From Syncephalis fuscata (Eukaryota > Zoopagomycota > Zoopagomycetes > Zoopagales > Piptocephalidaceae), in assembly GCA_025786725.1 (NCBI GenBank), contig JAHLTZ010000026.1, forward strand, positions 331,129 through 395,128: DNA of 64,000 nucleotides, written 5' to 3'. The notes under the pieces were generated by a model. The model made no database searches and had not been told where the DNA came from. It saw only the letters and a program-made list of their open reading frames with translations. Shown in pieces: positions 1-64,000 of this stretch. How positions within the stretch are numbered: the first letter of the stretch is position 1; every line of letters begins with the position of its first letter. The translations under genes were made by a program, and so were the position numbers.

Positions 1-353
1 ATTACTAGTACATTTAATCTAATGTAATGTAAATATTAGATTATTGGTATATGTACTACTGTAGTGACACAATGGCAAGTACGACGAAAGACACGTTCAT
101 CCTTAGAAGGAAGAGGAACCGCTTTTTGTTAATAATGCTTCTTCACCAGATAGTCAGTCTTACTATCATTCTATGTCATCATCAAATTGATGGATACTCA
201 TTGAACACATCGTATATACACACAAATACACACACATATATATATTAAACGTACTCGGTACAAATAAACAATACCAATATTTTTATTTTTAATATCATTG
301 TAAAAGTAGAAACAGTACAGCAAAGTGTAATTACACTTCAGTGACATACGTAT
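1..353. other. Left-edge stretch without a supported gene
   Basis: I see no convincing gene here. A plus-strand open frame at 51-248 is low complexity and ends in an ACAC/ATAT run. It could instead be the 3' end of a gene lying mostly to the left of the window. The stretch holds the 3' flank of the minus-strand TLDc gene, whose stop codon is at 354-356. Confidence 0.4.
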
Positions 354-2182
354 TTATTGCAAAGCCCATATTTCTATATGAGCACAGGTAAATGTCTCAT
401 GAGTTGATAGTTGTGGATTATCAAAGGTGGCACACGGCATACTTGAGCCATTATCAAAACTACTATCAATCCATAGACCAAATTTGCCATTACTAATGTC
501 ATTGATAGTGTTGATAGATAGGATATTAGTATTGTGTCATTCGTTATTGTGTTGTTATCCCAACACTTACTCAACACCCATAGCAATGTAATTAGGCTCA
601 GTCATAATGGAATAGTCATTTTTGCCCGTCCATGAATACACTTCAAGTTTATCTTTACCATTAGACGGATCTTGATCTAATTGCCATAAAAGCTAGTATC
701 AAACGTATTAGTATATTAATAACTATATAGGATTATTATTTATATGGTTATTATTACCATTCACCAGATCCATAACAGCCAATATGTGGTTTAAATGATT
801 CAGTAGCATATCCACCAAATATCTAATAGTATTGGTTAATAAACAGCCATATCATTATTAATATTATGAATCTAATTACTTTGTTTTCTTCATCTTGAAT
901 GGCTAGAATAATTGGACCTTTGTTCTCTACACGATTTAGCATGGTAGTAAAACTAATGCCATGTTGATCAAGACTATACAAAAGAGACCATCGCCGAGAT
1001 AAACGTTGTAATGGTGGTAGTTTTAAACGAAGCTACAATAAAAATGATTCATTAATACATTAATATATTGTTGTTAATAGTTACCTGAGATGCTATCCTA
1101 GTTGTTAATACACGCGGACAGTCTGAATATCGACCTATTAGATCAACTTGAGGTGGTGGCACCATAGTACTTGAATGACTGGTGCCTGTATGCATGGGTG
1201 ATCGAGGAGGATATGGATCGTTGAATGTACCCAGGGTCATTGGAGATCTAGGAAAGACGGCAATACTATGACGTGGTTTAGTATAAAGATTGTCTTTAGA
1301 TTGCTCTGGTGTAATAGATCCTGATATATAGGATTTACTACGAGATTTAAATAATGGTTTACGTCCAAACCACCAACTGCCCATTTCCTCTTTATCACTC
1401 TCTGTATTCTGTTCATCTCTATCTGTCTTTTGAACATGATCAACCTCACTATCTTCAATTCTACCATGACTAGGCATAGCATCCAGCGATAAGGTCGATC
1501 CCCGTTTATAATGATTTGACGGGTCTACATGCGTAAACTTTACTTGACCGCCCCGTGAAAACCGTGTCGTGGGAGACATCGTTGTCCAGGTGTATTCCGA
1601 ATGTTCCTCCACTGGACTGGCCGCCAATACAAATGACGATGTCGAGTGTCGTTGTCCACGTCGCAGGGCAACATAAGGCGAGCTCTTTGGCGTTGAGTGC
1701 GGGGCCGGTAAAGGAGAAGTGGGTGCCGATGACTCAGTCGGTGACTCACATAGCACTAGTGAAGATGTGCTTGTGGCCGGTAGACCGCCGCTAGTTATTT
1801 GTACCGGCTCTGAAATAGTCGACAGAGAACGAGAGAACCCATGACTAGTATCGGGCGGCGATCTCGATATCACCTGGACTTGTTGGTGCGAGTGAGCCGT
1901 GGTGGCCGTCGTTTGTTGTGACGAGCCGTAGATTAGATCGCGAACAAATCGACCAAAAGCACCACCACTAACCGGTGCACTGTTGTGACTGCGTGTTGTA
2001 GTTGTGGTGATAGCACCCGTTGAAGCGGGTGGCTGTGGGCTACTGGCACTGCTGTGACCATATTTGCCGCTGTTATGGTCACTATCGTCTGTGGTAGCAC
2101 GATGACCCACCGGCATAGACTGGCTTCGGATAGCCTGGCGCTTCCAAGGGTCCAGTATACGCTTAGTATCAGTTTCAGTCAT
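354..2182 (-). CDS. TLDc-domain protein (OXR1 family), long disordered N-terminus
   Basis: TLDc proteins are linked to oxidation resistance and to regulation of the V-ATPase. Five exons are visible: 2182-1085, 1032-880, 822-758, 692-571 and 492-354. The first about 365 residues are Ser/Thr/Pro-rich and look disordered. The TLDc domain follows, with the hallmarks WSLLYSLDQHGIS, GYATESFKPH, GSGE, LWQLDQDP and, near the end, GLWIDSSFDNGSSMPCATF and IEIWALQ. The junction of exons 3 and 4 is out of frame by one base: four T are present near 688 where five would give the expected CFLWQLD. I read this as a sequence error rather than decay, because both sides are well conserved. The family call is firm; which TLDc paralogue it is (Oxr1-type or other) is not. 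Confidence 0.85.
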
Positions 2183-2959
2183 TGCAGTAAAAGGCTCAAT
2201 AGGCGGTATTTAAAAGGAAATAGATCACGACGAGCAGCAGGTGCGATATAAACAAAAAGAAACAAAGAATAGAATGCTGCCAACGCGAAACACGGCCTCC
2301 ACCAGCACTAGACGCTTTTATATTGGCTGTCGTTATGGCTAACAACAATAATAACACGGCCAATGATATTCATACTCTATGCTAAACTACCATATACACA
2401 GCCGTTGACTCAATACTGCCCCCACCAACGTACCAATACGAAGAATGACTACTGACAAGCCGCAATGCTGATAGACTACTATTGCTATTACTGCTACTAT
2501 CGCTGCTACCGTCCAATAGACGATAAAAGGATTAATGATGCACTGTATCCGGAAAGTCTTTTGTGCATAAGCTGCCGAAGCAGAATAAAAAAGGAGTAAC
2601 AAAAGTTAAGCGATAGAGTGAAGAGAGGAAGTGTAAAAATAGACAACTGGTAAAGTGAAATATAATACAAAATGGGGCATTCATATAATTGAGACCGGAT
2701 GTGGTTAAATGTGTTGTTTAATTATGATATTGAATGTGTAACATACGTATCATATTGGATGGATGGTTGGTTATGAATCAATAAACTGTCATGACTTATT
2801 AATGAATATATCAGTGTTATTGATACATTGACCTATTCTATAGACTATATAGATTGTTTACCAATTTATTGGTTGTAACTCAGTTTATTTTCTGGCGAAA
2901 GGGCCTGTAGTATTGGTGTAGCTCTCTTTCTTTTTTGGTTCTCGTTCTATTTCAGTCCA
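2183..2959. promoter_or_regulatory. Shared upstream region of two divergent genes
   Basis: This 777-nt stretch separates the starts of the minus-strand TLDc gene and the plus-strand lipid kinase, so both promoters must lie here. A minus-strand frame at 2387-2602 (71 codons) has a hydrophobic start but no visible relative or splice context, and I do not call it. Confidence 0.4.
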
Positions 2960-4420
2960 ATGAATTCTAACGACATGCCTAGCCAGAGAAAAGTAGCGTT
3001 TATTGTTAATGGCGTGGCTGGCGGCGGTAAAGGCTATGCTGTATGGAATGAAGTAAGAACTGTAAATACTTCAAGTATGTTCAATTGATAGCGTCTACAT
3101 TAGGTTAAACCACTAGTGGAGGCTGATTATCCATTAGGATATACTATGGCTTCCACTGAACGATCGGGCCATGCTATTGAATTGGCACAATCATTCGTTA
3201 CAGATGGTATGTATAGGGTAGATAATAGATATGAGTGTATTGATTATGATAGTATAGGATATGAATTAATTGTAGCCATTGGTGGAGATGGCACTATTAA
3301 TCAAGTCATTAATGGCTATTTATTAGCAGGTGGTAAAGAACGTGGCACTGTTATAGGAGTGATGTCAGGTGGCAAGTAACATGGATGAATGATGATCGGT
3401 ATCGATAGTAACACACTACATTAGGCACAGGAGGTGATTTTATACGTTCATTAAATATGAATAAATTAACATCAAAGATGGCATGGGCAGGTATCTATAG
3501 ATGTGCACTATGCATGATTAACACTGTTCTATTTAGGAGGCGGTCAAGGAAGGAAAGACGATGGCCGTTGATGTAGGCTTGGCCACGTATAGACCAGTAC
3601 CCGAACCGGTATCGACAGCATCTCATGAAGAACAACGATACTTTATCAATATCTGCAGTCTAGGCATGACGTAAGTTATATAGAGGATCAACATCAGTAG
3701 GTTGTAACTATATCATAATGTGCTATTAGAGCGGAGGTAGTTAAAAGTGTAGAAAACAGATCTTTGTTAAAGAAATGGAGTAGATCATTTGCTTATTGGG
3801 TGCAAGGTGTACTTACGCATTTGCCGTATTATCCATTACATCCGGTGACTCTTTCATGGTCATCACCGAGTATGAGTTCGGCCGATGTTGCCAGTGATAG
3901 TGCGCATTCACCGACGGCTACCATTATAAAGGAGAAGGTGAAGCTCTATTTTGCGGCTATTTGTAATGGACAGTATTTTGGTGGTGGTATGCGAGTGGCA
4001 CCCGATGCACAACTATCCAGCGGTAGGGTAAGTACTTTTAGCATAGATATTGTTGTTATTAATGCTTGCTGATATAGCTTGAGTTGGTGCGTGTACGGGA
4101 TATTAATTTATATCGTGCCCTTGCGCACATTATTCCTGGCCTTAAAGAAGGACAAGTATTAACGAAGGCTGGTCCTGCCCATGCTGTATCGGCCTCATGT
4201 ACAACTTTTAAAGCCGAGCCTGACCCATTGGACGAATCTTTTACTTCGACATTTATTGAGCTCGATGGAGAGTTTGTTGGTAAGTCATGGCTAATGATAG
4301 ACGCATTATAATAACATTTATAGGATAGGTACACTTCCCATGGAAGCATCGGTTATTAATGAGGCAGTTTTACTTCGTATGCCTAATTCTAATTCTGATT
4401 CTAATTTTGATTCTATTTAA
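2960..4420 (+). CDS. Diacylglycerol/sphingosine kinase-type lipid kinase
   Basis: This is a lipid kinase of the DAGK catalytic family, expected to phosphorylate a diacylglycerol, sphingoid or related lipid with ATP. The nucleotide-binding part shows FIVNGVAGGGKG near the start, IGGDGTINQVINGYL (the GGDGT motif) and SGGTGGDFIRSL. A C-terminal DGEFVGTLPMEASV motif matches the family end. Exons run 2960-3052, 3104-3371, 3425 to about 3495, about 3536-3670, 3730-4027, 4078-4279 and 4329-4420. Intron 2 fits a GC-AG intron (G|GCAAGT at 3372), which restores the GGTGGDF motif. Intron 3 is ambiguous: the GT donor after GCATGGGCAG leaves the next exon out of frame unless a GC donor just before it or the later AAG acceptor is used. 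No membrane segment or signal peptide is evident. The exact lipid substrate cannot be told from sequence. It converges with the next gene, with 10 nt between the two stop codons. Confidence 0.85.
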
Positions 4421-4430
4421 TACTACAATT

Positions 4431-5354
4431 TTATTCATCATCATCATCTTCTTCTTCTTCTTCTTCTTCTTCGTTATCGGATGCAAAGTGAATATGTTCG
4501 CGTTTCTGTTTGTATTTGCGTTTTTTCAATAACTTTCTTTGTTTAACTTTATCGGAATCGATTAGTTCAGATAGTTCTATTGGCTGTTTATCTGTCTTCA
4601 TAATTACTCCACTAACAGTGTTATTGATATGTGATGCCTTTCGTTTACGTCCATAATCGGTAGTTTGATGAGTGCCCATTAACATTTGTTGATTGGTGTT
4701 TATATGGATATCATTAGGATTAGACTGCATTTGGTGCTTTTCTTCTCTTAATCTATCTCTATAAGCAATATACTCTTGTTTTAATTGTAGCCAGTCGTGC
4801 CTATATCGAATAGCTGGTTATAAATAGCTTTTTACACTTTACACCTTGCTTACTGGCTCATTATCCGTGTATCGCTCAATTCTTTACGTAATGCTGCTAG
4901 TGATGAGGGCACCTCTGAGCTTTTACTAACTGAGACTTCATTGACTTGTAATTTATCTATTCAGTGATAAGTTATATATATATATATATATATATCTAAT
5001 AACAATTGACTGTTCATTGTCTTACAAAGAGTTGTTTGAGATTGCAACTGGTCAATAAACTGTTTTGCTAATAAAGCGTTTTTAAACTGAATAAAGCACC
5101 AGTCGCGTAAACGTCCTTGTTCATTACGTGGAAATTCAATACATTGAACTGTGTCTGTTCCTATAGCTGCTTCTACACTGTTACATATTTTCTCTTCAGT
5201 CTTCCAGGCTGTTGGTAATTGCTCCTATTACATAGATTGGCGTCTATTGGTATACTCAAGCTATTATTTATCTACCATCTCTTACCAGATACACACTGCC
5301 TGCAATTACCTCTTTATCTTCGTTTGTACTAATTAAAGTAGTAGCAGTAGACAT
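4431..5354 (-). CDS. LARP7-like RRM protein lacking the La motif
   Basis: This is a predicted RNA-binding protein of about 245 residues. Exons are 5354-5286, 5224 to about 5029, a middle exon around 4960-4858, and a last exon from about 4808 to 4431. Residues about 18-90 form an RRM: VYLEQLP (RNP2-like strand) and RLRDWCFIQFKNALLAKQF (RNP1-like). A later segment, DWLQLKQEYIAYRD, then TVSGVIMK and a final KREHIHFASD resemble the linker and C-terminus of vertebrate LARP7 (family pattern W-x-x-LK-x-EY, then SGVIVK, then HIRF). No La motif precedes the RRM and the second, xRRM, domain is missing or reduced to a Lys-rich stub. The protein ends in about 15 acidic residues. The RRM is fairly safe; LARP7 kinship is inferred from short motifs and needs a profile search. 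Introns contain long AT repeats. Confidence 0.5.
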
Positions 5355-5659
5355 GATTCATTAATAAAGGATAGGTTGGAATATCAGTTAATTTCGATCA
5401 ATAGTGGTGTTTGTTATGTTACTAATTAGTAAAAAGGATTTGGCTTAGGTGAAGTACATATTCAACCCAATATTTTTTAGTTCAGTTTTCTATTGATACT
5501 GAAAAATACTATTATCATTACACTTATTATTTCATTTTAATTTCTGCGTAAAGCTTTAGTATGATTTATATGCTATAATAGTATAACGATTTTAGCTACA
5601 AACCAACAAACCATGATGTTAATAAATATATCGATCTGCACATTACTATAATTGCAACA

Positions 5660-5900
5660 TACTACAGCGAACTAGAACTGGCATATCATCCACCATGGCT
5701 ATACTGGCTACAAAAGTCACGAGGATGATACAGATACCAACAATAAAGAGCTTCATGGTGATACTGATTTATTAAGACAAACAAGTAGAATAGACAATAG
5801 ATTGTGGTGGTAGAAAGTAGTGTGTGTGGGTAATACTATTAGTTGCTTGTGTGTATTGTGTGTCCTATTTAAGTCTATGGCTATACTGGAATATCAATAT
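5660..5900 (-). repeat. Duplicated exon 1 plus promoter, copy A
   Basis: Copy A of a dispersed duplication whose other copy lies at about 38115-38330. Similarity covers the signal-peptide exon and some 130 nt of upstream flank, including a CTATTTAAgTCTAT block that reads as a TATA-like element on the minus strand. Confidence 0.6.
5663..5756 (-). pseudogene. Lone signal-peptide exon of the micro-exon family
   Basis: This 94-nt exon begins with ATG at 5756, encodes a hydrophobic signal sequence (MKLFIVGICIILVTFVAS then IAMVDDMP), and ends in phase 1 before a GTATGT donor. It is clearly paralogous to the exon at 38209-38117: about 60 nt around the ATG and the GTGGATG region align, and the similarity continues into the upstream flank. 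Unlike the other two copies, I find no run of AG-NNN-GT motifs after it. Only about 300 nt remain before the next minus-strand gene begins, so it may be a truncated, non-functional copy. Confidence 0.55.
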
Positions 5901-6064
5901 AATGTATTGTATAAACTATATTGTTGATGCGCAATGTAAACCAATAGCAGCACATTTATATGATAGTTCGAGACTTGCGTATGCCAATATATCGATGGCG
6001 CAATAGTATACAACCAAATCTTTGCTTTAACCTGTTCAACATTTACGCAGATGGCACAGTATTC

Positions 6065-6421
6065 TCAGCATCCGGTACATATGCGGTAGAATATATATGT
6101 AAACCTGTATCTTTTTACACAATTCAACTGTTTAATGAAAATGTGCATTGGTTCAGTAAAAACAGGAATAATGTCTTTGTTGCCACTTTTACCAACTAGC
6201 TCAGTCTCCAACATTTGTATGCATACCAAACAGCGCACAGCACCAATGCAGTAACAATTCTGATGCGTTAGGATATGGCCATTATCACAAAAACGAAAGA
6301 TACCATTTAAAAAATGTATTGTTATAGTGTTAAATATACGAATAGTAACAGTTAGTACACTAGCATTATTTAAACAATTGACTAAAAAATAAATTAAATT
6401 AATATTATATAACGCTATCAT
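6065..6421 (-). CDS. Hypothetical 118-codon ORF, doubtful
   Basis: An uninterrupted minus-strand frame with a hydrophobic start and a Cys-containing middle (FRFCDNGHILTHQNCYCIGA). I recognise no family. It sits just 3' of a damaged kinase gene in an otherwise gene-poor stretch. It could be a small secreted protein, an exon of something larger, or chance. Confidence 0.2.
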   Translation of the reverse strand: MIALYNINLIYFLVNCLNNASVLTVTIRIFNTITIHFLNGIFRFCDNGHILTHQNCYCIGAVRCLVCIQMLETELVGKSGNKDIIPVFTEPMHIFIKQLNCVKRYRFTYIFYRICTGC

Positions 6422-6429
6422 GATGATTT

Positions 6430-8580
6430 ATTAAAATAAAGCATTTAAAAGTTTTTAGCTAGTAAAATACTAGTCAGTGTAAATGTCACACAATTGGCAT
6501 CTACTTACAATGCTTGAAATCTTTAACCGATCTTCATTTGTAAACGATTCATTTGATATTGATTGTTTTAAAATTTGCTAAGCCATTGGTAATAATGCAT
6601 CTAATAGCGTTGATATTGTTAACGGCTTTTGCGCTAATAGCTGGATTACTGTTGTTGGTAAAGCTGCTGTTTTAGACACTTCCTGAATTATTGCTGGTAT
6701 TGACTCGCTTGTGTCATCTAATTGCAATATCTTTTTGTTGCTTTCTTGTGTTCTTCAACTAATTGTAGTCTGGCAGTTTTTTTGGTTGTTTAAAAAACCA
6801 AGAACTAGCCAACGCTTGATCCACCGTTAAACAAGTATTGCAATTGATATCGAGTAGATCAGGCATTAGCTCTTGACCTGTAATAATAGTAATAGCTGCT
6901 ATTTACATCAATACTATTATATTTGTGTACTACCTTTATTTAAAAAATGATTTCATTGACCAGGAAAAGGTAGCGGTTCGGTTAAAAGCCTTATAATATA
7001 TTGTTCACGCATTTTGCAAATACTACAAAAATGACTGCCTAAATAAATACTATATTAGCACAAATGCATATGCTGTTTATATGTGTCTACCTAATAGTAG
7101 AATGTGAAGTACTATACCAAGACTCCACATATCCACTTCTTTTCCATAACCCTCCTCAGCAAACTGCGAATTTAGCATGTTTTGCAAAAAAGGATTTAAA
7201 TCAAGTATAGCTGCAACTATTTTGTCTTTAGATTTGGCCTTAAAATTATATCTGGAGCAGCAAATCCAGGTGTTCCACATGTGTCAATAAAATATGGTTT
7301 TTTTCGGTAAGCATCTGCACCAAACCAAAATCTGAGACTACTACAGTGGGATTGGTACAATGTTGCTTCAAGAGAAAAACATTCGGCTAACGTTAAAAAG
7401 TTAAATGCTGTTAAAAACAATATAATGTAACTTCTCTACTTACTTTGATGTCCAGTGATATTTAATTAATATGCTGGTTATAGTAGTAATGTATATATTA
7501 ATAGTTATGGTTATGTACTTACCCTAATGAACAATATTTCTATAATGAAGACACTAAATTTATATAAGCAGTGTATTATTGAATTTTAGTAAAAACTTAC
7601 CTTTACTCCGTTCAGCAATTGCGTAAAAATGTACTTTGACTCTGTTTCAGACAGCGGTGCGTATCGCATGTAGTAGTCAAACAGATCACCACCGAGAGCA
7701 TACTCAAAACCATATATGTATTTTTCTTGGTCACTCCAGTGTTCAAAAGCTGTACAACATTTTTGTGTCTTTAAAAAGGCTTTAACAATTTAATTTCTTG
7801 CCTTATATTATTGGGATTGTTGTCGTCCTCCAAATGCTTAATTCGATCATTGCTGACTATTTTAATAGCAATAGGTGTATGATTGTTGCGCGTGTAACCT
7901 GAAATAACATATTCATACCTGCCGCTATTGTTCATATTTTAACAATGCAGTTAAATAGTATTAAAGACCTACGGTGCAATTACTCTACTGCTCAAAACAT
8001 ACTTGTTTTAATTATCTTGATTACCAAAAGCGTTAAATTAATATAGTTACAATTGCAAACATTATACTTCATCATACTCGTCGCTTTCATCGTCCTTATA
8101 AACTTGAATGGAAATCAGTGTGTATATATTGAAAGTAGCTAGTAATAACAGAAATTAGGCAGTTACTAGCATGAAGAAACACTTACTAGGACATCCAGGT
8201 ATACGGAAATAGCTATCAAAGTAATTCTCGCACGTATAATTTGGTTGAATTTTTTCGTCATTGACTATGGAATTAATTAGTTGTTGCATGTAAAAATTAT
8301 ATTCGTGACCCACCAACTATTACAGAGTTGCTTATATTCTAAAATAAAAACATTAATATGAATACAGCTAGACACAGTTGGCCTATCTGAAACTAAATAA
8401 TATTGACAATCTAAATAACGATTGTTAGCTAGCATCATCAAAATGCTATTAAGATACAATCTATTACTTACACGATATATACGAAAGTGTTTGGAACAAA
8501 TGCGCTTTTCACTCAATACGTAGTCACTAAAATATGCAATAGATTGCTAACAGGTGATGCTATAATAAATCCACACTATT
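6430..8580 (-). pseudogene. Damaged FHA-domain Ser/Thr kinase gene (Chk2/Rad53-like)
   Basis: Fragments of an FHA domain and of a protein kinase domain occur in order on the minus strand. FHA: DYVLSEKRICSKHFRIYR at about 8535-8480, then NISNSVIVGGSRI around 8345-8300. Kinase: TPIAIKIVSNDRIK (VAIK-type lysine, about 7880), RHKNVVQL (about 7770), EYALGGDLFDYYMRY, PTVVVSDFGL (about 7340), DTCGTPGFAAPDII (about 7260), YGKEVDMWSLGIVLH (about 7115) and VDQALASSWFF (about 6800). The combination fits the Chk2/Rad53/Cds1 checkpoint kinases. The pieces lie in different frames, with a nonsense codon just before RHKNVVQL, and the HRD loop reads SLD. Because intact genes in this window also show single-base deletions, some breaks may be sequence error. 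The density, the stop and the altered HRD favour real decay. Confidence 0.6.
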
Positions 8581-8667
8581 TATCAAAGTAAATTACAACC
8601 GACTACACAATCTTTAAAATTACGAATGAAAAACTCTAAATAAACAGTTACAATTAATTTGTTTTGT

Positions 8668-9107
8668 TTAAAATGCAATTATCTGTTTTTCATCATCAAA
8701 TGCTTCAACCCACACAATTGTTCCTTCTTTTTCTCTTTGTCTAAACTGTCCCAACAGTGAACATTTTTGATAAACAACCCTTTCTCGCTGGAAATCCGAT
8801 ATTGCAGTTAAACCAGAATCAAATGGGATAAAAAAGCTGGAGGATAAGAGCATGAGATATCATTACCTACAACAGAGACACTTGCGTGCATGAACGATGC
8901 TGGACTAGCAAAAGCAGAAACAAAACGCTGAGCTAATGCAGTAGTATTTGGAACATACGTTGGAGTAACGGTAGTAGATGTCGTCTTTTCTGCATTTCTG
9001 AAAGGTATTGGAGCTGACATGGATGCAGTATTTACGGCATAATCGTTTACATCTCTGTTAGTATTTACTACCAAATTAGATAAAGGCAGCTTATCAAAGG
9101 CAGACAT
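8668..9107 (-). CDS. Two-exon ORF of unknown function, possibly N-terminal part of the FHA-kinase gene
   Basis: A Ser/Thr-rich first exon starts with MSAFDKLPLSNLVVN at 9107 and ends at a GTAATG donor near 8868. A second exon starting after CAG at about 8790 reads RERVVYQKCSLLGQFRQ and ends IVWVEAFDDEKQIIAF followed by a stop. I recognise no family. It lies directly upstream of, and on the same strand as, the damaged FHA kinase, so it may be that gene's N-terminus. It may equally be a separate short gene of about 120 residues. Confidence 0.35.
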
Positions 9108-10692
9108 AAGTCGAGGCTAAACAACGTAAAATAGCTTTAAAAATAAAGTAAGACGTTTGTTTGTATAAGACGGCAATGAAATAAAATTATAATGGTTTAA
9201 ATATTTTATTTTCTGTTAACCGAAAGCGCCAATACTATTACATTTGAATGACGCTTATTACAAAGTCTTAAAAAATGTATAGCCATCAATAGTGTGCATT
9301 ATTTAGAAAACATCAACGCGTTGATAATAGTTCTAAAAACGGGTCTATTCAAACCAGCTCCATTTGTTAGTACAGATGTATCTATTTTTTATCTTCACAT
9401 GTTAATTGGCTCTAATTTAATCGCATTTCCAAGTGTCATATTAATTATTATTATCTAAGTGTCATGCAATTGACAGCATTCTATACAAAACTCTTAATTT
9501 TTATTTTTAATTACAAAATACAACAAAGTATTGTCCAGTCTAAATATACTAATTTAAGCTATTGTTACAAGTTAAATTAATTTAATAATAATAATAATTT
9601 TTATCAAATTAATATTAGAACATTTGACTAAGCTACTACTACTATTTCTTTTCTCTTTTAGTTACTTGAGCAATGTTACATCTTTTTATTACTGATGTTA
9701 TAACAACATCATTTTTTAATGAATTAAAATCAAACTAAGTGTTGTAATAAGAAACAATAGCATCTATTGAGCTATTACAATTGTTGGTGTATATCCAATA
9801 ATTAGATATGTACTTAATGCTTTTGTTTGTACATTTTTTGACTTTACATTTGAAAATACAACAACATCGTCTACAATTGCCAATAAGCTTAAACCTGTCA
9901 ACGGCAATCCTTAATTCTTTGATACTGGTAAATATGACCCCTTCAAACAGTTTGTTAAACATTGCAAGTGATTGAAAGATGCAATTAGACTATTTCAGCT
10001 ACTTGTGACACACTGTGACGATTAGCAATTTAATGGCTATCGTCTTGTTTACGCTTACTTCTATCGCCTAAGCATTAGTAACCACTAATTAATTGCTTAC
10101 CTTGGTATAACACGGGCCTGATGCTATTATAACATAAACAATAAGTAATCATTCTTTTAATTATCGACTACCACAGCTAAGCTTTAACAACTAAATAACA
10201 CGTGCAACTAAAGCGGAGAAAAGAATATAGAGCCAAGGATATAGAAAGTGAACTAAAATCTTTAGTAATAATTTAAAAACGGTGTATGTTTCAAATATCT
10301 CCTACTTATTTACTAAATTATTTACTTTGTTGTAATTAAATGTCAATCTTCAACATTTTGCTCTAGTTTTTGTTTCTTTATTTGGCTATATCAATTAAGT
10401 AATTTCTACTGTCTATTTAACTCAGCAAAGGCACAAGCTGTTTGTGATTGCAAATAGCAATTCTCCATGTGGCAGTAATTATTGCTTTAATGGTAAAAAG
10501 GCTGAGTTATATGGATATATATATGTATCTCCACACGTTCTTGATACTGAATAAGAGTTATCCAAAATTTTAAATATTTTTATAGTAATAGACAAAAAGA
10601 AGCTATTATAAAAGTCCATATTGGCGCCGCTGCTCTGCTCCAACTACTTTCCTCAATCTTTATTTTTACGCTAGCTCAATCAAAACGCCATC
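9108..10692. other. Gene-poor AT-rich stretch
   Basis: No supported gene. A minus-strand frame at 9735-9962 (75 codons, Cys/Lys-rich, begins MFNKLFEGVIFTSIKELRIA) weakly recalls the N-terminal zinc-binding part of Mutator-like transposases, but it is too short to call. The right end must hold the promoter of the plus-strand secreted kinase-like gene. Confidence 0.35.
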
Positions 10693-11843
10693 ATGATATT
10701 TGGTATTCAAACCAATATTTACGCAACCACTGTTGTGCTACTTACAGCTCTAGCGGTCAGTAGCAATGCAGCCTCAATATATAGGCGTGACGATATCCAG
10801 CAAAGTAAGCTAGATATTCTATTTAATGTGCACTGGAGTTTACAGATTTTAGCAGGCAAATTCTTTGATCAGCCTATCAATACGCCCGACGCCTTTAAAC
10901 AAAGCACACTTACCATAAACAAGGTTCTAGAAAGTAAGCATGGCATATCTTATGCCGAGGGGACCTATCAAGACAAGCCTATCCGCATTGCTTGTGGAAA
11001 CGATAATGATAACGCTGACGATCATGAGCTTTTGGTGCTCAAGGTATGTTCTGCGAAAAATACATCAGCAGCAGCCAAAGTTTTAAACCTGGCAACAATA
11101 GGATCTTAGGAAAGCCACTGCCATTTCACGTGCATCGGAACCCGGCTACAATTATCTTGCCTACCCAATACACGACTTTAACATTAATGAAAATAAATGC
11201 TACATCACCTCAGCTCGATGCGATCACAAACTAAGCGATCAGAATGAAAAGAAACTAAGTCCATCAATTTTATCCAATACAAAGCTTCCTATGCTAGGAA
11301 CGCAATATTTGGAAGGTAGATATTGTTTGTACATTAATTTACAACACTAACTTATATTATCAGCACTTTATGCTTTACGTAGAATTGGATGGTCCTATGG
11401 CGATGCAGAGCCAGAGGGTAGGTTTTAATTATTAGTACATTATTAACCAGTAACTGATTTTATTAAATGCTAGACTTTTGTGTCAATGCCGATGAAAACG
11501 AAGGTTTGCAGCTTGTTGTTCGCAACTTTGAAAAGGCCGACTATTTAAAAATCTCGGGTACTCAAGGTGTTAGCGTCAAGCGCTTTGTTGAATTGGTGAA
11601 CTGGCACACGATCTATCTGATTATGCTGACCAACAGCTTTATCAATGACTGGCTTTTTTCCGTAGGAGGATTAATTAAATCCCGTTACATTGTAACTGAA
11701 ATTATGAATGAAAAGTACTATGGCCATATTTAAAAGAGACTGGCGATCAAACTTTAACCAAACCAACCGAGACCAAGCCAGCATACCCGGCTATCTCGTC
11801 ACCACCTAGTGCGCAATTAAAGGATGATCCTATTGGATATTAA
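10693..11843 (+). CDS. Secreted kinase-like (pseudokinase) protein
   Basis: The protein starts with a classical signal peptide (hydrophobic VVLLTALAVSSNA ending near residue 27, followed by a possible dibasic site RR), so it is predicted to be secreted. Exons are 10693-11043, 11102-11315, 11364-11417 and 11474 onward. The mature part looks like a divergent protein-kinase fold: an N-lobe strand GISYAEGTYQDKPIRIA, a C-lobe helix YLEALYALRRIGWSYGDAEPED that mimics the HxDxxxxN loop, and VRNFEKADYL in place of DFG. Invariant catalytic Asp and Asn appear changed, so it may be inactive. The 3' end is uncertain: one frame stops at 11733, while a Pro-rich open stretch in another frame runs to a stop at 11843. 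One missing base would join them. Kinase relationship is inferred from spacing and a few motifs. Confidence 0.5.
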
Positions 11844-12308
11844 CTTAATTGCATGACCATCCAAGTGTACTGGTTGTAACGATGACCATTAAAATAAACC
11901 AATGAATTAACAAATAAAATGTGATTGAATAGATTTATTCTATCGATGTTACTAGTTACTTTACAGTGCACGTCACGACACCAGTCAGCTGTTGCCATTC
12001 ATTTATTGCTTTCATCCTGCAGTTGATCACGAGGTGTGTTCAGCCGACTATAGCCACTTTTCTGTTTTATCATCTTGTCTCTGCCAATTGAATTACCAAA
12101 GCTCAACTCTTTCTATTCCGCTACTGTAACCAATTGTTTGTTTTTATTTGACATTGGAACGTGTGTATACAACCACGCAACGTGACGGTGCTAACACGCA
12201 CCCAGCTTTTACAATTCAATCCACCCGACGCGTAAGTTAGGTAGTAGCAGGAATCCAGGTTATATAATAGCTGGTACAGCTGTTACCGAGGTAGTCAACG
12301 CAGCAATC
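11844..12308. promoter_or_regulatory. Upstream region of the PI4-kinase gene
   Basis: Between the 3' end of the secreted kinase-like gene and the ATG of STT4 at 12309. Base composition is richer in GC than the accessory stretch to the left. No ORF or RNA gene recognised. Confidence 0.35.
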
Positions 12309-15300
12309 ATGGAATGGTAAGTTCTCGCGCTAGATGACCGATGATTGGACGCAGTCTGATGTCAATACTGTACTAGTATCAATTACAATCTATATGAAGA
12401 TATTTTGCAAAGTATAGCAGAAACAACGCAGAAAAGCACTACGTCACAAGATGATTTGAGGAAAATACTGGTGCAATGTCCGGTTCTTGAAGGCGTTAAC
12501 CTGACGATTTGATGGACGAAAATGGAGGGCGTCGTAACGAGGAAATTGTAAGTATATCAATAGGCTGGTCATGAGTATTGAAGCTAATCATGTATAATGA
12601 ATATGGAATTGAATGATTTAGACGCAGCGTGCCGGAAAAGCACTAGTGACACTAGCGCGTATGATTCCATCAGCACCAGCATCAGAGCAAGCACGTTTGG
12701 TTGATTATTTGCTAGAATTTCTACGCCAAATGCTAAGCTTTACATTTGAGGAACGACTTTATAAAGGTAAACTAAAGATACTTAATAAACAAATGTCATA
12801 TTTAACACAAAATCATTTTAGATAAAACGTTGATCGAGTCATTTACGCATGATTTGGTGGCCGAATTATTGTGCATTGCCATTAAATGTCCACAATTTGC
12901 AACGACGATTAGTCAAGAAGTTTGGAATTTTTGGAAGAGTTTTCAAGTGCACTGGCCCGAGATGATCTTGACCGTACTTTTTGTATGATTATGCCATCAT
13001 TGATCGGTCTATTGGACGCGATAGAGAAGACGGAATTTGTATTCCCTGACGAGTATTTCCGTCCATTGTTAGACTTGAGTGGCAAGTTATTGCACACCTC
13101 CGTGCTGGACCGAGTACGTGAAGCTGTGCAAGCCGCGTTTGATCAACCGGAAGGATCGTACGCCTATCGTTTGGCCCGTGTCGCATTAAGAAATTGCAAA
13201 CTATCTGGCAATTATTTAATTTTATGCTATTTACGCGTGATGAGTGCCTATCTAGCTAGACATCTTAATTTTGTATCGGATCAGTTTATGCCGCAAGCCG
13301 CCATGCTAATGACCGATCGATGGGCAGCTTTAAGTTCTCACGAAGCCGTATCAGCCCTTAGTGGTGGCGATGAAGCACATCGTGTGCTGCGTGGTGCTTA
13401 TGTGATGGCCGGACAATATTTTAGTGATTTGTATACATTTGCAATTACACTACGTGATGAAGATAAGATTTGTAGTTCCGATTTATATGCCAGTGACATT
13501 ATGAGTGTTAGTTTGGTAAGTAAAATAAACAGTAGTGCAGTTAATATAGTAACAATTGCATCACCACATAGATGGTATCCACACTAAGCGCAGTCCATTT
13601 GCGCAATGTAGATGAGTCGCTTTTATCTAAGCTGGATTCTGTTCTTGTCAATGGTCCATTACGTATTGGCAACTTTTCAGATACTATTCTTCATTCAGCT
13701 TGTTTGCAAGCATGTACGATCTTGGTTAAAAAGTTTGTATAGATTATAGATACTATTAATATAAATATTAATGATATATATATCTATATTTATTGGGTCC
13801 TAGTTTCCGACAACTTCGAGAAAGAATCGGTGATTTAATGGCCAATGCTCTTGTATCTCCCGCTACTTCATGGCAAACTATGGATGATGTGGAAGTCACT
13901 GAACTACGTGACATGACAGTCAATGCACTAGGCTGTTGCATGAAAGTAGTCAATGTATGTTTACATTTATTCAAGTTAAAATTGGTTTAAATTAATTATA
14001 TTATTATAATAATAATAATATTATTATTATTATAGGATACGGATGGTGATGAACGAGTTGTAGCACGTATCAACATGCTATTAAATGCATTATATGCACT
14101 GGCTATAACGTCAGATAATGCTGAAGAAGACTATATCCGTCATCGTTTGGTCAGCGAGAGTATTGTATCGGCTATTGCCGGTATTGCCAGTATATTAAAA
14201 GATAATAAGGTAGGAGCGATTTAGATAGCCATAGCCAAGTGACCCAACATCTATATACATCTAGGTGACCGCTTTCTGTTTATCTATTCTATCACGCCGT
14301 CTGGGCAATCCAGTATCTCCATTAGATCCAGTTATTCTAGCAAAACTGGTCGATATTGCACTAGTAGCACCAGAAACTGTATTTGAAGAAGTGATCCATA
14401 TGTTTACACATATTGGCAAACAGCGATCTTCATCAAAGAATGCCGCTATTACAGCTGCTGTAAGTAATGTGATCCACTGTAAATACACAGTATATTAATC
14501 AATTGACTATAGGCACTTCAAAGCCAATTATCGTTAGCCAATCGCATTAATTCACGACCTGATTTATATGAAGCACTTTTAAAGTCTTTATTAAATCAAT
14601 TTAACGAGAAAGGCGTCATGATCCAACAAATGATACAAGACAGTGGCAAGAACCAGCAAATGTCATCACTGGCGGCAGAATTGGGCGTTCTCCTTCCAGT
14701 GCTTCATGCTTTAATTAGCCATGATGATTTTGATGAAAAGTTGCTGCATAAACAAGAGGCAGCCGCACTTATGCGCAACGTCTGGTTCCATTGTGTACTC
14801 TTTGGATTCTGTCACGAACCCGCCTGGTTACGCGAATGGGGCGATGCTCTAAGAGGTATTGCTATGAAGACGCCATTATTAGTACCACCTAGTGCGGCTG
14901 CCTATTTAGATGAAGAAATAGCACTTAATTCAGTACTGCGTCGAGGATTCTCCGATCAAGTAAGTCGTAACAATAAGCCATAATAGCTATAACCAACCAT
15001 TACTGTAGATTATTCAAGCTTTACGCAATAATCTAGCATTGATTCTATCTGAACCACCATCAGCACTTCGTCAATTATCATTTGGACATCATATGTTTTT
15101 ATTGGCTGTTTACTACATGGAACTATTCCGTGCACAGTCTGGTTCTTGTTCTCATGTATTTAAATACTTTGAAATACCCGGCGTTAATGAAAATAGATTG
15201 GCTCCCTATTTACGTACCATTTCCGATAAAATACTTGAAGCGTTTATCGATACGCAAATGCAACAAGCCGACAGCATTAACGAACATACACAACAAGAAA

Positions 15301-18300
15301 TGCGCAGTCTAATGATTGGTAGCTGTCATGGTATACCCAATGCCCATGTTCAGTATTTAAGAGGTGCTGAGCGCATGGTCGGTCAATTCCCTATGCTAAT
15401 GGCCGATTGTAAGCTTGTTTATCTTGGTCTTGAGCTTGTCCATCTACTATGGCTTAGTTGCGAGGCTGAAACATTGGAAGAGGCAAGTATTTCATAGATA
15501 AATAGTATGAATGTTATTAATAACCCTATTTATAGTACTCGACAGAATATCATTTCACATCACAATTGTGTAATGTAACCCTTGAACTGCCAGATAATAT
15601 TGGTTATCGACGTGATTTATTAAGTCGGGTTAAAGCATCAATTGAAAACTGGATTATCATTGCTTATAAACAAAGTCCTGATGAAGTATCTGCCGTGTTA
15701 CAGGTAACCATCCAAGTATATATATACGCGTGCATATTTATTATTAACTGTTATAATCAGCATTATCTATTCCATACAGAAGAGAGTGAATTACACGATC
15801 TAGGTCATACAGGACGTGTATTAGCCTTGCAGATAGGACAGAGTGCATCGCGTAAGTATTGTATTAATAATAGTAAAATCAATTACACTAATACTAATAC
15901 TTGTAACATTAGATAATGTCGGTGCGTTAAAACATACCGGGTCATCATTTCTACGTGGATTTGCCTCAAGACAACGTAGTTGGGGACAAGTTTATAAGAT
16001 TGTTGAAGATCCAGATCTACCAATATCCGATAATGATATTGCCAGTGATTTGGAACATAAACTTGAAACGATGTTAACAAATGCTCGACGATCAATGACC
16101 GTGTGTCCATCTGAACTAAGTGAACAGCTACATCGAGCAGCCGTTCTTCTTATTAGTGCTAAAGAGGTAACTAGCGTAGGTTATTGTGTTATTATTAGCG
16201 TTAATATTCTTGTTTAGATTAATTATAAGATACTTGATTATGTCTGTGATACACCGGTGGCTGTATTTACACCAGAATCTATGAGAGCTGCCACTTCCGT
16301 TTGGTTATGGCTTTGTCTAGCTCGACCAGAAATTGAACCATTCTTGGCAGTTAAAATATCGCTTTGTTGGTCGGAAATGTTACGTGGTCGCAAGGGTATT
16401 TTCTCTGAGAGTTACAAGTTAGTCTTTCAATATCATAATAGTATAGTTATTAATATAGTTTATATAATATATTATAGTCTAACAGATCCAATGATTACCA
16501 AGATGCACTATGCGCCATCAGAAAAGAATCCACGCTATCGACAGAACCGTATGGCTATTAGAGCATTTGCCGCCCATACTATTTGGATTAAATTCTTTGC
16601 CAATCATTTTGAAGTAGTTCGTATGCGTAGTCAAGATTTGGTTCGGTTCTTTACCAATACCCTTATTGTTACCTTTTATAATCGACAAACCTTTAGGTAT
16701 GAATTAAAGGTATGGACATTTACAATACTAATTTATCTATTGTTGATAGTAATCATCCATTGGCCCGTGAACCTATATTCCGACTTATTCGTCTTGGTCT
16801 ACGAGTACTTGAACGGGCCAACATCGATGTTGTGTGCGAGTATCGTTTCCGGTCATTATTGTATAATGCCGCATTTGTATGGTTCTCAGGTCCACCCAAA
16901 TGGAGCTCTAATGGCAATAATAAGCTGGCCGCCCAGGAAGTTGAACTATTACTCGATGTTTACCAAGCAGTTCAAAGCGATACAGAAAGTATTGACCAGG
17001 CCGCATTTGAACACCAAACCAACATGAGACGTGACAGTACACAATTACCTGGATTAAAGGAATTACGCGATACGGCGAAAGATATTGCCCCCGGTCTACT
17101 TAAGAATATCCACCCCGTATCACTCAATGGTAAGTTGTTACTTAATAATAATAAGAATACCAATACCATAACCAGTTATTTATATCTATGTTTCTATTAG
17201 ATAATCTAAGACGATTTTCAAGATGGAGACGTTTATTGCTATTGTTACTAGAAAGTGAAATTAGTCGATTGGGTGCATGGAATAATCCAATTCTTGGTAC
17301 AACATTTACTCCATCCATTTCCAAGAGTTTAACTGATGTACGTTTACTATATTACTAATGATGAATTACTAGTTATTAACATGCATATTAATAGGATGCT
17401 TGGAAGAATGCTATACGATATGCATGGGATGTATCACGTGAATTGGCATTTGGTCTATTATCTCGATACCGTACACCTATTTTAGAGGCTGAAGTACTTA
17501 ATCTACTAACAACTGATCCCAATCAAGCAGTTGGTATTCCAGAGGCTATGCCTTATTTAGTTGAGCATTTACACGAACTATCATCATTCCAACATAAGGT
17601 TAGTTTTAAATGATAGATAGTAATCTATACTAATCTATACTAATATGTATTTGTATATATATATATATATATTGATTAGTATTTACTTTATTGGCATCCA
17701 GTGCCACCAGTGACAGCCATTACGTATTTCATGCCCCAATATACTGGTCTACCACAAATGTTACAATACGCCATTCGTTCACTTGAACACTTTGATGTCA
17801 ATCTTGTCTTTTTCTACATTCCTCAACTTGTACAAGCACTTCGATATGATCGTCTTGGTAAGTAGATGGTATAAATACTATAAGTTATTCTAATATATAT
17901 ATATATGTGTGTGTGTGTATGTGTGTATATATGTATATATGTATATGTGTATATGTGTAGGTTATGTTGAAAAGTATATTATTGAAGCAGCACGTGTGTC
18001 TCAATACTTTGCCCATCAAATTATTTGGAATATGAAGGCCAATATGTATAAAGATGAAGATTCTCAAATAGTAAGTTGATAATAATAATAATATTATTAT
18101 TACTTAATATAATATTTAATGTTAATCTATTATAACTATAGCCTGATGATTTGAAATCAGTACTGGATCGTATTGTTGATGAAATTGTTAATGGATTATC
18201 TGGAGAGGATCGATCATTCTATACACGTGAATTCACCTTCTTTAATGAAGTAACTGGTATTTCTGGTAAACTTAAACCATTCATTAAAAGTAGTAAAGAG

Positions 18301-19909
18301 GAGAAGAAGGTAATAAAGTACACGTAATGAATACACAATACTAACTATTTAAACTATTTAAACTATTAAATATAGAAAAAGATCGATGAAGAGATTCGTA
18401 AAGTACATGTTGATGTTGGTGTCTATCTACCAAGTAATCCTGATGGCATTGTTATCGGCATTGACTATCAATCAGGTAGACCACTACAGAGTCACGCTAA
18501 GGTTAGTAATAAATAGATTAATATTGATACTTTATTAATATTAATAACGATTGATAATGATAGGCACCATTTATGGCTACTTTCCGTATTCAACGTACAA
18601 TTGAAGAAGAAAGCCCAGATACCGCAGCACATAATAGTGCATTGGTATCAACTTCATCGGTAGTGGCTACTTGTTCGGATACTGCAGTAGAGAGTAAAAA
18701 GAAAGCGGTTGTACCCAATAAGCGAACAAGCAGTCTAATCCAACGAGATCCATTAATGTTAAAGAAACGATCTCGCGTAATTGAAACTTGGTTATCGGCC
18801 ATTTTCAAAGTAGGCGATGATTGTCGACAAGATTTATTGGCCCTCCAATTGATTGCCATGTTCCGCAGTATATTCGATGCTGCTGGTCTAGATTTATGGG
18901 TATTCCCTTATCGTGTCGTTGCTACAGCACCTGGAGTAAGTGGTTAATTATTAGTAATTGGTAGAGGAATAGGACTAATGACACTCGCTCCATTAATAGT
19001 GTGGTGTTATTGATGTTATTCCCAATTCTATATCGCGTGATCAATTGGGTCGTGAAAAGGTTAATAGTCTCTACGAGTAAGTATTATGCTGTGTAATATT
19101 TGTATATAGTTACTAATCGTTAATAGTTATTATATTACTAAATTTGGTGGTGTCGACTCGATTCGATTCCAACAAGCGCGTAATAACTTTATTAAAAGTG
19201 TTGCGGCCTATTCAGTCATCTCTTATTTACTACAATTTAAGGATCGACATAATGGCAACATTATGATTGACTCGGAAGGCTATATGATTCATATTGGTAG
19301 GACCATTAGTGTAGGTTAGTAGATTTAACCAACGCTTTTATAATATATAGATTTTGGATTTATATTGGATATTTCACCGGGTGGTATTAATTTTGAAAGT
19401 TCTCCATTTAAATTGACCGCTGAAATGATTCAAGTAATGGGTGGTAATGCCGAAGTACAGCCATATAAATGGTTCTGTGAATTATGTATCAATGCTTACC
19501 TAGCCAGTCGGTAAGTATATCATTGAACTATAATAATAATATTTAATTCATTTACTTCATTTCTATTAGATCTTATATGGATCAGATCTGTCAGATGGTT
19601 GAACTTATGTTAGATTCAGGACTTCCTTGCTTTAAAGGTAAGTAATTCATTGGTTAATTAAGATATAATTATAATAACATTATAACATTATTTAGGTGAA
19701 ACGATTAAACGATTGAAATATCGATTCCAACCAGAAAGGACTGAACAACAAGCAGCTCAATTTATGCTTGATCGTATTAAGGAATCATTTGAGAATAGAC
19801 GTACTGTTTGGTACGATTCTTTCCAAAAGGCCACGAATGGTAAGTAGGATACACATAATTAACTAATTACTCATCATACTAATTGATATCTATAGGTATT
19901 CCATATTAA
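12309..19909 (+). CDS. STT4: Phosphatidylinositol 4-kinase III alpha (Stt4/PI4KA)
   Basis: The enzyme makes PI4P at the plasma membrane in a complex with scaffold proteins. About 25 exons are traceable from ATG 12309 to TAA 19907-19909, for a protein near 2,000 residues. The C-terminus is diagnostic: the lipid-kinase unique/PH region ([20 protein letters not shown]), the kinase N-lobe with [34 protein letters not shown], the catalytic loop [22 protein letters not shown], and the terminal FQKATNGIPY. Upstream is the long helical solenoid typical of PI4KA. One intron (15483-15535) is GC-AG with donor GAG|GCAAGT. Three single-base gaps interrupt the frame near 12500 (CC for CCC), 12920 (TTT for TTTT) and 16711. 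Since the gene is essential in yeasts and the rest is well conserved, I treat these as sequence errors. A Ser/Thr-rich insert at about 18590-18760 separates the first two kinase motifs. Confidence 0.95.
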
Positions 19910-20209
19910 ATATTCATTCTAGGGTATTAGATAGGGTAATTGTTTATCATATCTATTATATCCATTTATCCATTCATCTGTTTGACTATATCTTAATTCT
20001 ACATATGAATAGTTCAGTATCATTAAGAATAAATAAAGTAATAAACCATTCTTATATTCAATCAATTGTCTGTTTGTAAAGTAGGATGTGTGTGTGTGTA
20101 CTATAGATGTAATGGTAGTAGTAGCTGTTGTTGTTGTTGTTGTTGTAGTAGTGTAGTAGAATACTAATGATAAAGTAGTCATTATCAAGTATATCGACGC
20201 CTAGACACG
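19910..20209. other. Convergent 3' ends of STT4 and SmD3
   Basis: A 300-nt spacer with a short GTTGTT run around 20130 and no gene. It must contain the 3' UTRs of both neighbours. Confidence 0.4.
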
Positions 20210-20768
20210 TTAATGTGGTCCTGGGAATCCACCACGCATACCACGACCACGACCACGCGCTATTTAAACATAAATATAGATTAATAAGGTATTATATATA
20301 TATTAGTTGTTTAATATTTACCTTGAGCACGAGCCACTGTCGCTCTACCACGTCCCATACCAACACCACGTCCTTTAAAGGCATTGGGTCCCATTTGTAG
20401 AAACATAGGCGCGTTCTTTAACATATCCGGTACGACAAAGAAACGAATCTGTGAACCACGTACATAGACCTGATCAAGATGGGCCGTTCGTCCATCGCGT
20501 TGCGTCACCGTAATATTACGCATCTGTACATTCATATTGTCCTCGGCTAATCGTATTAGAGTGCACAAAAATGATATTGTAGATTAGAAAACGTTTAATT
20601 GATTCAGCGCGGTCAACGATCTAACCACCCGATGATGTCTTGTGGTAAAGAGAACGCGTACTTACCTTCATACAATTTACCACGATAAGTCTGACCCGTT
20701 TTAAGTTCAAGTGTCACGATATGGCCCTGAGCCTCGTGTAGTAACTTGATAGGAACACCGATAGACAT
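20210..20768 (-). CDS. SMD3: Small nuclear ribonucleoprotein SmD3
   Basis: Sm-ring subunit that binds the Sm site of the spliceosomal U1, U2, U4 and U5 snRNAs. Exons are 20768-20666, 20546-20322 and 20259-20210. The protein begins [20 protein letters not shown] (Sm1 motif with [14 protein letters not shown]). Sm2 follows as [20 protein letters not shown], where the VRGS/IRF pattern and ML.NAP ending are characteristic of D3. The C-terminus is Arg-Gly rich ([21 protein letters not shown]), the type that is symmetrically dimethylated in other eukaryotes. Length (about 125 residues) fits the family. SmD1 is encoded about 25 kb to the right. Confidence 0.95.
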
Positions 20769-21803
20769 AATTGATTACGGTTACGGTTATTGCTATGGTT
20801 GGTTAATCAAGTAAAACAACCACCTTGGTAAATGAAAACAAAAGGAAAGAAAAATACTACTCGTTCGTTGGATCAATGGATACTAGATGAACATTCGGAT
20901 ATTAATTAGACATGTCACGTGATATTGTATGTTTGTAATGATGGATCACTCAAATTAGCGTATTTACAACATTAGTATGAATTACTGTATCAATATTAAT
21001 AATAGTGTTATTAGCTTAGTATTAATATTAGTAGTTGGTATGAATTATCTTAATGATTATAGTTGTATACAATAAATATAATAGTTTATTATTCTATAAA
21101 CCATTTAAATACTTGTCATGTGTGTATCTATTTGTGTGTGTATTTATTTGTGTGTGTGTGTGTGTGTTGACATCAACTAATCATCCAGTCAACACACACA
21201 CAAATAGATACACACAAATAGATCCACACGCAGTATTGTGGCCATTTTCTTTCTTACCCTCTCTTACTCCTCTTTCATCTTACTTCACATTGGATTGACG
21301 TGCGTGCCTGTGTACGCGGCTGTTATTTCATACTTCTCGTCTAGTCTGGTAAGTAAACAACTGCGGTGTTTCTAGTACTATTATCTAGTCATCTACTGTC
21401 TATGGCATATATCTATGTGTGTATGTATGTGGTACATAGCGCGGATGATAAATGTAGAGTGGCTAATACGCAAATACACGTCCGCTATTTCTCCGCGCTA
21501 TAAACTACGACTTTTATGGTATGACTTATGTTACTTGCTATTACTACTACAACTACCATAACTACTTAATATAGCTATTATAAGTATAACCATACTAACT
21601 AGTTATCTTTCTTTTAACTTTGCTATTTAATATTTAATATTTAATATTTAGCCTTGTTACTAAGCCTATACCTCAAGTAAGTAGATGGGTTGTCTAGTAT
21701 CTATATAGACATATATAGACAGATATATATATATAATATGGCTGAGCTAACTATAATACTTTATGACCTAGCCTATATAACTCTACTCACTTTCTATTCC
21801 ACG
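20769..21803. promoter_or_regulatory. Divergent promoter region of SmD3 and LC8, with GT/CA inverted repeat
   Basis: This 1-kb region separates two divergent starts. It holds an imperfect inverted repeat built on GT/CA runs (about 21121-21230). Donor- and acceptor-like sites (GTAAGT at 21350 and 21679, TTTAG at 21648-21652) suggest one or more introns in the 5' UTR of the LC8 gene. Nothing coding is evident. Confidence 0.4.
21121..21230. repeat. GT/CA microsatellite forming an inverted repeat
   Basis: A left arm rich in TATCTATTTGTGTGTG and a right arm of its complement (GTCAACACACACACAAATAG and on) flank a 16-nt loop. It could form a long hairpin and is probably a diverged microsatellite. 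Confidence 0.6.
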
Positions 21804-22173
<370 letters not shown>

Positions 22174-22417
22174 TAAAAGCATAGGCTTTGTTTTATGCGT
22201 GGATGATGCGCTATAGTATGTGTCTTGTCAATTGATTTTAATATACTAAAAGACGTATCAAATCATTAATTTATATTGAATTTTAATGTGTATGCCTTGT
22301 ATTATATATATTATATTATATATATATGTATGTATGTATGTATGTATAGTTTTATACCATGTTAGAAATAATCATTTATTAGTTTATATTTAAACTGAAG
22401 CATTGAACACTATTCTT

Positions 22418-22900
22418 TTATGCTACAGTTCTTGTGGAGGTGGATGTTGTTGTTGCTGTTGCTGTTTTATCGTCTATCGGTATAGCTTCATTGCTTTCAG
22501 GCGTGCTAGACATTCGATTCTTCCAGCCACGGGTGCGTGCGCGTAGTCGTTCACGATATGCCTTTGCCTCTTTGCCGCCAAAGTCATCTTCAACATTAGG
22601 TGGTTCGGGGAAGTTAAATTCGTCAGCGAGCGTAACAATTACTTTCTTCCAAGTTGGATCTCGCTTTACGCGCGGTATACCTGATTTCGTTATATGTGTG
22701 CGTTCACGGCCGAGAAATACGGCTGTACGTACATCAAGTATACGTACACCATAGACGTGCCATAGGTAATCGCGTACGTCAAGTTTATTGACGTGTGGTT
22801 CAACGCGAAATACCGCTTGATTTGGTGGCAGATTCGAACGCACTAGCGTAAGGATCAGATTGGGAAAATAGACGCGCTTTGTACCAAGTCGAAAGGCCAT
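22418..22900 (-). CDS. Mitochondrial large-subunit ribosomal protein uL23m
   Basis: Component of the mitoribosome near the polypeptide exit. A single exon reads MAFRLGTKRVYFPNLILTLV, then FRVEPHVNKLDVRDYLWHVY and GVRILDVRTAVFLGRERTHI, which is the uL23 pattern N-K-x-D-V/I-R-x-Y-L-x-x-V/I-Y. The open frame extends upstream to 22987, but ATG 22900 gives a natural N-terminus. The C-terminal 40 residues are Thr-rich and likely unstructured. The equivalent yeast gene is MRP20 and the human gene is MRPL23. Confidence 0.85.
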   Translation of the reverse strand: MAFRLGTKRVYFPNLILTLVRSNLPPNQAVFRVEPHVNKLDVRDYLWHVYGVRILDVRTAVFLGRERTHITKSGIPRVKRDPTWKKVIVTLADEFNFPEPPNVEDDFGGKEAKAYRERLRARTRGWKNRMSSTPESNEAIPIDDKTATATTTSTSTRTVA

Positions 22901-23223
22901 CGTATAACAATATAACAATATAATAAAGAACAATAGCCACGTAGTCAATAATCTGCCAAAAGAAAGGAAAGAAGAAAAGTCTGTCAAACTATGTGTGTGT
23001 GTGTGTATTGTTATAATAGAATATTAATGACTGATTAATAAAATAAAATATAATGTAATGTATATGTGTGTGTGTTGTGTTTGTGTGTGGCAAATGAATA
23101 GAAAAAGTAATTATGAAATTTTGGTTTTCTTTTTTTTCCTTGTATTGTTCTTTCAATTCTACTCGTCTATAGACGATTTACTATTGTATTTCTGTACACG
23201 CTGGTTTATGCACGATTAACGAC
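22901..23223. promoter_or_regulatory. Divergent promoter region of uL23m and UTP15
   Basis: A spacer of 323 nt with two GT runs (about 22993-23007 and 23064-23088). It carries the starts of two genes on opposite strands. No ORF. Confidence 0.4.
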
Positions 23224-25245
23224 ATGTCACAACCAACACCGTCCTATCGACGACTGGCCGTGAAACAGTACCCGCGACTAGCCTCACAGAAGGAAAATAT
23301 TGATGGCAAGCATTGGAAGAAATTACAGGTAAACTAGCGTCTATTAAAGAAGACTGGCTAGTTCTAACACTAATGGTATGGTCTATTATAGGCACCGGCA
23401 CTTATTAAAGAATATGGTACTATCAACGCTATTGCCTTCTCGCCTGTTGCACCGCATGATTTTGCAGTAGCTGCTTCAGCTAGAATACAGCTTTATGATG
23501 GTCGTACGCGAACAGTACAGCGCACTGTCTCGCGTTTTAAAGAGCCTGTTCATTCTGTCGACTATCGTAGTGATGGTCGTTTAATAGTGGCAGGTGACGG
23601 TGAAGGCTTGGTACAAATATTGATGCAAGTAGTCGCGCTATTCTTCGCACACTGCGTGGACATACACGGTGGGTTATTATAGAATGAATGATCAAAGAAA
23701 AGTAGATTAATTATATGTTTATTAATCATTATAGACCAGTGCATGTTACGCGGTTTGCTTCCAACAATACACAAATACTTAGTTGTTCCGATGATCGATC
23801 TGTACGACTATGGGATGTACCAAGTGAACAAGTAGTTGTACAATTCGATGAACACCAAGTAAGTGATTAGTATACAAGATAGAATATAGTATTTAATATT
23901 AATATGTATACTATATATTGTCTATTAGGATTATGTACGAGCAGGTCGATTCTCTACTGATTCTCCATCGCTATTTATTACCGCTTCATACGATCATACA
24001 GTTCGGCTATGGGATGCTCGAATGCAACAATGTGCTATGACCATGCAACATGGACAGCCAGTTGAAGATGTGATTGCATTCCCAGGTGGTGGTCTTATTG
24101 TATCAGCGGGTAAGTTGTTATATCTATTTAATTAACTATATTTATTTGATAATATACACTAGGTGGCCCACTACTTAAGGTTTGGGATCTATTGGCGGGT
24201 GGACGACTTGTCCAGGCCATTGGTAATCATCAAAAGACGGTGACCAGTTTGGCATTTGCCTTAAATGGTACTCGACTCATGACAGGTTCGCTCGACCAAC
24301 AAGTAAAGATTTATAATCCACTTAATTGGCAAGTGGTGCACACCATCTCGCAACCAGCTCCGGTGCTCAGTCTAGGTATATCAGTAAGTATTTTGGTATT
24401 TGTATTAATTGGTAATTAATGGTCTATTATTTTATAGTCAGATGATTCAGTGTTAGCAGTGGGTCTATCCAGTGGCATGCTGTCACTGCGACATCGCCGT
24501 CAAACAGCCGATGAATTTGCCCTTCAGTCTGAACGTGATGATGCAGCCCGTCGTGATATCTTTGACTTTAGATCACATGGCGGTATGAGCCATGACGGTA
24601 CTCAGGATGACTTTGTCGTTGAAGCACGCCGTATTAAGAAATTGGCTGTTTATGACCGATATCTACGCTCGTTCCAGTATGGTAATGCATTAGACGCGGC
24701 TCTAGGCGGTGTAAGTAATATTGATTTACTGAATATGTATAGCTTATATAATCTATTAATCATTGTTATTACTACTATAGGGACATCAGTAGTTATTGTT
24801 GTATCGTTATTGCAAGAACTTATTCATCGTGGTGGTTTACGTATGGCTTTGTCACGACGTGATGATGTGGCATTAAAACCACTTTTACGCTTTTTGTGTA
24901 AAAATATACGACGACCACGTTTTACCGCTACACTCATTCAAGTGGCAGAAGTGGTGCTTGGTAAGTATGATGAGCATAACAACGATAATGAATCCATTAT
25001 TAATGCGATATCTTGTAACAATAGATATTTATGAGCCTGTACTATCGGACTCGCCATTAACGGCCGATTTACTGGCTAAATTAAAAACGGCCGTACACCA
25101 AGAAGTACGCCAACAAGAGGAACTAATGCGTGTTATGGGTGCCTTGGAAATGGTTCTATCCATGGCTACACTTAGTGCTACTTCAACTACCGCTAATACT
25201 TCAGAAGACTTGCTCGATACTACCACTATAGAAACGAGCCATTAA
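23224..25245 (+). CDS. UTP15: U3 snoRNA-associated protein UTP15
   Basis: WD-repeat subunit of the t-UTP/UTP-A complex of the small-subunit processome, acting in the nucleolus in pre-rRNA transcription and processing. Exons start at 23224-23328, 23392-23672, 23735-23859 and continue to the stop at 25243-25245. WD repeats are visible as HVTRFASNNTQILSCSDDRS..VRLWD, RFSTDSPSLFITASYDHTVR and FALNGTRLMTGSLDQQVKIY. The C-terminal UTP15 domain is diagnostic: FQYGNALDAALGG, LLQELIHRGGLRMALSRRDD. One base is missing near 23620 (ATATTGATG for ATATTTGATG), which otherwise breaks the frame within a WD repeat. The intron after GGC G uses GTGTAA. Confidence 0.92.
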
Positions 25246-27078
25246 TTGTTTGTTTATGGATTAGACCAGTCCTAGTATTCATTGATGGCATGCCTTCACT
25301 ATTATGTTATAAATGCTTATTACTCTCCTCTTTAAATATTGCCGATGTGTATTTGCGTCGGATTTGCATTTGAGTTTCAATTGTTTGTCGGGGCAATAGA
25401 ATAGAAACGTGTTTATATGTCGGCCTATGAATGACGACGTGTTTGTTCTATGCAGACTGGCGTTGCATATGGAGTGCAGTCATCTGCTGAGGACTAGCTG
25501 CAGCGTTACCTGCATAACGCCAGTATTAACTGCAAGGTCGTGTATGGCATATGCACGCGTGTAGTATAAGTGTGATGGGTAGAGCTATTTCACTTTAAAC
25601 CCATATATCTTATTTAGTTTATTAGTTCAATATAACCATTTATTAATAATTTGTAATAGCTTAGTGGCCAAATGACTATATTTAATAACACCTAATCTAT
25701 TGAACATGGTGATGGGCGGTGAGTGACATCAATCATCAAATACTCATTATTGTAGATTCATTATCCAGTACGCATATATCCACCATTTACCTATATCATT
25801 TCCATTCTATTACATACTACTATATATCATTCTACGATACACTAGACACATTATATTCATTATATGTTTCAATATATTCCACTCATTATATTATATGCAC
25901 TATAACTTTAACATCGTTTTATATCCCTTCATACCGTATATTTATCATTCTATACTCGTTTATCCTTTCTCATCCAAAACTGTTTTTATTTTTGTTCTAC
26001 CTTTATTATTAATAAATCTCAGCTCAATCAACAAGTATCAGTATCCATAAGCTATAAAATTAAAGTTAAAAATAAAATAATCCATGCTGTACGTAGATGC
26101 AACAACGACTGCGGAATGACATGGAATTGGATCATATGGCTTCTATTGATATTTAATCAATCTTTCTACACATGGCCAACAACAATAATGATCAACTTCA
26201 AATGTTCCAAAGAAATCAAATAATACGCTATATTTTTATTTAAATCGATTTATTAATAGAATATTTATTTGGAAACGATATAATTATGGTGTGTATAACC
26301 GCATGGCTTCAATTAGAACGAGTTTTGCTTTGAAAACTCAAAATAGAATTCAACGTGATGGATGATGCATAGAAATACATGATAATAAGCAAAATTAGAT
26401 CAACAATAATAGAGCGATACTACAGTAATAATGATAGTAATAAAGGTCTATTTGACCAATTATATGCCACACAATAGTTATTTGGGATTAAATAGCGGAC
26501 ATTGTATGTAAAATCTTAATTGGTAATACAAGTTGGGTAATTTATCAAACAAACTATTTATTTACACATACTTATACAAATATATACATTTATATGAGAG
26601 AATAGAAGTGTGTGTGTATAGCTATCGGTAATTGGTGTGGATGGGTGGATGTATGCATATAGAAACTAGACAGGTATTGATCATATCCATACAAATGGAG
26701 AGAGAGAAGTAGAATGACGAGCGGGAATCCATTTCATTCGACTCCTACACACACACACACACACACACATACACACGCACACATTGAGAGACAGAGAGAA
26801 GGCCACACGTGTATAGAAGGCAGCTTGCACATCAAGTTCCTTCGTTCATCTTATTCCTCTTTCACTCTCATCGACTACTACTACTACTATTACTATTCTT
26901 ACTTCATCTATAGCCTGTCTTTGCCAGTGTTTTGTTTTATCTGATTACTTTGCTGGTTCTACTACACTTTCTCTATACTATATACCTCGTTTATTGAGGT
27001 GGCTGTTTTATTGTGCTGATTAGTTTTACTGAGTGATCTTGGCCGCGCCAAATCTCGGCGACTAAACACCGCGACTAT

Positions 27079-27116
<38 letters not shown>

Positions 27117-27290
27117 TTTTTTGGACGTTGTGTTTGTTAAAGTAATAAAACACGCGCCCAGTTTATTATCTTGTGCCAATCGTAGTACTGGTAAGTAAGA
27201 AGGGCCCGTAACAGTAAAAGGGCGACGTGGTGCGTGCACAGACAAATAGCGACTAACATTGACTGGTACGTGTAAAGATATAGTTTCACC
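25246..27290. other. 2-kb gene-free region with microsatellites
   Basis: No supported gene. A block at about 25380-25570 is richer in GC than its surroundings and contains small inverted repeats (for example GCGTT...AACGC around 25450-25525), so a structured RNA or old gene fragment is possible. A CA run lies at about 26747-26780 and an ACT/TAC run at 27079-27114. The right end holds the MAPK promoter. Confidence 0.4.
27079..27114. repeat. TAC/ACT trinucleotide microsatellite
   Basis: About eleven tandem TAC/ACT units, about 180 nt upstream of the MAP kinase start codon. Confidence 0.85.
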
Positions 27291-28717
<1,427 letters not shown>

Positions 28718-29763
28718 ATAGACGCTAGCAAAAGTGCCATCTACCGGTGTGTCCCTCGGACGAGTATTCGAGGTGGCAGCATGCATCTTTTTTAATAATT
28801 GCCTATTACTCTTTGCGAATGTATATGCCGTTCTTTATTGAAGGCAGGGATCGTTTATAAGCGATCAGGTGTAAGGGCCGATACTTTTCCTTTTATTTTC
28901 CGCATTAAAGTCTGATGCAAACACATACACGCACACACCTACACAAGAGTGACACAATGTTTATAATAGAACAATACAAATGTTACTAATGAGCTATTAT
29001 TAATAATAACTAACTGCATGTTTACTTAATATTTATTATTATGGCTAGTTTATTGTACCAGTATTATATTGTTTAAGCAATTGTATGCTTAAGTGTTTCA
29101 ATAGCTATAACTTGCTGTTTATCGCTAACACTCGGCTGATGTTGTGTTGTAGGTTATGGTTTGATTGACTATAGCAATACTTGTACGTCAATATTGCCAC
29201 AAGGTAAATTGTTCACGCGTTTAATGCAATTGCAAGGCCTAATCATCGGTCACTGTGCCGTGCTGCACACTCACGGTAACACAAGCAACACATGATGGGC
29301 ACTTGAACACGTTATTGCAATAAAATGTAATATCAAATTACATTAAGTATATTTGTATATTTATTATTAAATAATACATACATAGATGTAATGCTTATAT
29401 TTTGTCAACAACTACTAATATATATATATAATAAATATTTCTTTAATTTATTAACAAACATGATACATTTGCCATGCATAAACAACCAACTTGTAACAAC
29501 ACATTTGTGGTCATTGATTCACATGTATCGTGCATTGTTTAATGTTAACTGAGAGCGATGTGAGAAACTATTCTAGTCATTATCTTTAATACCGCATGCT
29601 AATTTACCACATGAATTGCCTACTATGGATATTGTTATAATCATATACTGTTCATTGTCTTACGATAAATAGATAATATGCAAAAGTCTATTCCACCTTC
29701 TTTAATTCATTCTTCTAGTCGCCTCTCTGTACTCTTCTATCTTTCTATCAAAACGATACAACT
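28718..29763. other. Intergenic region with a short coding-like stretch
   Basis: Mostly AT-rich. A plus-strand stretch at about 29147-29294 is open for about 50 codons and ends in TGA. It reads GYGLIDYSNTCTSILPQGKL and later IIGHCAVLHTHGN, lies behind an acceptor-like TTGTAG, and is GC-richer than its flanks. It could be the last exon of a small or decayed gene, but no start was found. The last 120 nt are pyrimidine-rich and form the promoter/leader of the next gene. Confidence 0.35.
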
Positions 29764-30302
29764 ATGAAGTCCTTTGGTGCTGTCGTACTCGTCCTCGTAC
29801 TGAGCGTTTTATCCAATGTAGCTGTAGTGACCGCCAAACCCATACCGTTTTATAAAGGTATTTGCAATAATGCATAACTAAATACTAGATCATCTATAAT
29901 ATTTGCTATTTGTTCTAATACATTGATACTGGTAGATAGTAGGTTATAAGGCTTGGCCGTTGATGTAAATTAACAATTGTATCTTTCAATGGTTCTACTC
30001 GACATGTCAATATAATAGGTAATAAGCACGGATATTTCACAAGCTATTTAGTACTAACAATACACTATTTGACACTTTTAAATAACTATAACAGTCAGTA
30101 GGTTTTTAAACATTCAAATAAACGACAATTAAATAGTAGCAATAGCCTGTAGGTGATAGTATACGACATATCATTGGCAATACTAACCGTATACTATCTA
30201 CATGATTTGATAGCCCGTATATGGCGCTTTTGATTGATCAGCAAATGGACTGACCGATCAAGATTAGCCATTATCGTGCTTGCTGGACAAGCACATATAT
30301 AA
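29764..30302 (+). CDS. Predicted micro-exon gene encoding a small secreted peptide
   Basis: Exon 1 (29764-29857, 94 nt, phase 1) encodes a signal peptide, MKSFGAVVLVLVLSVLSN then VAVVTA, and the start of a mature peptide KPIPFYK. It is followed by AG-NNN-GT units that would each splice as a 3-nt exon: ATA at 29936-29938 (donor GTAGGT), TCA at 30095-30097 (GTAGGT), CCT at 30146-30148 (GTAGGT) and CCC at 30214-30216 (GTATAT). Between ATA and TCA, an AG|GTAATA site at 30018/30019 could be a zero-length (recursive) site or, with a weak donor, another 3-nt exon. A last exon from 30268 stays in frame, IIVLAGQAHI, and stops at TAA 30300-30302. The predicted product is under 50 residues. Function unknown; the model rests on motif spacing and frame alone. 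Confidence 0.5.
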
Positions 30303-30990
30303 GGTTAGTTGCAATTGTAACAATAACTACGACTCATACTGTATTACACTTACTAACACTGCGTTACTATATCAACATTATAATATATTAGGCCATTAGT
30401 CTCAGCAAAATATTCAAATTATTAATTATATGTTTTCGTTTTATTGTTTTCTATATCAGTAAACACCGGTAAAATTGGATTTGTTTATTAAAGACTTATA
30501 AAAACTACAACTACTTTTGTTCTATTTAAAATGATTATGATGCATTAGCTATAAGTAATAATTGTAACACATTTATTCAAGTAACAAATAGGAAATAAGT
30601 AATCCATTCAAGTTATATTGTATAAATGTCAATTAGTTATTTATAATGTGTTTTTCTGATATTTGCCATATATTTACAATTTAGATGTACATTATTTTGT
30701 TCATCTTAGAAAGTCACTGGGTGCATTTAGAAATAATAAACAATATAAAATTGCAGTCAATTAACTTTATATATTATTTGATATTCTAACTCGCCTCTCA
30801 TTATAACTTTAAAATAAATAGATTAATAATATATTTAATAACACTAATTACTATTTATTCTTCCTTTCTTTAACTTTACAATGAATATAGCATTATAATA
30901 CTGTAATGGGATCCCTTCAAACTATAGTTTAATAGCAAATCATTCTAATTATATTTTAATAACTATGTTCATTACATCTGTGTTTCCATT
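30303..30990. other. AT-rich intergenic region
   Basis: No supported gene. A few more splice-like sites occur (for example CAG|TAAACACCG|GTAAAA near 30458-30475 and AATAG|GAA|ATAAGT near 30590), possibly remnants of further micro-exons. It includes the 3' flank of the minus-strand RPB9 gene. Confidence 0.35.
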
Positions 30991-31558
30991 CTATCCTGTC
31001 CATAAATAGCGACAATCCTTATTAACGCACACGTAGTAGAGGGTCATTTTAGTATCTGCTCGACGAGAACTCGATTGAAAGTATACTGCTTCGGTAGATC
31101 CACAAAGTGGGCACGCACTCGTGGTACGTGGCTATACTTCGTCAATCACCATTCTATATTCTTGCTATCACTCTATCAATAACTTACCAGTGACGGATCG
31201 CTACTTAGATCCATATGTGCCATATTGCCCTCACTATCATGGACGATGATATATCATTAATTAATAGTCACTTGCCCATTCACTATATAGCTTACGATGG
31301 TGTTTGCTGCACTACATGTTCGTACACTCGATAATTATCGGCATGTTCACGATAGTCACAGTTGCGACACGCGTACATAAGACGCCTATGCGCGCGATCC
31401 TCCCAGGGGTAAAGCATATTCGAGCTGCAATTAAATATAGATTAACAAATACATACCAAAGTTTAAAGTTAAATAGCTACTTGCCAGATCTTGCAATACT
31501 TGAAGGAAGGCCGTGCCGTCGACTGGGCCTCATTGCTTTGATTAAAAAAGTTATCCAT
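30991..31558 (-). CDS. RPB9: RNA polymerase II subunit RPB9
   Basis: Two-zinc-ribbon subunit of RNA polymerase II that influences start-site choice and fidelity. Exons: 31558-31485, 31424-31296, 31233-31188 and 31131-30991. The first ribbon reads YCKICSNMLYPWEDR then LMYACRNCDYREHADN. The second reads CPLCGSTEAVYFQSSSRRAD then TKMTLYYVCVNKDC, the signature of the RPB9/TFIIS-type C-terminal ribbon. Intron 1 is GC-AG (TG|GCAAGTAG). The linker differs from yeast but the length (about 129 residues) fits. Confidence 0.9.
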
Positions 31559-31737
31559 GACAGCGGCAAATGCAGTGTCGTTAGATGGAATAAGATAGAT
31601 AGGTAAGAGTGTGCAAGTTATAACAACAACAACACTTTGAAGTTATAGCCTTTTCGTTGATTCTTTCTCTTTACAACTCTACACTCACCACACACGCACA
31701 CGTCCTTTTCGTATAGGATTCATTGGATTATCTATCA

Positions 31738-32199
31738 ATGCCGGTTCCATTTGAGGCTCTATTGCCACTTGGCATTATTACTGGACTGATGGCCGCGACT
31801 GGATTTGGTTTGCGGGCAATAAAAAGGTCTGCCAACGAAGGTCATGTAAGTAGATAATATGCGCGCATATAAATATACATATATATATATGCTAGCTAAC
31901 AAGATCTAATCATCTCTAAATTGATTCTCTGTTAACAATACTAATATATATATATATATATATATTGTATATATTCTAATAAACTTTAGAAACCACGCTA
32001 TCACTTGGATACTTGGGATCATAGCATGATGCGTCGTGATAATCGTTTGACGGGCACTTTCCGTGGTCAACAGGCAAGCAATATTGTTTATTTAAATATA
32101 TTAATATTAACAGGCTAAACACAATAGAGCGATGAAAAGGCGCCAAGTGATTTTGCTACCAGCAGTATTTGGTACGCAGAAAAAGTACCAATGATTTAA
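31738..32199 (+). CDS. Complex I accessory subunit NDUFA1 (MWFE)
   Basis: Small single-pass membrane subunit of mitochondrial NADH:ubiquinone oxidoreductase. Exons: 31738-31845, 31990-32073 and 32128-32199, about 87 residues. The N-terminus MPVPFEALLPLGIITGLMAA holds the membrane helix, followed by the conserved basic segment and KPRYHLDTWDHSMMRRDNRL, which matches the family's R-x-x-D-x-W-D-x-x-M-x-x-R-D motif. Intron 2 is GC-AG (CAG|GCAAGC). The presence of complex I excludes lineages that lost it, such as Saccharomyces. Confidence 0.85.
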
Positions 32200-32273
32200 T
32201 TGAGTTTATTATGTTTGGCGATATATATATATTCATATAAATATATAACACGGCAATACATTTAATAATGTGA

Positions 32274-32765
32274 TTATTTTCTATGTTGTTCTACAGTAGT
32301 TGGGTGGTCGTGGACCAATTCATTAAATCGATGACCTTGAATACGTAGCCAGTGATCGGCCAATTTACCCGAGTAGAATAGTTTACTAATATTGTATTTG
32401 TATTCATAGTATTGATAGTTATTAGTAATGGATATACAGCTAGAGATTACTTTAGATTACCGTGATGCATAAAGTTCATTGATTGAACTACCTAGTGCTT
32501 CACTTTGCTGTATATTCTCCAGTGCATTCGATAGTTGATTTTTAAGATGCTCTTTTTGAGTACGATCATCTTGATGAATAACATCTATATTGATGATTTA
32601 TAAGCAAAGTACAAGCTATAATTGATAGAATGCTACTTACCAGCTAATAGACTAGCCATTGGGTGGCATACTTTATGTTCAGTTATCGAGTTGGGAATAG
32701 TAACCGGTTTTAACAAAGGCATTTGTTGGATGGTATTTGCTAGTGTAGTTATAGTTGATTAACCG

Positions 32766-32796
<31 letters not shown>

Positions 32797-35434
32797 TAGA
32801 TAATGAATAGCTTACTATGTAATTGAGTCGATTGTTCTAAATGGGAAACAATCTGTCGTTGTTCCTTGGTCATTGCTTGTTGCATAATTACTAAAGTGAT
32901 GATATTAGCAACAATTAAATATAATGAATGACAATTTACCTTTAGCACTTAAATCACCAAGATGAATGGGTAGCGAGTCAAATGTCTAATAAATATTAGT
33001 TTATGTATTCTTTAATTAATGGTGTATATACCTGATAGGTTTTGAAATGAGTAGCATTGTAGAGTTCAAGTATAGCAGGATCTGTTTTTATACGGTTATT
33101 TAATAGTGACCCACTTAATAGATTCTTGTTTGATCGACTATACAGCTAACCGTTAATACCAACACTAATGCTTAACTAAATGTATGAATACTAACTCTGA
33201 TGATATCGAGAGAACTTGGCCTCGAGTCACGTCAACATTATTAAATAGTGCACACTCCTGTGCTATACACGTTGTTAATTGCCGTTGATGGTTAGCAAGT
33301 ACTTTGGAAAGTGGTGCAGTTTGATTTGAATAAATATTATTCGTCTTTAATGCGTTCAATTTAATGAGTCGTCGATATTAATATTACTATCGACTAACCT
33401 GTAAGCTCAATTGAAGAATCTTTTCTCGAAGCGTAGCAGTAGCTTTTGTAATTGGCCTATCCATAGGCGACGTTGAATCTAATCATCAATACATTAGCTA
33501 TATTAATAGTTTATTACACTATTATTACTCTCTTACTAGTGTGTCATCTAGTGCATCTAATGCTTCATTCTCTAAATTATTTGTGTGTTCCCAAGTGATT
33601 ATCCACTGTAGAATGCTGATTTAAATATTTATCTTGTATAAATTATTCGCTTTCTCTAAACCACTAATATGTGCATTACATAAGCTATTTTTCTATTAAA
33701 GATATACATATACATATATGTATTAAATTCGTATTAATGATTGAATGAATTACTACATAATTGTTTGAGCTCGCATTTCATCCAGTTCACAATTTGATAT
33801 CGTGTCTTTTAAAGTCGATTCTGCTTGTAAGATATCATCTAATATTGTTTTACTTGTTGCCTGTAATTGTTTAATATCTATAAACAATTGAACGTGTGCT
33901 TGTAAACAATCCTAATTATAAATATATTAAATACATAATAGCATTAATACTATTAAATGAATACCTCAATTGTTGTTAACAGTGGTTTATATCCTTCTTG
34001 TTCCAATTCTTTTCTATAGTATAGCTAGTTAGCAAATAAATGGCTTGTATATCTTAAATGACTACCTCATAGTTTGAGCATCTTTATTAAAATCAACACT
34101 TGCTATCCTATCCTTTACTTGTTGACTAGACATTTTTAATGAAAGAGCTACCGCTTTAAGCAGGACTATTGGATTTGACGAGTTATATATCTCCTACATG
34201 TTAATAGCATATCAGTAGTAGAATGACACCGTATCCATCTACTTACATTGATCCTTGTTACCATTGTCTCTTGTTGTTTCTGTTCAATTGCTGTGTTTCT
34301 ATTAAAGTTTAGATATTTGATCTGTGTGCACTTAATACAATATACTTACGTAGTTAAATGTTGCTTAAATGTTGGTTTCACACTATCAACCATAAAAGAC
34401 AATTGTTTCTATATCGCGTGTGATTAAGTAGATCTATAGGCTATTCACAACTATTACCTGAGTCTGTACAATATCCATATCCGATACTCGATATGTAGTA
34501 TTTTCTCTACATTAACCAATTAGCATTTAATATTGCAGTTTACTAACAACTTACTGATTTGCCGATATTCGTGCCATTGCTTCCATTGTAGTACTATAAG
34601 TTTTCATTTCTTCAATTGTAGATTGAATACGTGCACGATAGCTACGTTTTAAATGAATTCTATGTTGTGCTTTTCTAATTCTCTCTTCCAACTCATTAAC
34701 CGTATTCTCTACCCATTACTGCCATTAGATTCGTGTATTCAACATGGCTATATATACATATATACCTTTCTCACTAATCTGCTTCACCAATAGTTGACAT
34801 TGTTGTTGTTGTATTTCAGTACACTGTACAATAGCTGTCATCCTATCATTTTGAGCTTTTCTTGTTTCCTCTAACCGTGTCCGTTCAGTAGATTGATTGG
34901 GTGGCAATTGGTGCTTTTCATAAGCACTAAATATTTATATATCATTAGACATTTGTATATTATCGTTATAATAGCTTACTATTGAATAGCCCGTCTTACT
35001 TTTGCTACATGTCTAATAATAAAAGTAATAATAATAAATTTAGTATATTAATTAAACTGAATTATTATTATTAATATATCATTGCTTACGTGCGAGCAAA
35101 TAAATGTTGTTTAAGATGTTGTAATATCGGTTGTATAGGCCCTCGGCAAATACTAAAATACGTTAGATATACGCTATTTATTACTTTTAGCCACCTACGT
35201 TTCAAGTGTCTGCGGCGTAAATTGTTTATTATCATCGATACCCTGCTTATGCTGTGTTTGTATTAGTGTTATGGTGGATCGATAACCCAGTTCTTGAGTT
35301 AACCACGTATATGTCTGTTCAGACAGTTGCTGTGGTGAGATAGCTGAACTTTCACTATTTCTTGCCTGTACAGGCGTTGTTCGGCGTGTGGCCGTTGTTT
35401 TTATCGTTCTGGTCGGTCGTTTAGACGATGCCAT
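32274..35434 (-). CDS. HAUS5-like augmin subunit, long coiled coil
   Basis: About sixteen small exons encode a coiled-coil protein of roughly 700 residues. After a basic Thr/Arg-rich start (MASSKRPTRTIKTTATRR) comes a compact N-terminal module: TYTWLTQELGYRSTITLIQ, then ICRGPIQPILQHLKQHLFAR and VAKVRRAIQ. The order W...G, then a (L/I)C-x-G motif, a helix ending in (Q)H, and V-x-K-x-R matches the N-terminus of HAUS5, one of the eight augmin subunits that recruit gamma-tubulin to spindle microtubules. The rest is heptad-rich (IRKAQHRIHLKRSYRARIQS, KELEQEGYKPLLTTIEDCLQ). The C-terminus reads KLADHWLRIQGHRFNELV. A start at 35467 is also possible. The alternative is another spindle coiled-coil protein. 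Confidence 0.5.
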
Positions 35435-35696
35435 ATTACTGTAGCGTGTAAGAGTAATCGTGACCAATAATAAGAAAATACTTTTCTATCTACCAAGAAA
35501 GCGAAACGCTACTTTATTTCTCTCTTTCTCTCTCCCCTTTACTCTTTTCTCCAATATCATATTTCATTTATTATTTAGTAACGTGCATCTAGTGTGTAGT
35601 TATCATCATTTATCTATTGTCTTTGTTTCATCGCAGTCTCGTTCAAGTGTATAGTTTATTGTTATTAGGGTAGTCGGATTACTATAACGTCGACGA

Positions 35697-36485
35697 ATGG
35701 CGGCTTCATCAAATGGTGGTTTGGCTGGTCGAGGCGCCGATTCAAGAACACCATCGCCGCCACCACGACTGGTTAAAAGCGCCAAAAAGACTGGAAAGAG
35801 TCCGAGTCCATTTACTGGATTGGGCAAGGCTCAAGCATCTCGACTATCGCTTACGTCTGAAGAAATGGAAGATATTCGAGAGGCATTTGAGATTTTCGAT
35901 TCAGATAAAGATGGATTGTTGAATGAGGTCGAGTTACGTGTATGTGATCCTACACTAAATTGCCTATCTACCAACTGGTTACTAATGACGAGAATAGGCG
36001 GCATTTAGAGCATTGGGTCTACCGCTTCGTCCCTCAGAGTTTGTCCGCATACTGTCCAAGGCGGGTAGACGGTTTGAGAAATCACCGGAAAGCCTAATAG
36101 GCTATAAGGACTTTCAACATTATGGTAGGTCAATATAGGCAATTATATATATATATATATATATACGCATATCATTAACTTTAAAAGTATAGCTACACAT
36201 TTTATGCTTCGCAAGTCTTCAGAACATTTAGTCCAAGATGCTTATCGTCTATTTGATATGGATGGCAAGGGTGGCATTACTGTGGATGATCTACAACGAG
36301 TGGCGTTGGAACTTGGACAAGCAGTTGATGATGTGGAGTTACATCGTATGATTCAGGAATTCGATAAAGATGGTGACGGCAAAGGTAAATTTAAACAATT
36401 GGTTTAATGACATATTAGTAATTGTTGTTTATTAGTGACGGAAATGGAATTTATGCATATACTACAGCCTAGAACAAGTGAATAG
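35697..36485 (+). CDS. Centrin (caltractin/Cdc31 family)
   Basis: EF-hand protein of the spindle pole body or centrosome and of nuclear mRNA export. Exons: 35697-35939, 35998-36124, 36193-36384 and 36436-36485, about 203 residues. Hand 1 (FDSDKDGLLNEVEL), hand 3 (FDMDGKGGITVDDL) and hand 4 (FDKDGDGKVTEMEF) keep calcium-ligand residues. Hand 2 (around AGRRFEKSPES) is degenerate. The N-terminal extension of about 45 residues, rich in Ser/Pro/Lys, is long for centrins. ATG 35697 is the first in frame. Confidence 0.9.
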
Positions 36486-37147
36486 TTATTAAGGCTTTGA
36501 TTTATTTTATTGTATAATATATATTGCAGTTTAATACAATAGTACTATATATATGATTATCATCAGTTGTTAACACTAAAAAGTGGACACTTAATTTGTT
36601 GATGTACAAGGTAGCGAGAAAATAATAGACCTTGATAAACTACTTGCTATTACACTAAATATACTGCTTGTGTGTTTATTGAAATTGATATCGCGGTGTT
36701 ATACCTTACAAAAGCTATTTTGTGGATAAACAATGATATATTGTATCGGAACTGGATAATAATAATAATAATTTGTATTTGTTTAGTTTATTAACAAGGC
36801 AGTGGAAGTATTGCTTGTATGTTACCAAAGATTTTCTGTTATAGGATCGTTATTCTGGATATAATATATTTTTTTAAAATATTAGCATTACATCGTAGCA
36901 TTTAATGCTGTCGCGCTATATTAGTAGACTAATAATAATACCAGTGGCTTATTTAGTATTATTACTACGAGTTTACATAGTTAAATAAACAACTGAATGC
37001 AGGCTTGTTGGTAATATAATAATGCATTGATTAAAAGCGGATAAATTGGAGTATTGGATGGAACTCGATATGAGAATGGACTAGAGATTGCCGTTAAGTG
37101 ATCTTGACTTTTGCTAAATTTAAATACTTAAAGTATATTAAACTAAC
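36486..37147. other. AT-rich region 3' of the micro-exon gene
   Basis: No supported gene. One further AG-NNN-GT unit (CAA with donor GTAGTT, minus strand, 36644-36646) and a CTTTT unit with donor GTAAGG (36710-36714) lie here, past the predicted stop of the micro-exon gene. They may be untranslated or decayed exons. Confidence 0.3.
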
Positions 37148-38209
37148 AGTTCAGTCCTATCACCAATACAGATATCTTGGAAGCAACGCTTATTCTGTGT
37201 TCATAAACATATACAATCATGCAGTATAATTAGCATATGAAATATAGATATATGATGTCACTTACAAGCTATTAATATTAGATTTTAATATAAGTATTAA
37301 ATATTATGTAATGGGCGTATTATTAACTAATATCTAATGTTACTTACGAGCTATCATTATGCTTAAATTGGTAATGCACGCAGTATAAATGATGGAATCA
37401 GCACATAACCAATTATATACGATATTACTTATGAGCTATTAGTGTTAAATTTTCAAAAACATATATGTATAAAGCCTGTTTAGTGAATAGTTAATTGATA
37501 CAATTATTACTTATGACCTATAAAGTACATAGAAGTAATTAATATGTAAATACTCTATATGCATTGTTACCTACGTCCTATTGATACAATTTATTAAACA
37601 CACACACAATGTATAATATGTAATTGGCATGTAGTTAATTGATATACGATAAAACTTACGAGCTATTCGTGTTGGTTATTAAAGATACAGTATATAATAT
37701 CTAATTAATACATCTTTAATCAAAACACAAAATTACTTACGGGCCATGAACGCTATTTTAGTTATACAAATAGTATTTAATTAGCTAAATAACTAATATT
37801 TTAGTTTTATTTTACCTCCTATTAATGGAAATTCAACATATTAGCACCATCAATACAATATTTTATTTATATTTAATGTTAAGCCTACCTTCATTTAATG
37901 GATTTGATTTATTTATTATACATTAACAAATAGCCATTAATCAACACATCAAAAACATATATTTTTATTACTTACCAACTAATATAATGCATTTAAAGCG
38001 CACAGTAAATGTTGGGATAACTATTTATAATTGCGACTTACTGGCTAATATTATGATTAGTTAGTTATAATCTAGTACGTATGCCAATATGCACATTTGT
38101 TATGATTATAACATACCATGACGGGCTAGAACTGGATTAGCATCCACCATGGCTGTACTGACTACAAGGGCTACGAGAATGTGCAGGTAACGGCAATAGA
38201 AAGCCTCAT
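37148..38209 (-). CDS. Predicted micro-exon gene with a run of 3-nt exons
   Basis: Exon 1 (38209-38117) encodes a signal peptide (MRLSIAV... then VALVVSTAMVDANPVLARH). It is one base shorter than its 94-nt paralogues, a break near 38180. Then follow, in order on the minus strand, tiny exons each between AG and a donor: CCA (38042-38044), TTG (37976-37978), GAG (37816-37818), a 12-nt exon (37741-37752), CTC (37660-37662), GAC (37575-37577), GTC (37515-37517), CTC (37433-37435), CTC (37348-37350) and CTT (37266-37268). Donors are GTAAGT (five of the 3-nt exons and the 12-nt one), GTAGGT, GTAAAA and, for GTC and CTC 37433, ATAAGT. All introns are phase 1. The spliced frame stays open (AIGAFMAPRRPPP) and closes with TGA formed at the junction with the exon at 37156. 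An AG|GTAGG site at 37888/37889 bisects the one long intron and may be a recursive splice site. Function unknown. Confidence 0.55.
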
Positions 38210-38330
38210 GGTGTCTTGATTTGTTAAATCAAACAAGTAAAATGGCCGATATATTGTAGTAATGATGCTACTAGTTATTTGTGTATATTTTGTGGTCTAT
38301 TTAAATCTATAATTGTGCTGAGATGTCGGC
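38115..38330 (-). repeat. Duplicated exon 1 plus promoter, copy B
   Basis: Partner of the 5660-5900 copy. Exon 1 and about 120 nt upstream align, including a GGTCTATTTAAATCTAT block (TATA-like on the minus strand) and a GATTTgTTAAatCAAACAAGTA leader segment. Confidence 0.6.
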
Positions 38331-38861
38331 AGAATGTTTTATGTCTAATATGCCATTGAAATATAACGTGAACCAATAAAACACGTATAAATAGTAACAT
38401 AAAGCTTGTGTATTAATATATTTTTGCTTTGCTTTATGTAGTCTAGTTCTTTGTTTTCTAAAATATTCAATAACAAGTGTTTTCATGTACTTAAACAAAG
38501 TAGGTTGTACTGAAAAACCTAATGCATTGTGTTTTTTGTGAATGCATATCATATGCGTAAACTATTTGTAGTTTATCAAGCCATAGGGTTATTCTAGACA
38601 GAAATCGTTATCATAAAATAAGTATAAAGCAAAATGCAGTGCACACAGGTATTATGTGTTTATATCATTTATTGGAAAGTAATCGTAGTATGCTATCATG
38701 GCTATTCAAACAAAAGCAAGAATATAATTATATAAAATTGAAGTCTTCTATAATATTAAATATAAAGCAATATAACTGTTGATATTTATAGCATAGCAAT
38801 GATCAGCTAATTGCCATTGCTACAATAGTATTAACGATAGCAATGGTTACCATTTAGCCGG
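38331..38861. other. AT-rich intergenic region
   Basis: A minus-strand frame at 38307-38552 shows no recognisable domain and overlaps the promoter duplication. I see no supported gene here. Confidence 0.35.
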
Positions 38862-40588
38862 TTAAATAATTCGTTGATTTTGTGACTGTTTACATTTGTC
38901 TTCACTTGCCCAATATTCCCGTACTTTATCCTTCTCTTTTTTCCGCTGATTCATATTTACTTGCTTAGAACTATAATTCTTTTATAATCGTTAATTATTG
39001 TTGATTAAAATTATTCTATTCTTACTTGTAAACTAAATATGTCCGACTGATTATTGGTTTGATTCGGTACATGCGGAACAAATATTCTTGGCGTTGACGC
39101 TAGCTTATCTAGCACTGACGTTGATGAAAGCTGTCCTTTCTTTTTAGATGACAATTTAGTAAAAAACTCTTCATTTGTTTTTTGACATAATTCTTTTGTT
39201 AAAGCTTTGTTTTGTTTTGACGAAAGTGCCTGTTTGCTTTTTTTCTTAAATAACAATTCAGTAAAAAACTCTTCATTTGTTTTTTGACATAATTTTTTGT
39301 TAGAGCTTTGTTTTGTTCTGGCGAGACCGCCTGTTTGCCTTTTCGTTCAACTTTGGTGTTTACGTTATCATCATCTAATATAACTGTAATAGATGTAGTT
39401 TTTCCCTTTGACTTATTTAAATATGAGTCCAGTTTTGATCTATGTTTGTATTTTCTTTGATAGATGCATTTGGCATTTCCAAGCAAGCTGTATCATTAGT
39501 GGATGTATTGGCACTATTATCAGTATCAGTAATACAAGTGTTTGTAGTGGTAGCATTATTAGTTGTCGTAGAAGTAACAATACTAGAGTGAGTATTGCCA
39601 TTTTCATTGCTGATGATTTTAGCCATAGCAACATCAGTGACAAGATCTGAAGTTGTACAAGTCGGTGTATTTTCACAATCGTTGGAGATAATTGTGTCTA
39701 CTTGACAACTGGCGCTAAAGATTCTGTAGTTATTTCTGTATTTAAATCCACAATCTTACTCCAATCAACCTTTTGCATCTTATTGGATAATGTTTCTACT
39801 GAATCGAGCACGTCATCTGAATGGCTTTTCATCTATTTAGCTGTCAGATACCATTATTACTATCGTTGTTACAGCTCGCTATTTACCTCGTCCGCAACTG
39901 CTTTGCACATATCTATCATAAAAAATAAATGACCTGGAACTAATTAAGTAGCATTGCTTACCTGGATGATTGCCATTAGCTTTTTTTCTAGCAGGTTGGC
40001 TCTTTTATGCTCCCATGTTATAGTAGCTATAAAAGTTTTTAGTATAGCTTCATGGAAAAATAGACGTTGTTCCTCTGGCCCATTAAGCAACGAGTATGCA
40101 TTGCGACAATCAAACTTCCAATCCAGAGTTTTGCCTCCAAACTTTCTAGAGACTTTTAAACTGATCTAAATGTATAATTGGATCAATATCTTGTCGATGA
40201 ATTATATACAGCACTAAACACTTGCTTTATCATCTAATTCTTTATTAGTAAATACCACGCCTTTCTCCATATTGAACATTTCAGCTAAAAAACACACTAG
40301 AATTTGTCGTTGATGAGTGTCACATGGCACCAAGTCATATTTGACATTCTAAATAACATTAATAAACCATTCACAACATGGATACTTTACAAATACCTTG
40401 GCACGATTTGTTAAATCTTCTTTTTCGAGAATATCGACCCAACAATCATATAAATTAGTTAACATAAAGAGATAGCCATCAGGTAGTATAATAAACTTAT
40501 AAAACAACCGTTGCTTTATACTAGGTTTTTGGGCTGGTAATGATGTCCATTCAACATCGTTCAATCTAGACAATAAATCTTTACGCAT
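38862..40588 (-). CDS. XLF/Nej1-like non-homologous end-joining factor
   Basis: XLF works with XRCC4 and DNA ligase IV in double-strand break repair. The N-terminal head is recognisable: VEWTSLPAQKP, LFYKFIILPDGYLFMLTNLY, DCWVDILEK...NRAK, then SRKFGGKTLDWKFDCRNAY, which matches XLF's (L/F)-x-W-x-F-x-C strand, followed by a helix WEHKRANLLEKKLMAIIQ (coiled-coil stalk). The tail is long and Ser/Thr/Asn-rich, with a 34-residue tandem repeat and a basic C-terminus. Exons: 40588 to about 40399, 40349-40226, 40165 to about 39961, and smaller ones. Intron 2 is GC-AG (AAA|GCAAGT, 40225-40166). The tail frame is broken at several points (near 39700, 39440, 39290), so it is either error-ridden or decaying. 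The match rests on the head domain; XRCC4 is the main alternative. Confidence 0.5.
39130..39335 (-). repeat. 102-bp tandem repeat inside the XLF-like gene
   Basis: Two copies of a unit encoding about 34 residues (QNKALTKELCQKTNEEFF type). The nearly identical string GTAAAAAACTCTTCATTTG begins at about 39159 and again at about 39261 on the plus strand. Confidence 0.75.
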
Positions 40589-40707
40589 TTTAAATTCTTT
40601 TGCTTAATAACAATAAAATAGAAAAATGGCCGTTTATATCTGTTTTATTCTTTTGTTTTTATTGTTAAACAAAATAGGCAACGCGTTTATTTACGATTCC
40701 AAACACC

Positions 40708-42333
40708 ATGCACGCTTATTATAGACCAATTCTACCGGTGTTAACACGACGATTCTACACGTCTGGCCAGCCTCTAATGTCTGGCGTGTCTACAATACGC
40801 CAAATATTAATAAAGCAACATGCAGGCCAGCCTACTTGTATACACGGCTGGATTCGCTCAGTGCGAAAGCAAAAGAATATGGCGTTTGTCGATGTCAATG
40901 ACGGCAGTTGCATGCGTGGTATTCAAGTCATCGTCGATCAGCCTATTGACGGGTAAGTTATTCGGATATCTGCTATTGACGTCCAGCTCTGACATATTCA
41001 GTAAAGACTGGCAGCTGGTTGCGCGGTGCAGATCGACGGACATTTAGTTGATAGTCCAGGTCATGAACAGTCGCTTGAACTGCATGCTCGAAATATTAAA
41101 GTAGTTGGAGAATGTGATGCAGAGGTATGTAAACACATAGGTATTCAGTTGGTTTACTGATTTGTAGAATAGAAATATCCATTACAAAAGAAAAGACATA
41201 CATTAGAGTTTTTACGAGAATGGCCTCATTTAAGATCACGTACACATACAATGGGAGCAGTATTACGTATAAGAAACCAGGCAATTCATAGATTGCATCA
41301 ATTCTTTCAGGTCATTAAATTAATGTTATATAGTGTTTAAACTAATAGATGGTTTAGAATAATGATTTCTTACAAATCAATACACCAATCTTGACAGCAC
41401 ATGACTGTGAAGGTGGTGGCGAAGTATTTCGTGTAAGCACAAATACACCAGCTGTCCATGGTAGCAATAAGGTAGAGGATGGCTTAGATAGTAGTAATAA
41501 CGAGTTTTTGGTCGACCGGTCTATCTTACGGTATCGGGCCAGCTTCATTTGGAGGCTATAGCTATGGCTGCATCTCGAGTATACACACTGAGTCCTACAT
41601 TTCGTGCGGAGCCTTCACAAACATCCCGACATTTGGCGGAATTCTGGATGTTAGAGGCCGAAATGTCATTTATTACTGAGCTTGATCAATTAATGGATCT
41701 GTGTGAATCATGTATTGTCAATACAACACGACAGCTACGCACTACACTACCAGATGAGATAAATCTATTTAAGCGATGGGTTGATCCAGAGCTAGAAAAG
41801 CGGCTTGCTTTGCTGGCTGCAGATCAGCAACAGTCCTATGCTCGTATGACATATACCGAGGCTATTGAGGTGTTGCAGAAAGCGCCAGTCAGTTTTAAAT
41901 TTGCGCCTACATGGGGTGCGCCACTTCAAAGTGAACATGAGCAATATTTAGCTGATCGTCACTGTCAGCGTCCGGTATTTGTCACACACTATCCTGCTTC
42001 GATAAAACCATTCTACATGTTGGTTGATCCTGCATCGGCCTCTGAATCAGATAAATCAACAGTGGCATGTATGGATTTATTAGTGCCAGGTGTAGGCGAG
42101 TTGGTGGGAGGAAGTCTTCGAGAGAGCAATGAAGCGACATTGAGAACACGTATGGAAAAGGCGGGCGTGGATCCACAAGCTCATGCTTGGTATCTTGATC
42201 TTCGAAGATTTGGTGGTGTACCTCATGGTGGCTTTGGTCTTGGACTAGAACGTTATTTGCGGGCCGTGACGGGTATAGCAAGTATCAAGGATCTAATACC
42301 ATGCCACGATCCATTGGCCAATGTCCCTGCTAG
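40708..42333 (+). CDS. Asparaginyl-tRNA synthetase, mitochondrial
   Basis: Class II synthetase that charges mitochondrial tRNA-Asn (the yeast counterpart is SLM5). A basic, Arg-rich start ([20 protein letters not shown]) suggests a mitochondrial presequence. The OB-fold follows ([20 protein letters not shown]), then [20 protein letters not shown] (motif 1 region), [20 protein letters not shown] (motif 2) and [16 protein letters not shown] (motif 3). Exons: 40708-40952, 41007-41124, 41173-41310 and 41358-42333. Two single-base gaps break the frame: TTTTT for TTTTTT near 41506 and CC for CCC near 42300. With the second corrected, the protein ends in the canonical PRSIGQC..C and stops at 42331-42333, just short of the convergent gene. 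Uncorrected, the frame runs on to 42406. Confidence 0.9.
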
Positions 42334-42337
42334 CTGT

Positions 42338-43574
42338 CTAATAGCTATCATTAAGCAAGTGTTTTATGATTCCGAGTGCGCTGTAGCGATATGTATCACT
42401 GCCTAATAAAATATAATGATTAAGATGATGATAGAGTTCATATAGCTTTACTCGGCGATCTCGCTGTTTAGTAGGTGGAAATGAGCGGTTGTATTCTTCA
42501 TAAAAATCTAATAATAATAATGTATATATATAAATATAAATAGTACTATACAATTATGTGCAATATTAATACCATGCGATAACCCGCCAACATTCTATTA
42601 TGCCAAACTCGGCCTCATAGTGTCCCTGATTATTTGATTAATAGTTTAATTATTAAAGTTTGTAATTTGCTTAAAAATAAAGAGCAGGATCATAAATACT
42701 GCTTGACCTGTATCGGCTCGTATACCCCAATTACCGGCCCCTAATGAATATTTAGTAATAATAAATATCATGTTGAAATACTTGCATAAATTCCATGAAT
42801 TAGACTTGGCTTAATCAATGTATTGTCCCCAATAATCTGCGGTACTATTTCTAATAATTCTTCACCTAATTGAAACAGCTCTTGATCATGAGAAAGAGTC
42901 TTAAACAACGGCAATAACCGCTGATTTTGCCAAAAGCTAGTCCAATTGTCGATACATGGATCGTTTGATTGTGGTGTTGCTCCACAATAAGTAGTGCATA
43001 GAAATCCGTAATAACACGGTTTATCATTACTTTGACAGTCATCATTCCAAGAAGATCCAATAGCTTTGGCAATTAGTGGATCGTCTCTATTCACTGAACT
43101 TATTTTATCGCATTTATGCAATTGAGCCAAATGTTGGGCTAAATTACGCTGATGGCTTTATTACAGTAATGATGATTTGTCAATTTATTTACTAGTTACC
43201 TGTGCTGCAGCATCCTTTTTGCCAGACATTTGAACATATTCAGTGACAAGAAAGGCACCTTTATCACTACTATCTAACTCTCCATATAGTATTGGCTGCG
43301 GTGCAAATCCTTCGACGACCTTATTGATCAAGCTTAAAGATAAATACTCGGCTTGAAACATCTGCAAGGCTTTATCTCCATAATGAACCTAATATATTGT
43401 TAATAAATATTGTTAATAAACATGGCTACCTACTTTGACAAAAAAAGGTCCCTGATCTGTTTGATAGCAACTAGTAGCGCTGGTATCGCCACCGCTTACT
43501 ACGCTTGCCTTATATACAGTTGCGCAGTGTTTGTTTTGTAATAACGCTTTTACAATACACGATATTGGTTTCAT
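42338..43574 (-). CDS. Fructosamine-3-kinase family protein
   Basis: FN3K-type kinases phosphorylate glycated protein lysines (ketosamines) and so help reverse early glycation. ATG at 43574 (MKPISCIVKALLQNKH), then FFVKVHYGDKALQMFQAEYL (nucleotide-binding lysine and glutamate), AFLVTEYVQMSG (hinge), AQHLAQLHK, YYGFLCTTYCGATPQSNDPC, DNWTSFWQNQRLLPLF, LIHG followed after an intron by AGNWGIRADTGQAVF (catalytic HGDLWxGN), then GHYEAEFGIIECWR and a C-terminal ..YELYHHLNHYILLG. These are all family hallmarks. The HGD segment needs one extra G near 42797, and YDPALYF needs one extra T near 42695. The intron 42785-42741 fits a GC donor (T|GCAAGT). The stop at 42338-42340 is 4 nt from the AsnRS stop on the other strand. 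Confidence 0.85.
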
Positions 43575-44060
43575 GGCTATTAAAAGAAAAAGTGATTAAT
43601 AAATGATGACGTGGACACTGAGGTGTGACAATATTTATTGATATAGCCTGCTAATCTATCGCTTTATTTATTTTAAAGTGTATAGTGTTGCTTAATTATT
43701 TAATGATAATCTGCTGCATGATAATGAATATATATATAGCCATTATAAATATAATCATTATCATGAAGCAGATTATCATTAAACAATTGCACACTATCAA
43801 TAACGGTAATTTTCATTGCCATCTATATTCACTATAAATATTGATTTGATTGCTGATATTATACATTTTTTGGTTATCTATTTAAGTTCATATTATTTTA
43901 TTTTTTGGCCAATTAAGAAATAAAGCTTTTAAAATACAACCTTACTATGCATGAAATTAACTTCATGACTACTAGAGATAAGGCAATTATGTATGATGAC
44001 ATGGACATTACCTAGGACTGATATTGCTTTATTTATTAGTATATTTTACAAGTTATTAAT
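43575..44060. other. Intergenic region containing a hairpin element
   Basis: No gene seen. It contains the inverted repeat at 43682-43797 and two loosely similar GATGACrTGGACA segments (about 43600 and 43998). Confidence 0.45.
43682..43797. repeat. Long inverted repeat (hairpin)
   Basis: Left arm 43682-43727 and right arm 43755-43797 are complementary over about 43 nt with two mismatches and three gapped bases (core TTTAATGATAATCTGC). The loop is about 27 nt and AT-rich. It may be a miniature transposable element or a transcribed hairpin. Confidence 0.75.
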
Positions 44061-44441
44061 CTAACAAGGCTGCGTCGTTCTACCACATTTGCGGCATTCT
44101 CGATGACGCAGTAAAACCATACTGAGTAGACCGAACGGAAACATAAAAATAGTAAGTAAAAGACATGGAAATAGGTATGTTCTGACCCAGTAGTGAGGCC
44201 GACCGTCAACACACAATAGCTCATTGGGTCGTGAATAATCCACGGGCCCATAAGTCATTGGTTCTGATGTACTGCGAGCCATTATAGAATTAGATTTGGG
44301 TTGATAGATTGACATCGCTGATATGGGCGATGTCATATAAGAAGATGATCTTGGTGGCAGTGTTGGCGAATACTGTAATGTAGCCGATTTATATCGGTAG
44401 ACTGTCTTGTCTGATTGAGAATACAGCTGAGGATATTCCAT
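44061..44441 (-). CDS. BRI3-like membrane protein
   Basis: A single exon of 126 residues from ATG 44441. The N-terminal 75 residues are Ser/Pro/Tyr-rich. The C-terminus has one hydrophobic segment and a Cys-pair motif, YLFPCLLLTIFMFPFGLLSM then VLLRHRECRKCG. FPFG followed by (L/C)R.RxCxxCG matches the C-terminus of brain protein I3 (BRI3/pI3), a small endolysosomal membrane protein. The first Cys pair typical of the relatives is reduced to one Cys (ELLCVDG). LITAF-type proteins are the main alternative. The open frame extends upstream to 44498, but 44441 is the better start. Confidence 0.5.
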   Translation of the reverse strand: MEYPQLYSQSDKTVYRYKSATLQYSPTLPPRSSSYMTSPISAMSIYQPKSNSIMARSTSEPMTYGPVDYSRPNELLCVDGRPHYWVRTYLFPCLLLTIFMFPFGLLSMVLLRHRECRKCGRTTQPC

Positions 44442-45177
44442 GATAATGATAAAATAGTAAACGGAAAAAGAAGGGGTATTATGCAAGTCAATACCCAAAA
44501 AACAGTTAGCGTATATATTTATACAATTGGTAAGAGCGGTTCAAACAAAATAATAAACGCATGCGGTGGCGCTACATGTTTGAAAAATTCGATTAAAACG
44601 GCAATGCCAAGAATTGCCAAGATATGGTATGAATCATCAAATGTTCAGTATTGGTGATCACACATTTGCCCAATTATTGATATCTTTGCAACAGCTGTGC
44701 TTCAGATTACATATTTACACACGGTTAGCAATGTATATAGCATTAAACAATGTATTCAAGTGATAAAGCATAAATAATAAACCTTGGGCAATCGATAAAT
44801 ACTGATCACATATATTTTGATTAATTAGTATAATACACTGCTTTCTATACAGCATCTGATGGTTACTACTATCTACCACAAAACACAGTAATACAATACA
44901 AACAATAACTTATTAAAAGACAGCGTATATATAATAGTATATTAATAGACTACTCTTATATTTAGATTTTAATGATTTATTTTTTAAAACAACATTACAA
45001 AAATACAATTATGTGCTATGTACTTGTTCGCCTGTTGAACCGGTATTGCCAAGAACATGCATAACAAATAGTTAAAATACCTGTAAGTAAATAACAACTA
45101 TAGTTGCATCATTAATCATCGGCAGTAAGTTCCGTCTATTTAGTCGTTCATTTCATTTAACGATCAAGTAATCAGCA
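44442..45177. other. Intergenic region without a supported gene
   Basis: AT-rich. A short minus-strand frame near 45066-45016 (MHVLGNTGSTGEQVHST) is too short to judge. It must include the promoter of the BRI3-like gene. Confidence 0.35.
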
Positions 45178-45493
45178 TTATAGTTCGTGTAACGTTCTAT
45201 GAAACAATCGTAATCCAGCTTGATACTCATTAACTAGCACGTTGGAATTAATATTAAATAACCCATCATTGACAAACCATGCTCCAATATCAAATATGAT
45301 AATTATAACAATATTTTAATTTACTTCTGTCATCAGTAGTATATATCTTGTATACACGCATACACAGTTTTTTGTTTATTATGTCATTGTGGTTTACACA
45401 CCCGAAGATGATCGCAAATAAATCATAATGGCCAGAAAACGAAGTAAGTTTTATAGGTGCATCGTATAATTGTATATATATACACATACACAC
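45178..45493 (-). pseudogene. Gene remnant of unknown family
   Basis: Two overlapping minus-strand frames read YDAPIKLTSFSGHYDLFAII..NKKLCMRVYKIY and then, one frame over, IIFDIGAWFVNDGLF..VNEYQAGLRLFHRTL before a stop at 45178-45180. One missing base near 45300 would join them. The VNDGLF..V segment loosely recalls FINDWLFSVGG in the C-terminal part of the secreted kinase-like gene at 10.7 kb, so this may be a fragment of the same family. No start or upstream exons found. Confidence 0.35.
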
Positions 45494-45508
45494 GTAAACA
45501 ATCCTTCT

Positions 45509-46130
45509 TTAACCACGGCCGCGTCCTCGTCCACGGCTTCGACCGCCGCGGGGTCCGCCGCGACCACGTCCACGTCCGCGTCCACCGCTTCTATAGCAAT
45601 ATATTAGCCAGTGTTTATTCACTAGCCATTCGACTTACCCTCTTTCTTCTTCTTTGATTTTGCCTTGGGCGAATCGTCAACCAGTAGCGTATCTAGCGGC
45701 AAACTATCCGGCAGAATAAAGTACCGAATATTATTACCGCGAATACTTAGTGAGTCGAGATTGGCCGGGTCGCGATTCTTCATCGTCATCTTGACCATCT
45801 TTAAATGTGTATTCATACTCATATCCACACCTATCAATTATTACATATATCAATATGTCAATATATGCCTATTGTGTATCATCCAACTTAAACATACCAG
45901 TGATAGTACCGTGAACAACCGTGCCATTCTTAAGCTCAATGGTCACGACTTCGTTGCTCAGCTTCATCAAAAATCTACATAGAACATCTATTATTATTTG
46001 ATAGGAATTCATATAGATCGTCGCTTCTAGTAGCTTTCTAACTTGTTCAAACGCGTCGCAACACGTTCTACAGGCTAATTTCTCGCTGATGATGAGGCGA
46101 TGACGCGTCTACTTACCTGACTAGCTTCAT
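45509..46130 (-). CDS. SMD1: Small nuclear ribonucleoprotein SmD1
   Basis: Sm-ring subunit of spliceosomal snRNPs. Exons: 46130-46117, 45974-45898, 45830-45639 and 45590-45509. The protein reads [20 protein letters not shown] (Sm1 with [13 protein letters not shown]), then [17 protein letters not shown] and [19 protein letters not shown] (Sm2), the D1 pattern. A Lys-rich linker ([10 protein letters not shown]) leads to an RG-repeat tail ([15 protein letters not shown]). The last junction is off by one base, probably a lost base in the A/G-rich linker. Its partner ring subunit SmD3 lies at 20.2 kb. Confidence 0.93.
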
Positions 46131-46496
46131 GATGCCTCAAATCACGAGTAATCAGTGGAATTTAATGGGAAAAGTGCCTATCGTGTAATACAGGATGGCT
46201 GTACGGATACAAGATGGATAGATATTGCTTTCTACAGCAGTATCCGTTGTGAGCCTGAATAGATGGATGGATGGATGGATGGATGATGGTGGTGATGATG
46301 ATAGTGGCGGCGACGATCTTAGTGATGACGATAATAATAATAATGTTAATAATGTTAATAATAATGTTAATGATATGTGACGTTTGTTTACATTGTTAAT
46401 AGTAATAAAATGGTGTAATAATCATCGACGACGCGTTAATATTAAATACTACTCTTGTTGTTATTACTGAATCTATCACATTTAACATTGAACAAG
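46131..46496. promoter_or_regulatory. Divergent promoter region of SmD1 and Spc19
   Basis: Contains a GGAT/GATG run (about 46260-46310) and an ATAATAATGTTAAT run (about 46331-46372). No gene. Confidence 0.4.
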
Positions 46497-47015
46497 ATGA
46501 ATGCACAGCTGGAAGGATGTATTTCACGTCTACAAGAAATGAATGACGCGGTAATCTACAGTCAAGTTAAATAGTATACAGTATAATAACAATCTATTAG
46601 TTGCAAATCTGTACGCAAAGTCTTCAACAGGCTACATCGGATTTTCCTCGTTTACAGTCTGTATCTGTACTTAAAAGAGTAAGTAGTCCATTGCATTAAT
46701 GAACTAGTCAACTAACATTATTATCGTATAGGACTATGAACTTGTAACTGAGGCAGAGATGCGAGCAGCCAAGGATCAAGTGGCCGATCAAGTGGACCAC
46801 AAATGATCAATCTTTTGAGTCAAGTAGAGGATATTTTGTGTGCACTGGAAGTGGAACGAGATCATATTGCTACCAAGGTAACAAATAGTCTATCTATTGA
46901 TTCAATTATATAAACAATTATGTCTATTTAGTTAGATGAACCAATGCCTGTTCAAACTACACCGGTTAAACGGACACCAATTGCGAAACCAGGTGTACAG
47001 CGACTTAAAGCATAA
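46497..47015 (+). CDS. SPC19: DASH complex subunit Spc19
   Basis: The DASH/Dam1 complex couples kinetochores to microtubule ends in fungi. Four short exons begin MNAQLEGCISRLQEMNDA, then LQICTQSLQQATSDFPRLQS, DYELVTEAEMRAAKDQVADQ and MINLLSQVEDILCALEVERD. The order L-x-x-C/S..., DFPRL, (Y/H)(E)L(V/I)(T/S)E, then I-x-x-L-L-x-x-(V/I)E is the Spc19 pattern. One C is missing near 46789 (GACCACAA for GACCCACAA). The Pro/Thr-rich tail ends RLKA at a TAA at 47013-47015. About 115 residues, short for the family. The coiled-coil gene that follows on the same strand could in principle be a continuation. Confidence 0.75.
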
Positions 47016-47130
47016 AACGGAAGAAGGAGATGTTAGCTCGAGATCTTAGGAAGTTCCGTATGCAATAGTGACAAAGTAAGTGCTATTTATAAATTGAGTG
47101 TATGTATTGACGAGTCAATAGGAACAAGAG

Positions 47131-48018
47131 ATGTCTATTGCATTTGAACCAAAAGAACATGTAAGTCATATTATATTAGTAGGCTATATTTTTAATCAGT
47201 TACCATTAGAACGAAAGCAGTTCGCCAACAAATAGCGTTCATCAGAAGATATACAAAAGGATCAAGATCATTACCAGCAACTAAAGGAGGAATACGAGCT
47301 ACTTTCTCGTAATTTAACCAATCGACAAACTGAATTAGAGGCCATGCGAGCAGAAAAAGCTTCTCAAAAGAAAATACAGCACAACCAACAACATCTGTTA
47401 ATAGGCCATCTTTAGGTAAGATGTTAGAATAATGGCTCTTTAATCTAAATAAAACATACTAGACCGGGCTCGTAAATTAAAAGTATATCAGCAACAATCA
47501 GCATGGCTTAAGCAACAACATGAACACAATAATGGTAAGTAATATAAACAATTATATTTATATAATATTAATGATTGATAGTTAAATTGCCTATTAACGA
47601 GTTTATGGAATGGCACAAGACACTTGACAGCGAATATAATGACGTAAGTGGTGCTATGTGACAATATATTTAATTTACATAAAACATAAACACAGCTGAA
47701 AGCAGATGAGATCAACACAGCGACTGAACAGCGTGTACTAGCCATTAAACAGTGCAAGGCTCGATTAAAACTATTCTTCCCTCAGCGATCTATGGGCAAT
47801 ACTATGGGCCGTCTTCTTGAATTGCTTATAGATACGAATGATAAACAGATTATTCTACGTACACTTGAAGAGGTAAGTGTTACGGTTTGCATTGAATCTA
47901 GCCTTCTATCCATCTATTAACTCTTCATTACTAGGAATTTCCACCGGCCAAAGAGGCTCGTCACGGTCTAACCCAAGCAATCGATCGATTAAAAGCGCTA
48001 GGATTAATAGAACCATAG
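47131..48018 (+). CDS. Coiled-coil protein of unknown function
   Basis: I do not recognise the family. Several small exons on the plus strand give MSIAFEPKEH..., a long coiled coil (DIQKDQDHYQQLKEEYELLS, NRQTELEAMRAEKASQKK, RARKLKVYQQQSAWLKQQHE), then VKLPINEFMEWHKTLDSEYN. A more conserved-looking C-terminal end follows: ARLKLFFPQRSMGNTMGRLL, ELLIDTNDKQIILRTLEEEF and TQAIDRLKALGLIEP, stop at 48016-48018. Single-base gaps occur near 47234 and 47385. It lies directly after Spc19 on the same strand; a spindle or chromatin role is only a guess from layout and coiled coil. Confidence 0.5.
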
Positions 48019-48290
48019 TGGTAACCGAAACCACAGAACCATATGACGGTGCAGTCATCGGCGATGTGTTATTGCGTATTGAATTTAATAATATGGATAA
48101 AGTGCTTTAAGCCGTAAATCGTAAACCATAATAAAATGAGTATAATAACCTTTAAAATACACCTTATAATAGCAGTATTGATAATAAATTGTATCGTATT
48201 AACTATAATCATCATCGTCATCTACTAATGGTGTGGAGGCAATAGGCACACCGTGTATATAAAGTGTTACTGCTGTTGATCCCATAGATT

Positions 48291-48955
48291 TTACAGCCGG
48301 TCGCCTACAACTAAGCCTTTAAGTTGTCGGGCAGCCATATCGTTCCATCGAATAGCCGTGCAAATACCGTGGTGCTCGGTTACTAAATCGACTAATACTA
48401 ACGGTGCAATGGAACTGCGCCATTCTCTTATGGCCTGTTGACCAAAACCTTTAGCCGCAACCAATATACCAATAGATTGTTCACGTAATGCTACACCTGC
48501 CAATTCACGTATCGGTCCCGGACTAAGTTTTTGACGCAAGTGTTTACACTGACAAACAATACGTACACGCGCTACACTATCCACATTGTTCGCACTATTA
48601 CCGTAGTGAGTTATTGGTTGTTCGCTGCTTGATGGTTCAAGTGTCCACCAACCGCGTAGGTCGATACCTCGATCACCTGCACCACCACAACGCTCATACT
48701 CATACCAAGCTGTGTTAATACGCGCTTTGCCGTTTGTTCATACGCCGTGCCTATATGAACATGTGCTTGTTTGGGCGCCTCACTTAATGATGCAGTTGTT
48801 TCAGCATCATCGGTTAAATTACTTAAAGTTGATAGACTTTTTTGTAGTAATAGTGGTCGTTGTAGTGATCGATACTGTGTTTTAATAATAGTTTGTAAGT
48901 AAATAGAGGCTAAAAGTCGTGTCATAGTGAGACAAGTTGCTAAACTCCAAACCAA
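48291..48955 (-). CDS. RRG7: RRG7-like mitochondrial protein, restriction-endonuclease fold
   Basis: Yeast Rrg7 (required for respiratory growth 7) is a mitochondrial protein with a PD-(D/E)xK nuclease-like fold. Here the order is VHIGTAYEQTAKRVLTQLG, then GGAGDRGIDLRGWW, VRIVCQCKHLRQKLSPGPIR and SIGILVAAKGFGQQAIREW. The GIDL aspartate and Q-C-K correspond to the D and QxK catalytic positions, and the GG-x-x-D-x-G-I-D-L-x-G-x-W motif is typical. The N-terminus (from MVWSLATCL at 48955 or MTRLLASIY at 48925) looks like a mitochondrial presequence. One base is missing near 48685 (GTTGTGGTGG), shifting the frame before GGAGDRG. The first frame ends at 48611 only because of this shift. Confidence 0.75.
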
Positions 48956-49039
48956 ATACTTGTCTTTTATTTTTTATTGTTTTAAGCAACTTGAATAAAT
49001 CTATTTCTCTTTACAACCATTGCCTTTAACACTAACACT

Positions 49040-49693
49040 ATGGCTACGTTTGCATTTGGACCTATTCGCATTAGTACGAACCAGATATTTTTTGCCTCTC
49101 GGCTCAGCTATGGTATGGTCAATTTGAAGCCACTTGTTCCGTAAGTAGCATATGCAATAAACTATGAACGCTACTGATAGGACTATAGTGGTCGTATCCT
49201 TTTTATACAGGCTAGATACATTAATATTACTTAACTCAAGCACTATCTACACTATTGTAGATGTTCTTGTGGTCAGTAAGCGTAGTGTGTCACGTTTCAA
49301 CGACTTGTCCTCGGAAGAAGTGGCCGACCTGTTCCAAAGTGCCCAAACTATTGCTCATACCATTGAGCAAGTCTATCAAGGACATGCAATGACGATAGCA
49401 ATGCAGGATGGACCAGTGGCGGGACAAACCGTACCACACTGTCACGTCCATCTTATACCGCGAAGCAAAGGTGACTGGCCAAATAACGATGATATTTATC
49501 GTGATTTAGACAAAGAAAAGACCGAACATATCATTGAAGATTTAAGTAGGCCACCACGCAGCATAGAAGATATGGTAATATAGATGGGTTTATTTAACTA
49601 TCAGAGGCACCACTGACAATGAACACTGCTTTCTAGGCGGCCGAGGCGGCCAAGCTGCGTACTATGTTTCCCGAAAATAATAAAATTGAATAA
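49040..49693 (+). CDS. FHIT-type HIT hydrolase (diadenosine triphosphate hydrolase)
   Basis: HIT-family enzyme that hydrolyses Ap3A-like dinucleotides; the yeast relative is HNT2/APH1. The protein reads MATFAFGPIRISTNQIFFAS, YGMVNLKPLVP, VDVLVVSKRSVSRFNDLSSE and EVADLFQSAQTIAH. Next come AMQDGPVAGQTVPHCHVHLI, which contains the active-site HxHxH, then PRSKGDWPNNDDIYRDL. Exon 1 is 49040-49140. The exact acceptor of exon 2 (between 49216 and 49260) is uncertain. A last exon (about 49637-49693) gives the C-terminus RTMFPENNKIE. QDG..AGQTVPH and the conserved IY...L after it are FHIT-specific. Confidence 0.9.
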
Positions 49694-49712
49694 AGCTATT
49701 CTCTAACGCATA

Positions 49713-50652
49713 CTAATCTGCTTTGACCTTCAATGGATGCGAGTGTAGCTTTTGATGAGCATAAACGGCTAATAGGTATTAGTATTAGTATTGGCAAGTT
49801 AGCGTAAGCAACTACTTACTTAATAGATAGAATCCACTAGCAATAATGGCGCTTATAAAATAAAAGGCTAAGCGTTGCAAATGACCAAGTTGTCCAAGGA
49901 ATGGATAGACCCAGAATCCGTTCATGTAAAAGCACAGCTGCAGCCAAGTGCCATAAGCAGGCACAAATAATAATAAACTTAATAAATGGCGATAATTGTA
50001 TTTAAAAGACGGATTGTAAACATATAATTCGGTATAAACTAGTAGACAAGGGAAAAGATGAACTGAGCAGTCAAAGAAGATACCTAGACTATATAATAGA
50101 TAGTAAATAATAATTAGTATACTATCTATGTATCATATCATAGTATCTTACACGGGATCTCCGGGATGTTTAAGTAAATTTGGATCAGCCAAACAAAGTC
50201 CCCAATAAAATGTAGTAATTACGGCTTGTAACTAATCGATAAACAATTAGATCATATTATACATATACATACTGCTTACAGGAAAGCCGATGATCATTAA
50301 AGCTCGTTTAATAAAGGTTAATACTTTAAATAGTCTAGTTAATTATATCATCTAATTAATGGCTACTGTTTCTCTTTACCTTTATTGTTGAGTATATCGT
50401 TTAGTAGAGACAAAGCAAATGTAAGCCATACCACGGTTAGGCCCACTATAGTCAAATACTGTAGTCATATAAATGGTTTGTTATTCACATGAGTAACAGA
50501 TGCCAACAAGCTAATATTTAAACACTTACGGTAAGACGACCACCAAATCCCATACTGACTTGCGTGTCTATTTTACGCATTTCATTGTAGGGAAAGGTTA
50601 AAAGCGCCAATCCCAAACCATGGAAAGCTATTTGGCGTAATTGTGCAGTCAT
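49713..50652 (-). CDS. AIG1/FAR-17a family membrane protein
   Basis: Multi-pass membrane protein; human AIG1 and ADTRP are threonine hydrolases of FAHFA lipids. It starts MTAQLRQIAFHGLGLALLTF, and six exons give about six hydrophobic segments, for example IVGLTVVWLTFALSLLNDIL and ALMIIGFPLQAVITTFYWGL. These are followed by SLGIFFDCSVHLFPCLLVYT, where the His corresponds to the family's conserved catalytic His, and YRHLLSLLLFVPAYG. A short final exon gives a polar tail VYAHQKLHSHPLKVKAD, stop 49713-49715. It converges with the FHIT-type gene, with 19 nt between the stops. Confidence 0.7.
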
Positions 50653-50824
50653 GACGTAAAATGGTCTACGTGGCTGTATATAGACTAATAAAGGTGATGG
50701 AATTAATGAAGTAGTAAGTGGTAGATTGATTTATTGTGTAACTGTAAGTGAAGGACAAATCAACGGCAATAAGTAGAAGTAAGTAATAGTGTAGAAGTAG
50801 TAAAGAAAAGAGACAAGTTGAATA

Positions 50825-51917
50825 TTAATTATCGTCGAATTTAATAGAACGTGATTGGAAGTCAATCTGGCCACCACGATAACTACCACGCTTCTTTTTG
50901 TTCTTCTCTTTAGTGAACCCTTTACCACGTGTTACAATCAAATCTTGGTGTGCCTTGAATCCATATGAGTTCTCGGTAAATCCCTATTAATAATGGATAA
51001 GTACGATATCGCTATATTAATATAGAGTATCAATAGACTTACACCACCAATAAATGTATTATCAGCTAGACGATCATCTTGATATATGACATCTTCTTCT
51101 TTAATACGACAGAATGGTGTATTTTGTGTTTTCTCCTATTTAATTTAAATTAATTAATGTTAATTTAATTAGATTAATATTTTTTAATTTACCTTTTTAC
51201 CCGCTGATGTTTGGGCTTTTACTTTTTTGTTATCCGATGGTCTAGTAATTAATAATAGATTAGATACTATTGATTAAATAAATAGTGTTACTTACGTTGT
51301 GGGTGTTGAAGCAACTTGCTTTCGTTTCTTGTCATTCTTTGGTGTATTGGCTGTATTATCTTTCATTTTAACATCTTCATTATCTGAATCTGAGGAGGAT
51401 GAAGAAGATGAGGATGAAGAAGAGGAAGAGGAAGTGGTATTTTTAGTTGACGATTCTTCTTCTGAATCACTAGAATCTGATTCTGATTCTGATGATGAAG
51501 ATTTGTTGGTAGATTTCTTATTACTATCACTATCACTGCTGCTACTGCTTGAATCATCGCTGTCGCTGCTACTGCTACTGTTAGAGTCTTTGCTCTTTTC
51601 TTCGCTTTCATCTTCATCTTCATTATCGCTACTATCATCACTATCACTGCTGCTATCTTCAGTATCTGAAGAGTTGCCATCATCATCACTCTAAAGTTGA
51701 ATATAGATTAGTATATATTAATAAATATATAAACATTAGTATTAAATACTTACCTCGGATGAAGAACTTTCTTCTGATTTACTATTGATAAGTATTAGAT
51801 TAGTATATATTATAAATAGAGCTTTAATTTACTTACTCATTAGTCAATTTGTTGGCTAGTTTTAAAAAAGCATCAATATCTTCAGCTTTAATTTTGATAT
51901 CAGTTGTTGCAACCTAT

Positions 51918-51951
<34 letters not shown>

Positions 51952-52112
51952 TTAATTAGCTATCAAAACGTTTATATATACACACTATGCTCTACCTTTT
52001 TAGTTTCTTTATTAAAGACTTCGACGGTACGGGTCAGTCCAAACACTTCAAGAAAAGTGCGCACTAATTGGACTGCCGCACGTTCCTTTGCAAGTACATA
52101 TTTTGGTGTCAT
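50825..52112 (-). CDS. Srp40/NOLC1-like nucleolar phosphoprotein
   Basis: Nucleolar chaperone-like protein for snoRNPs. The N-terminus has a LisH-like segment (AAVQLVRTFLEVFGLTRTVE). The middle, about 51690-51370, is a long run of Ser with Asp/Glu that should be heavily phosphorylated by CK2. The C-terminus carries the SRP40 domain: NTPFCRIKEEDVIYQDDRLA, DNTFIGG, ENSYGFKAHQDLIVTRGKGF, then a Lys/Arg segment and GGQIDFQSRSIKFDDN before the stop at 50825-50827. Several small introns separate these parts. The antisense strand of the Ser/acidic run is also open (51299-51694 plus), which is only a shadow. Confidence 0.88.
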
Positions 52113-52509
52113 GGCCTAATATCTTAATAGTATACTCGAAATTCAGCAATAAGTAACGAAAAATAGCAATAACAACAACAGCGACAACAGTAACAGCAAC
52201 AGTAATAAGCAGCACAGAATACTGAAAATACAAAGTTCTATTTCTTTTTTTCTAATCTCATCTATAATAAACTGTACAGTTTATAATCGCCTATTGAATG
52301 GCACAGACAATGACACTAATTTACTCTCCTATTCATGTATGTGTGCGCAGCGATCATAGCTCAGCATATCCCACGTCTCGTTTCTCATCTCAAACAACAC
52401 CTATATATGCATATATTGTATCTGTTACACGCTCTAGCCTGATATTATCGGTCAACAACAACAACAACAACAATTTTGCACTCTAGTATATTTTATTAGT
52501 CTAAAACCA
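52113..52509. promoter_or_regulatory. Divergent promoter region of SRP40 and BUD6
   Basis: A 397-nt spacer with CAACAA repeats (about 52158-52205 on the plus strand, and again 52454-52471). No gene. Confidence 0.4.
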
Positions 52510-54660
52510 ATGGCAAGTTACCCACAGCGTTCGATGGGAGCCAGTGATGGTCGACAGCCTTCGCGCCAGCCTACATTAAGTACTAGCTCGTCTGCGGGAC
52601 AAGGTCGACCACTTCCCAGCCACCAAGGACAGCAAGGTGCAGTAAAAAATGAACAAGGTTATACACCGCAACAAGAACAACGCTACAAAGAATTGCTACG
52701 ACAAGAACAGCAGCTACAACAACTACAACAGTCCAAGTCACTTTCTGCACTGAACGGTGGTGCGTCTACCGCTGATAATACAGCAGCTTCTGGTCAGGGT
52801 ATTCGGCGGTCGACCAAGTCAATTCGTCGTCTTTCTGCCTATCGTCCAGGTGCTAGTCACCCTCCTATGGACGATGAGTTGATGAGCGGTGTTAGCAATA
52901 GTAGCACATCGTCAAATCTGTTGGGTGTAGGCGCAGCAACAAAAAAAGATCTACCATCTATACCGGTATCATCGGGCCGTCCATTGCCTAACGTATCTAG
53001 TAGTCAAGATGGTCAATTAGCTAGAAAAGGTAGTTTTGAAAATACCGCATCTTTAGAACAAGGTAGCAATTCATCACATAGCACACCACGTTCTGCACCT
53101 GGATCACGTAAAAATACGTTAAATGATGGTAAATAGCAACGCTACATAATTATTATGTAATTAATCCAATTAATCCAATCAACAATGAATTAATAGGTTC
53201 ATCAGCACCCAATGCACCACGTTCATTGTTTCTTCAAGTTGGTAGAGAAACGAAGCGAGTGGCTTTTCCAACTGAAGCATTGAGTTTGGAATTAATTAGA
53301 AAGATGTTTAAAGATCGTTTTGCACGATTAACTGCTATGAGTGGACCATTAACTATTCAAATACGTGATCCATCCATTGGTGTATTTTATTTATTGGAAA
53401 CTATGTCAGACATACGTGATAAAACTGTATTACGTGTTCGTGTTCCAGGTAAGCTATTAATATATATATTAATTAATTAACAAAATATTGTATTTAGACG
53501 ATGATCCATTGGAACTGTTACGTAACAGAGTAGATCTTGGATTCACAGGTGTTGCTGCATCAATTACTGATTTGCGTACATCTATTGCAAAGCAGCATAA
53601 CTTGTCGAAAGAATTAAAAACATCTCAAGATAGTTTAGTACTTAGTCAACAACAACAACAAGAAAAGCTTGAACAGTCATTGACACAGTTGGAACAATTA
53701 CAACAACAGGTAGACACGATTAAATTGGATGAAAAGACTGCACCAGCTTCAGCTGATAATATACCTAAAGGTGTAAACACAAGCGCTGAAATAAAAGGAC
53801 TGCAACGCGATTTACGCTCACTTCAAGATGAGCTAGGATCTGTTCGTCGTGCTTATGACTTGTTCCGCAAAGATACTGTGGACGTAGTTGAAACGCTAGA
53901 AAAACAATGTGCAGAACTTCGAACTGCACTTGATAATGAACGTTTACGAACATCTGGATCAGCTCGAGCCTTTATTACTGAAGGCCAAACCATTATGGAT
54001 GCACGCACAGAAACAGTGGCCAGTAAAATTGAAGATGCAGAGGATATTTGCAACGCTATTAAGCTTGATTTAACACAACGGCGTTCAATGCCTAGTGAAG
54101 CACATATGAAAGCAGTGCGTGAAGCACTATCGATGGCTGATAAAGAACTTACCTCGCTCAACGACATGCTAGAAGAGACACGGCCAAAGTGGAAGACTGC
54201 CTGGGAGAAGGAGCTGCAAGCTGTACTTAATGAACAACAGTTTCTTAAAGAGCAAGAAGAACTGCTACTTGATCTGCATGATGACTCTACTCGACTAACT
54301 GAGCTATTTGACCAGTTGCAACAGGTAGCAAAACTACAATCTCGCCAAGGGCTGCGTAAACAACCCAACCTTCAAGTGTTATCGGCTGAAGAAGGCTTTT
54401 TACAACTTAATCAAGTAATGCAAGAGATTACTTGTATAGAGCCCGACTCCAATCGTCGTTTGCAAGCATTGGAACAAGCAGAACGGCTACGCAAACTTGA
54501 ACTTGATCAGAAAGTGGATGAATTCGAGGAAGAACTGGGCAATTTTGTGGCCGAAAAGAAACTACGACCTACTGGCGGTGTTGAAGAAGCAGAGCGTCGA
54601 CGTGAAGAAAGACAGAAAGAAGCCATCCGGGCCATGCTTGCTTCAATGGCTGATAGATGA
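52510..54660 (+). CDS. BUD6: Bud6/Aip3 actin-interacting polarity protein
   Basis: Formin nucleation-promoting factor and actin binder of fungal polarity sites. Exons: 52510-53128, 53197-53448 and 53498-54660, about 677 residues. The N-terminal 200 residues are Gln/Ser-rich and disordered. Then comes the conserved Aip3 N-region SLFLQVGRETKRVAFPTEAL, LELIRKMFKDRF, IQIRDPSIGVFYLLETMSDI and RDKTVLRVRVPDDDP. The C-terminal half is a coiled coil (KGLQRDLRSLQDELGSVRRA, ITEGQTIMDARTETVASKIE) ending EAIRAMLASMADR, the flank/core region that binds formin and actin. Frame is intact throughout. Confidence 0.92.
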
Positions 54661-54952
54661 AGTTGGTCATTGTTATACTTTGTTGTATGTAATAATTTTG
54701 ACTGTAAATCAATAATGATTCATTTATACTAATTATAATATTTACTATGTTTATAAAATGTGTACTATTGATTGTGTATTATTTAGTGTGTGTGTTAAAC
54801 AGCAGCTAACTAAATGGATGACGTACACTGCTATTTCCATTTACCATTCCTGTTATCGCCATTACTCACTTCTATTCATCTCTGCTGTTTCCACCTTCGT
54901 TTTTAGCCAGTTAAACTATTTCTATACTGTTGGACCAGTAATTGTTTAAATC

Positions 54953-56167
54953 ATGAGCGCCATCGGTACCGGTGTAAGTGCGATGTACAAGTCTACGCCA
55001 TATCTATAACTTACATTCTATCTGGCAGTACGATCTGTCGGCAAGTACCTATTCGCCAGACGGCCGCATCTTTCAGATCGAATATGCTACCAAGGCCGTC
55101 GACAATAGCGGGTAAGGAGTATAGGTCAAGGCAATGCATTAGCCAACTAACCATCAATAACTAGCACGGCTATTGGTCTCCGTTGTAAGGATGGTGTTGT
55201 TTTAGCGGTCGAGAAGCTTGTTCAGTCAAAATTGATGGTGCCTGGATCTAATCGCCGTATTCTTGCTGTGGACCGACATACCGGCATGGTAAGTGTAGAT
55301 GGGTGGGCTAGTTAGTAATATGGCTTATAATAAATATAATGGATGATAGGCAGTTGCCGGTCTATTGGCCGATGGACGTCATGTAGTTAAAAGAGCGCGC
55401 GATGAAGCTGAAAGCTACCGTGACATTTATCGCGTACCTATTCCTGGCAAGGTTAGTTATCATTGTCTAATTGATTGATAAAATACAATTTGTGTTAACT
55501 GTCATGCCATATCATGTAGATGTTGACCGACCGTATTGGTCAGTATGTTTCCATGCACACACTATACTCGAGTGTACGTCCATTTGGCAGTGCTCTATTG
55601 GTGGGCGCAGTAGATACCCATGGGCCACAGCTATTCCTTGTGGAGCCATCAGGTGTTTACTGGGTAAGTGCGATGATATTAAGACTAATATTTAAGCGAG
55701 CGCAGTATTAATCGGCCATTTAACTGTTCAGGGCTACGCCGGATGTGCCATTGGCAAAGGAAAACAAGTGGCAAAAGCAGAAATTGAAAAACTAAAACTT
55801 GATGAATTAACAGTCGAGCAAGGTGTAAAGGAAGCTGCTCGCATGTAAGTATTTATTTAATAATAAAAATGTAATCATAGCTGGTGTTAATTAATTTGTT
55901 ATTTAGTATTTATGCGGCACATGATGAAAATAAAGACCGCGAGTTTCAGTTGGAAATGAGTTGGATTCCCGTGTCAAATGGCGGTCGTCATCAGCCAGTG
56001 CCATCAGAAATTCAAGAAGCAGCTGAACAATATGCCAAGGCAAGTAGAAAAAGCAATATATACATAGAATAAAAATGCGCTGTTATGTTATACTGATGAC
56101 TGAACTGTTGATATAGGATGCATTACTAGGCGACGATATGGACGACGATGACGACGATGAGGTCTAA
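54953..56167 (+). CDS. PRE10: 20S proteasome subunit alpha7 (Pre10/PSMA3)
   Basis: Alpha-ring subunit of the 20S core. Eight exons: 54953-54973, 55029-55111, 55165-55288, 55350-55451, 55520-55663, 55732-55844, 55907-56039 and 56117-56167. The N-terminus [20 protein letters not shown] and [20 protein letters not shown] is the alpha-type signature, in the form specific to alpha7 ([17 protein letters not shown]). PYVQ-type [12 protein letters not shown] and [15 protein letters not shown] also fit. The last intron is GC-AG (AAG|GCAAGTAG at 56040). The tail DDDDDDEV is strongly acidic, as in other alpha7 subunits. Frame intact. Confidence 0.96.
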
Positions 56168-58259
56168 TCTTGAATGCACAGCCAGGCTACTCGTATACAA
56201 TTGTTGTTTTGTCTGTTAACAATGTGCTTCTTACACTCTTATAAACTGAACAAAATATCATTCATGAAGCTAGAGAGAGAAAGAGAGGATATGTTAAGAG
56301 ACTGAACTATGTATTGTTTTTATTGTGTTTTGATATGAATCATTTGAGTAGTCAAAGAAAGTGTAGAAATATTAGAGACAACAAAATGATTTACCTAATG
56401 AAATATAAATGTATAGAATGCATGAACAATATAGCTATAATATATGTGACTGAATAAGCACAATGAATGAACGTGTAAAAATACAACTAGCAATAAATAA
56501 TCGGTTTTTTATTAATAATGCATAATTAATGTATAATAGAACGAATATACAGCATGTTGCGAATAATAGAAAGTAATACTGTGCTGGTAGTTTAGTAAGT
56601 AAATGGGTCAAGATTGATAGCTAAGGCAAATAAGTATCCAACAGGCAATGATTTGAACAGAACGTTGCTACTATATTATAAAGTGAGACTCGAAGAATGA
56701 AAAGCAAAGGGAAGGAGAGAAATAAATAAGGCGAAGTTAAAAAATAAGGACACTATGAATTAGAGGATAATGGATAAAGCAGCTAACAATAAGCAAAAAT
56801 AGCTTCAAGTTGCTATATAACAATAATATTTGTATAATAACAGCAACTGGCCAAATATAATAATGCTACAGCAAAGGGAATTGAGTAGCATGTCAATAAT
56901 ACTGCCATTATTTTTGTTAAATAAAATAAAATAGATTTATGAGTATAGTAACGTTATATATTTAGTTTTAATGACGCAACATCACTATTATGACTATCAA
57001 GTGTGTACAAATACAGAAATCTACATGTATTTTATAATTACAGATTTACATACGACTATCTATACCTAATGTAATACGGCATCTACAAAGCCATATTAAT
57101 TAATTTCAATAATTAATGAATAGCTATTTTACTAAAGAATAGTAGATGAATTATAGATTCGAAGCTACTGTACTTTGACTCCCTATCTTTAAACTGAAAG
57201 TTAAAAAGATTCATAACTCAAGTAAGCCGTTGATCAATTTTAATACTGAAAAGTGATTTGTTGAAGTAATGCTACATCAACTCCGATTGAATCAATCAGT
57301 CATAGTTAATTTGCACTATTTTCAATATTAAAATAGATATTAAATAGTAGTTTCATGTCGCTTACAATAAAATATAATAAATAAATGTTAATCCATATCA
57401 TTGCTACTGTAAAGTATTCAAAGCATTATAATTTGCTTATTTAATAGCACTCACCATTTAGTTCCATGTTTAGTAGAACAACAATGTGTAGTTCAATCAA
57501 GTAAAGAATGTCAATTTCGATCTTTTGACACTGAATCACCTTAGTCTATGTATTAATTATTAGATTGGAGTTATTCTATTTTAACTTTCATATCTTTTCT
57601 TTATCCATTTCACTTCCCTTTTCTTACCACTTTTAAATACAATTAAACACTCATTTATCAGTGTGACATGTATAATATTACATCCAACATTAATTAATTC
57701 ATGTTTAATTATTAATACAATGACGTAATTACTTAGTTATCTTGATTATTGCTTTAACATATATATATATTGTCATTTATTTAGTCAAATTGGCTATAGG
57801 GAAATAGCTGTTTTACTAAAGAATAAATGACAATAATAAGATTTCATTAAATTAAAAGATTAAAAGCCATTCACCCCGTATGTGACTGGTATAGCTTTTG
57901 CATTTCTTTGCAACAATCTCCTACGCTTGTCCCTCCATAATTTGTCATTGTTTGTATGGGCTAGTATATTGGTGCAACACCTTTGGTGCCTAAAAAGGTT
58001 CCTTCGACTTTTGAATTCGCCTATTACTATTTTGATACAAAAACATGTGGTCACTGTCTAAAATAAGTCAATCTGTTACTTGGAAATTGTACGCTTTTAG
58101 TAGATGAATTAAAGATTTAAAGAAATTTACCGCGCACAGCACCTCCTCTAAATTATTTCAATCTCTCCTAATTGCTCGTAGCTTTAATTTTTTTAACGAA
58201 AACTCTAATAATTATATTCGCCATCTAATTTCTATTATATCTATTGCATAATTTACCAT
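56168..58259. other. 2.1-kb gene-free AT-rich region
   Basis: I see no supported gene. A minus-strand basic frame (57860-58054) has no recognisable features. The last part must hold the promoter of the 58.3-kb gene. Confidence 0.4.
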
Positions 58260-58283
58260 TTGCCACTTGCGCTAATTAATCTA

Positions 58284-61094
58284 ATGGCACCCGAAGCTAA
58301 TTCAAAGGCTTTGTTTCCCAATGCTATGGGCAGTGCTATCCGGGAGATGCACAACGTTAACCGAGATAAGCAACGTAGCATTCGAATAACCATCGAAAAT
58401 CATCACTCAACGCTTCGACTATCGGGTGCACGATTTGATTGTCAGGGAAGCAGCTGCAAAGAAGTACCAAGTCATGTCGTTGATTCGTGCCATGAACAAA
58501 CAACGCAGATTGTGTCTGTAATGCCTAACACTGCGTGTAGTGGCTATATAATCTACCGGATGCTTGATCATGCACCGGCTCTGCCCCATGAAATGGAGTT
58601 ATTCGTTCTTATTATCTGGGATGTTCCCATTGTAGGCACCAACCGATATCTGCTTGAAATCCTACAAGCCTCGCCTGGAACCCATTTACTACGCCAAGAT
58701 AATACTGTGCAGGAAATCATAGACTATAGGCGTAGTCATCGACTCATGGCAGCTACACATGCCCAATCTCAAGGCTGGAGTGTTGCGGATAAGGCCTTTA
58801 TGGCTATTGCTGCCATGACCAATACAATTAATGCAAAATTGGAGCTACGTATTACAAACGTTCCGGATGGCTCTTCGAAGCTGCTTGATGCACCTGAACA
58901 CGTCCAGTCTACGGGGTAAGCTGTACACGATCTAATTGAGACAATATGTCGTTAACTCAGTATGTATCAACATTAATCTTTATTAGCGAGTCGATCGATT
59001 GGGGCTTTAACATTGACCCCATATCGCCTAAGCCAGTACTACGAAATGGTAAGAAATAGATCGACTAATAATAAACAAAAAGCACAGTCACGTATGCAGT
59101 AAACTAATCCAGAACATCCTGTCGCACTGTCCTTTAGACTCCTGTTGTGGCATGCTAAAGAGGGCAAACATGGTTGTACAGCTGAATAACCAAACCGACC
59201 GAATGTATCTGAAAAATGCTCGACTGTGTATTAAAGAGGGGAATTCAATAGCCCATACGTTTCATGATGTTGCACCGCAAGATCAAGTGTTGATACCATT
59301 TACTGCCCATCGTAAACTAAAAGGCTGTCTCGTCTACGAGATCACTACGCAACAAGCGGTGAAGGCTGATGCGATTGCTGTAGACACAGCTGCTGCCTAT
59401 CGTAACCATTGTCTATTTTTATTGATTGCGTGGTCTACTCATCCACGCAAAGGCAATCGACTCTGTGTTGATGTCGTGCGCGCGCGATGTGATATATTTC
59501 CTGGTACTGATCAACAATTATCGCAGTTTTACGATGCTTACATTCGCTACCTGCTGGGCTCGACGACACGGCCATCAATCTGGCAATTGGCAAACGGCGA
59601 TCGTATTAAAATTACGTCGTTTATTGATGCTGGGCTACATGACGTCGTTCTACTGCTGGATATTGGCGATGTTACGCTTGATTTGGCCCGTGCTGAAGCA
59701 CCATTATTCCTTCCAAATCTTGGCATTGGGTAGGTTATTAGGTATTATAATAATAACGACAACGCTAATAGGAATGGCAATTGATGCAATAACACGCGAT
59801 AATAGTGTCACAATGAATAACTCGCTGGCCGATGTGACCGAACGATTTGCGCAACGCGCGCATTGGAAACAACAACAGTTGTTATTAATTGTTGAAAATA
59901 CCCATCATAACTTAACACTTACGCCGATATGGCCCATTGAAAATATTGACCAACAAATAAGCCAGGGACGTCACGAGCTAAAAATGTTGAATCGTGCACG
60001 ACTCCACTGGGCAACTGAGGGCATTCGGATTTATCAGATTATTATGCGCAACTCAAAGACTGCCAGTCCTAATATTATTTATTTCTTAGTTGTACGTGCG
60101 CGCGACACAGAGCTTAGTGTTGGAATTATGGCTGCCTGGGCTTCCGCTTATTTGGAAAGCTCGATCGATATGGATTCCATTGTTAACTGTGTACGTATGG
60201 TGCCGAACATGGACCGTTTACCGATGGCTCGACACATTCAGCAAGATATTCAACTAAACAACGGAACCGCCTTTCAACTGACGGCATTTCGTAATCCCAC
60301 TATGCCATTTACCCTTACACTGACCATAGGTCATGCAAGTAGCAATCAGGTAAACAAAACAGCCATTTACGTAGTATATATTGTTTATCATTATACCATT
60401 ACATAGATACAAAACTGGCCAGAGCAGCGTACATTCGCTATACCAGCTGGTAAGTTATAACTTGCAGCTAGCATTAAAGCTAATCGTTTATATTATAGCT
60501 GGTTTATGGCGACCTTTACAGGGACATATTAACTCACCGATTCCACCACAATTACGCGTTACAATGCTTAACGATGAAAGTGGATTGCAGCTGGGACATT
60601 CGCAGGTGTTCAGTGTTGGTTATCAATTAGCAGCAATACCTGAAAAAACCCAGTTGCCCATAACAAAATCGGTTTTTAACTTTAAATCCCTTCCGGCCAA
60701 TGAAGAGCGAAGTATTTATATATTCCACACTTTACTTGACACGTTCAGTGCATTTAAAATATGGTTTTCTGTACAAGCAAGGGGCGATTTATTAAGTTTC
60801 CACGCTAAATGTAGACTGGATGAACAAGAAATGGCGACTTTGGAATCTACAATGTCTAGGTCAATGTGCACGGCGACGGCACTGCCTGGCAATGATCAGT
60901 CCAATAATTCAGTGGCTGTCTTTAGTCAGCCAGACGGCCAAGCATTTTATGTTGCACTTTGTATTGGCCGCAATTTGAATGGCAATCGAACTGAATTGAT
61001 CATATGCTGTGCCGATCAACGTGAAAAAGTAGAAGCTTGCGTGCAAGCATCGAATGAACATCTGCGTTCGTCAGTAATGGAGGTGCAAGAGTAA
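58284..61094 (+). CDS. Large protein with tandem beta-rich repeats, unknown family
   Basis: Five to six plus-strand exons (58284-58915, 58987-59048, about 59112-59732, about 59771-60349, 60406-60452, 60499-61094) give roughly 900 residues. ATG 58260 is an alternative start. No signal peptide. The same pattern recurs: a strand with N(H/N)x..L (RITIENHHSTLRLSGARFDC; VVQLNNQTDRMYLKNARLCI; LLLIVENTHHNLTLTPIWPI), then a helical or loop part, GY(I/L)xY(R/E) (CSGYIIYRML; LKGCLVYEIT), and a strand FxLI.W (LFVLIIWDVPIVGTNRYLLE; LFLLIAWSTHPRKGNRLCV). The layout weakly resembles beta-sandwich families such as actinoporins, fungal fruit-body lectins or aegerolysins. I infer only a beta-sandwich repeat protein. 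Joins between exons 2/3 and 3/4 need one- or two-base corrections. Confidence 0.5.
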
Positions 61095-62244
61095 CGACAA
61101 TTAACTTTAGTTTTATTTTAATGTAAAATCCGTATTATACCGCGCCTATCTGGACGTCATTCTATGCTGACTTTTATAAGCTATTATAATTATGGTGGGC
61201 GAACGCGGAAAATATCTACAAATGGATGAAAAAGCTATCGCGATCACTTACGATGTGAATAATATTTTAATTTTAAGTTTAATGGGATGTTTATGTTTTT
61301 GTTTTATGTAAAAATATAATATATATTGTTTGACAACCATTACATTGCGATTTCGTATTGCAATATAATTACCATGCTGGAGTACATCATATACTTTGCG
61401 TTTTAATTTAGCAATCGGAATGTTGTTTAGTATTTTAATTTTACACTTGTTAATTTGTCAAAAAATAATCAACATAAATGAATTTAACAAGATCATTTTA
61501 ATAAAAAAGGACAATAATTTACTGTGTTACCATATTTAGTAGTATAAATTAATTAAAATTTTGGAGCTAATGTACTTTAAATAAACTTTTCTTCATATTA
61601 TTGTCGTTGCTTGCCATTTATATAAAATATAACTAGTAGTTGAATACTTTCTATTGAGCTATAAATTCTTATTAAATATGATGCTGAATGGGAGTAGTAT
61701 CAAGTATTGAATTATTAAATTAAAAATATCTTATCGTCAGTATATAATAAAATAGTATATATATATATCAGCATCATCATCACCCTTGCATATTCATATA
61801 TATATACTATTTTATTATATACTTGTATCGTATTAATAAAAAGCTGTTTATTTATTACTGCGTGTATTTATCATACATTTTAATTTATTCCATTCAATGT
61901 ACTCTACTTACAGTCATATACACATTATAGATGTACCATTATTATATTACTACTGGTATAATTACTAGTATTATTGCTGCTATTAGTTATGCTGTTTGTA
62001 GGTTGTAATTTGGTTTGTTTAATCGTATACACATTATAATTGCTAATATACATAGATATTTACCAAACTCGATATTTTTATTGACAAGGAAATCTACACA
62101 CTCTGCGTCAACACAGTAACGTGTATAGGATGCATTGTCGTATAAACTGCAAATAAAATGTAAAATGTAAAGTGGATGGGCAGCTATTGTAATGTTGTGA
62201 AGAAGAGAGGATTGGTAAAGATGTCAACAATGTTGTATTAGTAT
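61095..62244. other. AT-rich intergenic region with a hairpin
   Basis: No gene seen. It holds the perfect inverted repeat at 61740-61822 and the 3' flank of HSP90. Confidence 0.45.
61740..61822. repeat. Perfect 27-bp inverted repeat
   Basis: Left arm 61740-61766 (starts GTATATAATAAAATAG) and right arm 61796-61822 (ends CTATTTTATTATATAC) are exact complements around a 29-nt loop rich in CATCAT. It could be a transcription-end hairpin or a miniature element. Confidence 0.8.
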
Positions 62245-64000
62245 TTAGTCGACCTCTTCCATCTTGGACTCGGCATCCGCAAGCTCTGGCATCTCTTCAT
62301 CGGCCACCTCTTCTGGTGCTTCGGTGTCATCGATGGATAGACCAAGCTTGATCATGCGGTTGATACGGCCAGCAAATGCGGATGGGTCATCAAGGGAGAA
62401 GCCAGAGGCCAAAAGGGACGTTTCGTAGAGCAAATGGGTAAGATCCTTGACGGTCTTGTCGTTCTTGTCGGTGACCACGCGATCCTTAAGGGCCTTGATG
62501 ATTGGGTGGGATGGATTGAGCTCCATAGTCTTCTTGGAGGCCATGTAGGAGGACATGGATGAGTCGCGAAGAGCCTGGGCACGCATAATACGTTCCATGT
62601 TGGCTGACCAGCCAAATTGGCCGGTAACCAACACGCAAGGTGAGCTGACAATACGAGAGCCGACAGTAACCTTCTCAACCTTGTCGCCCAAAATCTCCTT
62701 AACGGCAGCGCACAATGGCTCCAAGGCTGTCTTTTCCTCCTCGAATCGCTTCTTTTCCTCCTCGTCCTCCTCTAGCTCTAGGCCTTCCTTGGTGACAGAC
62801 ATAAGCTTTTTGCCTTCGTATTCGCGCAATTGCTGGACGCAGTACTCGTCGATTGGATCAACCATGAATAGTACTTCAAAGCCACGCTTCTTCAATGCCT
62901 CAAGGAATGGCGAGTTTTCAACAGCTTGGCGGGACTCGCCAGTGATGAAATAGATGTTCTTCTGCTTCTCTGGCATACGTGTGACGTAGTCCTTCAAAGA
63001 AGTAGCCTCATCGCCAGACTTGGTCGAGTGGAAGCGCAATAATTCGGCCAACTTGCCACGGTTCTGTGCATCTTCGTGGATACCGAGCTTGACGTTCTTG
63101 CCAAAGGCTTCGTAGAACTTGTTGAAGTTTTCCTTGTCCTCGGCAATTTCAAAGAACATATCAATGCATTTCTTGACAATGTTCTTGCGAATGACCTTAA
63201 GAATCTTGTTTTGTTGCAATATTTCACGCGAAATATTGAGTGGAAGGTCCTCGGAGTCGACAACGCCCTTAACAAAGTTAAGCCATTCAGGAATAAGATC
63301 TTCACAGTCATCCATGATGAATACACGGCGGACGTACAACTTGATGTTGTTGCGCTTCTTCTTGGTCTCAAACATGTCGAATGGCGCACGTTTTGGTGTA
63401 TAAAGAATAGCACGGAATTCAAGCTGTCCTTCAACAGAGAAGTGCTTAACAGCCAATGGGTCCTCCCAGTCGTTGGTCAATGCCTTGTAGAATGCATCGT
63501 ATTCTTCAGTCTTGATATCATCTGGATTACGCGTCCACAATGGCTTAGTCTTGTTAAGCTCCTCTTCTTCAGTCTTGGTCTCCTTGACTGTCTTTGTCTT
63601 CTTCTTCTTCTCCTTGGCCTCTTCTTCTTCGTCAATCTCTTCAATCTTGGCGCTGTCTTCGGCCTTTTCAGCGTCGACTTCCTCCTCTTCTGCTTCGTCG
63701 TCAGTAACTTCAGTTTCGGTTTCCTTGGTCACAACGAGCTGAATTGGGTAGCCAATAAATTCAGAGTGCTTCTTGACAATCTCCTTAATTTTGGCCTCTT
63801 CAACGTACTCGACCTGGTCCTCCTTAAGGAAAAGCTTGATGGCGGTACCACGGCCGAGTGGCTCGTTGACGGTATCGAGTGTAACGGTGAAAGAGCCACC
63901 AGCAGCAGATTCCCAAATGTATTGTTCGTCATCGTTGTGTTTGGTGATGACTTGGACACGGTCGGCCACAAGGTAGGCAGAGTAGAAACCAACACCGAAT
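62245..64000 (-). CDS. HSP82: HSP90 chaperone, 5' end beyond window
   Basis: Cytosolic ATP-dependent chaperone. The window holds everything after about residue 120: [20 protein letters not shown] (end of the ATPase-domain signature), the charged linker (Glu/Lys-rich, about 63740-63570), the middle domain ([60 protein letters not shown]) and the C-terminal dimerisation domain. It ends in MEEVD, the tetratricopeptide-binding tail of cytosolic forms. No intron is present in this part, unlike the neighbours, and third positions are rich in G/C, both common in highly expressed fungal genes. The first about 120 residues are outside the window to the right. The gene equals yeast HSC82/HSP82. Confidence 0.97.

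Follow-up and report, generated by a model that had tools for sequence, protein, structure and literature searches.

Tandem arrays of predicted one-codon exons behind a signal-peptide-like exon in the fungus Syncephalis fuscata

Whether the coding sequence of a gene can be divided by introns at nearly every codon is the question raised by a locus of the mycoparasitic fungus Syncephalis fuscata, on the minus strand at 37148..38209 of a 64,000-nt stretch of DNA that was analysed as a whole and is referred to here as the window (GCA_025786725.1, contig JAHLTZ010000026.1, positions 331,129-395,128 of the forward strand). Judged from its sequence and that of its relatives, the locus is very probably a decayed member of a large secreted-peptide gene family in which coding sequence is split almost codon by codon.

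The window copy and its family

An earlier note on this DNA had described a run of AG-NNN-donor sites behind a signal-peptide exon, and nine such units do lie between 38044 and 37266 (Table 1), six of which (CCA, TTG, CTC, GAC, CTC and CTT, each followed by GTAAGT or GTAGGT) are clustered within 0.78 kb, in agreement with it. The remaining three of the nine, which it had listed as exons, have no normal donor, GAG being followed by GTAAAA and both GTC (37515-37517) and one CTC (37433-37435) by ATAAGT. Several finer points of that description have to be revised: exon 1 measures 93 nt rather than the 94 nt reported, the supposedly open spliced frame stops at codon 13 from the ATG, a 12-nt exon was not recovered, and the last junction, at which a TGA had been read, joins CTT to the acceptor that much of the family conserves (37194) as T|AA and gives TAA. 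A TGA created across the last junction does exist in one paralogue, L029. The window copy is a degenerate, decayed family member.

Table 1. Features of the locus and of a comparison gene in the window.
Feature	Position	Strand	Remarks
TATA-like element TTTAAATAG	38297..38305	-	same block common to paralogues; "TATA-like" is our label
Exon 1, signal-peptide-like with xPxLxR-type pro-region	38117..38209	-	93 nt (paralogues 94), in-frame stop at codon 13, decayed
3-nt exon CCA	38042..38044	-	donor GTAAGT
3-nt exon TTG	37976..37978	-	donor GTAAGT
3-nt exon GAG	37816..37818	-	weak donor GTAAAA
Degenerate unit CCC	37741..37743	-	followed by GTAAGT (donor at 37740), without acceptor AG
3-nt exon CTC	37660..37662	-	donor GTAAGT
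3-nt exon GAC	37575..37577	-	donor GTAGGT
Degenerate unit AG-GTC	37515..37517	-	followed by ATAAGT (without GT)
Degenerate unit AG-CTC	37433..37435	-	followed by ATAAGT (without GT)
3-nt exon CTC	37348..37350	-	donor GTAAGT
Last 3-nt exon CTT	37266..37268	-	donor GTAAGT
Start of terminal exon, with AA-TAA behind the last acceptor of the family and the 3'UTR block after it	37148..37194	-	block also in paralogues
Four MAP-kinase introns (comparison)	27391..28440	+	60-101 nt, GTAAGT donors, borders by eye

Of 332 candidate places in the genome 40 were scored, and 39 of these are paralogues of the locus, with 67-84% identity to it; all 39 were fetched for analysis (L0 labels below denote fetched loci). 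A pattern joining the end of exon 1 to its donor gave 159 matches in the genome with up to three mismatches, as against none for the reversed control; these are candidate array genes, and some are near-identical duplicates, so that distinct genes are fewer. Exon 1 is open in 37 of the 39 loci, the exceptions being L012 and L017, where its frame is broken. It has the general form MKLSIAVVCTIVVALVASTAMVDA-xPxLxRR, with a conserved hydrophobic N-terminus that by inspection is signal-peptide-like; in most members it is followed by G|GTATGT, in phase 1. Among the matches listed, many arrayed and intronless paralogues also carry the TTTAAATAG block 5' of the gene.

At the other end, the array ends that were found are again in phase 1 and take the form NN-TAA, NN-CCA-TAA (L047), NN-CAA-TAG (L029 and L038) or a short open tail (L036), with the 3'UTR block standing after them. 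When ten loci were inspected by eye, the conserved end was seen in L013, L014, L021, L031 and L045 and was absent from L010, L011, L017 and L018; in the tenth, L012, it has no AG, for which reason that locus was left out of those with a terminal block.

For several array genes there are near-identical copies in inverted or displaced position (C1:475-477k and C1:531-534k; C57; C24/C279; C231/C84), which may be either segmental duplications or uncollapsed haplotypes. The NCBI protein models P0123, P0124 and P0129 run on past exon 1 and take in intron or other sequence of the arrays. This was seen by six-frame match for P0123 and P0129, both placed on arrayed members, and by eye for P0124; the two former lend no support to the arrays, and we consider the three models likely to be misannotated.

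Exon length, spacing and splice signals

The earlier note had held that the motif exceeds chance and had called for a genome scan for clustered sites; the excess over chance is borne out. First, YAG-N3-GTAAGT occurs 4,841 times in the genome compared with 474 for the reversed pattern, while the corresponding N4 pattern stays at background (738 vs 731), and two adjacent TAG units are found 2,578 times but never in the control. Second, TAG-N3-GTAAGT occurs eight times on the two strands of the window against 0.69 expected from shuffles, none of 100 of which reached eight, and five of these eight sites belong to the locus. Third, in the 76,117 bases lying 3' of exon 1 in the 39 loci, 542 of 566 GTAAGT follow AG-N3. 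A chance origin of the array motif is ruled out by these genome-wide, 39-locus and window-shuffle excesses.

Other distances from AG to GTAAGT are rare in the same sequence, with counts of 11 (0 nt), 25 (1 nt), 2 (2 nt), 3 (4 nt), 0 (5 nt), 11 (6 nt), 1 (7 nt), 2 (9 nt), 3 (12 nt) and 7 (15 nt). The distances of 0 and 1 nt fall to one and zero cases when YAG is required, so most of them are an AG inside the triplet; of the rest between 2 and 15 nt, leaving aside 3 nt itself, 23 are multiples of three and six are not. We also applied a chain model that rewards donors and acceptors and has no prior on exon length, although its site weights were trained, separately for donors and acceptors, on 3-nt sites. 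Of its 573 exons in the 39 loci, 542 are 3 nt long and 564 are multiples of three, an architecture of short symmetric exons such as defines micro-exon genes, and the introns between them peak at 78-80 nt.

Among 581 donors after AG-N3 that match G[TC]A[AG]G[TA], 541 are GTAAGT, 22 GTAGGT, 12 GCAAGT, 3 GTAAGA and 3 GCAAGA; the arrays contain some GC-AG introns (the 12 GCAAGT and 3 GCAAGA of this pattern-selected set). With GT-AG or GC-AG ends and the genome's ordinary consensus, the array introns are of U2 type. The four introns compared, from the window's MAP-kinase gene, with acceptors ATAG, TTAATAG, AAAG and TTAG, resemble them in length and splice signals.

Reading frame and intronless paralogues

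Fifteen chain models were forced to the conserved end, and ten of them are open throughout. L029 joins them once its two 10-nt model exons are taken as 3-nt exons that have a weaker donor. In L015 a stop comes two codons too soon, and in L019, L020 and L032 model exons break the frame. For the tests of stops and profiles we used 11 of the 15 models, leaving out L019, L021, L024 and L032. Their 333 codons in phase 1 hold two stops, compared with an average of 18.5 when exon order is shuffled, and none of 2,000 shuffles gave as few; phase 0 has one stop and phase 2 has 25. Given that stops are also rare in phase 0, the test rests on the order shuffles. The decoded mature parts are Cys-rich (C-x2-C-x3-C-x8-10-C and variants), Pro/Arg-rich (L031) or Ser/Thr-rich (L020). 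Searches of four decoded peptides against Pfam returned nothing above the curated cut-off, the best being Cys_box at 19.4 bits against a threshold of 29. A profile of intronless members found no significant match among solved structures; of the alpha-hairpinin type, vicilin-derived hairpins and BWI-2c appeared only at E 0.2-0.47, with unrelated folds at similar E.

Further evidence comes from paralogues in which the same kind of peptide is encoded without interruption. The NCBI protein P0121 is encoded in one piece at C236:180381-180587 and matches the decode of L036 at 59% over 90%, the signal peptide being included (E 2e-11). Among 150 scored of 313 candidates for P0121, at least 19 places, by our count, are open to residue 60 or beyond. 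Twenty copies were fetched as intronless and 19 are truly so; these 19 have the 5' region and exon 1 in common with the arrayed genes, and in 17 of them the 3'UTR block of the arrayed genes lies within 80 nt of the stop. The twentieth, L080 (C289:462613), was suggested to be intronless by the ORF search, yet seven N3-GTAAGT units follow downstream; it is an arrayed gene in which the frame of exon 1 stays open for some residues by chance.

A profile built from the tails of 17 of the 20 copies (without L077, L080 and L081, and with the tail of L071 shortened) was then compared with decoded tails lacking the signal peptide. L036, L039, L041, L042 and L047 score 14.3-18.9 bits, whereas the same five decodes score at most 1.4 in phase 0, in phase 2 or in reversed order, and at most 12.4 in 100 order shuffles per gene. 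L029 (-1.3) and L031 (-1.4) score below zero on this profile, and L038, L020, L022 and L015 give no score. L029 does have an intronless counterpart elsewhere. Its array is modelled with 49 exons (47 of 3 nt, and the two of 10 nt read as 3) and 50 introns of 72-81 nt. When the genome was searched in six frames with the decoded tail, again without signal peptide, a single match came up at an E limit of 1: on C79, an ORF without introns (E 1.6e-8). The two are identical over CTYSECMEKCKTYC, 14 residues in a row, in which ten codons are identical and four synonymous; the full alignment of the tails has 16 identical codons, nine synonymous and 18 replaced, and nine residues opposite gaps. For L039, L020 and L047, also searched by the tail without signal peptide, the genome gave no match, so that an intronless counterpart was found for one of the four searched. 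In a subfamily without the Cys pattern, AVAPLAKRA is decoded in both L018 and L020, whose first exons are 3, 3, 15 and 3 nt, and the intronless P0130 has the similar AVEPLAKRA.

These results bear on another interpretation, which would make the array a long conventional intron, or a tandem satellite, with AG-N3-GTAAGT as decoy or relic splice sites and with exon 1 joined directly to the terminal exon. The units are indeed tandem repeats, and the window copy and some other units are decayed. However, the ordered phase-1 triplets encode peptides homologous to intronless paralogues, shuffling their order makes about nine times more stops, the exon lengths come in multiples of three, and relics would hardly retain ten identical and four synonymous codons over 14 exons; we regard this interpretation as extremely improbable. 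A tandem satellite without coding role is ruled out by the stop shuffles, the profile scores and the intronless match of L029. The decodes thus support the proposal of tandem, symmetric 3-nt exons behind a signal-peptide-like exon for the paralogues, in order and in phase 1, though not in the degenerate window copy, and the DNA documents the arrays, their exon length, frame and stop, and their homology to intronless paralogues.

It could also be, in line with the exon skipping suggested in the earlier note, that the triplets are real but mostly optional, so that skipping would yield many alternative mRNAs and peptide variants. Nearly all units are symmetric and could be skipped without loss of frame, some donors are weak (GCAAGT, GTAAGC, GTAAGA), and some long model introns span lost units. 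Against this, the Cys spacing of the intronless paralogues is matched when the units are read in order, GTAAGT at 541 of the 581 pattern-selected donors after AG-N3 argues for constitutive use, and variation is already large in the DNA through many loci, codon changes and the gain and loss of whole units. Optional use therefore appears quite unlikely, and we favour a reading of the units in order.

Origin, working and kinship of the arrays

Near-identical paralogues gain and lose whole units; L028, for example, decodes to EPQVPVPVDENGRIITKSGSAGRT and L030 to EPQVPVENGRIITTGSAGRT. In comparisons of units with each other, pairs whose introns differ by less than 2% share the upstream codon in 44% and the downstream codon in 50% of 18 cases. 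Where introns differ by 2-5% the upstream codon is shared in 17% of 81 pairs, and beyond 20% either codon is shared in only 3-4% of 749. Codons thus move together with their introns. Between units, codons nonetheless differ more than introns do, at 44-68% of sites in the 99 unit pairs (nine loci) below 5%, compared with 2.9% for the introns. Between nine recent paralogue pairs the differing sites number 5 of 322 in codons, 132 of 12,876 in introns and 4 of 859 in splice sites; between four older pairs they number 30 of 79, 186 of 3,022 and 4 of 210, respectively, counting only columns in stretches at least 85% identical, and unit misalignment could inflate the older pairs. A hypermutating codon is ruled out, as codons change at about the rate of introns, and splice sites less, in the nine recent pairs; the codon excess in the older pairs may mean either that selection favours codon change or that introns are homogenised.

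On a tree of 57 exon-1 regions (without L012, in which the start of exon 1 was not recognised, and without L080) the intronless label needs six changes, at least three of them forced by well-supported branches, so arrayed and intronless forms were interconverted more than once. In six of the 19 intronless copies (L066, L067, L068, L072, L073 and L078, of which the first two hardly differ) the mRNA 3' end carries a run of 5-8 A, and L073 has no promoter either, features of copies derived from spliced mRNA.

The reverse course, in which intronless genes are ancestral and an introner-like intron invaded every codon, would replace cassette duplication and mRNA-derived intronless genes. It fits the observations that array introns can be near-identical while their codons differ and that, among the matches listed, many intronless and arrayed genes have a promoter region in common. 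Yet introns of low divergence share codons, so the cassettes carry the codon with them, insertions are not expected to give exact 3-nt spacing and constant phase, and the A runs in 6 of 19 intronless copies, together with the promoterless L073, point the other way. We consider invasion unlikely, and cassette duplication with mRNA-derived intronless genes the better account.

A family of inserts of about 400 nt is present inside the arrays of 9 of the 39 loci (L021, L022, L024, L026, L032, L037, L040, L043 and L047), about 20 nt past the 5' splice site. Several of them are flanked by direct repeats of intron sequence and contain, in antisense, what we take by eye, from its box motifs, to be a tRNA-like half; a search with ARAGORN that covered seven loci containing or adjoining such an insert gave no tRNA. 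The insert is a SINE-like element that has repeatedly hit the same spot of the unit.

From these elements the following working can be proposed. A 94-nt exon 1 would supply the signal peptide and a short pro-region, usually ending in a Kex2-like RR, in phase 1; as many as 50 or so exons would follow, exactly 3 nt long apart from a few of 6, 9, 12 or 15, separated by ordinary introns of about 79 nt, and a terminal exon would give two bases and soon a stop, each residue being encoded across a junction, with its first base at the end of one exon and the other two at the start of the following one. An exon of three nucleotides is too short to be recognised as such, so splicing would be intron-defined and sequential: the introns would be removed serially, probably from 5' to 3' during transcription, each round joining one codon to the growing 5' exon and bringing up the next GTAAGT donor. 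The product would be a small secreted peptide, often Cys-rich, trimmed after RR by a Kex2-type protease. As every cassette of intron plus codon is symmetric, cassettes could be duplicated, lost or altered without frameshift, and the peptide could vary residue by residue. What we infer for these genes is that they are spliced, and in this order, that the product is secreted and cleaved, and that it acts on the host fungus or on competitors. HSP90 of this genome points to the Zoopagales (89% to Thamnocephalis). Obligate mycoparasitism is described for relatives in that order, one of them a Syncephalis species (PMC6784888), and attack on or manipulation of the host fungus is a guess from this lifestyle.

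Several known systems resemble the arrays in part. Schistosome micro-exon genes (MEGs), from another parasite, likewise come in families built of many short symmetric exons; their proteins are secreted and start with a signal peptide, as is predicted here from the signal-peptide-like exon 1. MEG exons measure 6-81 bp (the abstract gives 3-81) and are for the most part of 15 bp, with 10-20 per gene and introns of 0.1-5 kb (PMC10526429). The exons of S. fuscata, by contrast, are nearly all 3 nt, up to 49 in a row, with introns of about 79 nt. A profile of nine intronless members searched against 5.8 billion proteins gave 14 hits at E<=1 (292 candidates), all of them from S. fuscata and none relating the family to MEGs. 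In a fungus, homology to MEGs would not be expected. Aphid bicycle genes, whose exons are longer than 3 nt, share with the arrays a large, fast-evolving family of putative effectors with many tiny internal exons in constant phase. Their internal exons are nearly all phase 2, and one megacycle gene has more than 100 microexons (PMC9168663); in intact members of the S. fuscata family exon 1 closes in phase 1, which is also the phase of the decodes matching paralogues. By function and architecture, we rate the arrays as belonging to the micro-exon gene kind, outside the MEG and bicycle families.

Introners are dispersed over unrelated genes. With introner-like elements a single fungal genome carries numerous short introns of near-identical sequence (PMC4457414), a trait shared with the arrays; the introns of S. 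fuscata stand in tandem, one codon each, inside one family, as far as the family loci compared go. Recursive splicing, whose sites leave no exon, and stwintrons also remove adjoining intron pieces stepwise. In stwintrons one intron is nested in a splice element of another (PMC8469720), whereas each step in S. fuscata would leave exactly one codon. Intron gain by tandem genomic duplication, described for a potato RdRp gene (PMC4974935), similarly ties duplication to new introns, while an arrayed gene of S. fuscata has units by the dozen. Among fungi, Xlr2 of Trichoderma virens contains a functional microexon, and the abstract (PMC11121469) states that none had previously been described in filamentous fungi; it differs from the arrays in being a regulated microexon of one transcription-factor gene. 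Within the open-access titles and abstracts covered, no array of one-codon exons was found; what came up for 3-nt exons were titles on mouse and plant microexons.

The arrays may represent what could be called a codon-cassette gene, in which serial splicing joins one-codon exons into the message for a mature secreted peptide, and evolution duplicates, deletes and re-letters single cassettes without shifting the frame, while intronless copies fix successful peptides; to us the chances that this full account is right are about even. Such a gene would be an extreme split gene, with up to 49 one-codon exons in succession, and the scale is considerable, with 159 exon-1-plus-donor matches and about 4,400 excess sites in one 29-Mb fungal genome. 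The family tests the lower limit of exon size, whether a spliceosome relying on intron definition alone can pass through 50 introns of about 79 nt in series, and in what way symmetric micro-exons aid the evolution of secreted peptides. Both NCBI models placed on arrayed members err after exon 1, which suggests that a class of candidate effector or antimicrobial peptides is overlooked when such genomes are annotated. If true, the codon-cassette gene would be a categorically new way to encode and evolve proteins, allowing the peptides of a mycoparasite to be diversified residue by residue.
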